DNA from: Cymodocea nodosa
Taxonomy: Eukaryota; Streptophyta; Magnoliopsida; Alismatales; Cymodoceaceae
Length of the DNA stretch: 64,000 nucleotides
Reading direction: 5' to 3'
NCBI GenBank assembly: GCA_036874045.1
Contig: JAZBRI010000011.1
Coordinates: 2,108,001-2,172,000 of the forward strand
Notes under the pieces: generated by a model
Told to the model about the DNA's origin: nothing
The model's database searches: none
The model's input: only the letters and a program-made list of their open reading frames with translations
Translations under genes and position numbers: made by a program
Shown here: positions 1 to 64,000 of the stretch, piece after piece
Layout of the letters: every line of letters starts with the position of its first letter
Numbering within the stretch: position 1 is the first letter of the stretch

Positions 1-490
1 CCACGTTTATATTTCAAATTTTCTTTATTCATTAGTCTTCGATCTCTGAAAAATTTCTTGCAAAATAAACTTTCTCGTCCAAAAGTTTTTCATCAGTGTA
101 ATAAGAAGTCGTTACTTTAATGTTAACTAAACGAGTAACACAAGTATATATATAACTTAACGTTTCTAACTTAACAAGTTCCTCATGTGCCATTTCACGT
201 GACAAGTACTGTAGCTAACTCAACGAACTAAGTCTGTGGTGTTATGCTATCTCAACAAACTATCTCCATTGTGTTATGATAACTCAACGAACTAAGTCTG
301 TGGTGTTATGCTATCTCAACAAACTATCTCCATTGTGTTATGATAACTCAATGAACCATTTTTGTTGACTTAAGTTCACTTAAGCTTATTTCTATTGTTT
401 GTGTAAATTTTACCTCTCAGAACTAAAACTCTTAGATGTCAATAATTATATAAGTATCAGTTTTCTAATTATCATCTGTTAGATTACAAT
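1..490 (-). mobile_element. Sirevirus-type LTR, partial (runs off the left edge)
   Basis: The first ~200 bases match, base for base over long stretches, the interior of the Sirevirus LTRs at 17,340-17,560 and 19,090-19,330 (same CACGTTTATATTTC start and AACTTAACG/CACGTG pattern). It lies on the 3' side of the minus-strand body at 4,603-9,972, so it is the expected place for that element's 3' LTR. Its inner end differs from the other copies, so the boundary near 420-490 is uncertain. Fossil repeat. Confidence 0.65.
217..356. repeat. 64-bp tandem duplication inside the LTR
   Basis: Two directly adjacent 64-bp units (217-280 and 281-344) read identically, followed by the beginning of a third. 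Each unit opens with AACTCAACGAACTAAGTC and holds two or three copies of the AACTCAACGAA-type motif. Perfect identity implies a recent duplication, or slippage during reverse transcription. Confidence 0.85.
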
Positions 491-770
491 AACCATTTAA
501 ATAGCATCTCCTTTTATAATATATATATGCAATTAAGATCATAATCATCTTTTTATAATATTTCTCTCCCTTTTTGTCATTAATCAAAAAGATAATTACA
601 GAGAATATATATATGTATATAAGAGAATTACAACAACGATTTCTGTAAACAAGAATAATAATTGAACACATTTACAGAAAAATGTATTGTTCAATGAATC
701 AAACAAGTAATACAAACATTACATTTTGTATTCAGAAACAAACAAAAACAGTTATCGACCCCTCCTAAGT
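491..770. other. AT-rich non-coding segment with a polypurine tract
   Basis: No gene is visible. On the minus strand GACAAAAAGGGAGAG (563-578) looks like a retrotransposon polypurine tract, the primer for plus-strand DNA synthesis. It lies after the accessory ORF and before the LTR, where such a tract is expected. Confidence 0.5.
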
Positions 771-3040
771 ATATCACTTATAGCATTACATATTTTATCT
801 CCTAGATGCCTAATATTATTTCTGATGTCGTTAAGCACTGCATCTAAGTCAGGAGGTAGCTAGGTTTGCTGTTCTGCTTGAACTGAATAACTTTGTTGTT
901 GTTGTTGTTGTATATGGTCTGTATCAGGTTGTTGTTGTTGTTGTTGTCGTTGAGGTGTATGCATGGCCTGGAATTTTTGCAAATCTTTGACACTAAATGC
1001 TCTCATGCCTTTAGTTTCAAAGGGCCAATCGGATAAATTCAATTGGCTTGCAATGAGTCTACATACAGCATCACCATAAAACAACTTTGAACTCATATGC
1101 TGTAGTTGAGAAGTGAAAACATCAAACCAATTGATTTGAATTCTATTCAGCAAGCTATAAGTTGCATATAAACAACTTCTGCTGACTTCCACATTGTGTC
1201 CAACTCTCTGAAATAAATTTGCATGCAATATATTTGCAATAAACCTTGCCTCTGCATTCAGATTTTCCATTAATCTCATTTCAGAATATACATCTGGAAT
1301 TTTTGACAAAAACTGAATGTTCCATTCCAGTTGTCTTATTATGTCAAATCTGTTGGTAACCACAACACCTTCATTCTTTAATCCTAAAACTTCAAAAATT
1401 AACTCAAAAGACAACATAAACTCCTATTCATTTATTTGAGTTTTCAGAAAATTTCCATTCTTGAACAGATTGTTATAAAAAGCTGCAATAAGCTCTGTGT
1501 ATTGCTTCCATTTCGTTCCTACTGGCAAGAATTTAATGAGGCCTTGAAACTCAAACAGATCTCTTACTTCCATCAAATTTCTGAATTTTATTGGACGAGC
1601 ATGCAAAATCTGACATGTAATCAGATTATTGTATTTCTACCATGCTTCTTCAAATCTAAAATGAATTGCATTACCTTGAATGTTTAATATTGTAGACAAA
1701 GAAGGTGATACCTGAAGCCGTGATTCAGAGTTTAATTCATCTTCAAGAACCTCTTCTTTAAAATGAATGTCATATTGTTCCTCTTCCAAAATATTATCTT
1801 GAAGCTGCTCAAGTAAGCTTGATTCTTTAGCTTCAACAGTGTTAAGAACATTGTCAATATGCTCAACATTCATCTATTCAGTCTCTATAGAATGTTCAGA
1901 ATACAATTTTTCCACAAATTCTACAACCGGTGTATCTGTCTGTAATTGTTTAACAGATATTTCCATTGATTCATGTTGTGAATTCTTAGACTCTACTTCT
2001 ATAGATTCTGTAGAAGGCTGGATAACTTTTAGCTCTTCTGGAGTCTTAACATTTTCAATATCTGCTACTCCAGACAATTCAGCCTTTGAACTAGTTACTG
2101 CCTCAACATTGTCAATTATATCTGCAATAACTTGTTCACTGTCAAGTGCCTGATGCTCTGATTTGTCAATTTCTACATCATCAGGACTTGTACTAATAGA
2201 AAAACTTGAGCTCATATTTGACTTGGATTTCTTCTCAAGTTTTCTAGCAAGGGAAAATAAAGTCTCATTATCTTCATCAGTTTCAGTGTGTTCGGAACTG
2301 ATGAGTTTATCAGATGCACAATAAAGTACAATGTCTAGACATACATTGTCCTTTGGAAATAAATTTTCATCTGATTTTCCTTTTTCAAAAGACTTTGTTT
2401 CCTTAGACATAATTTTTCTGGCTTTTCTTCTTCTATAACATTTCTGTTTCTCCTTTTCAAGTATTACTGTTTTCTTTTCAAATTGCTCCATAAAAGTTTT
2501 CTACTTTAATTCTTCTAAGGCACTTTCTATTGCAACAACCTTTCAAAGACTATCAACTTTTGTTTTGTCTACAGTAACATCTGATTCTACTTGTTTTGAA
2601 TATAAAGGAGTAGGGATAGCTGATTCATGCTCTTCCTCAAATGCATGTAGTCTTGTACCGTTTATAGGAGTTTGACGAGTTCTATTTGATGAACCTACAC
2701 CTTTTTCCAAATATTTTGCATACTGTTCCAAACATGCAATCTCAGCACATTTCATTCTGTATTCTCTATCATATTTACTTCGAATACCCATGTATGTAAT
2801 ACTTGCATCAGTATGTTGAAGTTCTTGTCTAACTTCATCTAATATATCCTAAGAAAAGAAGTAATCTCTATAAAGTTCTTCTAACCTTTTGTCCACTCGA
2901 AATATTTTCTTGAACCAAGTACGTGGAACTTCATCATTCTCTATTTCTTTTCCTTTTGCATCTCTTCTGCTTTTGCCTTTTCCTCTGCCACGACCTTTGT
3001 AGAACTTGGAGACCATCGTCGCAGGTTGTAACAGCAACAA
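771..3040 (-). mobile_element. Retrotransposon accessory ORF, copy A (broken)
   Basis: A long minus-strand coding remnant follows the Sirevirus pol and precedes the polypurine tract and LTR. The N-terminal part is basic (GRGRGKGKSRR), the middle is acidic and Ser/Glu-rich, and the C-terminal half has a folded-domain look: LFEFQGLIKFL, AAFYNNL, FEVLGLKNEG, then NRIQINWFDVF and KLFYGD, ending in glutamine runs. The block F(x)GL..F...FY.NL....G matches my memory of the Pfam 'putative plant transposon protein' family (Transposase_32), which often accompanies plant LTR elements. Its function is unknown; an env-like or host-interaction role is only a guess. A clear relative lies at 41,577-43,810, next to a Gypsy element. 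It is a fossil with several breaks. Confidence 0.6.
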
Positions 3041-3530
3041 GCGAGAAAGATTTTCTTGACAAAGTTTACAAATAACCTAAGTCCCCGTGTAATAAGTGTT
3101 TAAATAGGGTTTTTAGGCGTATAACTCAACGTAAAGAGAAGTCAGGTTCAAAAATAAAATAAAAATTGAATAAAGCTTATTCAATCAAAGTACCTGAAAT
3201 ATTCAAGTATAACTCGTTGAGTTAACTAACCTAACGAGTAAAACACTGTCTAGAGGTAGTTTTACACGTTACCTTATCTAATATAACGTCTAGTTAGTAC
3301 ACTTAAACAAGTTTCGGATGCTTCCAACTAAAACCTTCTGAAAACAACGCACATGCTAAACTTAACATTATCTTGAGAACATTGTAAACTATTTGAACAT
3401 TTTGTCTTTTGAATCTAGAATAGTTTGTTTATCTTTTTAAATTATTTCATCAAGATTTTAAGAGGACATTAATTCAGATTAACTAAGATTTGTATTTTAA
3501 ATTATATTAATTTGTTTTCGACATTGTTAA
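3041..3530 (-). promoter_or_regulatory. Leader of accessory ORF A: motif cluster and TATA box
   Basis: Reading on the minus strand, AACTNAACGAG-type motifs and their inverted partners cluster around 3,190-3,300. A TATA-like TATTTAAAC (3,098-3,106) follows, then about 60 bases of leader before the accessory ORF. This resembles a self-contained promoter and may drive the ORF independently of the LTR. No transcript evidence is available. Confidence 0.4.
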
Positions 3531-3542
3531 TCCTCCCCCTAC
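3531..3542 (-). other. Polypurine tract-like G-run
   Basis: The minus strand reads GTAGGGGGAGGA between the pol-side spacer and the accessory-ORF leader. Sireviruses are known for repeated polypurine tracts upstream of the 3' LTR; with 563-578 this body has at least two. Confidence 0.45.
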
Positions 3543-4602
3543 AAATATACTTCAAATATATTCAATCAAAATACAAAATATACTTGTAGTGACAATAGAT
3601 GTTAAGTATAACTATACTTTTACATTTTATTTTCAAAGACTTCCGTTATCCTAACATCATCAAAAATGATTTCCAGAATCAATTCCTATTGTATATGAAT
3701 CAAAACACAACTTTGAACTCAATTCGATTAATTCAAGGAGAATAAAAGAATGTATCTCAAATAAACGTTTTCGAAAGTACTAATGTTGATTCAATAAATC
3801 AGTAGTCATATTGGTATAAACTATATGCGATTCAAAGATATCTGTAATTAATGAAACAACTTTTTCTTTTCAAAACATTAAATATTGATAATTTTCTTTA
3901 AAAGTTAGTTTGAAAAGCTTGAATCATACAAGAGCTTTCTAATGTACCCATGTAATGAGCTTTCAGTCAACAATCCCAGATCTGATTAGGACCTTAGGTT
4001 GCTAGATTTAAAGAATCCTTTTTCAGGACAACAATACTTACATACCTATCTGCTCAAGTACAAAAGGCTCGTGATCAAACTAATCAAAAAACTCTCAAAG
4101 ATTTTTACTTTGTAAGCACTTTTCATTTTAAGCACAGTATATATGTATTCCATTAATATAGATGCAATAAAACACAAATCTCATACAATTCTTACTTCTA
4201 TGATTATACTGAGAATATGAATCAGTTTCAATAAGCTTATACTTTTGATTAACCGTTTAAGATAAGTTACATATAACTTATTCTACATGTTTAATCAATT
4301 AAGTCAAATTTATGCATGATCATATGCATTTTCCTTGATTCAAAGAAAACATTTAATCAAAATTTTAGAATGTCAGAAGTATTTAATGTTTTTCATTTAC
4401 ACTTCCACTTAAAATCGTAAAAACTATTAAAATTGATAAACTACTTAAAATCAATAAGATACTACTATGATTTACAATAAATACATAGTATCTTAAGCAG
4501 CAATTTAGATATTACTTTAGATATTTATAATAATTATATAATATCTATGAGGTGAACAACATCATCAATAATTTTTATCTTTTTATATGGAGTTTAAGCA
4601 TT
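3543..4602 (-). other. Conserved non-coding spacer downstream of Sirevirus pol
   Basis: About 1 kb with no coding sequence. It matches 10,698-11,670 closely (for example AAAGCTTGAATCATACAAG and CAACAATCCCA are shared) and 61,366-62,500 more distantly. Conservation of a non-coding stretch in three element copies suggests it is an integral part of the element, such as a 3' untranslated region with replication signals. Confidence 0.65.
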
Positions 4603-6159
4603 TTACACATCACATAGCCTACAAATACCTAAATTTAATCTAATGTTGCATAATGTATTTTCATCTAGAGGTTTTGTAAATATATCAGCTAATTGATTTT
4701 TACTAGACACAAATTCTAATTTAATTTTTCCTTTGATTACGTTATCTCTTAGAAAATGATGTCTAACCTCTATATGTTTTGCTCTTGAATGTAATACAAG
4801 ATTTTTGGAAAGATTTATTGCAGAACTACTGTCACAATAAATCTCAGTTGTATCATAAGATAATCCAAAATCTTCTAAAGTTTGCCTTATCCACAGAATC
4901 TGAGTGCCACACAGTGTAGCAACAACATATTCAGCTTCTGTAGTAGAAAGTGCTACACAGTTTTGCTTTTTACTAAACCATGACACCAAATTATTTCCTA
5001 ATAATTGACATGTGCCACTAGTACTCTTTCTATCAGATTTAGATCCTACATAATCAGCATCAGTATATCCTATAAGATCTATTGAACTATACTTAGAATA
5101 ATACAGTCTGAAATTTTTAGTTCCTTGTATATATCTAAATATTCTTTTAACTGCAATTAACTATGATTCCTTAAGATTAAATTGAAATCTAGCACAAACA
5201 CACACAGCAAACATAATATCAGGTCTACTAGTAGTCAAATAAAGTAAAGAACCAATCATACTTCTATATTTTCTTTGATCTATAGATTTTCCTATGTCAT
5301 CAATATCTAACTTTAAAGTAGTACTCATAGGAGTTCCTCGAATCCTTGTATCATTAAAATTAAATTTCTTAAGCATTTCAACTACATATTTTTCCTGATT
5401 TAAAAATATACCTTTATCCATTTGCTTAATTTGAAGTCCTAGAAAATATGAAAGTTCTCCTATCATACTCATTTCAAACTGATTAGTCATCTCTTCAGAG
5501 AATATTTCTATCAACTTATTAGAGGTTGCTCCAAAGATTATATCATCCACGTATATTTGAACAACAATCTGATCTTTACCATCTCTCTTAATAAATAGAG
5601 TATGATCCACTTTTCCCATGATATAGCCTTTTTCTATTAAAAAAGTAGACAATCTTTCATACCATGATCTAGGTGCTTGCTTCAAACCATATAAGGCTTT
5701 CTTCAATTTATACACAAAGTCAGGATTTTTAATATCTTCAAATCCAAGTGGTCATTTTACATAGACTTCTTCATTAATTAAACCATTTAGAAATGCACAA
5801 TTTACATCCATTTGATATAATTTAAAATCCATATAACAAGCATAGGCCAATAATATTCTAATACTTTCTAACCTAGCCACAAGAGCAAATGTTTCATCAT
5901 AATCTAATCCTTCTTCCTGTGTATACCCTTGTGCAACTAATCTAGCTTTATTCCTTATAATTTGACCAGTTTCGTTAGTTTTGTTTCTAAAGATCCACTT
6001 TGTACCTATTATGGACTGATTTTCTGGTGGAGAAACTAATTCCCATACATCATTTCTGATGAATTGATTTAGTTCTTCTTGCATTGCCACTATCCAATTT
6101 TCATCAGATAATGCTTCTTGTATATTCCTTGGTTCCACCATAGAAACAAACATACACAT
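4603..6159 (-). mobile_element. Element 1 reverse transcriptase and RNase H region (fossil)
   Basis: Copia-type reverse transcriptase motifs are visible: [46 protein letters not shown] and the catalytic YVDDI. RNase H follows, with GSLLYLTTSRPDI, STTEAEYV, the SSSAINLSKN block and the LADIFTKPLDE tail typical of plant Copia. The order protease-integrase-RT-RNase H defines Copia. Broken. Confidence 0.85.
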
Positions 6160-6299
6160 ATTATTTAAATTTACTGAAGCTCTAGTTTTAACTCCCTCAT
6201 TAATATTACCAATGACTTGAGTAATGGGATGTGATGAAGAATAACGTCAATTTCTCTGATTTTCCTCAATATTCTCATCAACATCTGAAAGTCCATCAC

Positions 6300-7690
6300 T
6301 TTCATCATTAGTTTGATCATTTAAGTTCATATTTTTTATTTTCTCAGATAAATCATCAATCTCTCTATTGATCTCTAACTCATTTGGAAAATTGATCATA
6401 TCATCATTATCAGCTTTAGATTGAGATTCTCTAAGAGAATTTTCATTGAAGCTTACATGGAGGGTTTCTTCAATAGTCCTAGAAGTCTTGTTATATACTC
6501 TATAGGCTTTACTTCTAGTAGAGTAACCTACAAAAATTCCTTCATCCGATTTGGCTTGAAATTTATCCCTTTTATCCTTAGTATTAAGAATAAAACACTA
6601 GCAACCAAATGGTTTCATATAGGAAATTTTTGGAACCCTATTAAATATAATTTCAAAATGAGTTTTATTAACATGAGGTCATAAATGACTTCTGTTAATA
6701 ACATAACAAGCTGTACTTACTACTTCAGCCTAAAGATTTTGAGGTAACTTATGTTCATTCAATATAGTTCTGGCCATTTCTTGAAGTGATCTATTCTTTC
6801 TCTCAATAACACCATTTTGGCATGGTGCTCTTGGAAAAGAAAATATATGATCAATGCCATGCTCATTACAATAGTTATCCATTTGATCATTATCAAATTC
6901 AGTTCCATGATCACTCCTAAGTTTTTGAATAGAGATACTTTGCTCATTTTGAACAAAATTGCAAAACATTTTAAATTTTTCAAAAACTTCTGTCTTAGAT
7001 GCTAGAAAATATACCCAAGTGTATCTAGAGAAGTCATCTACTAAAACAAATGCATACCGTTTACCACCAAGACTCATGATTCTTGTTGGTCCAAATAGAT
7101 CCATATGTATAAGTTCTAAGACTCTCTTGCATGAAATATCAGTTTTGGATTTAAAAGAGTTTTTATGAAGTTTACCTAACTCACATGCATCACACATAAA
7201 GTTCTTTGAGTATTTAATCTTTGGTAAACCTCTCACTAAATGTTTTCTAGATAGTTTATATAATAGTCTTATATTTATATGCCTAATCCTTCTATGCCAT
7301 AGATATGCATCACTAGTTTCATCTAGCAAACATGAATTTAAATCAACTGCACTAGAAGGTAAAGATAAAATACATACATTACCTTTTCTTTTAGCAATAA
7401 ACTTAATTTCATCTGTATTTTTATCAATTATTTTGCATACATTATCTTCAAACACTACATAATATCCATTTTCAGTTAGTTTTATAACACTCAGCAAATT
7501 AAATCTTAGGTTTTCTGCATATAGTACATTCGAAATAACACAAGTAGGAGTTATTTAAACATTGCCCATACCTATGATTTTATCTTTGCTTTTGTTTCCA
7601 AATGTTACACTTCCTTTCATGGTATTTGTAAAATTTTGTAATAGACTTTTTTGTCCGGTCATGTGACTTGACGCTCCACTGTCCAAGATC
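6300..7690 (-). mobile_element. Element 1 protease and integrase region (fossil)
   Basis: At the upstream end a DSGASSHMTG-type aspartic protease motif is readable near 7,655-7,690. It is followed by the GAG-pre-integrase zinc-binding block (HRRIRHIN ... CDACELGKLH) and the integrase core (MDLFGPTR, LVDDFSRYTWVYFL, SDHGTEFDN, NGVIERKNRSLQEMART). Broken. Confidence 0.85.
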
Positions 7691-8388
7691 TATTTTGATG
7701 TTGTTTCCTCCTGCAACACAAATTAAGAAAAACTTTTTCTTGGTACCTAATGTTGTTGAGGACCAAGTTCATTAAACGCATATTTCTTCTTTTTGTTTAA
7801 AAATAGTTTAACATTATCATTTATATTCTTATTAGTTGTAAGTATTATTGATTTATCATTAGCTTCATACTCACATATAGCATTATTGCTTTTGCAATCA
7901 TTCTTTTTGTTTTAAGATGTAGTATAATCAAGACCAAACATATTTTTATCAGATGTTAATTTATTTTGGTCATGCTTATACATTTTTGTAAGTTCATACC
8001 AAGATTTTGTACTTGTATTAACACTTTCCGTATATACAAAATCTTTTTCTGCACAAGAATTTTTTGTTTTATCACATGTAGAATGAGTAATTGGTCTAAT
8101 ACCAGTGTATTGAATTACATGCTCAGGTTTTTGAATTTTCAGTTTACTATAATTGTCTGAAATTTTAGAAACATTAGAAATTGAATTTCCAGAATAAGAA
8201 ACAAGATTTTTAGAAACATTTATAGTCATGTTAGAAGTACAATTTGACAAATCACATTGATTTATATTATTACTGCATGATTCATCCCTTGAAGTACCTA
8301 CTTCTACATATTTATTACCTTGTTTAATAATAAAAGGAATTTTAGTCTTAGATTTACTTGAACTGCAACTAATAAATCCTTTATTGGC

Positions 8389-9972
8389 TTAAGATTCAGG
8401 ATAATCAAATCCTAAGCCAAATTTATAAGACACCGCAGGGGTACTAGTTAGTTTGTCTAACTTAGTTTGACTTAAATTACATTTCTCAAATGTAGAATTT
8501 AAATCTTGCTCTCTCAATTTTAATTTTTCTATCTCTAATTCAAGTTCATTTATATTGTTTCTCAACATTTCATTTTCAGATTCTATCTTTAATTTTTCAG
8601 CATTTATATTCTGTATTTGTTCATGCAAGATACATTCATTAAATCTAAATTTTTGCAAATCTCTAGCATGATTTTCATTATCACATTTAAACTTTTCTAA
8701 AGTAGTAGACAGGAAACAATTTTCTTCTTCCATAATGGATGAAGATTTTCTAATATTCTTATTTTCCAGTTTACATACTTTAAGTTTTTGTAATAATGCA
8801 TGATAAGCACATAATAATTCATCAAAGTTGAAATCTGAATGACTTTCAGGATCAGATATTACCTCAGACTCATCTGCCATGAAACACACATGAGCAACAT
8901 CTTCTAACTCTTGTTCTCCTTCTGAATGTGAAGATTTTGATGCTGATTCCTCAGATTCAAACTCTTCAGACGTGTCATCCCAAGTGACCTTCAAAGCCTT
9001 TTTCTTGTAAAACTTTTTCTGAGTTTTCTGTGCCGTCTTCTTCTGATTTGTCCTACTTTGCTTTTCATTTTTTCTCATCGGACAATCTGGAGAAAGATGT
9101 CCAGGTTTCTTACAGTTGTAACATACATACTTTCTGGATGAAGAATTCTAGTCATTCAATGATTTTGACGTTGAGGGTTTATCATTTTTGTTCCTTTGCT
9201 GTTTCCTAGCTTTCCATGCTTTCTTGAATTTCTTAGTCAGCAAAATCAAATCCTCATCAGAATTAGTAGATATATCAGAATCTGAATTAATTTCGAACAC
9301 TATTTCTTTCTTCATTTTTAGTTTGTTGTGACTTAGTGATTCATTTAATTGAACTTCATAAGCTGTTAAATTTCCTATAAGTACATTCATAGTATAAACA
9401 TTTAAATCTCATGATTCCTCAATTGATGTTACTTTCTGAGACCATTTAGAACTTAGGGATCTGAGAATTTTCCTCACCAAATCCTTCTGTTCAAAATTCT
9501 TTCCTAAACATTTTAAAGAGTTTATGATATCAAGAAATCTGGAAAACATCTTAGAAATATTTTCGTCTTCATGCATCTTAAAGAGTTCATACTTATGAAT
9601 CAACATGTTTATTTTTGTCACTTTAACTTGAGAAGTACCTTCATGTGAAACTTCTAATGCATGCCACACCTCATAAGCAGATTTATATACCGACACTTTA
9701 CTGAACTGATCATAACTCAATGCACAAAATAAAATATTTAAGCCCTTAGCATTCAGAGTTTCATTTTCTTTTTCAGTAATTGTCCAAGTATTATATGGGG
9801 TAGTTAATGGAGTATATGGTTTAGAAATCATGAACCACAATTTATGATCTATACTTTGAAGAAAAACAGTCATCCTATATTTCCAATATTCAAAATGTAT
9901 TCCATCAAATAAAGGAGGACGATTAAGATTTTGGCCTTCATATAAAGAAAAATTACCATTTCCAGTAGCCAT
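8389..9972 (-). mobile_element. Element 1 gag region (fossil)
   Basis: The start at 9,972 (MATGNGNFSLYEGQN) follows the primer-binding site by about 190 bases. The UBN2/retrotran-gag core (FDGIHFEYWKYRM, AYEVWHALEVSHEGT) is followed by an acidic linker, a zinc knuckle with the CYNCKKPGHLSPDC spacing near 9,080-9,130, and a long coiled coil rich in Leu/Glu/Lys. The coiled-coil tail after the knuckle is a Sirevirus hallmark. A linker at 7,912-8,250 continues toward the protease. Broken. Confidence 0.85.
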
Positions 9973-10158
9973 TTTACCTTAGATTTTTCAACCCATTTGA
10001 TTTTAAACAATCTAAAAACTTTAAAACAATTTGAGCCTTAAATCAAGAAAGTTAAACGTATGCTCAGATATTAATTTCCGTTTAAAAACAAGGAATGTAG
10101 AATAAGCAATGATATTAAATAAGTTGGTATCAATTTTATATCAAAGATTATTCACAAA

Positions 10159-10170
10159 GCTCTGATACCA
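10159..10170 (-). other. Primer-binding site (initiator tRNA-Met)
   Basis: The minus strand reads TGGTATCAGAGC, complementary to the 3' end of plant initiator tRNA-Met, two bases inside the LTR end. It fixes element 1 as minus strand and the LTR end at 10,173. Confidence 0.95.
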
Positions 10171-10172
10171 CT

Positions 10173-10697
10173 TGTAGGATCGTATGGCTACACAAGACGG
10201 GGGTGAATTGTGTATTTTTAATATTTTCTGAAATATAACTGAAACTTTAAAACTCAAAAACAAGTCGAGACATTGTTTTCATAAAATCATTTTTATTCAA
10301 TGTTTCAATTACAATATACAATTCAATTCTCCTCAGAAATTGTAGATGCAATTATATTTCGATATCATGTATCATCTAAACAATTTGATAACTACAAATA
10401 GAGAAAACTAATTTGCGGAATTTAAAACTTTTCTCCCTATTTAAGATCTTTCTTCTTCTTCTTTTTCTTCTTCAGCATTTTTTCAGTGACGAATATCTTG
10501 TCTTTTCATGCTTCACCGAATTTACTTTCTTCTGAGACTTCAAATCTTCAGTGACGAAAATCTTACAGACAAGTATTTATATCGGTAAGCTTTTCTGTAT
10601 TAATTGATGATTTTAATTTCTTTTCACAAGCAATAGTAATTGAGCAAATATGATTATTTTCATTCAGTACACATTATCAAAACAAAAATACTCAACA
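10173..10697 (-). mobile_element. Short Sirevirus LTR shared by two tandem bodies
   Basis: It is bounded by TGTAGGATCG on the left and ACTCAACA on the right, the same ends as the full LTR at 16,679-18,354, but it is only about a third as long. It matches the outer parts of that LTR and lacks the motif-rich middle. On its left are a primer-binding site and gag of element 1; on its right is the 3' spacer and pol of element 2. It therefore acts as 5' LTR of one and 3' LTR of the other. Confidence 0.85.
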
Positions 10698-11670
10698 AGA
10701 TGTTAAGTATAACTATACTTTTAAATTTTCTTTTTAGAAACTTCCATTATTCTGACTTCATCAAAAATGATTTCCAGAATCAATTCCTACTGTATATGAA
10801 TCAAAACACAACTTTGAACTCAATATGATTAATTCAAGGAGAATAAAAGAATGTATCTCAAATAAACGTTTTCAAAAGTACTAATGGTGATTCAATAACT
10901 CAGTAGTCATAGTGGTAGAAACTATATTCGATTCAAAGATATCTGTAATTAAAAAAATACTTCTTTTTTTTTTTTAAAGTTAGTTTGGAAAGCTTGAATC
11001 ATACAAGAGCTTTCTAATGTACCCGTGTAATGAGCTTTCAATCAACAATCCCATATCTGATCAAGACCTTAGGTTGCCAGATTTAAAGAATCCTTTTTTA
11101 GGACAACAATCCTTACATACCTATCTACTCAAGTACAAAGGCTCGTGATCAAACTAATCAATAAACTCTCAAAGATTTTCACTTTGTAAGCACTTTTCAT
11201 TTTAAACACAGTATATATGTATTCCATTAATACAGATGCAATAAAACACAAATCTCATACAAGTTTTACTTCTATGATTTTACTGAGAATATGAATCAAT
11301 TTCAATAAGCTTATACTTTTAATTAACAGTTTAAGATGAGTCACATATAACTTATTCTACAAGTTTAATCAATTAAGTCAAATATATGCATGATCATATG
11401 CACTTTCCTTGATTCAAAGAAAACATTTAATCAAAATTTCAGAATGTCAGAAGTATTTAATGTTTTTCATTTACACTTCCACTTAAAATCGTAAAAACCA
11501 TTAAAATTGATAAACTACTTAAAATCAATAAGATACTACTATGATTTTACAATAAATACATAGTATCTTAAGCAGCAATTTAGATATTACTTTAGAATTT
11601 ATGATAAGTATATAATATCTACGAGGTGAACAACATCATCAATACTATTTATCTTTTTATATGGAGTTTA
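10698..11670 (-). other. Conserved 3' spacer of element 2
   Basis: Non-coding and closely alignable by eye with 3,590-4,600. In this copy it abuts the LTR directly, whereas in element 1 the accessory-ORF module lies between the equivalent spacer and the LTR. Confidence 0.7.
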
Positions 11671-13233
11671 AGCATTTTACACATCACATAGCCTACAAAT
11701 ACCCAAATTTAATCTAATGTTGCAGAATGTATTTTCGTCTAGAGGTTTTGTAAATATATCAGCTAATTGATTTTTACTAGACACAAATTCTAATTTAATT
11801 TTTCCTTTAAATACATTATCTCTTAGAAAATGATGTCTAACTTCTATATGCTTTACTCTAGAATGTAATACAAGATTTTTGGAAAGATTTATTACAGAAC
11901 TACTATCACAATAAATCTCAGTTGTATCATAAGATAATCCAAAATCTTCTAATGTTTACCTTATCCACAAAATCTGAGTGCAACACAGTGTAGCAGCAAC
12001 ATATTCAGCTTCTGTAGTAGAAACTGCTACACGGTTTTGCTTTTTACTAAACCATGACACCAAATTATTTCCCAATAATTGACATGTGCCACTAGTACTC
12101 TTTCTATCAGATTTAGATCCTACATAATCAACATCAGTATATCCTATAGGATTTATTGAACTATCATTAGAATAATACAGTTGGAAATTTTTAGTTCCTT
12201 GTATATATCTAAATATTCTTTTAACTGCAATTAAGTGTGATTCTTTAGGATTAGATTGAAATCTAGCACAAACACACATAGCAAACATAATATCAGGTCT
12301 ACTAGCAGTCAAATCAAGTAAAGAACCAATCATACTTCTGTATTTTCTTTAATCTATTGATTTTCTTATGCCATCAAAATCTAACTTTAAAGACGTACTC
12401 ATAGGAGTTCCTCGAATCCTTGTATCATTAAAATTAAATTTCTTAAGCATTTTATCTACATATTTTTCCTGATTTAAAAATATACCTTTATCCATTCGCT
12501 TAATTTGAAGTCCTAGAAAATATGAAAGTTCACCTATCATACTCATTTCAAACTAATTAGTCATCTCTTTAGAGAATATTTTTATCAACTTATCAGAGGT
12601 TGCTCCAAAGATTATATCATCCACGTATATTTGAACAACAATCTGATCTTTACCATCTCTCTTGATAAATAGAGTATGATCCACTTTTCCCATGATATAG
12701 CCTTTTTCTATTAAAAAAGTAGATAATCTTTCATATCATGATCTAGGTGCTTGCTTCAAACCATATAAGGCTTTCTTCAATTTATACACAAAGCTAGGAT
12801 TTTTAATATCTTCAAATCCAAGTGGTTGTTTTACATAGACTTCTTCATTAATTAAACCATTTAAAAATGCACTCTTTACATCCATTTGATATAATTTAAA
12901 ATACATATAACAAGCATAGGCCAATAATATTCTAATACTTTCTAACCTAGCCACAGGAGCAAATGTTTCATCATAATCTAGTCCTTCTTCCTATGTATAC
13001 CCTTGTGCAACTAATCTAGCTTTGTTCCTTATAACTTGACCAGTTTCGTTAGTTTTGTTTCTAAAGATCCACTTTGTACCTATTATGGACTGATTTTCTA
13101 GTGGAGAAACTAATTCCCAAACATCATTTCTGATGAATTGATTTAGTTCTTCTTGCATTGCCACTATCCAATTTTCATTAGATACTGCTTCTTGTATATT
13201 CCTTGGTTCCACCATAGAAACAAACATACACAT
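11671..13233 (-). mobile_element. Element 2 reverse transcriptase and RNase H region (fossil)
   Basis: The motifs are those of element 1: [70 protein letters not shown], and RNase H blocks RIFRYIQGTKNF, DRKSTSGTCQLLG and STTEAEYVAA. The lineage call is Sirevirus. Broken. Confidence 0.85.
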
Positions 13234-13329
13234 ACTATTTAAATTTACTAAAGTCCTAGTTTTAACTCCCTCATTAATATTACCAATGACTTGAGTGATG
13301 AGATGTGATGAAGAATAACGCCAATTTCT

Positions 13330-14760
13330 CTAATTTTCCTCAATATTCTCATCAACATCTGAAGGTACATCACTTTCATCATTAGTTTGATCATTTAAGT
13401 TCATATTTTTGATTTTCTCAGATAAATCATCAATCTCTCTATTGATCTCTAACTCTTTCGGAAAATTGAACATATCATCATTATCAGCTTTAGATTGAGA
13501 TTCTCTAAAAGAATTTTCATTGAAGCTTACATGTAGGGTTTCTTCAATAGTCCTAGAAGTCTTGTTATATACTCTATAGGCTTTACTTCTAGTAGAGTAA
13601 CCTACAAAAATTCCTTCATCCGCTTTGGCTTGAAATTTATCTCTTTTATCCTTAGTATTAAGAATAAAACACTTGCACCCAAATGGTTTCATATAGGAAA
13701 TTTTTGGAACCCTATTAAACATAATTTCAAAAGGAGTTTTATTAACAAGAGGTCTTAAGTGACTTCTGTTTAATAACATAACAAGCTGTATTCACTACTT
13801 CAGCCCAAAGATTTTGAGGTAACTTATGTTCATTCAACATAGTTCTAGCCATTTCTTGAAGTGATCTATTCTCTCTCAACAACACCATTTTGACACGGTG
13901 CTCTTAGAAAAGAAAATCTGTGATCAATGTCATGCTCATTACAATAGTTATCCATTTGATCATTATCAAATTCAGTTCCATGATCACTCCTAAGTTTTTG
14001 AATAGAGACACTTTGTTCATTTTGAATAAAATTGCAAAACATTTTAAATTTTTCAAAAACTTCTATCTTGGATGCTAGAAAATATACCCAAGTGTATCTA
14101 GAGAAGTCATCTACTAAAACAAATACATACCGTTTACCACCAAGACTCATGATTCTTGTTGGTCCAAAAAGATCCATAAGTATAAGTTCTAAGACTCACT
14201 TGCTTGAAATATCAGTTTTGGATTTAAAATAGTTTTTGTGAAGTTTACCTAACTCACATGCATCACACATAAAGTTCTTTGAGTATTTAATCTTTGGTAA
14301 ACCTCTAACTAAATATTTTCTAGATAGTTTATGTAACAGTTTCATATTTATATGCCCAATCCTTCTATGCCATAGATATGCATCACTAGTTTCAGCTAGC
14401 AAACATGAATTTAAATCAACTGCACCAGAAGGTAAAGATAAAATACATACAGAACCTTTTCTTTTAGCAATAAACTTAATTTCATCTGTATTTTTATCAA
14501 TAATTTTGCATACATTATCTTCAAACACTGCATAATATCCATTTTCAGTTAGTTTTATGACACTTAGCAAATTAAATCCTAGGTTTTCTACATATAGTAC
14601 ATTCGAAATAACACAAGTTGGAGTTATTTGAACATTGCCCAAACCTATGATTTTATCTTTGCTTTTGTTTCCAAATGTTACACTTCCTTTCATGGTATTT
14701 GTAAAATTTTGTAGTAGACTTTTCTGTTCGATCATATGACTTGATGCTCCACTATCCAAG
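13330..14760 (-). mobile_element. Element 2 protease and integrase region (fossil)
   Basis: It opens with the protease active-site motif MDSGASSHM at 14,759, then HRRIGHINMKLLHKLSRK and the CDACELGKLHKN zinc-binding block, integrase core MDLFGPTR ... VDDFSRYTWVYFLASK ... SDHGTEFDN, and the C-terminal region (NKTPFEIMFNRVPKISYM, FGCKCFILNTKDKRDKF). Broken. Confidence 0.85.
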
Positions 14761-14889
14761 ATCCATTTTCATGTTGTTTCCTCCTACAACACAAATTAAG
14801 AAAAACTTTTTCTTGGTACCCAATGTTGTTGAGGACCAAGTTCATTAAACGCATATTTCTTCTTTTTGTTTAAAAATAGTTTAACATTA

Positions 14890-16479
14890 TCATTTAGGAT
14901 ATTCAGGATAATCAAATCCTAAGCCAAATTTATAAGACACCGCAGGAGTACTAGTTAGTTTGTCTAACTTAGTTTGACTTAAATTCCATTTCTCAATGGT
15001 AGAATTTAAATCTAGCACTCTCAGTTTTAATTTATCTGTCTCTAATTCAAGTTCATTTATATTGTTTCTCAACATTTCATTTTCAAATTCTATCTTTAAT
15101 TTTTCAGCGTTTATATTTTGTATTTGTTTATGCAAGACACTTTCATTAAATCTAAATTTTTGCAAATCTCTAGCATGATTTTCATTATCACATTTAAACT
15201 TTTCTAAAGTAGTAGACAGGAAACAATTTTCTTCTTCCATAATGGATGAAAATTTTCTAATATTGTTATTTTCCAGTTTACATACTTTAAGTTTTTGTAA
15301 TAACACATGATAAGCACATAATAATTCATCAAAGTTGAAATCTGAATGACTTTCAGGATCAGATATTACCTCATACTCATCTGCCATGAAGCACACATGA
15401 GCAACGTCTTTTAACTCTTGTTCTCCTTCTGAATGTGAAGATTTTGATGATAATTCCTTAGATTTAGACTCTTCAGACGTGTCATCCCAAGTGACATTCA
15501 AAGCCTTTTTCTTGTAAAACTTTTTCTGAGTTTTCTGAGCTGTCTTCTTCTGATTTGTCCTACTATGCTTTTCATTTTTCCTCATAGGACAGTCTGGAGA
15601 AAGATGTCCAGGTTTCTTATAGTTGTAACATACATACTTTCTGGATGAAGAATTCTTGTCATTCAGTGATTTTCACGTTGAGGGTTTATCATTTTTGTTC
15701 CTTTGCTATTTCCTAGCTTTCCATGCTTTCTTGAATTTCCTTGTTAGCAAAATCAAATCCTCATCAGAATCAGTAGATATATCAGAATCTGAATTAATTT
15801 CGAAGGCTATTTCTTTCTTCATTTTTGGTTTATTTTGAATCAGTGATTCATTTAATTGAATTTCATAAGCTGTTAAGTTTCCTATAAGTTCATTCATAGT
15901 ATAAACATTTAAATCTTGTGATTCCTCAATTAATGTTACTTTTTGAGACCATTTAGAACTTAGGGATCTAAGAATTTTCCTCACTAAATCCTTATGTTTA
16001 AAATTCTTTCCTAAGCATTTTAAAGAGTTTATGATATCAAGAATTCTGGAAAACATCTCAGAAATACTTTCATCTTCATGCATCTTAAAGAGTTCATACT
16101 TATGAATCAACATGTTTATCTTAGTCTCTTTAACTTGAGAAGTACCTTCATGTGAAACTTCTAATGCATGCCACACCTCATAAGCAGATTTATATGCCGA
16201 CACTTTACTGAACTATTCATAACTCAATGCACAAAATAGAATATTTAAGCCCTTAGCATTCAGGGTTTCATTTTCTTTTTCAGTAATTGTCCAAGTATTA
16301 TAAGGAGTAGATAACGAAGTATATGGTTTGGAAATCATGAACCACAACTTATGATCTATACTTTGAAGAAAAGCAATCATCCTATATTTCCAATATTCAA
16401 AATGTATTCCATCAAATAAAGGAGGACGATTAAGATTTTGTCCTTCATATAAAGAAAAATTACCATTTCCAGTAGCCAT
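14890..16479 (-). mobile_element. Element 2 gag region (fossil)
   Basis: It starts MATGNGNFSLYEGQN at 16,479. Gag core, acidic linker, knuckle region near 15,590-15,640 and coiled-coil tail (CADEYEVIS-like acidic stretch, then ENEMLRNNINELELETDKL) are in the same order as in element 1. Broken. Confidence 0.85.
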
Positions 16480-16664
16480 CTTACCTTAGATTTTTCAACC
16501 TATTTGATTTTAAACAATCTAGAACTTTAAAACAACTTGAGCCTTAAATCAAGAAAGTTAAACGTATGCTCAGATATTAATGTCTATTTAAAAACAAGGA
16601 AGGCAGAATAAGCAATGATATTAAATAAGTTGGTATCGATCTTATATCAAAGATTATTAACAAA

Positions 16665-16676
16665 GCTCTGATACCA
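16665..16676 (-). other. Primer-binding site (initiator tRNA-Met)
   Basis: The minus strand reads TGGTATCAGAGC two bases inside the LTR end at 16,679, identical to the site at 10,159-10,170. Confidence 0.95.
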
Positions 16677-16678
16677 CT

Positions 16679-18354
16679 TGTAGGATCGTATGACTACACA
16701 AGAGGGGGGGTGAATTGTGTTTTTCAATATTTTCTGAAATATAATTGAAACTTTAAACTAAAAAACAAGTCGAGACATTGTTTTCATAAAATCATTTTTA
16801 TTCAAGGTTTCAATTACAATATACAATTCAATTCTCCTCAGAAATTGTAGATGCAATTATATTTCGATACCATGTTTCATCTATACAATTTCATAACTAC
16901 AAACAGAGAAAACTAATTTACGGAATTTAAAACATTTCTCCCTGTTTGAGATATTTCTTCTTCTTCTTTTTCTTCTTTAGCAATTCTTCAGTGACGAATA
17001 TCTTGTCTTTATCTGCTTCACCGAATTTGCTTTCTTTTGATACTTTAAATCTTCAGTGACATAAATAATACCTTTTTCTGCTTCACTGAATTTTCTTCCA
17101 CCTAAGAGATTTTCTCCAAAGAGTGTTTTGATCCTTGAAAAGATTTTTCTTTTGGTGTGTAGGGATAGTTTGATCCATGAAAAGATTTTTGTTTTATGTG
17201 CAAGGATAGTTTGATCAACGAGAATTCTATGCCTTTTATACTGTATGTTAACTTCATGCATATCTTCCACGTTTAATCACTACCAGTTTTCCACTTCTTC
17301 ACGTCTTTGCTTTTTCCTTCATCAAAACACACACGTTCTGACCCACGTTTATATTTCGAATTTTCTTTAATCATCGGTCTTGGATCTCTGAAAAATTTCC
17401 TACAAAATAAACTCTCTTCCAAAAATTTTTCATTAGTATAATAAGAAGTCATTACTTTAATGTTAACTAAACGAGTGACACAAGTAGATATTAACTTAAC
17501 GTTTCTAACATAACGAGTTCCTCATGTGCTAATTCACATGACTAGTACTGTAGATAACTCAACGAACCAACTTAACCTTTCTTTCGGAAGGTTAAATAAT
17601 AACTCACCGAAAACAGTTTAAGTTTCAAATAGTTACAATTATAAGTCACCGAAAAACTCTTTTTCTCATAAAACTAGTGAGATACGTGTCAAGACCTAAA
17701 AACATGACTTAAGTTACCTTTCGGATAGCAATAAACAAATGTTTTTATAATAAGAATTTTACCACGTGCAAAAATAACAATTTAAGTTTATAATGCTAAC
17801 CTAACGCGTTGCCTTAGTGTTCAATATAGCAACTCAATGCATTTAGTTATGTTAACTTAACGAGTTAAACATGTGCACCTCACGTGATACAATATAACAT
17901 TCATAACTTATAATTTCACCACGTGTATAACACTAACTTAACGAGTTTGTCTCTTCTTTTACTCACTAACTTAACGAGTTCTCACGTGACCTATTTTAAC
18001 CTTTAAGCCTTTAACTTAACAAGTTCTCATGTGATCTTTATACGAACAAAACTCTAACTTAACAAGTTGTCTAAACGTGCACTATACATGTTACAGAAGA
18101 TATAACTTTAAAATATATCATGCTTTTCAAAAAAAAACACACGTTAACTTAACGTTTAGTTACATGAGAAATTAATGCAATGAAATGACTAGTTATTTAA
18201 CAGTATAATTTCAAATCCAATACAAACAAGTATTTATATCAGTAAACTTTTTCTGTATTCATTGATGATTTTAATTTCTTTTCACAAGCAATAGTAATTG
18301 AGCAAATATGATTATTTCCATTTAGCACACATCATCAAAACAAAATACTCAACA
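16679..18354 (-). mobile_element. Full-length Sirevirus LTR (1,676 bp)
   Basis: It is bounded by TGTAGGATCG and CTCAACA; on the minus strand it starts TGTTGAGTATTTTG and ends next to the primer site. A TATA box (TATAAAAGG on the minus strand, about 17,232-17,240) separates a motif-dense U3 (17,470-18,170) from R/U5. U3 carries at least ten AACTTAACGAGTT-type motifs interspersed with CACGTG boxes. It matches the plus-strand LTR at 47,294-48,903 over its whole length. Confidence 0.85.
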
Positions 18355-18969
18355 CACATCAAATGGAGAGAGAATATATAGCCAACATAAATGCTAAGGG
18401 AGGGGAATGAATTTTCGTTGGCCACCTTGGTGTTTCCAATGAGAGAGGAGAATGAATTTTTGTAGGCCACCTTGGTGTTTCCAATGAGAGGGAGAAAGAA
18501 GAAGAGAAAGCTTGGAGGTGAGGCTTATGTTTGCAAGGAGACCATCCATTGATGCTATTCACCATTCCAAGAGCTAAGGAGAAAATGTCTAGGCTTGGAG
18601 GTGAGGTTGCTGCCAAGTTCCATTGATTTCAAAGCTCTATAGAAGAAGAGAAGAAGCTCCTAAGGTAGTGATAGCCCTTAGAGTTTATTATTTTCTTGTA
18701 TAGAAGGAAGAGTTGATGAGAAATGGTGGTGAACATCTCAATTATATGTCTTCTTAGCTAGATAGAGTTCTAATGTGTTATTTTTGATGATTCTACATTC
18801 ACATCTCATTAATTTACTGAAGTATAACTAAGAGCTTAAAGAGCAAAGTTGAGTAATAATTGATTAAGTCATAAACACAATCCTTGTGGAAGAATGACCT
18901 GTATTTGCCATGTACACCAAAGGAACTATGCACTTGCAATAAAGCTTGAGCTAAAAATATAGCTCAACA
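18355..18969 (+). mobile_element. Athila-type LTR fragment
   Basis: It matches the interior and 3' end of the young Athila LTR (59,110-60,206): the GGAGACCATCCATTGATG block, ATGGTGGTGAACATCTC, and the end GAGCTAAAAATATAGCTC followed by AACA. It is shortened inside and lacks the LTR start. It lies exactly between two Sirevirus LTR segments. Antisense reading frames here are shadows. Confidence 0.75.
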
Positions 18970-20062
18970 GATAACTAATCAACAAGAATTCTATGTCTTT
19001 TATACTGTATATTCATTTCATGCATATCCTCCACGTTTAATCACTATCAGTCTTCCACTTCTTCACATCTTTTCTTTTTCTTTCATCGAAATACACACAT
19101 TCCGACCCACGTTTATATTTCAAATTTTCTTTAATCATCAATCCTAGATCTCTAAAAAATTTCCTACAAGATAAACTTTCTCGTCCAAAATCTTTCATCA
19201 AGTATAATAAGAAGTTGTTACTTTAATGTCAACTAAACGAGTAACACAAGTAGATATATAACTTAACGTTTCTAACTTAACCAGTTCCTCATGTGCCAAC
19301 TCACGTAACAAGTACTGTAGCTAACTTAACGAACTAAGTCTATGGTGTTACGCTAACTCAATGAACCATCTCCGTGCTGTTACGGATAACTCAACGAACC
19401 AGTAATAAACAAATATTTTTATAATAAGAATTTTACCACGTACAAAAATAACAACTTAAGTTTTATAACACTAACCTAACATGTTGTCTTAGTGTTCAAT
19501 ATAACAACTCAACGCGTTTAGTTATGTTAACTTAACAAGTTAAACATGTGCACCTCACATAATATAATATAACATTCATAACTTATAATTTCACCACGTG
19601 TACAATACTAACTTAACAAGTTCGTCTCTTCTTTTACTCACTAACTTAACAAGTTCGTCTCTTCTTTTACTCACTAACTTAACGAGTACTCACATGACCT
19701 ATTTTAACCTTTAAGCCTCTAACTTAATGAGTTCTCACGTGATCTCTATACAAATAATACTCTAACTTAACGAGTTGTCTAAACGTGCACTGTTCATGAT
19801 ACAGAATATATAACTTTAAAACATATCATGCTTTTCAATAAAAACACACGTTAACTTAACGTTTAGTTAGATGAGAAATTAATGTAAAGAAACGACTAGT
19901 TATTTAACTTAGTATAATTTCAGATCTAATACAGACAAGTATTTATATCAGTAAGCTTTTTCTGTATTAATTGATGTTTTTAATTTCTTTTCACAAACAA
20001 TAGTAATTGTGCAAATATGATTACTTTCATTCAGCATACATCATCAAAACAAAATACTCAAT
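18970..20062 (-). mobile_element. Sirevirus LTR fragment
   Basis: It corresponds to the U3 side of the LTR at 17,210-18,354 in the same orientation, including the TATA region (GTCTTTTATACTG) and a dense run of AACTTAACGAGTT motifs and CACGTG-like boxes (19,250-19,870). A short ~40-bp direct repeat, AACTTAACAAGTTCGTCTC and following bases, is doubled near 19,610-19,670. Confidence 0.75.
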
Positions 20063-20168
20063 AGTAACATAATGGCTTAATTCACATGTGATAAGCTAAA
20101 TACTTTGTAATTAACCATTCATTAACTACTAATATTATGTATAATTTCATTTTAAACATCCTCCTACT
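20063..20168 (-). mobile_element. Edge of another LTR with a purine tract
   Basis: TAACATAATGGCTTAATTC and the following bases match 61,272-61,320, the outer edge of the minus-strand LTR at the right of the window. Its inner end carries AGTAGGAGGATG on the minus strand, like a polypurine tract. The Tork-like element at 20,169 is inserted immediately beside it. Confidence 0.45.
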
Positions 20169-21113
20169 TGTTAGGGTGAGTAGTACAGGTGTAGAGTATG
20201 CCACAAGAAGTCCAAGTTCAGTCAGAAGCTTATTAGCAATAAGTCTCCAACAGATTTATGATTTCTGAAGATTACCAGGTCAAAGTATCCGAAAATAACG
20301 TTTCAATCGAAAGACTTTGAGCTAACTATCCGAAAGTTAGGAGATTTCAGAGGGTTACTGGCTATAACCATCCAAAATGACTTAAAGGATACTTAAGTAG
20401 ATGTTCAGATAGTTATGAAGCTAATCTTCGGATAGTTAAGTAGTAACTATCTGAAAGTCATGAGTTTTTTAGAAGGTTACAGCTACAACCTTCCGAAGTG
20501 ACTAAAGAGACACTTAAGTGAGTTTTTGGATAGTTAAGACAGTAACTATCTAAAAGGCATGTAGTTTTCAAAAAGTTAACAGTAGAACCTTTCGAATGGA
20601 CTGTGAGAGACGTAAGTGGGTTTTCAGACAGTTAAGTCTGTAACTATCCAAAAGATCAAATCTCTCCAAATAGTTAGCATGCTACAGTAACGTCCGTTAC
20701 AACAAATGAAGAAAGAAGAATTTTCTTCGAATAGTTAAGTTCTGTAACTATCCAAAGTGTTGCAATTTTCGAAAAGATAGGAAGATAAGGCTCTAAAATT
20801 GAGAGTTCCTTCTCTAAATCATTTTTTCTCTATTGTAATGGCTCAAGTGTAATTAAAGGTTTATTAACCCTAAGTTGGGTAGTATATAAACCTTTATGAT
20901 GTTGTAAAACATTATGCGGTTGATTGTGCCGAAGCTCATAGTAGAACCCTCAACTCTCCGTGGACGTAGGTTGTTGCTGAACCACGTAAATCCAGTGTCT
21001 TCAGTGTTTTATCTTCCTCTTTCTCTTCACTTCCAATTTTGGTGAGTTTAGATGTGAGTTTTTCAGAATCGTGCCATAGTGAGTTGACTAAACGATCAGA
21101 TTTAAATACATCA
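20169..21113 (+). repeat. 5' LTR of the Tork-like element
   Basis: 945 bp, TGTTAGGG...ACATCA. U3 is packed with inverted pairs of the CGGATAGTTA / TAACTATCCGAAAG type. The tail has ATATAAACC (TATA-like, near 20,884-20,892) followed by the R/U5 region. Confidence 0.88.
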
Positions 21114-21150
21114 ACTAGTATTAGAGCTAAAGATTTTTCAGTTTAACAGA

Positions 21151-21900
21151 ATGGCAGATGATAGAAAGCTCAGGATCAAGAAGTTTAATGGAAAGGATTT
21201 CAAATACTAGAGGTCTCAAATAGAAGACTGCTTGTATCGAAAGGATCTTCATCAACCTCTGTTCGGAAGAAAACCAAAGAAGATGGATTAAGAAGAGTAG
21301 GAGTTGCTGGACAGGAAAGCTCTAGGTCTCGTCAGGTTGTCACTGGTAAGGAATGTTCATTTAAATGTTACTAAGGAGAAAATAATAGCTAACTTGATGA
21401 AAGCATTGTCCAACATGTATGAGAAGCCATCAGCCGCCAATAAGATATTTCTCATGCGTAGATTATTCAATCTGAAAATGCATGAAAGTAAAAATGTTAT
21501 AAACCACATTAATAAGTTAAATACTATTTTGAATCAACTGCATTTAGTAGATATAGTATTTGATGATGAAGTCAGGGCATTGATTTTATTATCCTCATTA
21601 CCAGAAAGTTGGTCTCTTATCGTGACTAGTGTAAGTAGTTCACTAGGTCATGAAAAGCTCAAAATGAGTGACATCCGAGATTTAATTTTAAGTGAGGACA
21701 TTCACAGGGAAAGTGAATTATCAACTTCAACTTCTACCCTTAGTGTTGAAAGTAGAGGGAGAAGTAAATCAAAACAATTTAAATCCAAAGGAAGGTCAAA
21801 GTCTAGAGGTATCCGTAAGGTGAGATCAAATATTAAATGTTCGAATTGTAATCAATAAGGGTACTTCAAGTCACAGTGTAAGGCTCCCAAGAAAGATAAC
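21151..21900 (+). mobile_element. Tork-like gag region (fossil)
   Basis: It begins MADDRKLRIKKFNGKDF, the usual Copia gag opening, 38 bases after the LTR. The UBN2-type core carries LMKALSNMYEKPSAANK and LFNLKMHESKNV ... SLPESW. An Arg/Ser-rich linker leads to a zinc knuckle starting IKCSNCNQ. Broken. Confidence 0.85.
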
Positions 21901-23450
21901 AAAGGGAAGGAATCAGAAGGAGCAGGTGCAAATGTTGTCTTCTACGATTTAGATGATGTCTTAGTATGCTATGTAGACAGTTTCATTAACTCATGGGTAC
22001 TAGACTTAGGAACTTCATTCTACACTACCTATAGAAAAGATTTGTTGCACAATTATCGTGCAACTCCTATGAAGAAAGTGTACCTAGCTAACAACACAAG
22101 CTTGGATGTGTTGGGAAAAGGAGAGGTACACATTAAAACAAAACAAGGGATATGGAAATTGCAAGAAGTTAGATATGTTCCTAATCTTGCAAAGTAATTA
22201 ATTTCCATAAATTCCCGAGATAATGATGGTTACCAGATTGCCTTTGGTGCAAGCAAATGGAAGGTAACCAAAGGTGTAAGAATTGTTGCCTCAGGACAAA
22301 AGACTAGCACCTTATATTTGACATTGGATCAAGATGACACTATTGCAGTAGTCAGTGATACTGAAGACACTAACTTATGGCATAAAAGATTGGGACACCT
22401 TAGTGAGAATGGACTGAAGGTTTTAGTGGCAGAAGGAAAAATCCCTAAGTTGAAGAATGTCAATTTAGGGATATGTGAGGACTGCATTGAGGGAAAGCAA
22501 AAGAAAGTCAGCTTTGCCAAGACTCCTCATGATCCAAAGTCACAAAAATTGGAGCTAGTTCACATGGATGTGTGAGGGCTCACCCTTATCATTTCTTTAG
22601 GAGGTACTCTCTATTATGTCACCTTCATTGATGATAGTACCAAGAATGTATAGATTTATTTTCTGAAATAGAAATCTGAAGTTTTCCAAGTCTTCAAGAA
22701 ATGGAAGACAGAAGTGGAAAATCAAAGTGGAAGAAAAATCAAATTCATCAGGTCAGATAATGGAGGAGAATATGATAGCCATGAATTCAAATTCTACTAT
22801 GAGGAGCAAGAGATTAGAAGGTAGAGGACTGTAGTTGGAACTCCACAACAAAATGGAGTTGTTGAAAGGATGAATAGGACCTTGAATGAACGAGTAAGAT
22901 GCATGAGACTACATGCAGGTTTTCTCAAGACATTCTAGGTAGAAGCTATCAATATAGCTACCTATCTAATAAATAGAGGACTATCTGTCCCAATAAGGCT
23001 CAAAAACCCTAAAGAATTGTGGACTGGGAAAGAGGTTAACTATGCTCACTTAAAAGTCTTTGAATCCAAGTCATTTGTCCGCTTGAACAGTGACAAAAGA
23101 GACAAGCTAGATTCAAAATCACAAAAGTGTTATTTCATTGGCTATGGTAAGGATTATTTTGATTATAGATTTTAGGCAGAAGAAACCAAGAAAATAATCC
23201 ATGCAAAAGATGTCACCTTCATTGAATCTAAGATGTACAAGCATAGAGAAAGTGTAGATGAACAGTAGTTTGAGTTTCAATCTGAAAGTACTATTGAGAT
23301 CAATCTAGATAATGATATTGAACAACTTCAGAAAGAACCTATAGAAGAAATTCAACTTTCAGAGGCTGAACAACAAGAATATCTAAATGATCAAGAAGAT
23401 GAAGTTGTCACTAGACAACTTAGAAGATCTAGAAGATTTCCAGACAACTA
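21901..23450 (+). mobile_element. Tork-like protease and integrase region (fossil)
   Basis: Protease-like region (SWVLDLGTSFYTT), then the GAG-pre-integrase block (LWHKRLGHLSENGLKVL ... CEDCIEGKQKKVSF). The integrase core shows FIDDSTKNV, SDNGGEYDSHEF and TPQQNGVVERMNRTL, and the C-terminal region HLKVF...SFVRLNSDKRDKLD. Broken in several places. Confidence 0.85.
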
Positions 23451-25020
23451 GAAAGGTATGTACCATCATTTAATTATCTGTTGCTGATAGATGATGGTGA
23501 ACCTAAAACATATCAGGAAGCAATCTATGCAAGTGATGCACATAAATGAGAGTTAGCAATGAAAAAAGAAATGAAGTTCCTAGAGAAGAATAAAACTTGG
23601 GAGCTAACTTCATTGCTAGAAGGAAAGAAAATCCTATGAAACAAGTGGGTGTTCAGGATGAAAGAACAACCAGATGGTAGCAAGAAATATAAAGCCAGAC
23701 TTGTCGTCAAGGGTTTTCAACAAATTCAAGACATAGACTATACAGAAGTATTCTCTCTAGTTATGAAGATGAATACTATAAGAATAGTCTTAAGCATTGT
23801 TGTTGCAGAAAATTTGTTCTTGGAGTAAATGGATGTAAAGACAGTATTCCTACATGAAGATTTATAGGAAGAACTTTACATGATGCAGCTAGAAGGATTT
23901 GTAGTAACTAGCAAGAAAAGAAAGGCAGTATATAGATTGTTGAAAAGTCTATATGGTTTGAAGCAAGCACCAAGACAATGGTACAAGAAATTTGATACCT
24001 TTATCTGTACCCTAGGCTTCAAAGGATGCGATACAGACTATTGCTGCTACATAAAACTGTTTAATGATTGTTTCATTATTCTACTGATTTATGTAGATGA
24101 TATGTTAATTGCTTGTTCAAGTATGGAACAGATTAAGCAATTAAAGAGACAACTATCAAAGGAATTTGACATGAAGGATATGGGAGAAGCCAAGCAAATC
24201 TTGGGTATGAGAATCATCTGAGATAGAATGGTAGGTACATTGAGATTAAATCAGAAGAAGTACTTAGAAAAGGTATTTAGGAGATTTAATATCTCAAATG
24301 AGAGGAAAACTGAACTCCCTCTCGGACCTCATTTCAAGTTGTCTAAAAATCAATCAGCTAAGACTGAAGAAGAAAGGACAAAAATGTTCAGAATACTATA
24401 TGTTTCAACAGTGGGAAGTTTAATATATGCCATGATATGCACAAGACTTGATATATCTCATGTAGTGGGAGTGGTTAGTAGATATATGGTAGATCCAGGA
24501 GCTGAACATTGGTCTGTTATACTGTGGATACTTAGATATCTCAGATATTCCCTAGATGTAGATCTGAACTTCAAGAAAGGACCAGTTGAATTGATTAGCT
24601 ACTGTGATGCTAATTTGAGAAGAGAGTTGGATAAAAGCAAAAGTACTTCAGGTTATGTTTTCTGCATAGGAAGTACTGCAATAGGCTAGAGATCCAAGGT
24701 GTAAAGTATTGTTGCACTCTCGACCACAGAAGCTAAATATGTTGTAGTTGCAGAGGCAGCTAAAGAAAGAATCTGGCTAAAAAATGTACTAACCGAATTA
24801 GGGCACAAACAGAAAAGAAGCATTCTATTCTATGACAATCAAAGTACCATTTATTTAGTTGAAAATCCAATGTTTCATTCAAGGTCCAAGCATATGAGAA
24901 TGAGGTCTCATTTTATAAGGGAAGAGATAGAGCAGAACAGGTTAGATCTGCAAAAGATTACTAGTGCTAAAAATGCTACAGACATGTTAACTAAAGTTCT
25001 GAATCTGTAGAAATTAAGGC
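23451..25020 (+). mobile_element. Tork-like reverse transcriptase and RNase H region (fossil)
   Basis: RT motifs WVFRMKEQPDGSKKYKARLV, LKSLYGLKQAPRQWYKKFD and YVDDMLIAC are clear. RNase H shows SYCDANLRRELDKSKSTSGYVF and a TEAKYV-type block, ending near 25,010. Broken. Confidence 0.85.
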
Positions 25021-25168
25021 TCTGTATGGCCTTAATTGGTCTCCTAAATAATTAAGAAAAAGGGGATGTGGAGTTGATGTTTACATGAGCTACTATTGTA
25101 AATAATCGGTAAGCCAAGAGTAGAGATTTTTTTTCTTTGATCATTATGTCAGGCTCTAAGTGGGAGAT

Positions 25169-26192
25169 TGCTAGGGCGAGTAGTACAAGTGTGGAGTTTG
25201 CCACAAGAAGTCTAGGTTCAGTCAGAAGCTTGTTAACAATAAGTCTCCAGTAGATTTATGATTTCGAAAGGTTACCAGGTCAAAGTACCTGAAAATAATG
25301 TTTTAGTCAGAAGGCTTTGAGCTAACGATCTGAAAGTCAGGAGATTTCAAAGGGTTACTAGCTGTAACTATCCGAAATGACTTAAAGGACACTTAAGTAG
25401 ATGTTCAGACAATTATGAAGCTAAGTATTCGAAAGTCAGATACTTAAGTGGATGTTCGAATAGTTAAGAAGCCAAGTATCTGAAAGACAGTAACTTAAGT
25501 GGATCTTTGAATAGTTAAGTAGTAACTATCCAAAAGTCATGAGTTTTTCAGAAGATTATAGCTACAACCTTCCGAAGTAACTGAAGAGACACTTAAGTGA
25601 GCTTTCGGATAGTTAAGACAGTAACTATCTGAAAGGCATGCAGTTTTCGAAAAGTTAACAGTAGAACCTTCTGAATGGACTATGAGAGACGTAAATGGGT
25701 TTTCAAATAGTTAAGTTTGTAACTATCTGAAAGACTGAATCTCTCAAAACAGTTAGCCTGTTACAGTAATGCCCATTACAACAAATGAAGAAAGAAGAAT
25801 TTTCTTTGGATAATTAAGTTCTGTAACTATCCAAAGTATTGTAGTTTTTGGAAAGATAGGAAGATAAGGCTCCAAAATTAAGAGTTCCTTCTCCGAAGCA
25901 TTTTTCCTCTACTATAATGGCTCAAGTGTAATTAAAGGTTTATTAACCCTAAGTTGGGTAATATATAAACCTTTATGATGTTGTAAAACATTATGCAGTT
26001 AATTGTGCCGAAACTCATAGTAGAACCCTCAACTCTCCGTGGACGTAGGCTATTGCTGAACCACATAAATCTTGTGTCTTCAATGTTCTATCTTCCTCTT
26101 TCTCTTCACTTCCAGTTTCGGTGAGTTTAGAGGTGAGCTTTTCAAAATCGTGTCATAGTGAGTTGACTGAACGATCAGATTTAAATGCATCA
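25169..26192 (+). repeat. 3' LTR of the Tork-like element
   Basis: 1,024 bp, about 80 bp longer than the 5' LTR because a GGATAGTTAAG-type repeat unit is present in extra copies near 25,420-25,510. The repeated unit shows that the motif array itself expands and contracts. Confidence 0.88.
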
Positions 26193-26197
26193 CTACT

Positions 26198-27075
26198 CAC
26201 CTAAACCAAGGCCTTACTATTTCTTATGTGTCCTTTTGAGTGATCCCAAGCTGAGCGCAACCACAAAGAGGTTTACTCATTATGTAAACTTTAGATGAGT
26301 TTATTTAGAATCCTCTCAAACTTCTACAAGAGTCTGTAAGATATGTTTAGGAGAGTCAAACTACTACAATTAGTATACTAAGGAGTTTTTATTGGGTTTA
26401 GGTCTTAAGAGTAATAAGGTGTTTCCTTCACCACTAGTTAGTTATTTTGAAGAAAAAAAAATTGAAAACAATTGAGAAAAAGAAAAGAAAAGAAAAAATG
26501 ATGAAACAAAGAGATGAAAAAAAAATTTGTATTTGTAAAAAAGAGAATTGAGAATAAAGTAAAAAAGGGGGTAGAGTCATTTAGGTTGTGAGGATGAAGT
26601 GAGAAATAAATAAGAACTCTTTTCTTCCTTTTTCCTTTCCTTTCTTTTCGTTTTGAGTGTTGTTGGGTGTGGTATATCAATTGTTGGTACTTGGACTACT
26701 TGTACCAAGCATACTCTAATAGCTTTTATAAGAAGGGAGGGAGAGAAACCACTACCTAATATTTTTTGTTATTATTGTCGATCCATATTTGTGCACAGTT
26801 AAAGTTCATTTGAGTAGTAAGGGTGTGAATTCTATTGTTACAAGGCAATGGTTAGTTTGAACAAGTGACTTCTCTTGCTTTTAGTGTAAGCTTATTGAAT
26901 CTAGGGAATGATGTGAGATGTGAGTTTGAGCCACTATAGTGCCCAATGATTTTAATAGCGGGAATTAAACTAATCAATTTTTTGTGTAGTTCCAAATTAT
27001 TTCTTGGGATTAGGACTTTAGTCTTGTTTTATTGTATATTCACTCGGGATGAGTAAAGTCTAAGTATGGGGGAAT
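26198..27075 (+). mobile_element. Gypsy 3' non-coding remnant ending in a polypurine tract
   Basis: No coding sequence is convincing; a minus-strand frame at 26,438-26,680 is low-complexity. The right end reads AAAGTCTAAGTATGGGGGAA (27,054-27,074), the form of polypurine tract found before the 3' LTR of Athila/Tat-type Gypsy elements (compare 58,650-58,670). Confidence 0.5.
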
Positions 27076-28733
27076 TGTTTGAGTTGAAATATTGTATATT
27101 TTTATGAGATAGATAATTCGACTTATGAGTTATTAAGGCTTTGTTATGCATAAATTCTAATATTAAGCCAAATTAATAACTTATTCTCAATTCATGCATT
27201 TTAGATGAAAATTAATCTCATTATGATGTATTCTATTTGGGTTCATATAATGTGGTATGTGTGATGTTGATTCTTTTTATTGGAAGGAAAGTATCTTGCA
27301 GGAATTCCAAGATGAATGAGGATTAAATGTAGAAAATCAAGTGGATCAACTCTCATCCATTGGATCAAGATCTAAGAGCATCAAGACATGGAATGAGCTT
27401 ATAAAAGAGGGAGTGAATGTCCAAGGCAAGCTCTCTCCCATTTTCCCTCTTTTCACAATCCTAGCCTTCATTTTCAAACCCTTCTACTCGTCACCCTCCT
27501 TCTAGCCTCATTTCTCCACTCAAAATCCTCCTCATTTTCACTTTTATTCATCTCACGACCCATCCTCCATTCCTTGAATCATCAACGCCCAAGGGAGACA
27601 CCATCCATGCCACCTTCATCAAGATTCATCTTCACCTCATGGATTTGCAAGAAAGGAGCCAATTGTTGGAGTGATTTAGACGTGTTCAAGGCTTCAAGGA
27701 GCTTTAGGAGTCATGGCTTGCCTCCCGTTGTGTTGGCTGAAGTACATGAAGAGATCTCCAAGAAGAAGAAGACGTTGGGGTGCAACAACATTAGGGTTTC
27801 ACCATTTGGCATCTTCTTGAGTTCTCCTTTCATTTCCTCCACAATTTCTCATTCCCTATCTATTGATTTATCTTAGAACAGTAGTTTTAATTTAGGGTTT
27901 CATCTATGTAGGGTTAGCATTTTCAATTTCAATAGCAAAAGTCATAAAAACAAAAAGATGTTTGATATATGTGTGTTCTAGGTTTAGTTCTTTAAACTTT
28001 GGAAGAATGTTCCTACTTTTGATAGTTAATCTTCAAGGAATTATTATTGATGTTGCCAAATGATGATGAATGCTTATTGTTGAATGTTATTTGAGTGAAA
28101 TTCTGAGATTTCCTTTGTATTGGGGCGAAATAGCTAAGGTTATATGTTTGCCTTAATTTCAGATTCGAATTTCTATGTCCTATGGTGTTATCTAACGGTA
28201 AAATATTGATTTGGTCTTGAAATCAATTAAGAAAAATTCTGAAAACTTTCAGATACATTATTTCGTGAGTCTACTCCGGTGTTTTAAAATTTCACAGGAT
28301 TTGGATTAGTTTTGTTGTGATTTCCAGAAGTGTTTTAAATAGAGTATGGAAATTGCAAATCTATTTGTTTGATCTGATTTAATCTGCTATTATGTTTGCG
28401 ATTTGTCTCTGAAATCTTGATGTTATACCTCTTTTTTGTACCTTGACGAAAGACGTTTCCAATGCACCTAATTTCATCTGATTTAGTTAAGTATTTCCTA
28501 AGATACAAGTATTTTGAGACAGGGGTGTCTGGACGAGTGTTTTTTTTGAAACAAAGCTATTCTTGCATTTGATTTCCTTGGCCATGTTCTGTTTTGAGTT
28601 ACGGTCTTTGGATTTTTTATTAACTGCATTACTTGCCCAAGAACTTTGGATAAAAATTTTATGAATATTGAATGCTTGAAGTTAAATATAAAATTCACGG
28701 AAGCCCAATAATCTCTTTAAAATTGAATTTTGG

Positions 28734-28735
<2 letters not shown>
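27076..28735 (+). mobile_element. Gypsy LTR (Athila/Tat type), probable
   Basis: It starts TGTTTGAG directly after the polypurine tract. A TATA box (TTATAAAAG, 27,399-27,407) sits about 320 bases in, giving U3-R-U5 proportions. The right limit is uncertain and is set where a CT microsatellite begins. A 100-codon frame at 27,574-27,876 lies inside the LTR and has no recognisable domain, so I do not call it a gene. Confidence 0.5.

Positions 28736-28757
<22 letters not shown>
28734..28757. repeat. (CT)n microsatellite
   Basis: About twelve uninterrupted CT units at the transition from LTR sequence to the host island. Confidence 0.9.
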
Positions 28758-28764
<7 letters not shown>

Positions 28765-28858
28765 TGAATTGTGTATGAAACGAGACGATGAGGATGATTG
28801 TCATCATTGTACACAAACGAGAACCAAGGCATATATCTAAGTTAGGGGAAACCTAGTA

Positions 28859-29014
28859 ATGGTGATGGAGACAAAGCAAGTGTTTAGTTGGAGAGCTATA
28901 TATATGGACCATTGGGCGAAGCATGGAGCAATGATGGTTATCTTCTTGTTGATCTCATATTGTGGACAATATATAATGAGGGTAGCGAGGAAGATGGGAA
29001 GGGAAGAAGAATAA
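28859..29014 (+). CDS. Candidate 51-residue single-pass membrane peptide
   Basis: An ATG at 28,859 opens 51 codons. The product has a charged, aromatic N-terminus (METKQVFSWRAIYMDHWAKH), one hydrophobic segment at about residues 24-40 (AMMVIFLLISYCGQYIM) and a basic-acidic tail (RVARKMGREEE). Arg/Lys just after the hydrophobic stretch fits a membrane anchor with a cytosolic C-terminus. There is no cleavable signal peptide and no family I can name. It lies in the unique host island, upstream of the RALF genes. The orderly anchor-plus-basic layout is the only argument for coding; length alone gives little support. It may be a chance frame. Confidence 0.35.
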   Translation: MVMETKQVFSWRAIYMDHWAKHGAMMVIFLLISYCGQYIMRVARKMGREEE

Positions 29015-29460
29015 GCCTATGACATTGAGATTTTAACTTCAAGTTCTTTATGAAATAAATCGTAATTCTGTCTACGAAAAAGGTACCTACCTGTGAACCT
29101 TAATAACAAGATTAGCCACCTCCAATTAGTGGTTAAATTGAATATCATATGATTGCATATTCCTTATTGAAGTTCAGGCCATGGTGGCAACATCATTTTA
29201 CAAGTTAATTTCATCCTCTTATCCTTATCAACAGAAAGACGACCCTTAATAACAAGACTAGCCTAAGAATTTGTGGTGCTACAATATTTGTCGCATAGAT
29301 TAATTTCCTCAACCATCCGCCATGAACATGCTTTGCTATTATAAGGCTTGCACGCACCAAACCACACAAAAAAAACAGTTAAGCTCGTCACCTCCTCTCT
29401 TCTACATCCTAAAAATAGCTACTTATCACCTATTCTTGTCCTGGAGATGAACAAAACCAA
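29015..29460. other. Non-coding, upstream of the first RALF gene
   Basis: Unique-looking AT-rich sequence. A frame at 29,348-29,551 overlaps the start of the RALF ORF, has no domain and is better read as 5' untranslated leader. Confidence 0.5.
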
Positions 29461-29470
29461 CTATATATTA
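29461..29470 (+). promoter_or_regulatory. TATA box of the RALF gene (candidate)
   Basis: CTATATATTA lies 78-87 bases before the ATG at 29,548, which would put transcription start near 29,495 and leave a short leader, usual for a small secreted-peptide gene. Confidence 0.5.
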
Positions 29471-29547
29471 AAGAAGATGATGGTAATCACAAGCAGAACA
29501 TATTATAACACCACACCCAAGAAACAATTGGAAAAACCAAGCGATCC

Positions 29548-29754
29548 ATGATGGCATTGGCAAAGGCGAACGCCATCCTTTTTTGCTTCCTCGTCGTCAT
29601 GCTTTTGGTGGGAACCACAGTGTTTGCCACTCGCCAACTCTCAGAGCCTAGGATGACGATGATCGACCACTTGCCCAAGACGTTTGGTGTGGCTGTCAAA
29701 AATTACACCCGTGGATGCAATGCCATATCTCACTGTCGTACTGGTGGTGATTGA
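29548..29754 (+). CDS. Divergent two-cysteine RALF-like peptide
   Basis: The 68-residue product is a secreted peptide of the rapid alkalinization factor family. Known RALFs bind FERONIA-type receptor kinases and LRX/LLG partners at the cell wall. Residues 1-27 form a strong signal peptide (hydrophobic core ILFCFLVVMLLVGTTVFA, likely cut after Ala27). The mature part is about 41 residues and ends in YTRGCNAISHCR (53-64), which fits the RALF C-terminal consensus Y-x-RGC-x-x-I-x-x-C-R. It lacks the RRxL protease site, the YISY receptor motif and the first cysteine pair, leaving one possible disulfide (Cys57-Cys63). Short RALFs without a propeptide are known in plants. It lies 2.1 kb before a canonical RALF on the same strand. 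Start: Met2 would serve equally well as Met1. Confidence 0.75.
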   Translation: MMALAKANAILFCFLVVMLLVGTTVFATRQLSEPRMTMIDHLPKTFGVAVKNYTRGCNAISHCRTGGD

Positions 29755-29967
29755 GTCATGCTTGGTGCACATGGTATGTGCTGCAATTTCATGATATACA
29801 TTCGTACGTGTATTTCGAGATATATGTAAATTAAGCTCCGACGAAGATGAATCTACCTATGGTGTGGTGTGATAATGATAATATCAGCGTTGGAGTATAA
29901 TAAGGAATAATGACCTTTGAACTTGGTTTTGGCCTGGTCTTCCTTTTGTTGGTTTTGATTTTATATG

Positions 29968-30122
29968 TCCAGAGTATACTTTTATTCATCTTCTAATTTC
30001 ATCTTCTTTGAATTTTTACATTACGAAATTTGACCATTACATTGACCACTTTACAAGCTATGTAAAAAGGATCTCATTTCAAATATAACACAACTCAAAG
30101 ATGAATAAAAGAATACTCTGGA
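29968..30122. mobile_element. 155-bp MITE-like foldback element
   Basis: Terminal inverted repeats of about 25 bp match at all but one position: TCCAGAGTATACTTTTATTC at the left, and its complement with one change at the right (GAATAAAAGAATACTCTGGA). The interior is AT-rich and non-coding. Size and structure are those of a miniature inverted-repeat transposable element. The target duplication is not clear. It sits about 210 bases downstream of the RALF stop codon, in or near the 3' untranslated region. Confidence 0.8.
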
Positions 30123-30229
30123 TACAATGGGAAAATTACATACCAGTTTCTATATATGAATAAAAACACCAAAATATTATCAAAAAAATATTTTGAATAC
30201 CAAGATGGTTTGCTCTAACCTCCATGTCT

Positions 30230-30400
30230 TCAAGGGTGCCAAAACGGGTCATGACCTGCCAACCAAACTATTTAGTAAATGGGTTAGGGTTGGGATTAAA
30301 ATTAAATGAGTTGGGATTGAATGCAGTCTTTGGGGATTAAACGGGTTAACTCGTTTAACCCATTTACTAAATGACTTGAATTTGCAATTCATTTATGATA
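30230..30400. repeat. Foldback repeat with nested palindrome
   Basis: TTTAGTAAATGGGTTA (30,271-30,286) is the exact reverse complement of 30,356-30,371, about 70 bases away. Inside, GGGTTAACTCGTTTAACCC makes a second hairpin. The GGGTC/GGGTTA-rich text resembles dispersed plant foldback repeats; I cannot assign a superfamily. Confidence 0.6.
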
Positions 30401-31049
30401 ATTTGCCAATCCAATCCAACATCATATTCTCATCATCCTTTTCTTTCAATTTTCTAGTTTAATCCACTGACGTATGAACTTCAAAATTGATCTTAAATTT
30501 GCCTTTATATCAATGCTATCAAAATGATACTTGAATTATAAGTCAAATTATTTTCCAAATATCTTCGTAAATGTCATTCAAATCTCATTTATGCTAGGGC
30601 AGATTTTACGACCAAATTTAGCGTACATTTATCATTTTCCTTTTCCTTTGGAAAATTAAGTGAAACATAAAATCCGTTTTTTTCTTTGAGTTGTAAAAAA
30701 AGTTGAAGATGCATATTTTCTTCTTTATGTCCATTTAATATGGTAAAAAAAAAAATGCTTGGCAAAAAGATCGTGATAAAATAGTACTAAAAATATTTAA
30801 TGTTTTAAAAACCATCAAATAGGTTACATAAGTTTTTTTAAAAGTAGTCAAATAATAATAATAATGTCAAATGATTTGAAATTCAAATTTTTTTAAAAAG
30901 AATATCACCTTCATATCATTAGTGTTATAATATTGGATAAATTGTTATCGTAAGTACTTACACTAAAAAGTACTATAAGCATTAATTTTCGTTTGTTGAT
31001 CTTGCATAATTTGTTCGTAAGTGTTAATTTTTATCATTGATTTTGTCTA
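30401..31049. other. Non-coding AT-rich intergenic DNA
   Basis: Runs of A/T and a short TAA/AATAAT microsatellite near 30,850; no gene or RNA gene visible. Confidence 0.6.
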
Positions 31050-31310
31050 AAACCTTACTCACTTTTACTTGTAAATATTGTAAATTGTATGACTTAGTTT
31101 TGCTTACTCCGTTTCTTATTCACAACTACTTGTAAGGCACTCTTTTTTATTAATATTATAAATCACATAGCTTACTATTACTTCTACTCATTTGTCTTCT
31201 ACTTATAGATGTTGTAAGTTATAGGATTTGCTTTCACTCACCAACGTTGTAAATCACAATCTATTCTTATTTGTCGACACCATAAATCACACAACTAATT
31301 ACATTGTTAC
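31050..31310. repeat. Degenerate tandem repeat, period about 70
   Basis: Variants of the phrases CTTACTCA(C/T)TTTTACTTGTA and (A/G)TTGTAAATCACA recur four to five times. The copies are poorly conserved, so limits and period are approximate. Confidence 0.35.
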
Positions 31311-31837
31311 TTTTAATCATATTCTTAATTTTAATATACTCTTTTGAATACTAATAATAAAAGAAAAAAATGCACAACAAAAATAACTCTATAAAATAAT
31401 ATCACTGAAAATTTTTCTCCACAGAAGTCAAGTTCTTTGATGGCTCAAACATTGAAACTTTCAACCTTCACACAAGTAATGAAGGGATTAATACCCGGCT
31501 GAGATTTAAAAAAAAGATAATTACCCCAGAAAAGGGCATGTATGATGAGAAGCCGATGCTACGTATCGAACCAACGACTACGATGACATCACGGACCGAA
31601 CGCATGCATCGATCGATGGACCCATTGGCAACTACCTTTTCCCAAGTGGAAACTAATTCCATGTGTCTGCGCACCCACGCGCATCAGTCCCACACAAACA
31701 CAGCTAGCAGTATAGGTGGAGTGGAGTGGCTCCTAAGGCCCATCCCTGCATTTTAAGGCTTCCCCTTCTCCAGCCCCAGCAGACCCAAGAAGGAAGCAGG
31801 AAGAGGTGGGGAAAGAAATCAAGGCAGACAGATAGAA

Positions 31838-32167
31838 ATGGGGAGATGGGTTCTGGCATTGGTGGTCTTGATGGGGATAACCCAACTGGTTTCCTGCACG
31901 GTGGATGAGCCCCGGCCATGGCCTAGCAGAGAAGTGGAGGGGGGCTTGATGAGTTCGGAGGAGATGGAGTCGGAGACGGCTAGGAGACTTGTTGGGATGC
32001 ATAGAAATAGGAGGTACATAAGCTATGAGCTGCTGAGAGCAGACGTGGTGCCTTGCTCAAGGCCAGGAGTGCTATACTATAACTGCCATGCCCACAGTGC
32101 CAGGGCCAATGCATACCATAGGGGATGCGGCGTTATATCTCGCTGCGCCAGGTATGAGAATCCCTGA
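31838..32167 (+). CDS. RALF-like: Canonical RALF peptide hormone precursor
   Basis: This 109-residue precursor has the full RALF layout. Residues 1-20 form a signal peptide (WVLALVVLMGITQLVSC). An acidic propeptide follows to about residue 48. R49-R50-L51-V52 is an RRxL-type subtilase (S1P) cleavage site. The mature peptide contains YISY (60-63), the motif needed for FERONIA-type receptor binding, and four cysteines (73, 83, 97, 103) in C-x9-C ... C-x5-C spacing. PCSRPG, YYNC and YHRGCGVISRCAR match the family consensus. The likely role is alkalinization of the apoplast and growth or immune signalling. The ORF is single-exon, as usual for RALFs. The start at 31,838 gives an intact signal peptide. 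No strong TATA box is seen. Antisense frames across it are shadows. Confidence 0.95.
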   Translation: MGRWVLALVVLMGITQLVSCTVDEPRPWPSREVEGGLMSSEEMESETARRLVGMHRNRRYISYELLRADVVPCSRPGVLYYNCHAHSARANAYHRGCGVISRCARYENP

Positions 32168-35100
32168 GGGGAATGGGGTTTTCTTTTTTTCTACTTTTGG
32201 GTATGTCGCTTTTTTCCTCTTCTTTGGATAGGAGGCTTTCACCATGTTTGTGGGTTGAGATCTGACTATGATCTTTGTCTAGATTTCCACTTTTTTTTCT
32301 TTTCTTGATGATGAAATGGATGGCATTGGAGATACCATTTGATTCTATTGGAAATTGTAAATGATGTCATCTGTGATTACTATTATCCGATTTTAGGCTC
32401 TTTCGGTGTTCTTATGGAGGAATGACACTCCTACCAACTTCTCAATCTTCTTATTTATATAAATATGATTGGTCCATACCTTTGCTCAGACCAATGAACC
32501 AACAAGTAACGATCAATCACCCAATGCCTTAACCTCATTAAGTGGGGTTAAACACATGAATCCTTTATTCTTTTGTTTTTATTTATAATTAGACCTTTTG
32601 CTAAATTATATCATTGGAAGTCTTTCTCCGCTATTTCTAACTAATCAATTCCATTTACATTAATCAATTATCTTATTCTTACAACTGATGAACATTGCAT
32701 CTAAAAGCCCTCCTTATGATAGCAATAGTCATTCCATGGATCACATACAGAAAGGGCTTCTTATCAGATTAATTCATTGAAAAGTTGTGCAAACAGGAAA
32801 ATTTTACCTGCTCTCTCGCACTGCAGTTGTTATTTGTATTTCAAGTGTGTTTGCTTCTAATTGTGATTCCCACCATCGACAAGTTTAAAAAGTAATGACT
32901 AAGACTTTTAAACATACTAGAATCTATCAGGTTTTACCAAGAACCTTGAATACAAATGTACGATAACATCCCCTGTTTTCACAACCCAGAATTTCCAACA
33001 AATTACTTGAACTGAAGTTCTTTTCTCCAAGTTGGCTTGTTGTGTTCTGCTGGGGATTTTGGATCTGGATTCGTCCTGAACTGAGATTTAGCTTTTTAGG
33101 TTCAAGTGTTTGATTTTGATGAATGCAGATTTATGTCAGCGGTTATATTTTTATGTATCATTTGTTTTGTGAAGGAATCCATGGACCATGGAGATTGTTA
33201 TTTCTATACAATGCGATGTTGACAAACAATTTTGATGTTTTCTTATGGTGATAAAAAGATGTTTTTCAAGTAATCTTCCTTTTTGGGTCTTCCAAGTAGT
33301 GATTGTTAAATATGATGTGACAGGTTGGAATAATGGAATCTTAGATTATCTCTCCATGTAAAGGTAAGAGTACATACAAATGGACCTTCTTCAGACCTTA
33401 CAATTGTGCAATTCTGTTGCATGTGGCTGCCCCCATTTTTTTCATATTTGTGTTCAACGCGATGTAATTGGTTTGCCATGGCAAAATCAGATGTTTTAAA
33501 ATTATGCTTCTCTCGTGAGCATTAACATTTATTTCCCTGCGTTGCCAGATATGCATGTGACAATGCTATCATTTCAATAAGATGATGAGCATTAACATTT
33601 ATTTCCCTGCGTTACGAATGCGTTGTCTATAATTGAAATGACGATGTGAGACGCAAACCATGTCAGTTTGATTCTCTGCTTGAAATGTAGGTGATGATGC
33701 ATCGGGTCTTGATGATTTTTTGTTAATTTCAAGAAGGTTGTGTTAAAATGTTGTTGGACGCAACACTGTTAAGGATATATCCTATCCAAACCTTCTGTTT
33801 GGAGTTTATTTTAAACTTTTTCTTGAAATTTGATCACAAGTTGTAAGTAGCATCGTAGGGTCAGGAAGATTTGTATCTTAATCAGAAATATAAAACTAGC
33901 GGTCGAAGTCATGTTATTTGCTTGTCTCATGGGAACACTGCATGCAAGGGAATATTTTGCCACCTGCAGGCCATTGGCATGCACGGATTTCTGGGTGAAG
34001 GCGGAGATGCATGCCCACATGTATCACTACTCTACAATGCAATAATATGGCAAAATTATGAGCTCGTGAACTGGAATTTGCGACAGCAGGCCATGTGCAA
34101 CGCTGAAGTGATGGTGCGATGGTTTACAGAAGGAAAACAGCTGGAATAAAATGTGGAGTGGGGACTCGTCTGCCGACACCATGTCATCTCTGCATCATTT
34201 CATCCATCACATGAATTGATAACTGTCTCTTGTTAAAACTTGTAAAAGATACGTAACTTTTGTACATAAATTTAAACCAGTGTAAAGTACAACCATAAAA
34301 AAGCTTGTGAAAGATTGGTATTCAGTAGAGGAATCTTTCGCTCTCTCTCTTCTTCGGTCTAACAAGTTACAAGGGAAAGAAATCTCTTCTTTAGAAAAAT
34401 GAGCTGCAAAAAGAACATCGGACGAAATAGTGTTGTTGACATGATTGCATCTTGAATTTTACTTAATTATTATTTTGGTATTTTAAATTTTAAAATGCAT
34501 TAATGGATTATCTTTTTTTAAAATCTTGTATCACTTGTAGTTACTTGTGCTGTGGATGCGATTGCTTGATTTAATTACATTGTTGTACAGATGATCTAAA
34601 ATGAAAGTATAAAATATCAAAGTGATTGAAAAAAGGTAACAAAGTGATAATTTAGCAAACTTTAAGGTACCAAGATGATGTATTTTGAAATTTACAGAAT
34701 GATAATTGTGAGCGCACCATCTTGTGAGGAACTGGACAAAATAATGATAGCATAAGGCTTATCAATTCCCGTTCTAGTAGAAAGTGGGTGCATGTGACAT
34801 TAGAAAAACTAGCATTGAAAAAAAAAGGTGAAAAGATGGGTTAAGAAAGATTCATCTTTCTAATCTTATAACTTATTACAGCAACTTCAAGTGGATGCAG
34901 AACGATAGGTTTATTTATCAGTGCTTCATCAATCAATTGAGTATTTCCTATACTTTTGTGTTAGAATCAAATGTTCAGTCCCATTGGTCACAATAGCTGC
35001 CACCCACAGCAGCATGGAAACAATGAAATAAAATGCATAAGATATACGTATGACTGAATTTCTAAAAGCAATCAACTACAATGATCCTATTGGTTACAAG

Positions 35101-36452
35101 TAGATATATCAATTGAACTAAATCAAATCAAGTAGGCTCAGGTTAACACGATTTGACTATTATCGTTAATACGGACTGATTTTTGAATCGTTTCAGGTTA
35201 TCGCATGAGAATAGCCAATATGGTCATGCAAGTTAGCAAGGCTTGAAATGTCTTGTGCCAACACAGGCCGATTCCTTTGAGTCAACCTCTGTGTATAATC
35301 TTGGGTTAGTAATCTTCGTCATTTTATTGGAAAAGAATTCATCTTATAAAAACATTTTCCAAGACTTGAACCCTCAATTTTTGAATTATGTGATTACTTT
35401 TGCAATCACTATGTTATAATCTATTGAATGAAAAATTGGCCTTTTTTTTTTACAATTAATTACCTGTTAAGTTCAACAATTTGTTACTTGACAAATTGTG
35501 AGGTCCTTGTATTTTAGTTCAAATAAATTATTTTTAAACCTTATTTTTAGTCTTTATCTATTTAATTTTATTTAACAAAGTTTTCTAAGTTTTTTAAAAT
35601 ACACTTAAGTTCAACAACGGTCTAAAATATTAGTTGAAGATCTACTAACCATTTTAGTTTCTTTTAAAACAAGTGAATAAGTTTTTAGCATTGATGGAAA
35701 TATTTTAAATGAAAAAATGTAAGTTAAATGTAAATATTTTAGAAGCTTTAATAAACATTAATTTTTAAGAATTCCAAGAATATAATAATTTGATAGATGA
35801 TTTGGCAAATATGAATATTGAAATGGACATGACATGATTGGGCTGTGATCTATGTCTGGTCCATGTCGTTAGATGCAATTTGAGCCAGCATGTCACAGAA
35901 TAATGCCCAGATTTATTTCATATATAAAATAAATTGGTGTTGTATCGACACCGTATGACCTATTAACACCTCTAATTATAAGCATTGATATTTGTAACTT
36001 TTTGAGTTTTAAATATTAAAAAATGCAAAAATGTTATCATTAACAAAGATTTTTAAAGGATTGTATGAGGTTTTTTCTAAGGATATTCAAGTAAAAACAC
36101 ATAATTTCATTTATTATCTTCTTTCAAATAAAGGTGTAAATAGAGTGAATTTAAATATAATAGATTTAGAATGCGGACATGTTTGATAACCAGGGTTTTC
36201 CATTCTACTTGTTTCTCTTCTCAATGAAACTGACTTGACAAAGAACAACGATCCCGAAGCAATTAACTTTAATTAATGTATGGCCTGTTCTTTACTTTTC
36301 TTTCTATTCATCTCAAATTCGACCGAAAAAGATTGGTGTGATTTGTTCATGGATTGTGATTTGAATTTATATCTATTAAACATTTAGATAATCCAAATTC
36401 TTTTTATTAATATTTAGACAACTATTTGAATTTGGTAGATGATATAATATTC
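32168..36452. other. Long intergenic stretch without a recognisable gene
   Basis: The RALF 3' region is T-rich. The remainder is AT-rich with many short homopolymer runs. A 92-codon frame at 33,871-34,149 starts without ATG and has no domain. Text near 35,120-35,300 and 35,820-35,980 has the degraded feel of old transposon DNA but I cannot assign it. Confidence 0.55.
33516..33613. repeat. 28-bp direct repeat, 70-bp offset
   Basis: TGAGCATTAACATTTATTTC plus the next eight bases occurs at 33,516-33,543 and again at 33,586-33,613 without change. It is probably a local duplication with no assigned function. Confidence 0.8.
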
Positions 36453-38035
36453 TGTTAGGACCTATTATATTACTTATGTTGTAATCAGGTATATGTATGA
36501 CTCCCATATATAATCTGTAAACTCTTTAGTGACAAGCAACCCTTTCCTTTCTCTCTTCCACATGGTTCCAGAGCCCACGGGATGACGCTAGGACCACCAA
36601 CGTTGACCTCCGTCTGCGTTTCACCGCATCGACCTCTTATCTACATCTCACCCCTCCCACCCCTCCTATTTTCTTCTTCTCTAGTCAACGCTGATATCAT
36701 CTACATCTTCTGCGACACTCGTGTGGCTTGTGCCACTGCCGACAACTCCAGATTTTTGCCTATTGATGTTGGCAAGGCCCCTTCGACAACAGTAGTCAGT
36801 GCTACTACCTCTCCTCATGTCAACAATTGCTTGATGCAGCTTTAGCTCTCTCTTCTCTATTGTTGGGGTTTGTGGAATATCCTAAATAACAATCCATCTC
36901 ACTCCCTAGGGCATATCCACAACAATGGCAAACTTCAAAGATTCTTAGCTTAGATAAAAATTCTGGTTGTCTAAACTCCAACAACTATGTGTTGTGGTCA
37001 AGTGCTTTTGAGACATTTCTTGCAACACATTTTGGAAGATCATCCAGATGACAAAGCTACCACATATATCAATTGGTTTGCAGAATGACAATGCCATTAT
37101 TTCTTGGATTATAAATAGTATTGAAAAAAAATATTGCTCGTAGGATTTCTGAGATCAAACCTGCAAAATAGGTTTGGGAGACCTTGTGTGTTATCTATGG
37201 TAATGAACAAAATATTGCTCGTGTTTGTGAAATTTATAAGCATCTATTCACTCATTGTCAGGGGAGCGCACAATTCATGACTGTTACAGCACCTTGTGAG
37301 CCTTGACGTAGAGTTTTATCAGCCATTTGTTATTAATATTACCATTATGACGCAATATTAAGTGGAACTTGTTACCATTTTTCCTCCAAGTCTTAATTCC
37401 GAATTGGCTACAAAGATCCCTGGTCACATTTTTGGTGTCAAAGCAGTACCCACACTGCAGTCCACTTTCCCTAGAGTTCTTTGCATCTTGACCACCACTC
37501 CTACCTTTGCTACGGAGAAAGCTACCTTGGTCTCCATAGGTGTCAGATGTGGTGGCCATAATAACAATGTTCAATGTAGTTGACGACATTCTGGTAGACA
37601 AAATCAGGCTCCATGTGTACATTGTGGCTAAAAAAGTCATCCATTTGATCAAGTTGAGAGAAATTTGGTGAACATCCTTTGACTCATATTTCCTCGTCAA
37701 ATGTTGTTTCCACTTCTAAAGTACCTACCTTACAACGAGCAGTTACCATCTCATGATCTAAATATGATGAACTACGAGTCACCCAATCCTCCACTAGTAT
37801 CATTGCCCATGTCGCCAGCTTCCGTATAAATGTCTTATGGTACTTCTCATAGTTCTTAAATTATGATATGATAGATGCTAAAAATCTTTTTCATGCCTTT
37901 CAAAGATGTTTGACATTCATTTTGTTGCTATTGCTGATGGATGAAGTTGTATAATTTTCAATGAAAGTGTTGTTCATACTACCTTGTAATTTTCTTTCGA
38001 CAAAGTTCTTTGTATACTTGAATTTCTAGTTAATT
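36453..38035 (+). mobile_element. Decayed Copia 5' portion with a 110-bp LTR
   Basis: A short LTR (36,453-36,562, TGTTAGGA...TTCCACA) is followed at once by a primer-site relative TGGTTCCAGAGC. Gag-like text follows (LNSNNYVLWSSAFETFLATHF near 36,970), then a zinc-knuckle-like block (near 37,600-37,650) and protease-region text (IADG... near 37,930). No integrase or RT is seen. It is a heavily broken old fossil; several frames in it are shadows. Confidence 0.65.
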
Positions 38036-38039
38036 TTTT

Positions 38040-39344
38040 TTATTAGTGTCATCATGTACACACATTGCTCACACCTTCCAACATAGTAGAAGTAAGAGGG
38101 AGAACTATCATGCATTCCTCTACCCAAAGCGACATAGGAAGGAGATTGACGAAATGAGAAAGGGAGGGAGAAGACCAACATTGATCAACCCCTCGAAGAT
38201 GGTACACGAGAGAAGTAGTAAAATAGAGTCACCACCTTATTTTGAGGATTAATAAGGAAACCAAAGAAGGTCCACAGTAAGGTTCTAGAAAATAGGTAAG
38301 GGTTCTAAGCTACTGGTGGGGAAGGTGTTAGACACCCCAATCAGCCTAGGAAGCCTCAACCTCTCTATAGATAAAAGGGGTGGGCAATTTGGCATCTAGG
38401 ACCTTTCTTTGGATTTTCATGCGTGTAGGGTAGAAATTAGGGCGATCTTCTAGGCCCACACTAGTGATGCAAATCTACATCAACATAGACTAAAAAGAGG
38501 CATTCAGGGTCTTCCTTCTAGATTCTCCATGCACATGGGGTGGAGACCAAGGTGAGCACTTGAGGTAATGCCAGCCCAATCGAATCTGCACCAACGTAGA
38601 TGAAATAAGGCATCCATGGTCTTCCTTCTGGATTTCCGTGCACGTGGGTAGAAATCAAGGATAGCACTTGAGATAACATTGTCTAAACCAAATTTGTACT
38701 AATGTAGATGAAAATTGGCAACCAAATAAGTAAAAAGAAAGGTAGATGGAAGGTAAGTGATGTAGGAAGATTAGCACGGGAATCCTATAAGAGAAAAATC
38801 ATCGAGTGTGTTGAAGGACAGTCAAGTTGAGCATTCGACTAACAATCAAACCAGTAAGATGTTATGATTGCAGCAAAGGATGAAAATAGTTAAACTGAGA
38901 CCGCACGATAGATGGTCGAGTTGAATGAGAACATAGTTTAACCAAAGCCTATGATGGTTCCACAAGAAAAGAAAAAAAAATGGTTTCACTGAACTACGAC
39001 GATGGTCAAATCGAAAACCTATCATAGGCGGTCCAACCAAGGGCAAAACACAGTTAGATTGGGCTCTAAGTGGGCTCAACCAAAAAAGAAAAAGGTTTGA
39101 TAGAAGAGAAGAAGAAAAACAAAAGAAATGGCATAGATAAAATGGGGATAGCTTGATTGACCCTAAGATTGGCTATGCGAAGTCGATGGCTGAGGTGGAG
39201 GAAAGACAAAAGCCACCATTGGGAAATCCTAGATAAAGAGCTATAGATTTAGTGGGTTCGTCAACTCCTTAGACTTGGAAAATAGGGTTGTTGGAGTTGG
39301 ATTCTAGGAGCATCCCTCTCCTTTCCAAATACTTAATACACGAA
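38040..39344. other. Non-coding segment of probable retrotransposon origin
   Basis: The text near 38,300-38,345 (GGTAAGGGTTCTAAGCT ... GGGGAAGGTGTTAGACACCC) resembles the LTR/leader phrase common in Tat/Ogre-type Gypsy elements. Downstream come tandem repeats and a stretch rich in GGTTNAACC(G/A)A-like words (38,790-39,080). No gene is seen; frames here are shadows. Confidence 0.45.
38391..38716. repeat. Three tandem repeats of 108-110 bp
   Basis: Units start at 38,391, 38,499 and 38,609, each opening GGCAT(C/T)... and containing CTTCCTTCTGGATTT- and GTAGATGAAA-like phrases. Divergence between units is moderate, so the array is not new. Confidence 0.8.
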
Positions 39345-40860
39345 TCATTCAGCTTTAAAACACCTAATAGCGAAGAAAGAGACTAAACCTAGATTGATCC
39401 GATGGATATTATTATTATAAGAATTTGATCTAGAAATTAAAGATAAAAAAGGTTGTGAGAATGTAGTAGTAGATCATTTATCAAGATTACAAATAGAAAA
39501 ATCAAACATTGAAATTAAGGATAATTTTTCTGATGAATAATTAATGACTATAAAAACAATGTCTTGGTATGTAGATATAATTAATTACTTAGTTATAGGT
39601 TTAACACCTAAGGATTGGAATAGACAATATAAGAAATTGTTCTTTTCAAGAGTACAATATTACTATTGGGAAGACCCATACTTATTTAAGAAATGTCCTA
39701 ATCTGGTTTTAAGAATGTGTGTTTCAGAAACTGAATGTCAAAACATATTGTCTTTCTGCCATGACTAAGCATGTGGAGGGCATTTTGGTTCAGGGAAAAC
39801 TACTGCCAAAATTCTGCAATGTGGATTTTATTGGCCAACACTATTCAAAGATGCTCATAAATATTGCTTAAGTTGTTTAAAATGTCAACAAATAGGAAAA
39901 ATATCAAAGATGATATGATGCTTCTAAACCCTATTGTTGAGGTTGAAATATTTGATGTGTGGGGAATAGATTTTATAGGTTCATTTCCTATGTCTAATCA
40001 ATTTAATTATATATTGTTGGGGGTGGATTATGTATCTAAATGGATAGAAGCTATTCTTACAAAAACTACTGACAACAAAGTGGTAATACATTTTATAAGA
40101 ACTAATATAATTGCCAAATTTGAAATACCTAAAGCTATTATTAGTGATAGAGGAACTCATTTCTGTAATTGAAGTTTTGAAGCCTTAATGAAGAAATATG
40201 GAGTAAATCACAAAATTGCAACATCATATCATCTGCAAACAAGTGGACAAGTAGAAAGTGCAAACAAACAAATTAAGTTAATCTCAGAAAAAGTAGTAAA
40301 TCCTACTAGAAAAGATTGGGCTAATAGATTAATAAATGCACTTTGGGCTTATAGAATTGCTTATAAGACAAGCCTAGGTATATCACTTTTTAGACTAGTA
40401 TATGGAAAAAGTTGTCATTTACCAGCTGAAATTGAACATAAAACTTATTGGGCATTAAAAACTCTGAACACTAATTTAAATCAAGCTGCTGAAAATAGGA
40501 AAATGCAATTGATTGAATTAGAAAAATTTAGGAATGAAGCTTATTCGAGAACTGTAAAATAAAAAGAGAAAATGAAATTCTAGCATGACAAGAAAATTAT
40601 TCCAAAAACTTTTGAAATAGGACAAGAAGTATATCTTTACATGACTAGACTCCATAACCATCCAGGAAAATTAAGATCTAGATGGGCAAGACCTTATATA
40701 ATTTGAAATATTTATTCCTATAGAGCTATTGAAATTGAAAATCCTAAAAATTAGAATATATTTAAAGTAAATGGTCAAAGACTTAGACCTATTCTAAAGA
40801 TTCCAAAAAGTTCCTTTGGAATTATAGAAGTAAGAGTAGAGGACTACTCGAGCTTTACTT
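39345..40860 (+). mobile_element. Athila-like Gypsy pol end: RNase H tail and integrase (fossil)
   Basis: The RNase H tail ends in IKDKKGCENVVVDHLSRL. The integrase shows the zinc-binding block (ACGGHFGS ... CLSCLKCQ), the catalytic core ([32 protein letters not shown]) and the C-terminal DKKI...F.IGQEVYLY..RL...PGKL..RW block. The same layout in the young element at 53,273-57,199 is similar in sequence, so both are Athila-type Gypsy. Fewer than ten breaks are visible; an old fossil. Confidence 0.85.
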
Positions 40861-41576
40861 AGTAAGAAATTATCTAAGTATAAAAATAAAAAAAAACTTA
40901 TTTAAACATAATCACGGTTCAATCGAAAGAAATTATTAGTTTTACCAAAACATATATAAAAAGAAAAAAATTGTTGTGGTTCAACCGACAAGATCCATCG
41001 TCTAACCGAAACATAAAAACATAAAAAAATCTATATATTATATTAAGTAAAATGTCAGTTTTACTAAAGCATAGTATTAGTTCAACCGGTAGGTAAAAAA
41101 AAAAGTATTTAATTTCGTTTCGACTAAGGAATATAACGATTTAACCAAAATTCTAAAATGTTGAAAGATTAAGAGTTAGACCGGAAATTCTTCGGTCTTG
41201 ACCGAAGTAAAAATTACTATTATAAGTATTTTTATTAGTTATAACTTTACAGGAAGTTTGTTGAGTTACGCTTAACTCAACGAACTTACTCCGTTGAGTC
41301 TAGGATAAGTTAACGAACTTACTCCATTGAGTTATAGTTAACTCAATGGAGTACTGTAGTTAAGTCTATGTCTGTGGACTTAACCGTAACTCCATGGAGA
41401 AGTGAGTGAGAGAGCGAGAGTTTGGGTGGGAAAATGACCCGATTACTAGCCTAAAACTTAGGGTTTCTTTATACTAAAACTTAGGATTTGGGGGCATTAT
41501 TTGCAAAATCATTTAGAACTTAGAACAGTAGAGATCAGAGTGATTCTGTTTCGTTCCATCACACCACAAAGACAAG
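40861..41576 (+). promoter_or_regulatory. Motif-rich leader before accessory ORF B
   Basis: GGTTCAACCGA-type words (40,910-41,200) are followed by a tight cluster of AACTCAACGAAC / CCGTTGAGTT motifs and inverted partners (41,250-41,400) and a TATA-like CTTTATACTAAAA near 41,470. ORF text starts about 100 bases later. The order cluster-TATA-ORF repeats that seen at 3,041-3,300. Confidence 0.4.
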
Positions 41577-43810
41577 ATGATGCCTAACTTCTAGGAGGAA
41601 GTTGACACCACGAGATTTCTCAGAGAATTAGAAGAATGACATACAAGACAAAAGATCAAGAACACGACACGAGAAAAAGAACTAGAAAAGGTAGAATCTA
41701 ACATCTTCTACTAGAGGAAAGTTTTAGTAGATTTAGATATTAGTATACCTTAGATTGTGGAAACAAGGATTAAAGTAGCAACAAAAGTTGTTGTGAATAG
41801 AGAAAGGAAAATCATGCCAAACAACGAGGTTGCCCTAGAATTAATTTGGCGCAAGTCACGACTCTAGTTTACAAGACCTATTGCTGAACATGCTCGGTGG
41901 GAAATCTGGGAGCAACAAAGAAAAGCAGTGGAAGAGCCTGCAGTTGAAGAGTCGGTAGCTGAAAAATCAGTTACTATAGAACAAGCAGGACCTTCAGTTC
42001 CACCAACAGAACCATTATCACAAGTAACATTTGCTTGGCCAAGAACTAAAGAAGAAGACAAGGAGTTTGCTAACTTGGTCAAAATAGCAAAAGACCAAGG
42101 AGATGATGAAGAAATGGCTATGGCCAAGGCACATATTCTGTATGATGCCATAAAGAAAAGGCAGGCTGAAGAAAAGTTGAGGGCCTAGTATAAAATTAAA
42201 GTACAATAGTATCAAGAAGTAGCTAGATCAATGGCTACAAAAGAAATTGAAGTAGGTCCTTCGAGACTAGTAAGTATAGAAAAAGTAAAACAGGAAGAGC
42301 TAGTACCTATGGCTCGAGGGCCTGTAGAGCCTATTTTTGTAGATTTAATCTCAAAGGAGGAAGACCAAGCACAACTATTTAGAAGAAGGAAAGGAAAAGA
42401 GATAGTGCTTGAAATTCAAGTAGAGATTAAACCTGAGCTTAAAATATCAGTAGGGCCTATAGAGCCCATTTTTGTAGATCTGCTATTCAAATATGAGAAG
42501 GAGTAGGAGTAGTAGCAACAAGAGCAAAGAGAAGAAGAAAAAAAGGCTAAAATTAGTTTGCAACCTATACAAATAGAAGAAATTGAAATTAGGGTAGAAG
42601 CTGATATGCCCGTGACTCCATCCCAATCTGCCACAGAATCAGAAAGAATAGTAACAATGTAGATTGGTAGTCAGGAGGAAGAAGAAAGAGAAGAAACTGA
42701 ATAAGAAGTTGAACAAGAACATATGGAACAAGGAGAAAATGACTCAATAGATTCCACTAAAGAGGGAGAGACTCTTCAGCAACTTTTTTGAGAGAATTTA
42801 AGGAAGAAGAGTAGAGAGTTCTGCCAGCTCTCCACCATAGATAGAAAGAGGAGTTGAAATGTAGGAATCTTTGGATCATTTCCAACAAGCTCAAGTTCAG
42901 CAAATTGAGAAAGAAAGTCAAGAACAAACCCCTCTAGAGCAACAAATTCAAATTCCTAACCTAGCTAAAGCAACAGTTCTAAATGAAGTATACTTTTGAA
43001 GTCAAGAAGCATATAATAAATATTAAGAGATTAGGGGTTATGATATTATATATAGTAGACCAGTAAACTAGGATGGCATGAATGACATTAAAGAATTATT
43101 TGAATTCCAAGGTCTACTACAATTTATTTCTCAACAGAGAGGGCATGTTATATATGAAAATTTAGTGTCTTGTTTTTATGAAAACTTGAGAGAGGAAGAA
43201 GGAAATTTAATTTCTAACGTGGAAGAAGTTAATGTACAGATAACACTAGAGCTTCTCCACAACATTTTTGGAGTGAAAAATGAAGGAATAGAAATTCTGG
43301 AGAGCACAACTACAGTCGAGTAGATAAAATAGGAAATAAAGGACTATTTAGCTATCAATCCTAGTGTGCCATTATTAAACAGATTGAAGTATTTAAATGG
43401 TAAAGCACACATGGTAGCTAACATTTTGATTAAAAATGTCTACCAATGACAAGACCATGATATTGAACTAAGTCAGTTTGTTAAATGGGCCACATATGCA
43501 GTTGTGAACAGAATTCAAATTAATTGGTACAAAGTTTTTATCTCCAAGCTGAGAGTAGTAAAGAAGAAATTATATTATGGAGATCTAATTCCATTGCTGA
43601 TGGTGGACAGTATTGACTTCACGAAATAGACATCTAAGAGGATAAAATCTAGAGCCATTTCAGTGAAGGAATACAGAAATTACAATGCTACAGCTGCTAA
43701 GATAGCTGGACCTTCTAGAGACATTATAGGAGCTATTGAACATATAAATCAGTTAGAATAACTACAAAAGCTCGAGAAGGAAGTAGATGAACTTAGGAAG
43801 AAGGACTAAA
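41577..43810 (+). mobile_element. Retrotransposon accessory ORF, copy B (broken)
   Basis: Downstream of Athila-type pol lies a remnant with an acidic, Glu-rich N-terminal half (repeats around GP(V/I)EPIFVDL near 42,310-42,480) and a folded C-terminal half: ELFEFQGLLQFISQQ, SCFYENLREEEGN, NIFGVKNEGIE, NRIQINWYKVFISKL, KKLYYGDLIPLL. These align block for block with copy A at 771-3,040 (LFEFQGLIKFL, FYNNL, VLGLKNEG, NRIQINWFDVF, KLFYGD), though identity is low. The likely family is the same 'putative plant transposon protein' domain. Athila elements do carry a third ORF after pol, often called env-like. Function unknown; broken many times. Confidence 0.6.
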
Positions 43811-44862
43811 TGTATTGTTCATCTACTTATATTGTATTGAAAAATATCTGACTATATGTAAATATAAACTATTTATATAAATGAATGTTTGAATTACAAA
43901 TGTTTCTGAATTTGTGTAATTGTGAATGAATGATATAATTGAGAACTGTATTAAATTGAATATTATATAATTGTTTAAAGATTTGTAGACTATTTAAAAG
44001 ATTTACACTTTTTATTAATGACATGGTTAAATGCATGATGCTTGGTTAATGTCTAAATATATCTGTATACTGAAAAGTAAAATGTAAATTCTACATAATA
44101 GGAAATGAATTGTAAGTTAAATATGCATATAATGTTCAGATTTAAATGAGTTTAAGTTAGAATACTACATTAATGAAATGTATTTAACTTTAATTAAGTT
44201 GACAAAATGCAGAGAAAAAAAAATATAGAAGTTAATATAATAAGTAAGTTTTAGAAAAATTTGCTAAGTGTTAACTCAATGAACTAAGTCCGTTGAGTTA
44301 ACATGAACTCCACGAAGTCAATAATAAAATATAAGGTCACTCCGTTGAGTTATTTGTAACTCAACGAAGTTAGCCCATGGAATTAGCAAATTGGCAATGA
44401 AGTTAGTCTATTGAGTTAGCTGTAACTCAACGAGGTTAGTTTGTTGAGTTAGAAATAGTAACCGAAGCTAGTCCGTTGAGTTAACTATTACTCAACGAGG
44501 TTAGTTCATTGATTAAGCTGAACGGTTATTCTTTTAGCCACGAATGAAACTTCGTGGGTTTAGCGGTTACTAAAATTTGAAATTAGAAGTAGAACATGTA
44601 TCCATAAAATAGGAACCATACTACACGTTACAAGACACGTTTTACAATGAGATTTATTTACCTTATGGACGTGCATTATAAATATAGAATAGAATGTTAT
44701 TTACGAGTTACCAGCACTTGAGAAAAGAAAAGAAAATTCATTGGGGAACTAGAAGGAGAAGCAGCTGATTCAACTTCATCTATCAACAACTAGTTACTGA
44801 AAACAAAGCATCAAACTGGTATGTAATTAATCTTCTACTATTTTACTTTATGTTAAGAGTTT
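43811..44862 (+). mobile_element. LTR-like promoter region between accessory ORF and gag
   Basis: A purine-rich tract (44,200-44,230) is followed by at least eight CCGTTGAGTTA / TAACTCAACGAGG motifs in alternating orientation (44,275-44,520), a TATA box (ATTATAAATATAG, about 44,671-44,683) and a leader before gag. Position after one element body and before the gag of another, with U3-TATA-leader layout, suggests an LTR; matching LTR ends were not found. Confidence 0.4.
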
Positions 44863-46230
44863 ATGAGCACATGGATTCGTTCTCCTAGGACTAAACGATT
44901 AGTAAGAACACCTACACAGGATTATTCAACATAGAGGCGTACTGAAATATTTTCTAAATTAGACTTTAACGAAATCCTTAGGGGTGTAGCTAACCTTTCT
45001 TTAAAAGAGAACGAAGATATGGCTACTCTAGTAGAAAAACCATTAGGAGAAATTCTATATCCTAAATTAGTTGATGAACCTTCATGTATTCGATTGCCAA
45101 ACTTTGAGGGAGATAGGTTTGAACTAAAATCTAATTATATTAGTCAATTGCCACACTTTCATGGATTAGAAAGAGAAGATGCCTATTATTTCCTTAGAGA
45201 ATTTAACGAAGTTTGTCAAATGATGAAAATGTCAAACATGAGTATTGATGCTATTAAACTTAGATATATTCCTTTTGCTTTTAAAGATACAGCTAAGAGA
45301 TGATTATATACTCTGTCGCCTGATTCAATTTCTGCATAGATTGAATTTTACTCTATTTTTTTGGAAAAATATTATCTAATACATCAAATGATTAAAAAGA
45401 AAAAGGAAATATTAATGTGTAGCCAAAAATAGGGAGAATCATTCTAGAAATATTTTGAAAAATTTAAAGATTTACTAACTCAATGTCCACATCATGCAAT
45501 GAGTAAATCACAATTAATAGGTATAATTTATGAAGGCATATATGTTTTAATAAAATCTTTATTAAAATCTATTTATCATAATGGATTTTTAAAACTGTGT
45601 AGTAAAGAAGCACGGACATACTTAGAAAACTTTGCAAAAAGAATTACATAGTGGGAAAACTCAGTTGAAGCTATTACAGATAAAAGAATATTGCCAAGGG
45701 GAATGCATGAAATAGATTCAAGCACTATGCTTGAAGTTAAATTAACTGAATTAACAAAGAAAATAGAAAAGTTATCATTAAATCAAAAGCTAGTAGAAAA
45801 GAATGCAAACATTAATGAGTTAGATATTATTTATACTAGAAATCAGAAAGATAACTTTGGAAATTCTTATAACCCTAATTAGAGAAATCACCCGAACCTA
45901 TCTTAGAGAAATAACAATTTCCAAGGAGGAGAAAATATAAATGACAAAAATATAAGTTATGAAGCATTAATTGAACAAGGATCTAGAATAGAAAAGTTAG
46001 AGAAGATAATTCAACAATTAAACAATCGTCTAGATCATGTATTTGAAAATGTTGCCATTTAAAATCAAAATATGAATAGAAACATACCTCTTAGACAAAA
46101 GGAATCAATAGAAGTTAGACCTACTGGAGGATTGCCAATGCAAGTAATACTAACCTTGTCAATAGAACTGTTAATGAAATTGATACCTCCTATGGGAGGG
46201 AAGCTGAATGAAGCAGCATAACTAAAGTAA
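44863..46230 (+). mobile_element. Athila-type gag region (fossil)
   Basis: It starts near 44,863 and contains the Retrotrans_gag pattern of Athila/Tat elements: FELKSNYISQLPHFHG, EDAYYFLREFNEVC, IKLRYIPFAFKDTAK, then FLEKYY, YFEKFKDLLTQCPHH, YEGIYV, and a C-terminal Asn/Gln-rich part (SYNPN, QNMNRN-like text). Broken in several places. It is followed not by pol but by the F-box-like ORF. Confidence 0.75.
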
Positions 46231-46420
46231 CTATGTATAATATAGTAAGTAGAAAAATATAAAAAGAAAAGAAATGTAAGTTTAATTATAGTTAGTAGTA
46301 TCGTAGAGTTATTACTTAACTCAACGAACTTAGTCCGTTGAGTTATGACCTAACTCCATGAGAGTATGTAAGTAGCTATGTTAATTTTATCTTTGCTTAA
46401 ATTTTTTTTATGTTATACAG
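46231..46420 (+). promoter_or_regulatory. Gag/F-box junction with motif pair and splice-acceptor-like end
   Basis: An inverted pair AACTCAACGAAC / CCGTTGAGTTA (46,318-46,346) is followed by a T-rich run ending in TGTTATACAG (46,411-46,420), which has the form of a plant 3' splice site. F-box-like text starts immediately after the AG. Confidence 0.35.
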
Positions 46421-47293
46421 AATTACAACAGATGGAATTGATGAAATTACACTGTATGCACTAAGGGAAGTACTAAGTAACTTATCAGCTAAAGCTCTGT
46501 GTAGATTGTGTTGTGTCAAAAGAAATTAAAGACTATGTCAAAGAAAAATATTTTCATGGACTACAAGCTGCAAAAATGACTAAGATTAGAGATAGATTTT
46601 TATGAAAGTCATTTAGTCGTAGTTCAATCAGCTATGTATATTTGAATATGGAAGAAACTACTGGAATTCCACCCAATACATTAGAAGGAATAGATCATAT
46701 TATGGGGATAGATAAAGGATTAATTATTTATAGAACCAAACCAAGGTATGTAATTCTGTTATCCGATATTTTGATTAGAAATCCTATCACTAGAGAAGAA
46801 TGGAATATAGGAAGGCCTAATAGATTTGAAATACCAACTGAAAATTGTGGGTCAACTTTAACATTTTTTGATAAAAATTCGATCATTCTTGAAAAATTGT
46901 ATTACTGAAGACCAACTAGAAATTGCAATGAAGATTTATGTTTAAGTTTGTATAATTTTCTAAATAGATTTTGGACTGAAAATACTATGATATATCTAGG
47001 ACAGAAAGCATTAATTAACAATATACATGTGATACTTGATGGATATATATATTTAGTGTCAGATATATTAGTTGCATTTAGATTTGATTTATACATAGTA
47101 AGCATAGACAGTTATGATGATGACTTTATAGAAATATTGCCTATACCTAGTGATATAGCTAAACCACCATTTGCAGAATATGATAAAATTCAATTAGGAA
47201 TGTGGTATAATGATATGATGATCCTACTTTATGTCTAATAAGATGGTGGGATGAATTGATGAAATTTCAAATATGGATTATGAAAGACCTAAA
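46421..47293 (+). mobile_element. F-box/FBA-like cargo ORF, copy A (broken)
   Basis: Close relative of the ORF at 62,976-64,000. A block at the start, ALREVLSNLSAKALCRLCCV, resembles the F-box helix pattern (L..I...L..K.L.R...V). The next part has features of an F-box-associated beta-propeller: GLIIYRTKPRY ... LIRNPITREEWNIGRP, VYNFLNR-like, and MKFQIWIMKD. F-box proteins normally recruit substrates to SCF ubiquitin ligases. The copy is broken, and its right end is cut off where a Sirevirus LTR is inserted at 47,294. Between Athila-type gag and this ORF no pol is present. Confidence 0.5.
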
Positions 47294-48903
47294 TGTTGAG
47301 TATTTTGTTTTGATGATGTGTGTTGAATGAAAATAATCATATTTGCTCAATTACTATTGCTTGTGAAAGGAAATTAAGTACATCAATTAATACAAAAAAA
47401 GCTTATTAATATAAATACGTGTCTGTATTGGATTTGAAATTATACTAAGTTAATAACTAGTCGTTTCATTGCATTAATTTCTCATTTAACTAAACGTTAA
47501 GTTAACATGTGTTTTTATTGAAAAGCACGATATGTTTTTAAAGTTATATCTTCTATATCATGAACAATGCACATTTAGACAACTCGTTAAGTTAGAATTT
47601 TGTTTGTATAGAGGTCACGTGAGAACTCGTTAAGTTAGAGGCTTAAAGGTTAAAATAGGTTACGTGAGAACTCGTTAAGTTAGTGAGTAAAAGAAGAGAT
47701 GAACTCGTTAAGTTAGTGTTGTACACATGGTGAAATTATAAGTTACGAATGTTATATTGTATCATGTGAGGTGCACATGTTTAACTCGTTAAGTTAATAT
47801 AACTAAACGTGTTGAATTGCTATATTGAATACTAAGGCAACGTGTTAGGTTAGCGTTATAAAACTTAAGTTGTTATTTTTGCATGTGGTAAAATTCTTAT
47901 TATAAAAACATTTGTTTATTACTGGTTTGTTGAGTTATCTGTAACACAACGGAGATGGTTTGTTGAGTTAGCTAACACCACAGACTTAGTTCGTTGAGTT
48001 AGCTACAGTACTTGTCATGTGAGTTGGCACATGAAGAACTCGTTAAGTTAGAAATGTTAAGTTATATATGTACTTGTATTACTCGTTTAGTTAACATTAA
48101 AGTAATGACTTCTTATTATACTTGATGAAAAATTTTGGACGAGAAAGTTTATTTTGCAGGAAATTTTTTAGAGATCTAGGATTGATGATTAAAGAAAATT
48201 CGAAATGTAAACATGGGTCAGAACGTGTGTATTTCAATGAAGAAAAAAGAAAAGACGTGAAGAAGTGGAAGATTGATAGTGATTAAACGTGGAGGATATG
48301 CATGAAATGAAGATACAGTATAAAAGGCATAGAATTCTCATTGATCATTTATCCCTGCACACCAAAAGAAAAATCTTTTCAGGGATCAAAAACACATCGT
48401 CGGGGAAAAAGCTCTCAAGTGGAAGAAAATTCAGTGAAGCATAAAAAGGTAAGATATATGTCACTAAAGATTTGAAGTATCAGATGGAAGAAAATTCAGT
48501 GAAGCAGAAATTGTCAGATTTATGTCACTAAAGATTTAAAGTATCAGAAGAAAGCAAATTTGGTGAAGTAGAAAAAGACTAGATATTCGTCACTGAAGAA
48601 TTACTGAAGAAGAAAGAGAAGAAGAAGAAAGATCTCAAACAGGGAGAAATGTTTTAAATTTCATAAATTAGTTTTCTTTGTTTGTAGTTATGAAATTGTA
48701 TAGATGAAACATGGTATCGATATATAATTGCATCTACAATTTCTGAGGAGAATTGAATTGTATATTGTTATTGAAATCTTGAATAAAAATGATTTTATGA
48801 AAATAGTGTCTCGACTTGTTTTTGAATTTTAAAGTTTCAATTATAATCGAAAATGTTGAAAAACACAATTCACCCCCCTCTTGTGTAGCCATACGATCCT
48901 ACA
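47294..48903 (+). repeat. Sirevirus 5' LTR (1,610 bp), plus strand
   Basis: Bounded by TGTTGAGTATTTTG and GATCCTACA. U3 (47,450-48,120) alternates AACTCGTTAAGTTAG-type motifs with CACGTG or near-CACGTG boxes. The TATA box is TATAAAAG (48,319-48,326). Confidence 0.88.
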
Positions 48904-48905
48904 AG

Positions 48906-48917
48906 TGGTATTAGAGC
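48906..48917 (+). other. Primer-binding site (initiator tRNA-Met)
   Basis: TGGTATTAGAGC, one base different from the plant initiator tRNA-Met site, two bases after the LTR end. Confidence 0.9.
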
Positions 48918-49101
48918 TTTGTTAATAATCTTTGATATAAAATCGATACCAACTTATTTAATATCATTGCTTATTCTGCCTTCCTTGTTTTTAAACAAAA
49001 ATTAATATTTGAGCATACGTTTAACTTTCTTGATTTAAGGCTCAAGTTGTTTTAAAGTTTTAGACTATTTAAAATCAAATAGGTTGAAAATCTAAGGTAA
49101 G

Positions 49102-49740
49102 ATGGCTATTGGAAATGGTAATTTTTCTTTGTATGAAGGCCAAAATCTTAATCGTCCTCCTTTATTTGATGGAATACATTTTGAATATTGGAAATATAGG
49201 ATGATAGTTTTTCTTCAAAGTATAGATCATAAGTTGTGGTTCATGATTTCTAAACCATATACTCCGTTAACTACTCCTTATAATACTTGAACAATTACTG
49301 AAAAAGAAAATGAAACTCTGAATGCTAAGAGCTTAAATATTTTAATTTGTGCATTGAGTTATGAATAGTTCATTAAAGTGTCAACATATAAATCTGCTTA
49401 TGAGGTGTGACATGCATTAGAAGTTTCACATGAAGGTACTTCTCAAGTTAAAGAGACTAAGATAAACATGTTAATTTATAAGTATGAATTCTTTAAGATG
49501 CATGAAGACAAGTATTTCTGAGATGTTTTCTAGATTTCTTGATATCATAAACTCTTTAAAATTCTTAAGAAAGAATTTTGAACATAAGGAGTTGGTGAGA
49601 AAAATTCTCAGATCCCTAAGTTCTAAATGGTCTCAAAAAGTAACATCAATTGAGGAATCATGTGATTTAAATGTTTATACCATGAATGAACTTATAGGAA
49701 ATTTAACAGCTTATGAAGTACAATTAAATGAATCACTATT
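49102..49740 (+). mobile_element. Sirevirus element 3 gag fragment (fossil)
   Basis: It begins MAIGNGNFSLYEGQN about 185 bases after the primer site and follows the gag text of elements 1 and 2 (FDGIHFEYWKYRM; ILRSLSSKWSQKV). Only the N-terminal part is here. Broken. Confidence 0.8.
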
Positions 49741-50789
49741 CGGTTACCCAGCACGACACTAGAAAACTTGTTTGGATCTCCAACAACGCACTAGAAAAAC
49801 TATGATTTGTTAACTTCTATTTTTACTTAGTTAATTTATCTTTATGCTTATTCTTTTTCTTTTAGAAGTAAACAAACAACCTTTAATACAAATTAGATAT
49901 TAATTCCAATTTGTACTTTAACTGCAAGTGCACAGTGTCTATTATATTAGTGTGCAAGTACAGGCCGATCCCATAGGGAATTACTTAAGAGTTTAGAATT
50001 GTCCGTTTGTTAACAATCAAATTTATATCTTCAATAAGCTCTCCATTGAGTTACAGTTAACTCAACAGATAAAGTTCGTTGAGTTATGGTTAACTCAACG
50101 GACTAACCTCCTGAACTTAAGTTAACTCCACAAGCCTACCTCTTCTTTTCAATACTACTATTTATAGAGGAATTTGGCTAACCATTGGGCGATTCCATAG
50201 ATTGTAAATAACATCAATTAAGCTCTTTAATGTTAGTAAACACTAGATTTATCATTAAGCATACTAACATTCAGATAATTCAAACAGTAACCATTAAAAT
50301 CTTTAAGTCTTTTGAACGAACCAATTTCAGTAAACTGTAAAATTAAAACAAACATAAATCAATCACAACACTAACAAAGATAACATTAATCACGATACAA
50401 CACAAGCAATACAACACTCAAATACAAAATACAAACACAGATAAGTTGTTTTTGGTATTTTTGTTTTAATATGAACATGGAAATGGGTGAAAGGTGAAAT
50501 GTAAAGTAATCTCAATCGATAGTAAATACTTCCGTCACTACATACGATGCGATTACACCACTGAAAATTTAACCACTTACAATTCTGTCTCCTCTCCCTA
50601 TAGAATTGCGAGTCCAAAATTGGAAGATGATCTCTTTAGCATACAGGCATCAACCCGAAGTCAAGGCTAGAAGCTTTACGATCTCCTGAGATATGAGTCA
50701 GCGCTTGGTGAAAATGGCTTCCCTTCCCATAACGCGATCACTCCTCACAGTGGTTGTCAGGCACTGTGTTTGGCTCGGAATCGACCCGA
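49741..50789 (-). mobile_element. Left part of an older Athila-type LTR, minus strand
   Basis: On the minus strand a degraded tRNA-Asp-like primer site (TAGTGCGTTGTTGGAGATCC, near 49,770-49,793) sits just inside a TG...CA-type end near 49,809. The text TTTAACTGCAAGTGCACAG ... CCATAGGGAATTAC mirrors the end region of the young Athila LTR. Inverted TAACTCAACGGA-type motifs occur at 50,045-50,105. The young Athila element is inserted at 50,790, and the LTR appears to continue at 60,207. Confidence 0.5.
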
Positions 50790-51482
50790 TGTTCAAGCTT
50801 TAATTTTGCCCATTTTTAATGAATTTTATAAGTAATTTTGCATGATATTATATATCTATGATGGATAAATGATATTAATTATGGGTAATATAAGTCTTGA
50901 AATATAATGCAATATAGAAATTTAATTAACAAGTGCATCCCCCATTAGATATAATTTTACATGGAACACATTGATTTATTTTGCATGTCCTATGTTGGCT
51001 AACGTCTCTTGGAGTTCAACTTCCATTAATTGTAGGTAACATATATATGGGAGGAGCTTAATGCAAAAGACCAAAGAAGATGTAAAGAATTAAAAGTTGG
51101 TGGACTAAACTTTAAAGAAGAGGACATGCCAACACCTTATTGGCCCTCCTAGATCTATGGCATCTTATTGGCTTGGTGATAAAACTAAGGTGCCACATCA
51201 AAGAGAGAGAAGACAAAACAACATAAATACAAGGGGAGAGGAATTTCGGCCAATACCTTGGTGCTTCCAACGAGAGAAAGAAAGAAGAGAAGAAAGCTTG
51301 GAGGTGAGGCTTATGCTTGCAAGGAGACCATCCATTGATGCTATTCACCATTCCAAGGGCTAAGGAGAAGACGTCCAAGCTTGGAGGTGGATTTGCTGCC
51401 AAGTTCCATTGAATTCAAAGCTCTAGAGAAGAAGATAAGAAGCTCCTAAGGTAGTGACAACTCTTAGAGTTTATTATTTTCT
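50790..51482 (+). repeat. 5' LTR portion of the young Athila element
   Basis: It matches 58,671-59,363 almost perfectly, including the CATAAATACAAGGGG TATA region. Forward and reverse frames in it, repeated at 58,993-59,283, are LTR shadows, not genes. Confidence 0.9.
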
Positions 51483-51640
51483 TCTCTAGAGCTTTGAATT
51501 CAATGGAACTTGGCAGCAAATCCACCTCCAAGCTTGGACGTCTTCTCCTTAGCCCTTGGAATGGTGAATAGCATCAATGGATGGTCTCCTTGCAAGCATA
51601 AGCCTCACCTCCAAGCTTTCTTCTCTTCTTTTTTCTTCAC
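51261..51640. repeat. Large LTR-derived foldback
   Basis: The LTR segment at about 51,280-51,435 recurs as its reverse complement at about 51,484-51,640 (for example GGAGACCATCCATTGATG against CATCAATGGATGGTCTCC), with a loop of roughly 50 bases containing the palindrome CTCTAGAG at the turn. The arms are nearly identical. Confidence 0.88.
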
Positions 51641-52133
51641 TTTCATGTTCTAATATGTTTCTTTCTATGGTTTTTCCAGATCTTAAGATTAAATTCACGT
51701 TTTTATCTACATTAGAGTCTTCTTCATCATCTATGACAATTACATCTTCTTTTTGTTGTAGGAGCTTAGTGGCAACATAATAGCTATCTCCTAACTCTAT
51801 GATTCTCTCTATATTCCTCATGGACTCTTCTATAGAACTACTACTAACATGAGAGCAATCACAAACATCATTTCTTTCATCAATATGAGATTTATGCATA
51901 TCAAAATCGTAATAAAATTCACTAGCATCATGCAAGACATCATATTCATCACTAACATGAGTTGTTTCTTCTACTGGTTGAATTTTTATATTAAATAACT
52001 TGCTGGTACATATGCTTTCATCATGACCTTTTACATGGCAATAAGAACAAGCACTTTCAGATAAAAAATCATTTATAAACTTAAAAGGATCATCATGATG
52101 AAAATTTGACATACTTGAAAGAAATTTAAGCAA
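51549..52133 (-). mobile_element. Gag-like segment of the young Athila element, minus strand
   Basis: It reads MSNFHHDDPFKF from 52,133, with a zinc-knuckle-like CSYCHVKGHDESIC, an acidic linker and the LRSGKTIE phrase that marks the gag C-terminus in Athila/Tat elements (usual form TLRSGK). It runs opposite to the pol frame. Its last ~30 codons are LTR-derived. Only part of a usual gag is recognisable. Confidence 0.6.
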
Positions 52134-52236
52134 TAAAATTCACAACTAAGCACAAGAAAGATATGTTTATCAAAATTTGTCAAACAACCAACTAAGAACT
52201 TCAAATATGGTAAAAATAAACTAAGCCAAATTGCCA

Positions 52237-52255
52237 ATCCTCGGCAACGACGCCA
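52237..52255 (-). other. Primer-binding site, tRNA-Asp type
   Basis: The minus strand reads TGGCGTCGTTGCCGAGGAT, close to the Athila site TGGCGCCGTTGCCGGGGA. It lies a few bases inside an LTR end at 52,262, confirming that this block is in reverse orientation relative to pol. Confidence 0.8.
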
Positions 52256-52261
52256 AAAACT

Positions 52262-53229
52262 TGTTAAGCTATATTTTTAGCTCAAGCTTTACTGCAAGTG
52301 CACAATTCTTTTGGTGTACATGGCAAATACAGGTCATTCTTCCACAAGGATTGTGTTTATGACTTAATCAACTATTACTCAACTTGTTCTTCAAGCTCTT
52401 AGGTATACTTCAGTAAATTAATGACATGTGAATGTAGAGTAATCAAAGTTAACACAAGCTCACAAATCATGCAATTTCAAGGCAATTTGTAGTGGAAAAT
52501 GGTGATGTGAATCAATTTCTTTACTTGTAAATCTATCAACTCATTCAATTATAACATGCACACAAGTTCCACGTGATTTCAGAAGTGATATCAATGCATC
52601 AATATTAAGGAAAGAAAAATAAAACAACAAGGTTCAATAGACTATACTACTCTATTCTAATTTATACTAAATGCATGCAACTATGCTATTTGCTAATCTA
52701 GCTAAACTATACTATACTACTTGCATTAGAAATTCTTTTTGGAGATTGATTAGGACAAAATGTGATCTATATAAGATATAACAAAATCAATTAACTACTG
52801 AAATTAAAATTAACAACTAGATATAAGTGATAGGTTCTTCATTCAAATGAACATCAACACTTATTTTCTTCTTCTTTCAATTCACACCTTCTTCTCAAAT
52901 GCGCCAAGCCACCATTGATGAGTGTCATTCACTTGTGTGAAAGCCTCACCAACAGCCCCAACAATACATGTGAATAGAGGATGCAAATTAGAAGTTGAAA
53001 AGAAGAATTAAACATTCATATACATTCATTGAACTCTATCTAGCTAAGAAGACATATAATTGAGATGTTCACCACCATTTCTCATCAATTCTTCCTTCTA
53101 TACAAGAAAATAATAAACTCTAAGAGTTGTCACTACCTTAGGAGCTTCTTATCTTCTTCTCTAGAGCTTTGAATTCAATGGAACTTGGCAGCAAATCCAC
53201 CTCCAAGCTTGGACGTCTTCTCTAGAGCT
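52262..53229 (-). repeat. Reverse-oriented LTR portion inside the young Athila element
   Basis: It is the reverse complement of the 3' LTR's right-hand part (about 59,250-60,206): CACAAGTGAATGACACTCAT, the ACATGCAATTATAACATG region and the terminal GAGCTAAAAATATAGCT are all present inverted. Together with 51,484-51,640 it shows that LTR text occurs twice in reverse in this leader region. Confidence 0.85.
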
Positions 53230-53272
53230 TTAAAAACAAAGTGAAGAAAACGTAGATGAAAAGGAAGAAAAT

Positions 53273-56200
53273 ATGTTGACAAGAGATGAACATAAGGATG
53301 TAGAACTAGAACATGAAGGAGTTGAACTTGAAAAATGTCTAATGGATGAAACTAATGAAGAATTAATTGAAGAAAACCCTGTTATAGACTTAGAAATGGA
53401 TAAAAAGAAAGAAGAAACATCTGAAAATATGAACAACAAACCACCATTTCCTAGTCGGCTTGACAACAACAAAGAAAATGAGGAAAATGAAGCTATAAGA
53501 ACCATATTTGAGAAAATCAATGTTAATATGCCTATGTTAGAATTAATTAGAAAAATTCCAGCATATGGGAGGGTGCTTAAAAACCTTTGTACCAAGCATA
53601 GGAAGCCAAGAAAAAAATTAAGTAAGCAAGTTTATTTAACCGAGTTAAGTAGTTCAATGTTGCTTGATAGTTTAGCTAAAAAATTCAATGATCCTGGTGT
53701 TCCTCTAATAACTTGCTTAATAGGGAATGTTTTAATTGAAAAAGCATTATTAGATCTTGGTGCAAGAGTTAACGTGATGCCAAAACACTTATATGAACAA
53801 TTGGAAATCACAGGAATTAAGAAAACTAGAACACTAATTAAACTAGCTGATAGATCATATAGGAGTCCCATGGGTATTGTAGAAGATGTCTTAATTCAAA
53901 TTGAAGATTTTATATACCCAGCCGACTTTATCATTTTAGAAACCAATGCACCAACTTGTGAACCAAATGAATCTACATTGATCCTAGGGAGACCATTCTT
54001 AGCAACTATTAATGCCCACATTAATTGTAGAAATGGTAAAATGTCAATCTCCTTTAACAATAAGGTGATATCATTGAACATTTTTAAAAGAGATAGGACT
54101 ATAAACCATCAAGTAGATGACAACATTAGTGTAAGCATTTCTGAATTATTTGAAGAAGTTGAAAATAGTAGTAATGAGGAAGAACTTAGTGCTGAAATTT
54201 GCTTTCTAGACGTTGAAGATAATCTAGAACACAAGGCATCGTTACAAGAGAATAGTGGTGAGCATGAAATGAATAATGACTTGATTTTAGAAGTTAAGGA
54301 AAGGAATAAATTAAAAGCACTCCCACAAAATTTGAAATATGCATTTATAGATAAGCAAAATGAATATCCTATTATAATTGGAGCAAACTTAATCCCAAAC
54401 CAAGAAGAAAAATTAATGAAGATATTAAGTAAAAACAAGAGAGCTCTTGGTTGGCAATTGAGTGATATTGTAGGAGTTAGTCCCACTATAGTTCAACATA
54501 GAATTATCCTAGAAGATGAGAACTATGCCTTTAGAGAACCTCAACGTAGATTAAATCCCCAAATGAGTGAGGTGGTAAAGAAGGAGGTAGTTAAATGGCT
54601 TGACAATGACATTATATACCCTATTAGTGATAGTAGGTGGGTAAGCCTTATGCATGTAGAACCTAAGAAATCGGGCTTTACAGTAGTTGAAAATCAAGAT
54701 CATGAGTTAGTGCCTACTAGAATAAAAACTAGTTGGAGGGTATGTATTGATTATCGTAAATTGAATTCTGCAACTCGTAAAGATCATTTCCCATTGCCAT
54801 TTGTTGATCAAATGTTAGAAAGGTTAGCTGGACATGAATTTTATTGTTTTCTTGATGGATACTCTGGGTACAATCAAATACCCATAATCTCTGAGGATCA
54901 AGAAAAGACTACTTTTACTTGTCCAAGCGGAACCTATGCTTTTAGGCGTATGCCTTTCGGTTTATGTAATGCGCCTGCAACATTTCAAAGATGCATGGCA
55001 GGAATTTTTTATGATATGAATGAAAAATTTTTAGAAATTTTCATGGATGACTTTTCTGTTTTTGGCAAAAATTTTGATATTTGTTTACATCATTTAGATA
55101 TGGTTTTGCAAAGATGTATTGAAAAGAATTTTATTTTAAATTGGGAAAAGTGCCATTTCATGGTGAATGAAGGCATAGTTCTTGGGCATGTGATATCTAA
55201 TAGAGGGATTAAGGTGGATAAAGCAAAAATTGACGTCATATCTCATTTGCAGCCACCTAAATCTGTTAAGGAGGTTAGAAGCTTTTTAGGACATGCTGGT
55301 TTTTATCGTAGATTTATTCATGATTTTAGCAAGATAGCAAGACCTATAACTAATTTACTTGCAAAAGATTCTAAGTTTGTTTTTGATGAACATTGTCTTG
55401 CTGCCTTTAATCAACTTAAGCATGCATTAATATCTCCTCCTATAATTCATGCCCCAATATGGGATTATCCTTTTGAAATTATGTGTGATGCCTCCAATTA
55501 TGCAGTAGGTGCAGTACTTGGGCAAATAATTGATAAGAAACATCATGTCATATGCTATGCTAGTAAAACTTTGAATGAAGCTCAAGTAAATTATACTACC
55601 ACAGAAAAAGAATTTCTTGCTGTTGTTTTTGCTCTAGATAAATTTAGATCATATTTAGTTTGCAATCAAGTTATTGTGCATACTAATCATGCAGCTATTA
55701 AACATTTGATGAGTAAAAAAGATGCAAAACCAAGATTAATTCGTTGGGTTTTATTGTTGCAAGAATTCAACATAGAAATTAAAGATAAGGTTGGAAAAGA
55801 AAATTTAGTTGCTGATCACCTCTCTAGATTAGAAAATATTCCAGCATGCAATAATGTGATTAATGAAAAGTTTCCTGATGAGAGTTTATTTCTAGTTGGT
55901 AAGTTACCTTGGTTTGCAGGCATTGCTAACTATCTTGCTACAAGGTTAATACCAACTGATTTATCTAAACCAGATAAGAAAAGATTGAGGTACATGGCTA
56001 AACATTATGTTTGGATGGAACCTTATTTGTATAAAATGGGTTCTGATCAAATTTTAAGAAGATGTCTTCCTGAAGATGAAATTGCTAATGTCTTAAATTT
56101 TTGTCATAATCATGCTTGTGGAGGTCATCTTAGCCATAGAAAAACTTCTTTGAAAATTCTTGAATGTGGATTTTATTGGCCTTCTCTAATTAAAGACTCT

Positions 56201-56794
56201 AAAGATCATTGTAGACATTGTGATAGATGCCAAAGAATGGGAAAAATTTCCAAACGAAATATGATGCCTTTGAATCCTATCATTGAAGTTGAAATTTTTG
56301 ATGTTTGGGGCATTGATTTCATGGGACCATTTCCCATTTCTTTTGGTTATTCTTATATTTTGTTGGCTGTTGATTATGTTTCTAAATGGATTGAAGCTAT
56401 CCCAACTAAGAGAAATGATGCTAAAGTTGTTGATTTTCTTAGATCTAACATTTTTGCTAGATTTGGTATTCCAAGAGCTATAATTAGTGATAATGGACCT
56501 CACTTTTGCAACAGAGTATTTCAAATGGCTTTGAGGAAGTATGGGGTTACTCACAAGTTAGCAACACCATATCATCCTCAAACAAGTGGGCAAGTTGAGG
56601 TATCCAATGGACAAATCAAGCACATGCTCGAAAAAGTAATCAAACCAAGTAAGAAGGATTGGGCAGAAAAGCTTAATGATGCACTTTGGGGTTATAGGAC
56701 TGCCCATAAAACTGTGTTGGGAATGTCACCATTTAGAGTAGTTTATGGGAAAGCATATCATTTACCTATAGAAATAGAACATAAAGCAGAATGA
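53273..56794 (+). mobile_element. Athila-type pol polyprotein, open for 1,173 codons
   Basis: Domains in Gypsy order: aspartic protease-like region at about residues 145-260 (LLDLGARVNVMP, Asp161); reverse transcriptase about 430-640 (WRVCIDYRKLNSATRKDHFP, FRRMPFGLCNAPATFQRCM, catalytic FMDD at 590-593); RNase H about 730-850 (MCDASNYAVGAVLGQ, Asp739, ending ENLVADHLSRLE); integrase with zinc-binding His945/His979-type HHCC block (HACGGH ... DHCRHCDRC) and catalytic Asp1015, Asp1073, Glu1109 (D-D-35-E spacing). It lacks a chromodomain, as Athila does. The FMDD variant is common in plant Gypsy. The length of open frame, beside decayed neighbours, fits a recent insertion. Confidence 0.92.
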
Positions 56795-56812
56795 GCTATT
56801 AGAACATTTAAC

Positions 56813-57199
56813 ATGTGTGTTGATGATGTAGGAAAAGCAAGAAAATATCAACTCAATGAGCTGGAAGAAATAAGAAGAGAGGCTTATGAAAATGCAAAGA
56901 TTGCAAAAGAACGAGCAAAAGCATTCCATGACAAGAAAATTTTGAGAAAGGACTTTCATGAGGGACAAGAAGTTTTATTATATAACTCTAGATTACATTT
57001 GTTCCCTGGAAAATTTAAGACTAGATGGACAGGACCATTCATCATTAAACATATATATAATCATGGAGCTATAGCTATAGAAAATTGTAAGACAGGATTT
57101 AAAACTGTAGTGAATGGTCAAAGACTTAAAGAATATTATCTTGGAAAAACCTACAATCATGGAGAGAGTGCTTTGTTGTTGGAACCCAATTATAATTAG
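56813..57199 (+). mobile_element. Integrase C-terminal region of the young Athila element
   Basis: It contains KARKYQLNELEEIRREAYENAK, then FHDKKILRKDFHEGQEVLLY, RLHLFPGKFKTRWTGPFI and VNGQRLKEYY, the standard C-terminal tail of Athila/Tat integrase. It follows the long pol frame directly. Confidence 0.88.
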
Positions 57200-58670
57200 T
57201 TTTTATATGTACTTAGTTGTAGATGTAGTTTTTCTTTTCTTAATTTTTAGTAATTTTTCATTATATGTATTATTGTGTTAGTAGTTAACAATAAAATTGA
57301 TTATTGCAAGTTCACATCTAAATTTTATATGCATGATTTTCAAACACTTGAAGGGTGTAGAATGGGTTGAAAGACTTTATCATTATATCATGTGTTTGTT
57401 TGACAAATTGATGTTCAACCACAATTAGAGTTAAATACATTTTATCTACACTACTTGAAGAGCAATGCACAACAGGTATGCACTAACATTTTTCACTTAT
57501 TCTTATTGTTGAAACAATCCTTTCTACATTGAGGACAATGTAGGAACTAAGTGCGGGGGGGGAGGAGAAAGTAAAAAAATGTTTTAGGATGCATACTATA
57601 GCAATGAAATTGAAAATTTTCCAAATGTAAGTTTCTTTCACAAGCAGGTTGGTGGTAAGTTTGAAAATTCGTTCTGTATGTTGCATGCCACCATGTTTTA
57701 TGTGTATCCATGATAAGAACTTGCATGTCAATTTTTTTTTTAGGAAATAGCTTTGTTAGTTTAATTTTGATTTTGAATTATTGCATCTTAGCCTTACTAG
57801 CATGCTACTCAATCTCCATTGTATGCTCTTAAGGTTAAGATCATTAATTCTTTATTAGTTTTAGCTTTGTTTTCATTTAAACTTAATTTCTTTTTGTGGC
57901 ATGTTGAATTTTCCTTAGTAATGTTCTTTGCTTATGATGTCTTACACTTAGAGCTGAGCTTATCTTTAAGGTGAGGATAGGAATATGCATTTGAGATGCC
58001 AACCATAGTTTCTTACTTATAACATATACACATTCTTGCACTAGACTCTTAATCATGTGGTATCTAGAGGACTCTTCTTATGACATGAATCTTGAGGAGT
58101 GGCTTAGGAAATCTTTCCAATAGGTTGTTCCATGAGAAGGGTAGATATATGAATTTGGGAATAAGGTTTGATACCCGTTCTCATAAGGTTGCTGGGGACG
58201 GAGGCTAAGTAACCTCTTAGTCTTCACGTGTAAACCCTTTATAGGAGGTATCCTAAGGGTAGTGGTAGGATGTGAGAAAAGAGAGGTTTCAAAAAAAAAA
58301 AAAAAAAAACTCAATTGAAAATAAAGGGGCAATGTACTAGAGGATAGAAGCCTAAAGAAACCTTCATGTATTCTTGGATTAAGTGAGATGAACCTAGATG
58401 CTATTGATTATGGGTCTAAGCACTTTGCACTTAATAGTATCTTAAAAACTTATTTTCCTTAGGTTGGCATTAGATGTCTATTCTATATTCCTCACCATTA
58501 CATGAACTCAACTTGTGAGTGGAGATTATCTATAAGTATTGTTGCATTACTTGGTGAGAATTTAATTTGCCTTAATTTTCTTTATTGTGTTTGTTTGTTT
58601 AAAAGGGGTTCCTTAATCTTTTCTTCTTTAAATTTTGCTAGAGGACTAGCAAAGTTTAAGTGTGGGGGGG
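57200..58670 (+). other. 3' non-coding region of the young Athila element with two G-runs
   Basis: No ORF is recognisable between pol and LTR. TACATTGAGGACAATGTA (57,525-57,542), a near palindrome, is followed by GTGCGGGGGGGGAGGAG, a phrase common to Athila-like elements. A second tract, AAGTTTAAGTGTGGGGGGG (58,652-58,670), abuts the 3' LTR and is the primary polypurine tract. A poly(A) run lies near 58,291-58,309. Confidence 0.8.
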
Positions 58671-60206
58671 TGTTCAAGCTTTAATTTTGCCCATTTTTAA
58701 TGAATTTTATAAGTAATTTTGCATGGTATTATATATCTATGATGGATAAATGATATTAATTATGGGTAATATAAGTCTTGAAATATAATGCAATATAGAA
58801 ATTTAATTAACAAGTGCATCCCCCATTGGATATAATTTTACATGGAACACATTGATTTATTTTGCATGTCCTATGTTGGCTAACGTCTCTTAGAGTTCAA
58901 CTTCCATTAATTGTAGGTAACATATATATGGGAGGAGCTTAATGCAAAAGACCAAAGAAGATGTAAAGAATCAAAAGTTGGTGGACTAAACTTTAAAGAA
59001 GAGGACATGCCAACACCTTATTGGCCCTCCTAGATCTATGGCATCTTATTGGCTTGGTGATAAAACCAAGGTGCCACATCAAAGAGAGAGAAGACAAAAC
59101 AACATAAATACAAGGGGAGAGGAATTTCGGCCAACACCTTGGTGCTTCCAACGAGAGAAAGAAAGAAGAGAAGAAAGCTTGGAGGTGAGGCTTATGCTTG
59201 CAAGGAGACCATCCATTGATGCTATTCACCATTCCAAGGGCTAAGGAGAAGACGTCCAAGCTTGGAGGTGGATTTGCTGCCAAGTTCCATTGAATTCAAA
59301 GCTCTAGAGAAGAAGATAAGAAGCTCCTAAGGTAGTGACAACTCTTAGAGTTTATTATTTTCTTGTATAGAAGGAAGAATTGATGAGAAATGGTGGTGAA
59401 CATCTCAATTATATGTCTTCTTAGCTAGATAGAGTTCAATGAATGTATATGAATGTTTAATTCTTCTTTTCAACTTCTAATTTGCATCCTCTATTCACAT
59501 GTATTGTTGGGGCTGCTGGTGAGGCTTTCACACAAGTGAATGACACTCATCAATGGTGGCTTGGCGTATTTGAGAAGAAGGTGTGAATTGAAAGAAGAAG
59601 AAAATAAGTGTTGATGTTCATTTGAATGAAGAACCTATCACTTATATCTAGTTGTTAATTTTAATTTCAGTAGTTAATTGATTTTGTTATATCTTATATA
59701 GATCACATTTTGTCCTAATCAATCTCCAAAAAGAATTTCTAATGCAAGTAGTATAGTATAGTTTAGCTAGATTAGCAAATAGCATAGTTGCATGCATTTA
59801 ATATAAATTAGAATAGAGTAGTATAGTCTATTGAACCTTGTTGTTTTATTTTTCTTTCCTTAATATTGATGCATTGATATCACTTCTGAAATCACGTGGA
59901 ACTTGTGTGCATGTTATAATTGAATGAGTTGATAGATTTACAAGTAAAGAAATTGATTCACATCACCATTTTCCACTACAAATTGCCTTGAAATTGCATG
60001 ATTTGTGAGCTTGTGTTAACTTTGATTACTCTACATTCACATGTCATTAATTTACTGAAGTATACCTAAGAGCTTGAAGAACAAGTTGAGTAATAGTTGA
60101 TTAAGTCATAAGCACAATCCTTGTGGAAGAATGACCTGTATTTGCCATGTACACCAAAAGAACTGTGCACTTGCAGTAAAGCTTGAGCTAAAAATATAGC
60201 TCAACA
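58671..60206 (+). repeat. 3' LTR of the young Athila element (1,536 bp)
   Basis: Starts TGTTCAAGC and ends CTCAACA, with a TATA-like CATAAATAC near 59,104. It is the only complete, uninterrupted LTR of this element in the window. Confidence 0.92.
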
Positions 60207-61365
60207 CCTGACATCAAGAAAGTATCCTCATAGACCTCCGATGGTTGATGATTGTGGTGGTGGTAACGATGGTTGGTGTGGTACTTTGGAGAATTACCGA
60301 TACTGCCTACAGAAAGCTCGGTGCTCCTCCTTTATACACATTAGCCATCAATCGATCACACACCCACACTTTACTTCTTTTTCTTCTTTTCTTTTATATT
60401 TCTTCAGTGGTAACTGCTTCTACTTGAATGGTCGGTTGGATTTCCTTCATTCATATCAACAACGATGCTTTCTTCTCCCTACGCAATACATGCAATCGTG
60501 ATTTTTCTTCTAATTGTCTTGTTTCTACAACCGCTATAGTGGCATATTAGAAAATAAATAGTCCGTGGAGTTACAGATAACTCAACGGACTTTCTTCATT
60601 GATTTAACTATAAAACACGTGCATAAATTTAACTATCCGATGCGTAGGTGCATTTCAGATACTTATAAACTTAACTATCTAATGCCTAGATGCATTTCGG
60701 ATAGTTACAGATAACTCACCGATATATAACTTAAGTAAATCTACTAGATCTCGACATGTGTTAGCAGTAGTTTAATAATAAAATACACATTTCGGAGAGT
60801 TACAAGTCTAACTATCCGATGCTCAGATGCATTTCAGATAGTTACAAATAACTCATCGAAAATCCACTTAAGTCACTTTACTAGAACATAACACGTGTCC
60901 ACAACTATTTTATAAATAAAAAGAGATTTCGGAGAGTTACACATATAACTATCCAATGCCCAGCTGCAATTTCGGATAGTTATAGATAACTCACCGAAAG
61001 TTCACTTAAGTCATGCATTATGGTTTCGACACGTGTACTTCAGGAAATAATAAACTATTCTTTCAAAACATAACTGTTCGGTAATTTAAACATAACTACC
61101 CAATACATGTTCGGTCTGTTAAACATAACTATCCGAAATATCAGAAAATTCGGATACTTAAGAATTTCATAGCCTGCAACTTACCAACAGTTCAAAAATG
61201 TACAAAATTGACATTAATTCCCCAAAATTAAGCAGATTCTTTAATTAAAGCATATAATAGTGCAATTATAACATAATGGCTTAATTCTCATATGATAAGC
61301 TAAATATTAAGTAATTAACAACATAATGGCATTGTTATCATAAAAATATATATTCTCTATGTTTT
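60207..61365 (-). mobile_element. Right part of the older LTR interrupted by the Athila element
   Basis: On the minus strand, a U3 with at least ten TAACTATCCGA / TAACTCACCGAAA motifs (60,560-61,150) leads to a TATA box (GTATAAAGGAGG, about 60,327-60,338). The outer edge (61,265-61,365) matches 20,063-20,168. The sequence is the continuation of 49,809-50,789 across the Athila insertion. Frames at 60,241-60,501 are shadows. Confidence 0.55.
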
Positions 61366-62530
61366 AGTAATCAACCTACAAATATACTTAGAATATATGC
61401 AAATTACAAAGTATATCATCATCACATAAGTGTTAATTATATTATCGTTTGTTTTTCTTTTCATCATCTGTCATCTTGAATTTTCTAATAAGATTTCTAG
61501 AAGAAATTTCAACAACATACAAATCAAAGTACAATCCAATTCAATAAGATTAAGACAAGTAGAATAAAGAATTGTATCTCCATTAAAACAACTTCAAAAG
61601 TCAATTCTAGATTCATATTTGAGCAATTCTAGATAACAGAAAATATACTCGATTCATAAGATATCTTTATTTCACAAAACACTTGTATCTTTTCAAAACA
61701 TTATATGTTTTTTTATTTTTTATAATTTAAAATTTAATTTGACAAGCTTGAATCATACAAGAGCTTTCTAATTTACCTATGTAATGAGTTTTCAGTCAAC
61801 AATCCCAGATCTGATCAAGATCTTAGGTTGCCAGATTTCAAGAATCCTTTTTTAGGTCAACAATCCTTACATACCTATCTACTCAAGTACAAAAGGCTCG
61901 TGATCAAATAAGTCAATAAACTCTCAAATTTTCCTCTTTATTCTTTTTTTCTTGTATTTTTTTTTTTCAATCAAAATACACACAAAACAAAGCATTAATC
62001 ACATATGTATATGTAGGTATTTCATTAATACAGATGTAGTAATCACCAATCTAATATAGTCCTGCTTCTATCATTTATTGAAAATATGAATCCATAACAA
62101 TGAGCTCATATTTTTTCTATAGTTTAATAAGATCTACACATAAATCATTCTACAAGCTCAATTAGTTAAATTAAATGTATCTTTAATCATATGTGTTTCA
62201 TTTAATCTAGATTTCACATCTCAGCTCTTTCAGGACTTCAAATAATTTACTGATTTTTCATTAAGCATTCTGATTTCATTTTAAAATCGTGAAACTGTTA
62301 AACTCATGAAATTCAGAAAAAAACATAAGATACTATATCTAGATTTGCATAAATAGTAAATTCTATAGCATCATATATAGCCTTCTAAATATAACATTTA
62401 AGCAGTTATAGTTTATAAAAATTTTATAGTCTCAATTATCGGATAGTTACAGCAAGTTCATAAAAAGTTTCAATTTCCACAACTTTGCAGTACCATTTTA
62501 ATTCCTTTAATTAACAAACTTACATGGCTG
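61366..62530 (-). other. Conserved retrotransposon spacer, diverged copy
   Basis: Non-coding. AAGCTTGAATCATACAAGAG, CAACAATCCCAGATCTGATC and CAAAAGGCTCGTGATCAAA are shared with the Sirevirus spacers at 3,543-4,602 and 10,698-11,670. Here it lies between an LTR edge and the purine tract downstream of the F-box-like ORF. Confidence 0.65.
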
Positions 62531-62540
62531 TTACTTTAAT

Positions 62541-62580
62541 TACCCCCCCATACCTACATTTTGCATTGTCCTAATGTAAA
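62541..62580 (-). other. Athila-type near-palindrome and G-run
   Basis: The minus strand reads GGACAATGCAAAATGTAGG followed by TATGGGGGGGTAATT, the same order as TTGAGGACAATGTAGG followed by a G-run at 57,528-57,566 in the young Athila element. It marks the 3' region of an Athila-type element on the minus strand. Confidence 0.6.
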
Positions 62581-62975
62581 AGATTTGACAATAAATACAG
62601 TAATTGTAGCAGGCATGAATATATTTTTGTTGATTTAAAATTCAGGATAAGTAATTAGTTACATACCTTGTTTCATTTGTATCTCCTTCTGCATATTCTG
62701 ATTTTTGATTCTAAAAAACTTTTCATTCAAAGATAAATGCAGAATATAAAAAAAAAAAAATTTAACAGATATTGATAAATCAATGTCTTGTGTGGAACCT
62801 AGGCTCCTATGCCTTTGGTGGCTCACAAGCTAGCCAATTGATTTTCCAGAATAGATACCAACAAACTAGATTGATATATATATATATTTTTTCTTTTATA
62901 AAATAAAATGAAAATAATATTTTTTCTAAAAATAAACGTAGAATACATACAACATTAAACACACAAAATCACAGC
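62581..62975. other. Non-coding, low complexity
   Basis: A run of A (near 62,751-62,760), a (TA)n stretch (62,875-62,888) and AT-rich filler; no gene seen. Confidence 0.6.
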
Positions 62976-64000
62976 TTAAGAACATGATTCAAAAGTAGGA
63001 ACAAATGGAATAAATGTATCAGTCCAAGCAAACTTTTTAGGCATAGTTCTTCTTGCTATTAATTCTGTTTTAATGTAGTTCTTGTTCCTTCTTAATTTGT
63101 AAACGTGTAATATATTATAAATTCCAAATACAAGTGTATTACCATTAATGATATGAAATGCAGAAAGGGATCCTTTTTGGTTCCAGGGTAATGTAGTAGT
63201 TTCTATTTCTACATCTATTTCAATATACTCCTCTTCCCACTTCCATTCATTAATGTCTTTCATAATCCATATTTGAAATTTCATCAGTTCATCCCACCAT
63301 CTTATTAGACATAAAGTAGGATCATATTCTTCATTATACCACATTCCTATTTGAATTTTATTAAATTCTGCAGATGGTGGTTTAGCTATTTCTCTCGGTA
63401 TAGGTAAAATTTCTATATATTCATCATAACTGTCTATGTTCACTATGTATAAATCAGATCCAAATGCTATTGATATATCTGTGACTAGATATACATATCC
63501 ATCAAGTATGACATGCGTTTGGTTAATTAATGATTTCTGTCCTAAATATATCATAATATTTTCATTCCAAGATCTATTCAGAAAATTATACACACTTAAG
63601 CGTAAACCTCTACCCCAATTTCCTGTAGGTCTCCAATAATATAATTTTTCAGGAATTGTAGAATTTTTATCAGAAAATATTAAAGCCGATCCACAATTTA
63701 TAGTTGGTACTTCATATCTATTAGGTCTTCCTATATACCATTCTTCTCTTCTTATAGGATTTCTTATCAAAATATCAGGTAATAAACTTGCATACCTTGG
63801 TCTCGTCCTGTATATGATTAATCCTTCATCTATCCCCATAATATGATCTATTCCTTCTAATGTATAGGGTGGAATTCCAGTAGTTTCTTCCATAGCCAAA
63901 TATTCATGGTTAATTGAACTACGATTAAATGACCTCCATATGAATCCATCTCTAATCTTAGTCATTTTTGCAGCTTGTAGTCCCTGAAAATATTTTTCTT
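62976..64000 (-). mobile_element. F-box/FBA-like cargo ORF, copy B, open and running off the edge
   Basis: The frame is open from the stop at 62,976 to at least 63,965 (329 codons from the first Met), and similarity to copy A continues past that Met to the window edge, so the true start is outside. Numbering from that Met, residues 1-25 (MTKIRDGFIWRSFNRSS) resemble the end of an F-box domain. DHIMGIDEGLIIYRT, LIRNPIRREEWYIGRP (about 66-81), VYNFLNRSWNENIMIYLG, VILDGYVYLVTD and FQIWIMKDINEWKWEEEY match the running order of F-box-associated beta-propeller domains (GL..Y....NP.T.EW; hVvldG.lYwl; iWvmkdy..W). It is followed by Athila-type 3' signals, so it is probably retrotransposon cargo. An F-box role is inferred, not proven; an unknown element-specific protein is the alternative. 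Confidence 0.55.

Follow-up and report, generated by a model that had tools for sequence, protein, structure and literature searches.

A selected F-box gene inside an Athila-like Ty3/gypsy retrotransposon family

The open reading frame at the right-hand end of the window (the whole 64,000-nucleotide stretch analysed here, G000:C11:2,108,001-2,172,000, from a genome of 374.6 Mb in 28 contigs, probably a plant's to judge by its content) is almost certainly an F-box gene carried by an Athila-like element. On contig C7, a copy of this element is a single insertion with the F-box gene inside a Ty3/gypsy, Athila-like retrotransposon, and comparison of many copies shows purifying selection on the gene in the replicating lineage, as strong as that on integrase, together with neutral decay after insertion. 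We consider it fairly probable that the gene encodes a selected receptor of the SCF type from which the element benefits.

The frame lies on the minus strand and is truncated by the window end. An earlier note on this DNA had put its length at 329 codons or more; in the window it has 340 open codons ending in a stop at 62,976-62,978, and genomic sequence beyond the edge (L001) extends it to 381 codons from stop to stop, or 378 from the first Met (MELMQL...) at G000:C11:2172112. The N-terminal 38 codons, and with them nearly all of the F-box domain, sit outside the window. The motifs quoted in the note (GLIIY...NPIRREEW, VILDGYVYLV and FQIWIMKD...W) are present in the frame.

62976..63998, minus strand: C-terminal 340 codons and stop of the F-box/FBA ORF (from frame reading, genome extension and Pfam)

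The complete protein begins MELMQLLLNALREVLSNLSAKDLCRLCCVSKEIK, and its N-terminal part matches the Pfam F-box profile PF00646 at 29.4 bits (cut-off 20.5); further copies score 35.6 and 37.8 bits and a more distant copy 43, and the match is listed for all eight open copies of one alignment. The plant F-box consensus commonly includes a tryptophan, which is missing from the SKEIK stretch of this F-box. For the C-terminal part, the F-box-associated profile FBA_1 is listed at E<1 in six of the eight open copies; in individual copies it reaches 13.5 and 18 bits (cut-off 21.1), with no match listed in a third. TIGR01640 (F_box_assoc_1) is found at E<1 in all eight (best E 1.6e-8), and in L009, the sole copy with a printed score, it stands at 24.2 bits, below the curated cut-off of 37.9. 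These matches, short of the curated FBA cut-offs in the copies whose scores are given, point weakly but consistently to an FBA-like C-terminal part. The earlier identification of the ORF as F-box/FBA is thus borne out by profile for the F-box and more faintly for the FBA part, and it was a good guess since the window piece of the ORF alone matches FBA_1 at E 0.058. A structure model (3 rows, from the window alone) has a mean pLDDT of 35.9, with strands at meaningless confidence. No homologue of the protein was found at E<=0.001 in a set of 5.8 billion proteins (1,413 candidates), and a sequence search of the PDB gave no relevant match.

The C7 copy (G000:C7:3,693,348-3,710,775, minus strand) has LTRs of about 2.28 kb at both ends and an identical 5-bp flank on either side. 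Right after the 5′ LTR comes the primer-binding site (PBS) TGGCGCCGTTGCCGGGGA, which we take to be of the tRNA-Asp type, and a purine tract (PPT), GTATGGGGAAG, stands immediately 5′ of the 3′ LTR. Between the two lie a zinc-knuckle-like ORF, protease, reverse transcriptase (RT), RNase H and integrase, then three env-like/Athila-type ORFs, the capsid part of gag, its C-terminal part and finally the F-box ORF, 1.8 kb from the 3′ LTR. LTR pair, PBS, PPT and 5-bp target-site duplication are therefore all present in this copy, and because the insertion can be followed from target duplication to target duplication, the F-box gene is inside the element. Several C7 frames are broken. ORFs of sister copies match RVT_1, RT_RNaseH, Integrase_H2C2, rve and Retrotrans_gag above the Pfam cut-offs; protease, which falls below its cut-off, completes the Ty3/gypsy order protease-RT-RNase H-integrase. 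The 5′ ORF has a CxxC stretch that is zinc-knuckle-like by eye. A Pfam scan covered two of the three env-like ORFs, one of which has no credible match, and the Athila-type profile PF20167 scores 18.8 and 20.9 bits where its cut-off is 45. The earlier note had spoken of an Athila-type carrier: the gene does lie within a Ty3/gypsy LTR element, and we keep the name Athila-like provisionally, for the apparently tRNA-Asp-type PBS and the sub-threshold PF20167 match.

The two LTRs differ by about 7% in the C7 copy and by 5-6% in a copy on C12, where a single base distinguishes the two 5-bp flanks. Substitution rates of 1.3e-8 or 7e-9 per site and year are used for dating, and give LTR ages of ~2-3 and 3.7-5.3 million years, respectively.

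A protein search of the 375-Mb genome places the main family at no fewer than 119 near-full-length positions on 19 contigs, a lower bound given by the places scored among 6,675 first-look candidates. Amino acid identity is 89-94% over about 340 residues (the query copy itself being 100%), and at least 119 places at this identity show that the frame is not a product of chance. No stop interrupts the match in 26 of the 119 places, and at least one does in the other 93. The same search did not find a host donor gene; its 119 scored candidates of 6,675 were all at 89% identity or above, a range in which distant genes are invisible. A separate genome-wide look at F-box sequences gave 4,219 first-look candidates, and of the 150 scored, at least five are places of this element family.

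The window also holds a relative of the gene. The earlier note had located it at 46,421-47,293; it is real (46,405-47,294 by tblastn, 70% amino acid identity over the first 270 residues) but broken, being interrupted by stops and by a frame disturbance in its F-box. It belongs to a second subfamily with at least 40 places including the window's own, the other 39 at 92-93% DNA identity; this, too, is a lower bound, from the places scored of 4,485 candidates. The lists for the two subfamilies have no place in common on the six contigs compared. Genome-wide searching for copies, proposed in the earlier note, has thus turned up two sets of dispersed places, and neither outcome that it had set against its own reading (no F-box/FBA match, or host-only copies with unrelated flanks) was found. 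Upstream of the 46-kb F-box, on the same strand, lie the gag, the env-like ORFs and the RNase H-integrase of the second-subfamily element:

39295..40580, plus strand: RNase H-integrase of the second-subfamily element
41601..43758, plus strand: env-like/Athila-type ORFs of the second-subfamily element
44935..46149, plus strand: gag of the second-subfamily element, comprising capsid and C-terminal parts, immediately 5′ of its F-box ORF
46405..47294, plus strand: broken F-box/FBA ORF of the second subfamily, 70% amino acid identity (tblastn)

The 3′ LTR of the element that carries the window's main-family ORF has been split by a later insertion:

60206..61337, minus strand: upstream part of the 3′ LTR, same element as the F-box ORF (matches C7 4,386-5,600 at 79-91%)
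50790..60205, no strand assigned: later insertion in the 3′ LTR, a different gypsy-type element outside the F-box element (limits inferred from the breaks in the LTR match)
49751..50789, minus strand: remainder of the 3′ LTR, split off by the later insertion (matches C7 3,365-4,391 at 91%)

The extreme LTR start with the PPT junction has no match at 60206..61337. The inserted gypsy-type element is younger: its pol frame is open for 1,186 codons and its direct repeats (at 50,790 and 58,671) are 99% identical. The stretch looks rearranged, since it contains a 961-bp inverted repeat of 99% identity (52,262-53,222 and 59,246-60,206). Within the LTR, positions 60651-61036 consist of tandem units of about 137 bp, and short stretches related to these units are seen again in the spacers that flank gag and F-box.

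An unexpected feature of the element is the place of its gag. In all six main-family copies in which both were read (C7, C15, C14, one C12 copy, C11/L026 and the window's own copy in L031), the capsid domain lies 3′ of the env-like ORFs, and the same holds for an older copy in L024 and for the window's second subfamily. The C7 copy has about 0.65 kb between 5′ LTR and protease, without a capsid domain. The element departs from the usual gag-pol layout, with capsid 5′ of pol, and the capsid adjoins the F-box instead; a gag beside the F-box, as the earlier note had supposed, is present, only 3′ of pol and env rather than in its usual 5′ place. L035 and L036 have pol, env-like ORFs and F-box, with no gag between the env-like ORFs and the F-box.

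Coordinates alone give a similar picture. When 100 listed of the 298 exact matches to the PBS were compared with the 150 scored gag places, the right strand had 11 pairs no more than 20 kb apart and the wrong strand none; the distance from PBS to gag start was 6.4-8.8 kb in seven of them, 0.9 and 1.5 kb in two, and 10.7 and 18.6 kb in two. From the same 100 listed of 298 PBS matches, five right-strand pairs with an F-box were obtained (9.8-11.3 kb in four, 4.0 kb in one) and one on the wrong strand. Besides the query copy, gag pairs with main-family places twice at 1.6-1.9 kb and once at 10.3 kb; gag and F-box places pair three times at 0.9-1.5 kb and twice at about 10 kb (one of these on opposite strands). 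Chance would give 1.1 gag-family and 1.4 gag-F-box pairs within 12 kb, and these lists (the best 150 gag, the best 150 F-box and the 119 family places) are too small to support any fraction. Copies were mostly picked by F-box similarity; among four gag copies chosen independently of their own F-box ORF (the second copies in L024 and L038, the 46-kb copy and L045), the F-box adjoins gag in three. Two irregular pieces were seen along the way. At L038:1053-2479, gag and its C-terminal part run into an LTR start, with neither a purine tract nor an F-box, and this is a recombinant or nested piece. At L027:1043-2573, four successive LTR-start motifs, three of them preceded by a purine tract, suggest tandem or recombined LTR ends.

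Gag and F-box also occur together without the rest of the element. L045 consists of an LTR end, a PBS, gag (0.9 kb from the PBS) and an F-box that is cut off where the sequence piece ends; neither pol nor env lies between them. Because its leader joins three segments of the long form, L045 is a deletion derivative. Two more places in the genome match practically the entire leader at 90%, both junctions included, and at one of them an F-box match lies 2.35 kb from the leader start, as in L045. On the simplest reading, the gag and F-box derivative seems itself to have been copied. L044 carries a separate deletion that removed the env-like ORFs.

The earlier note had also proposed a Ka/Ks comparison of open copies. 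To provide a neutral spectrum we took 285 single-copy changes from 1.2 kb of non-coding element DNA 3′ of the ORF in 21 copies, from which 79.9% of coding changes in the F-box ORF are expected to be nonsynonymous (N) rather than synonymous (S), and stops to make up 8.2% of all changes. Singleton changes in 23 copies fit this expectation (161 N, 49 S, p 0.26 against neutral), as do singleton stops (18 of 228 changes). Changes found in two copies number 43 N and 15 S. For those present in at least three copies the counts are 39 N, 32 S and 2 stops, a departure from neutrality at p 2e-6; shared changes in this last class differ from singletons in their N:S ratio by Fisher's test (p 8e-4). Between the main family and the 46-kb subfamily, 72 of 117 changes are nonsynonymous where a fraction of 0.80 is expected (omega-like value 0.41, p 4e-6). 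On the same scale RNase H-integrase stands at 0.42, capsid at 0.49, the C-terminal part of gag at 0.35 and an env-like ORF at 0.29. The NG86 dN/dS between subfamilies is 0.35 (bootstrap CI 0.23-0.55). Codon-position counts for this deep F-box pair (39/30/48) are not significant (p 0.13), and the F-box domain alone gives 0.44 from 41 codons, too few to judge.

Before these counts, the L024 row, a duplicate of L009, was removed, and a copy was used only if at least 60% of the stretch aligned in a single locus. Ranking copies by protein similarity may favour conserved ones; such a bias would act alike on singleton and shared changes and leaves the 46-kb window copy unaffected. Selection is thus seen in shared and between-subfamily changes, and the idea that the ORF is cargo in decay fails; the singletons look neutral.

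How might such a gene have come to be there, and what might it do? Most likely its source was a host F-box gene, taken up before the divergence of at least two subfamilies and retained since as the last gene of an Athila-like Ty3/gypsy element, where one uninterrupted frame encodes an F-box plus F-box-associated-like protein. In SCF ubiquitin ligases, F-box proteins that carry an F-box-associated domain act as substrate receptors. By analogy, the N-terminal F-box is predicted to dock on host SKP1/ASK and CUL1 and the C-terminal domain to bind a substrate, so that the element would make its own SCF substrate receptor. The substrate might be a host factor that holds the element in check, such as an ARGONAUTE or a component of RNA-directed DNA methylation, in which case the protein would act as polerovirus P0 is thought to; we put forward such an anti-silencing target only tentatively. 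A fuller scenario, in which movement of the capsid gene to the 3′ side created a two-gene cassette with the captured F-box, probably expressed apart from pol, the receptor removes a host silencing factor and stripped derivatives spread as the family profits from both products, is doubtful as a whole.

Other explanations have to be weighed against a receptor of benefit to the element. Plants have hundreds of F-box genes and 4,219 first-look candidates were counted here, so the ORF might be one of many ordinary host genes stranded amid retrotransposon debris, and LTR-associated F-box retrogenes do exist, one 'LTR-gene' being known from Thlaspi arvense (PMC8764390). We give this next to no credence, and for this family it is refuted by the C7 copy, which holds the gene between target duplications, by the distance of 9.8-11.3 kb from PBS to F-box in four of five pairs and by the spread of at least 119 near-identical places over 19 contigs. 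Nor does the gene look like a passive passenger, a captured host fragment copied along without function: plant LTR elements are known to capture genes, usually present in one or few copies (PMC7264820), and single copies do decay neutrally after insertion, but purifying selection equal to that on integrase, and the retention of the F-box in the gag and F-box derivative, largely refute this reading and leave it very improbable.

Selection on the protein could, however, have other causes. The main rival is that it acts on the element itself, in the turnover of Gag or Pol or in limiting copy number. This would fit its position beside the capsid gene, the F-box ORF being found 3′ of gag wherever the DNA there was read, in the short form too (the exception is the second L038 gag, which runs into an LTR); L035 and L036, which keep the F-box ORF without gag, speak against it, and we judge it unlikely. 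It is more improbable still that the F-box motif serves protein stability or partnering with no active SCF ligase. That reading would draw on Brassica yellows virus P0, which is stabilised by contact with SKP1, a contact not directly required for suppression (PMC6593998), and it sits poorly with an FBA-like C-terminal part of the kind present in plant F-box proteins. A selected receptor acting for the element accommodates these observations best, in our view.

That selection kept the F-box gene working while the family spread suggests that it helps the element in dealing with the host. Here, then, is an extra ORF with a recognisable biochemical handle, predicted SKP1 docking, kept by selection and present at 119 or more and 40 or more places in two subfamilies, and the use of the host ubiquitin system by a retrotransposon against silencing becomes directly testable. 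There is a practical side as well: genome annotation may count element F-box sequences as host genes, and simply counting the F-box genes of this genome would give too high a figure because of element copies.

Several known systems resemble parts of this one. TR-GAG elements are non-autonomous LTR elements with LTR, PBS and gag and without pol, as is the short derivative described here, which differs by the F-box ORF beside its gag. Athila-lineage Ty3/gypsy elements with 3′ env-like ORFs are alike in the apparently tRNA-Asp-type PBS and the sub-threshold PF20167 ORF. They are alike also in having sense ORFs between pol and the 3′ LTR (PMC7264820, PMC11728184), whereas the element here adds an F-box/FBA-like gene and has its capsid 3′ of pol and the env-like ORFs. 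The function of extra ORFs in plant LTR elements is mostly not known (PMC7264820). In Phalaenopsis, Gypsy elements have captured an AlkB m6A demethylase, proposed to reflect host surveillance of transposable elements, and the accompanying screen of 121 angiosperm genomes passed 15 uncommon domains through its filter (PMC9289625); the likeness is that of a large Gypsy element fixing a host-derived regulatory gene, with a different domain and mechanism.

For the F-box itself we found one partial precedent as an extra ORF. A gene-duplication study in Thlaspi arvense describes one 'LTR-gene' of the F-box/leucine-rich-repeat family, alike as an F-box-family gene tied to LTR-retrotransposition; it is a single gene, and the portion of that paper drawn on here describes no multi-copy selected element gene (PMC8764390). 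The word 'F-box' does not occur in the main texts, supplements aside, of PMC7264820, PMC11728184, PMC11963269 and PMC9289625, and the open literature searched gave no plant LTR element with an F-box extra ORF in many copies. In function, the closest parallels are the host F-box protein FBW2, which brings down AGO1 (PMC9035678), and polerovirus P0, an F-box or F-box-like protein that also brings down AGO1 and whose contact with SKP1 seems to serve stability (PMC6593998). All are F-box or F-box-like proteins, likened here by function with no homology implied, and the one described here differs in being encoded by a retrotransposon. VANDAL anti-silencing proteins are likewise products of an extra plant-transposon ORF that counter silencing (PMC11728184), although VANDAL is a DNA transposon and the effect is sequence-specific and not that of an F-box protein. 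Set beside these systems, what is probably new here is an F-box domain in a probably captured, selected host-type gene of a multi-copy plant gypsy element, together with the unusual position of its gag.
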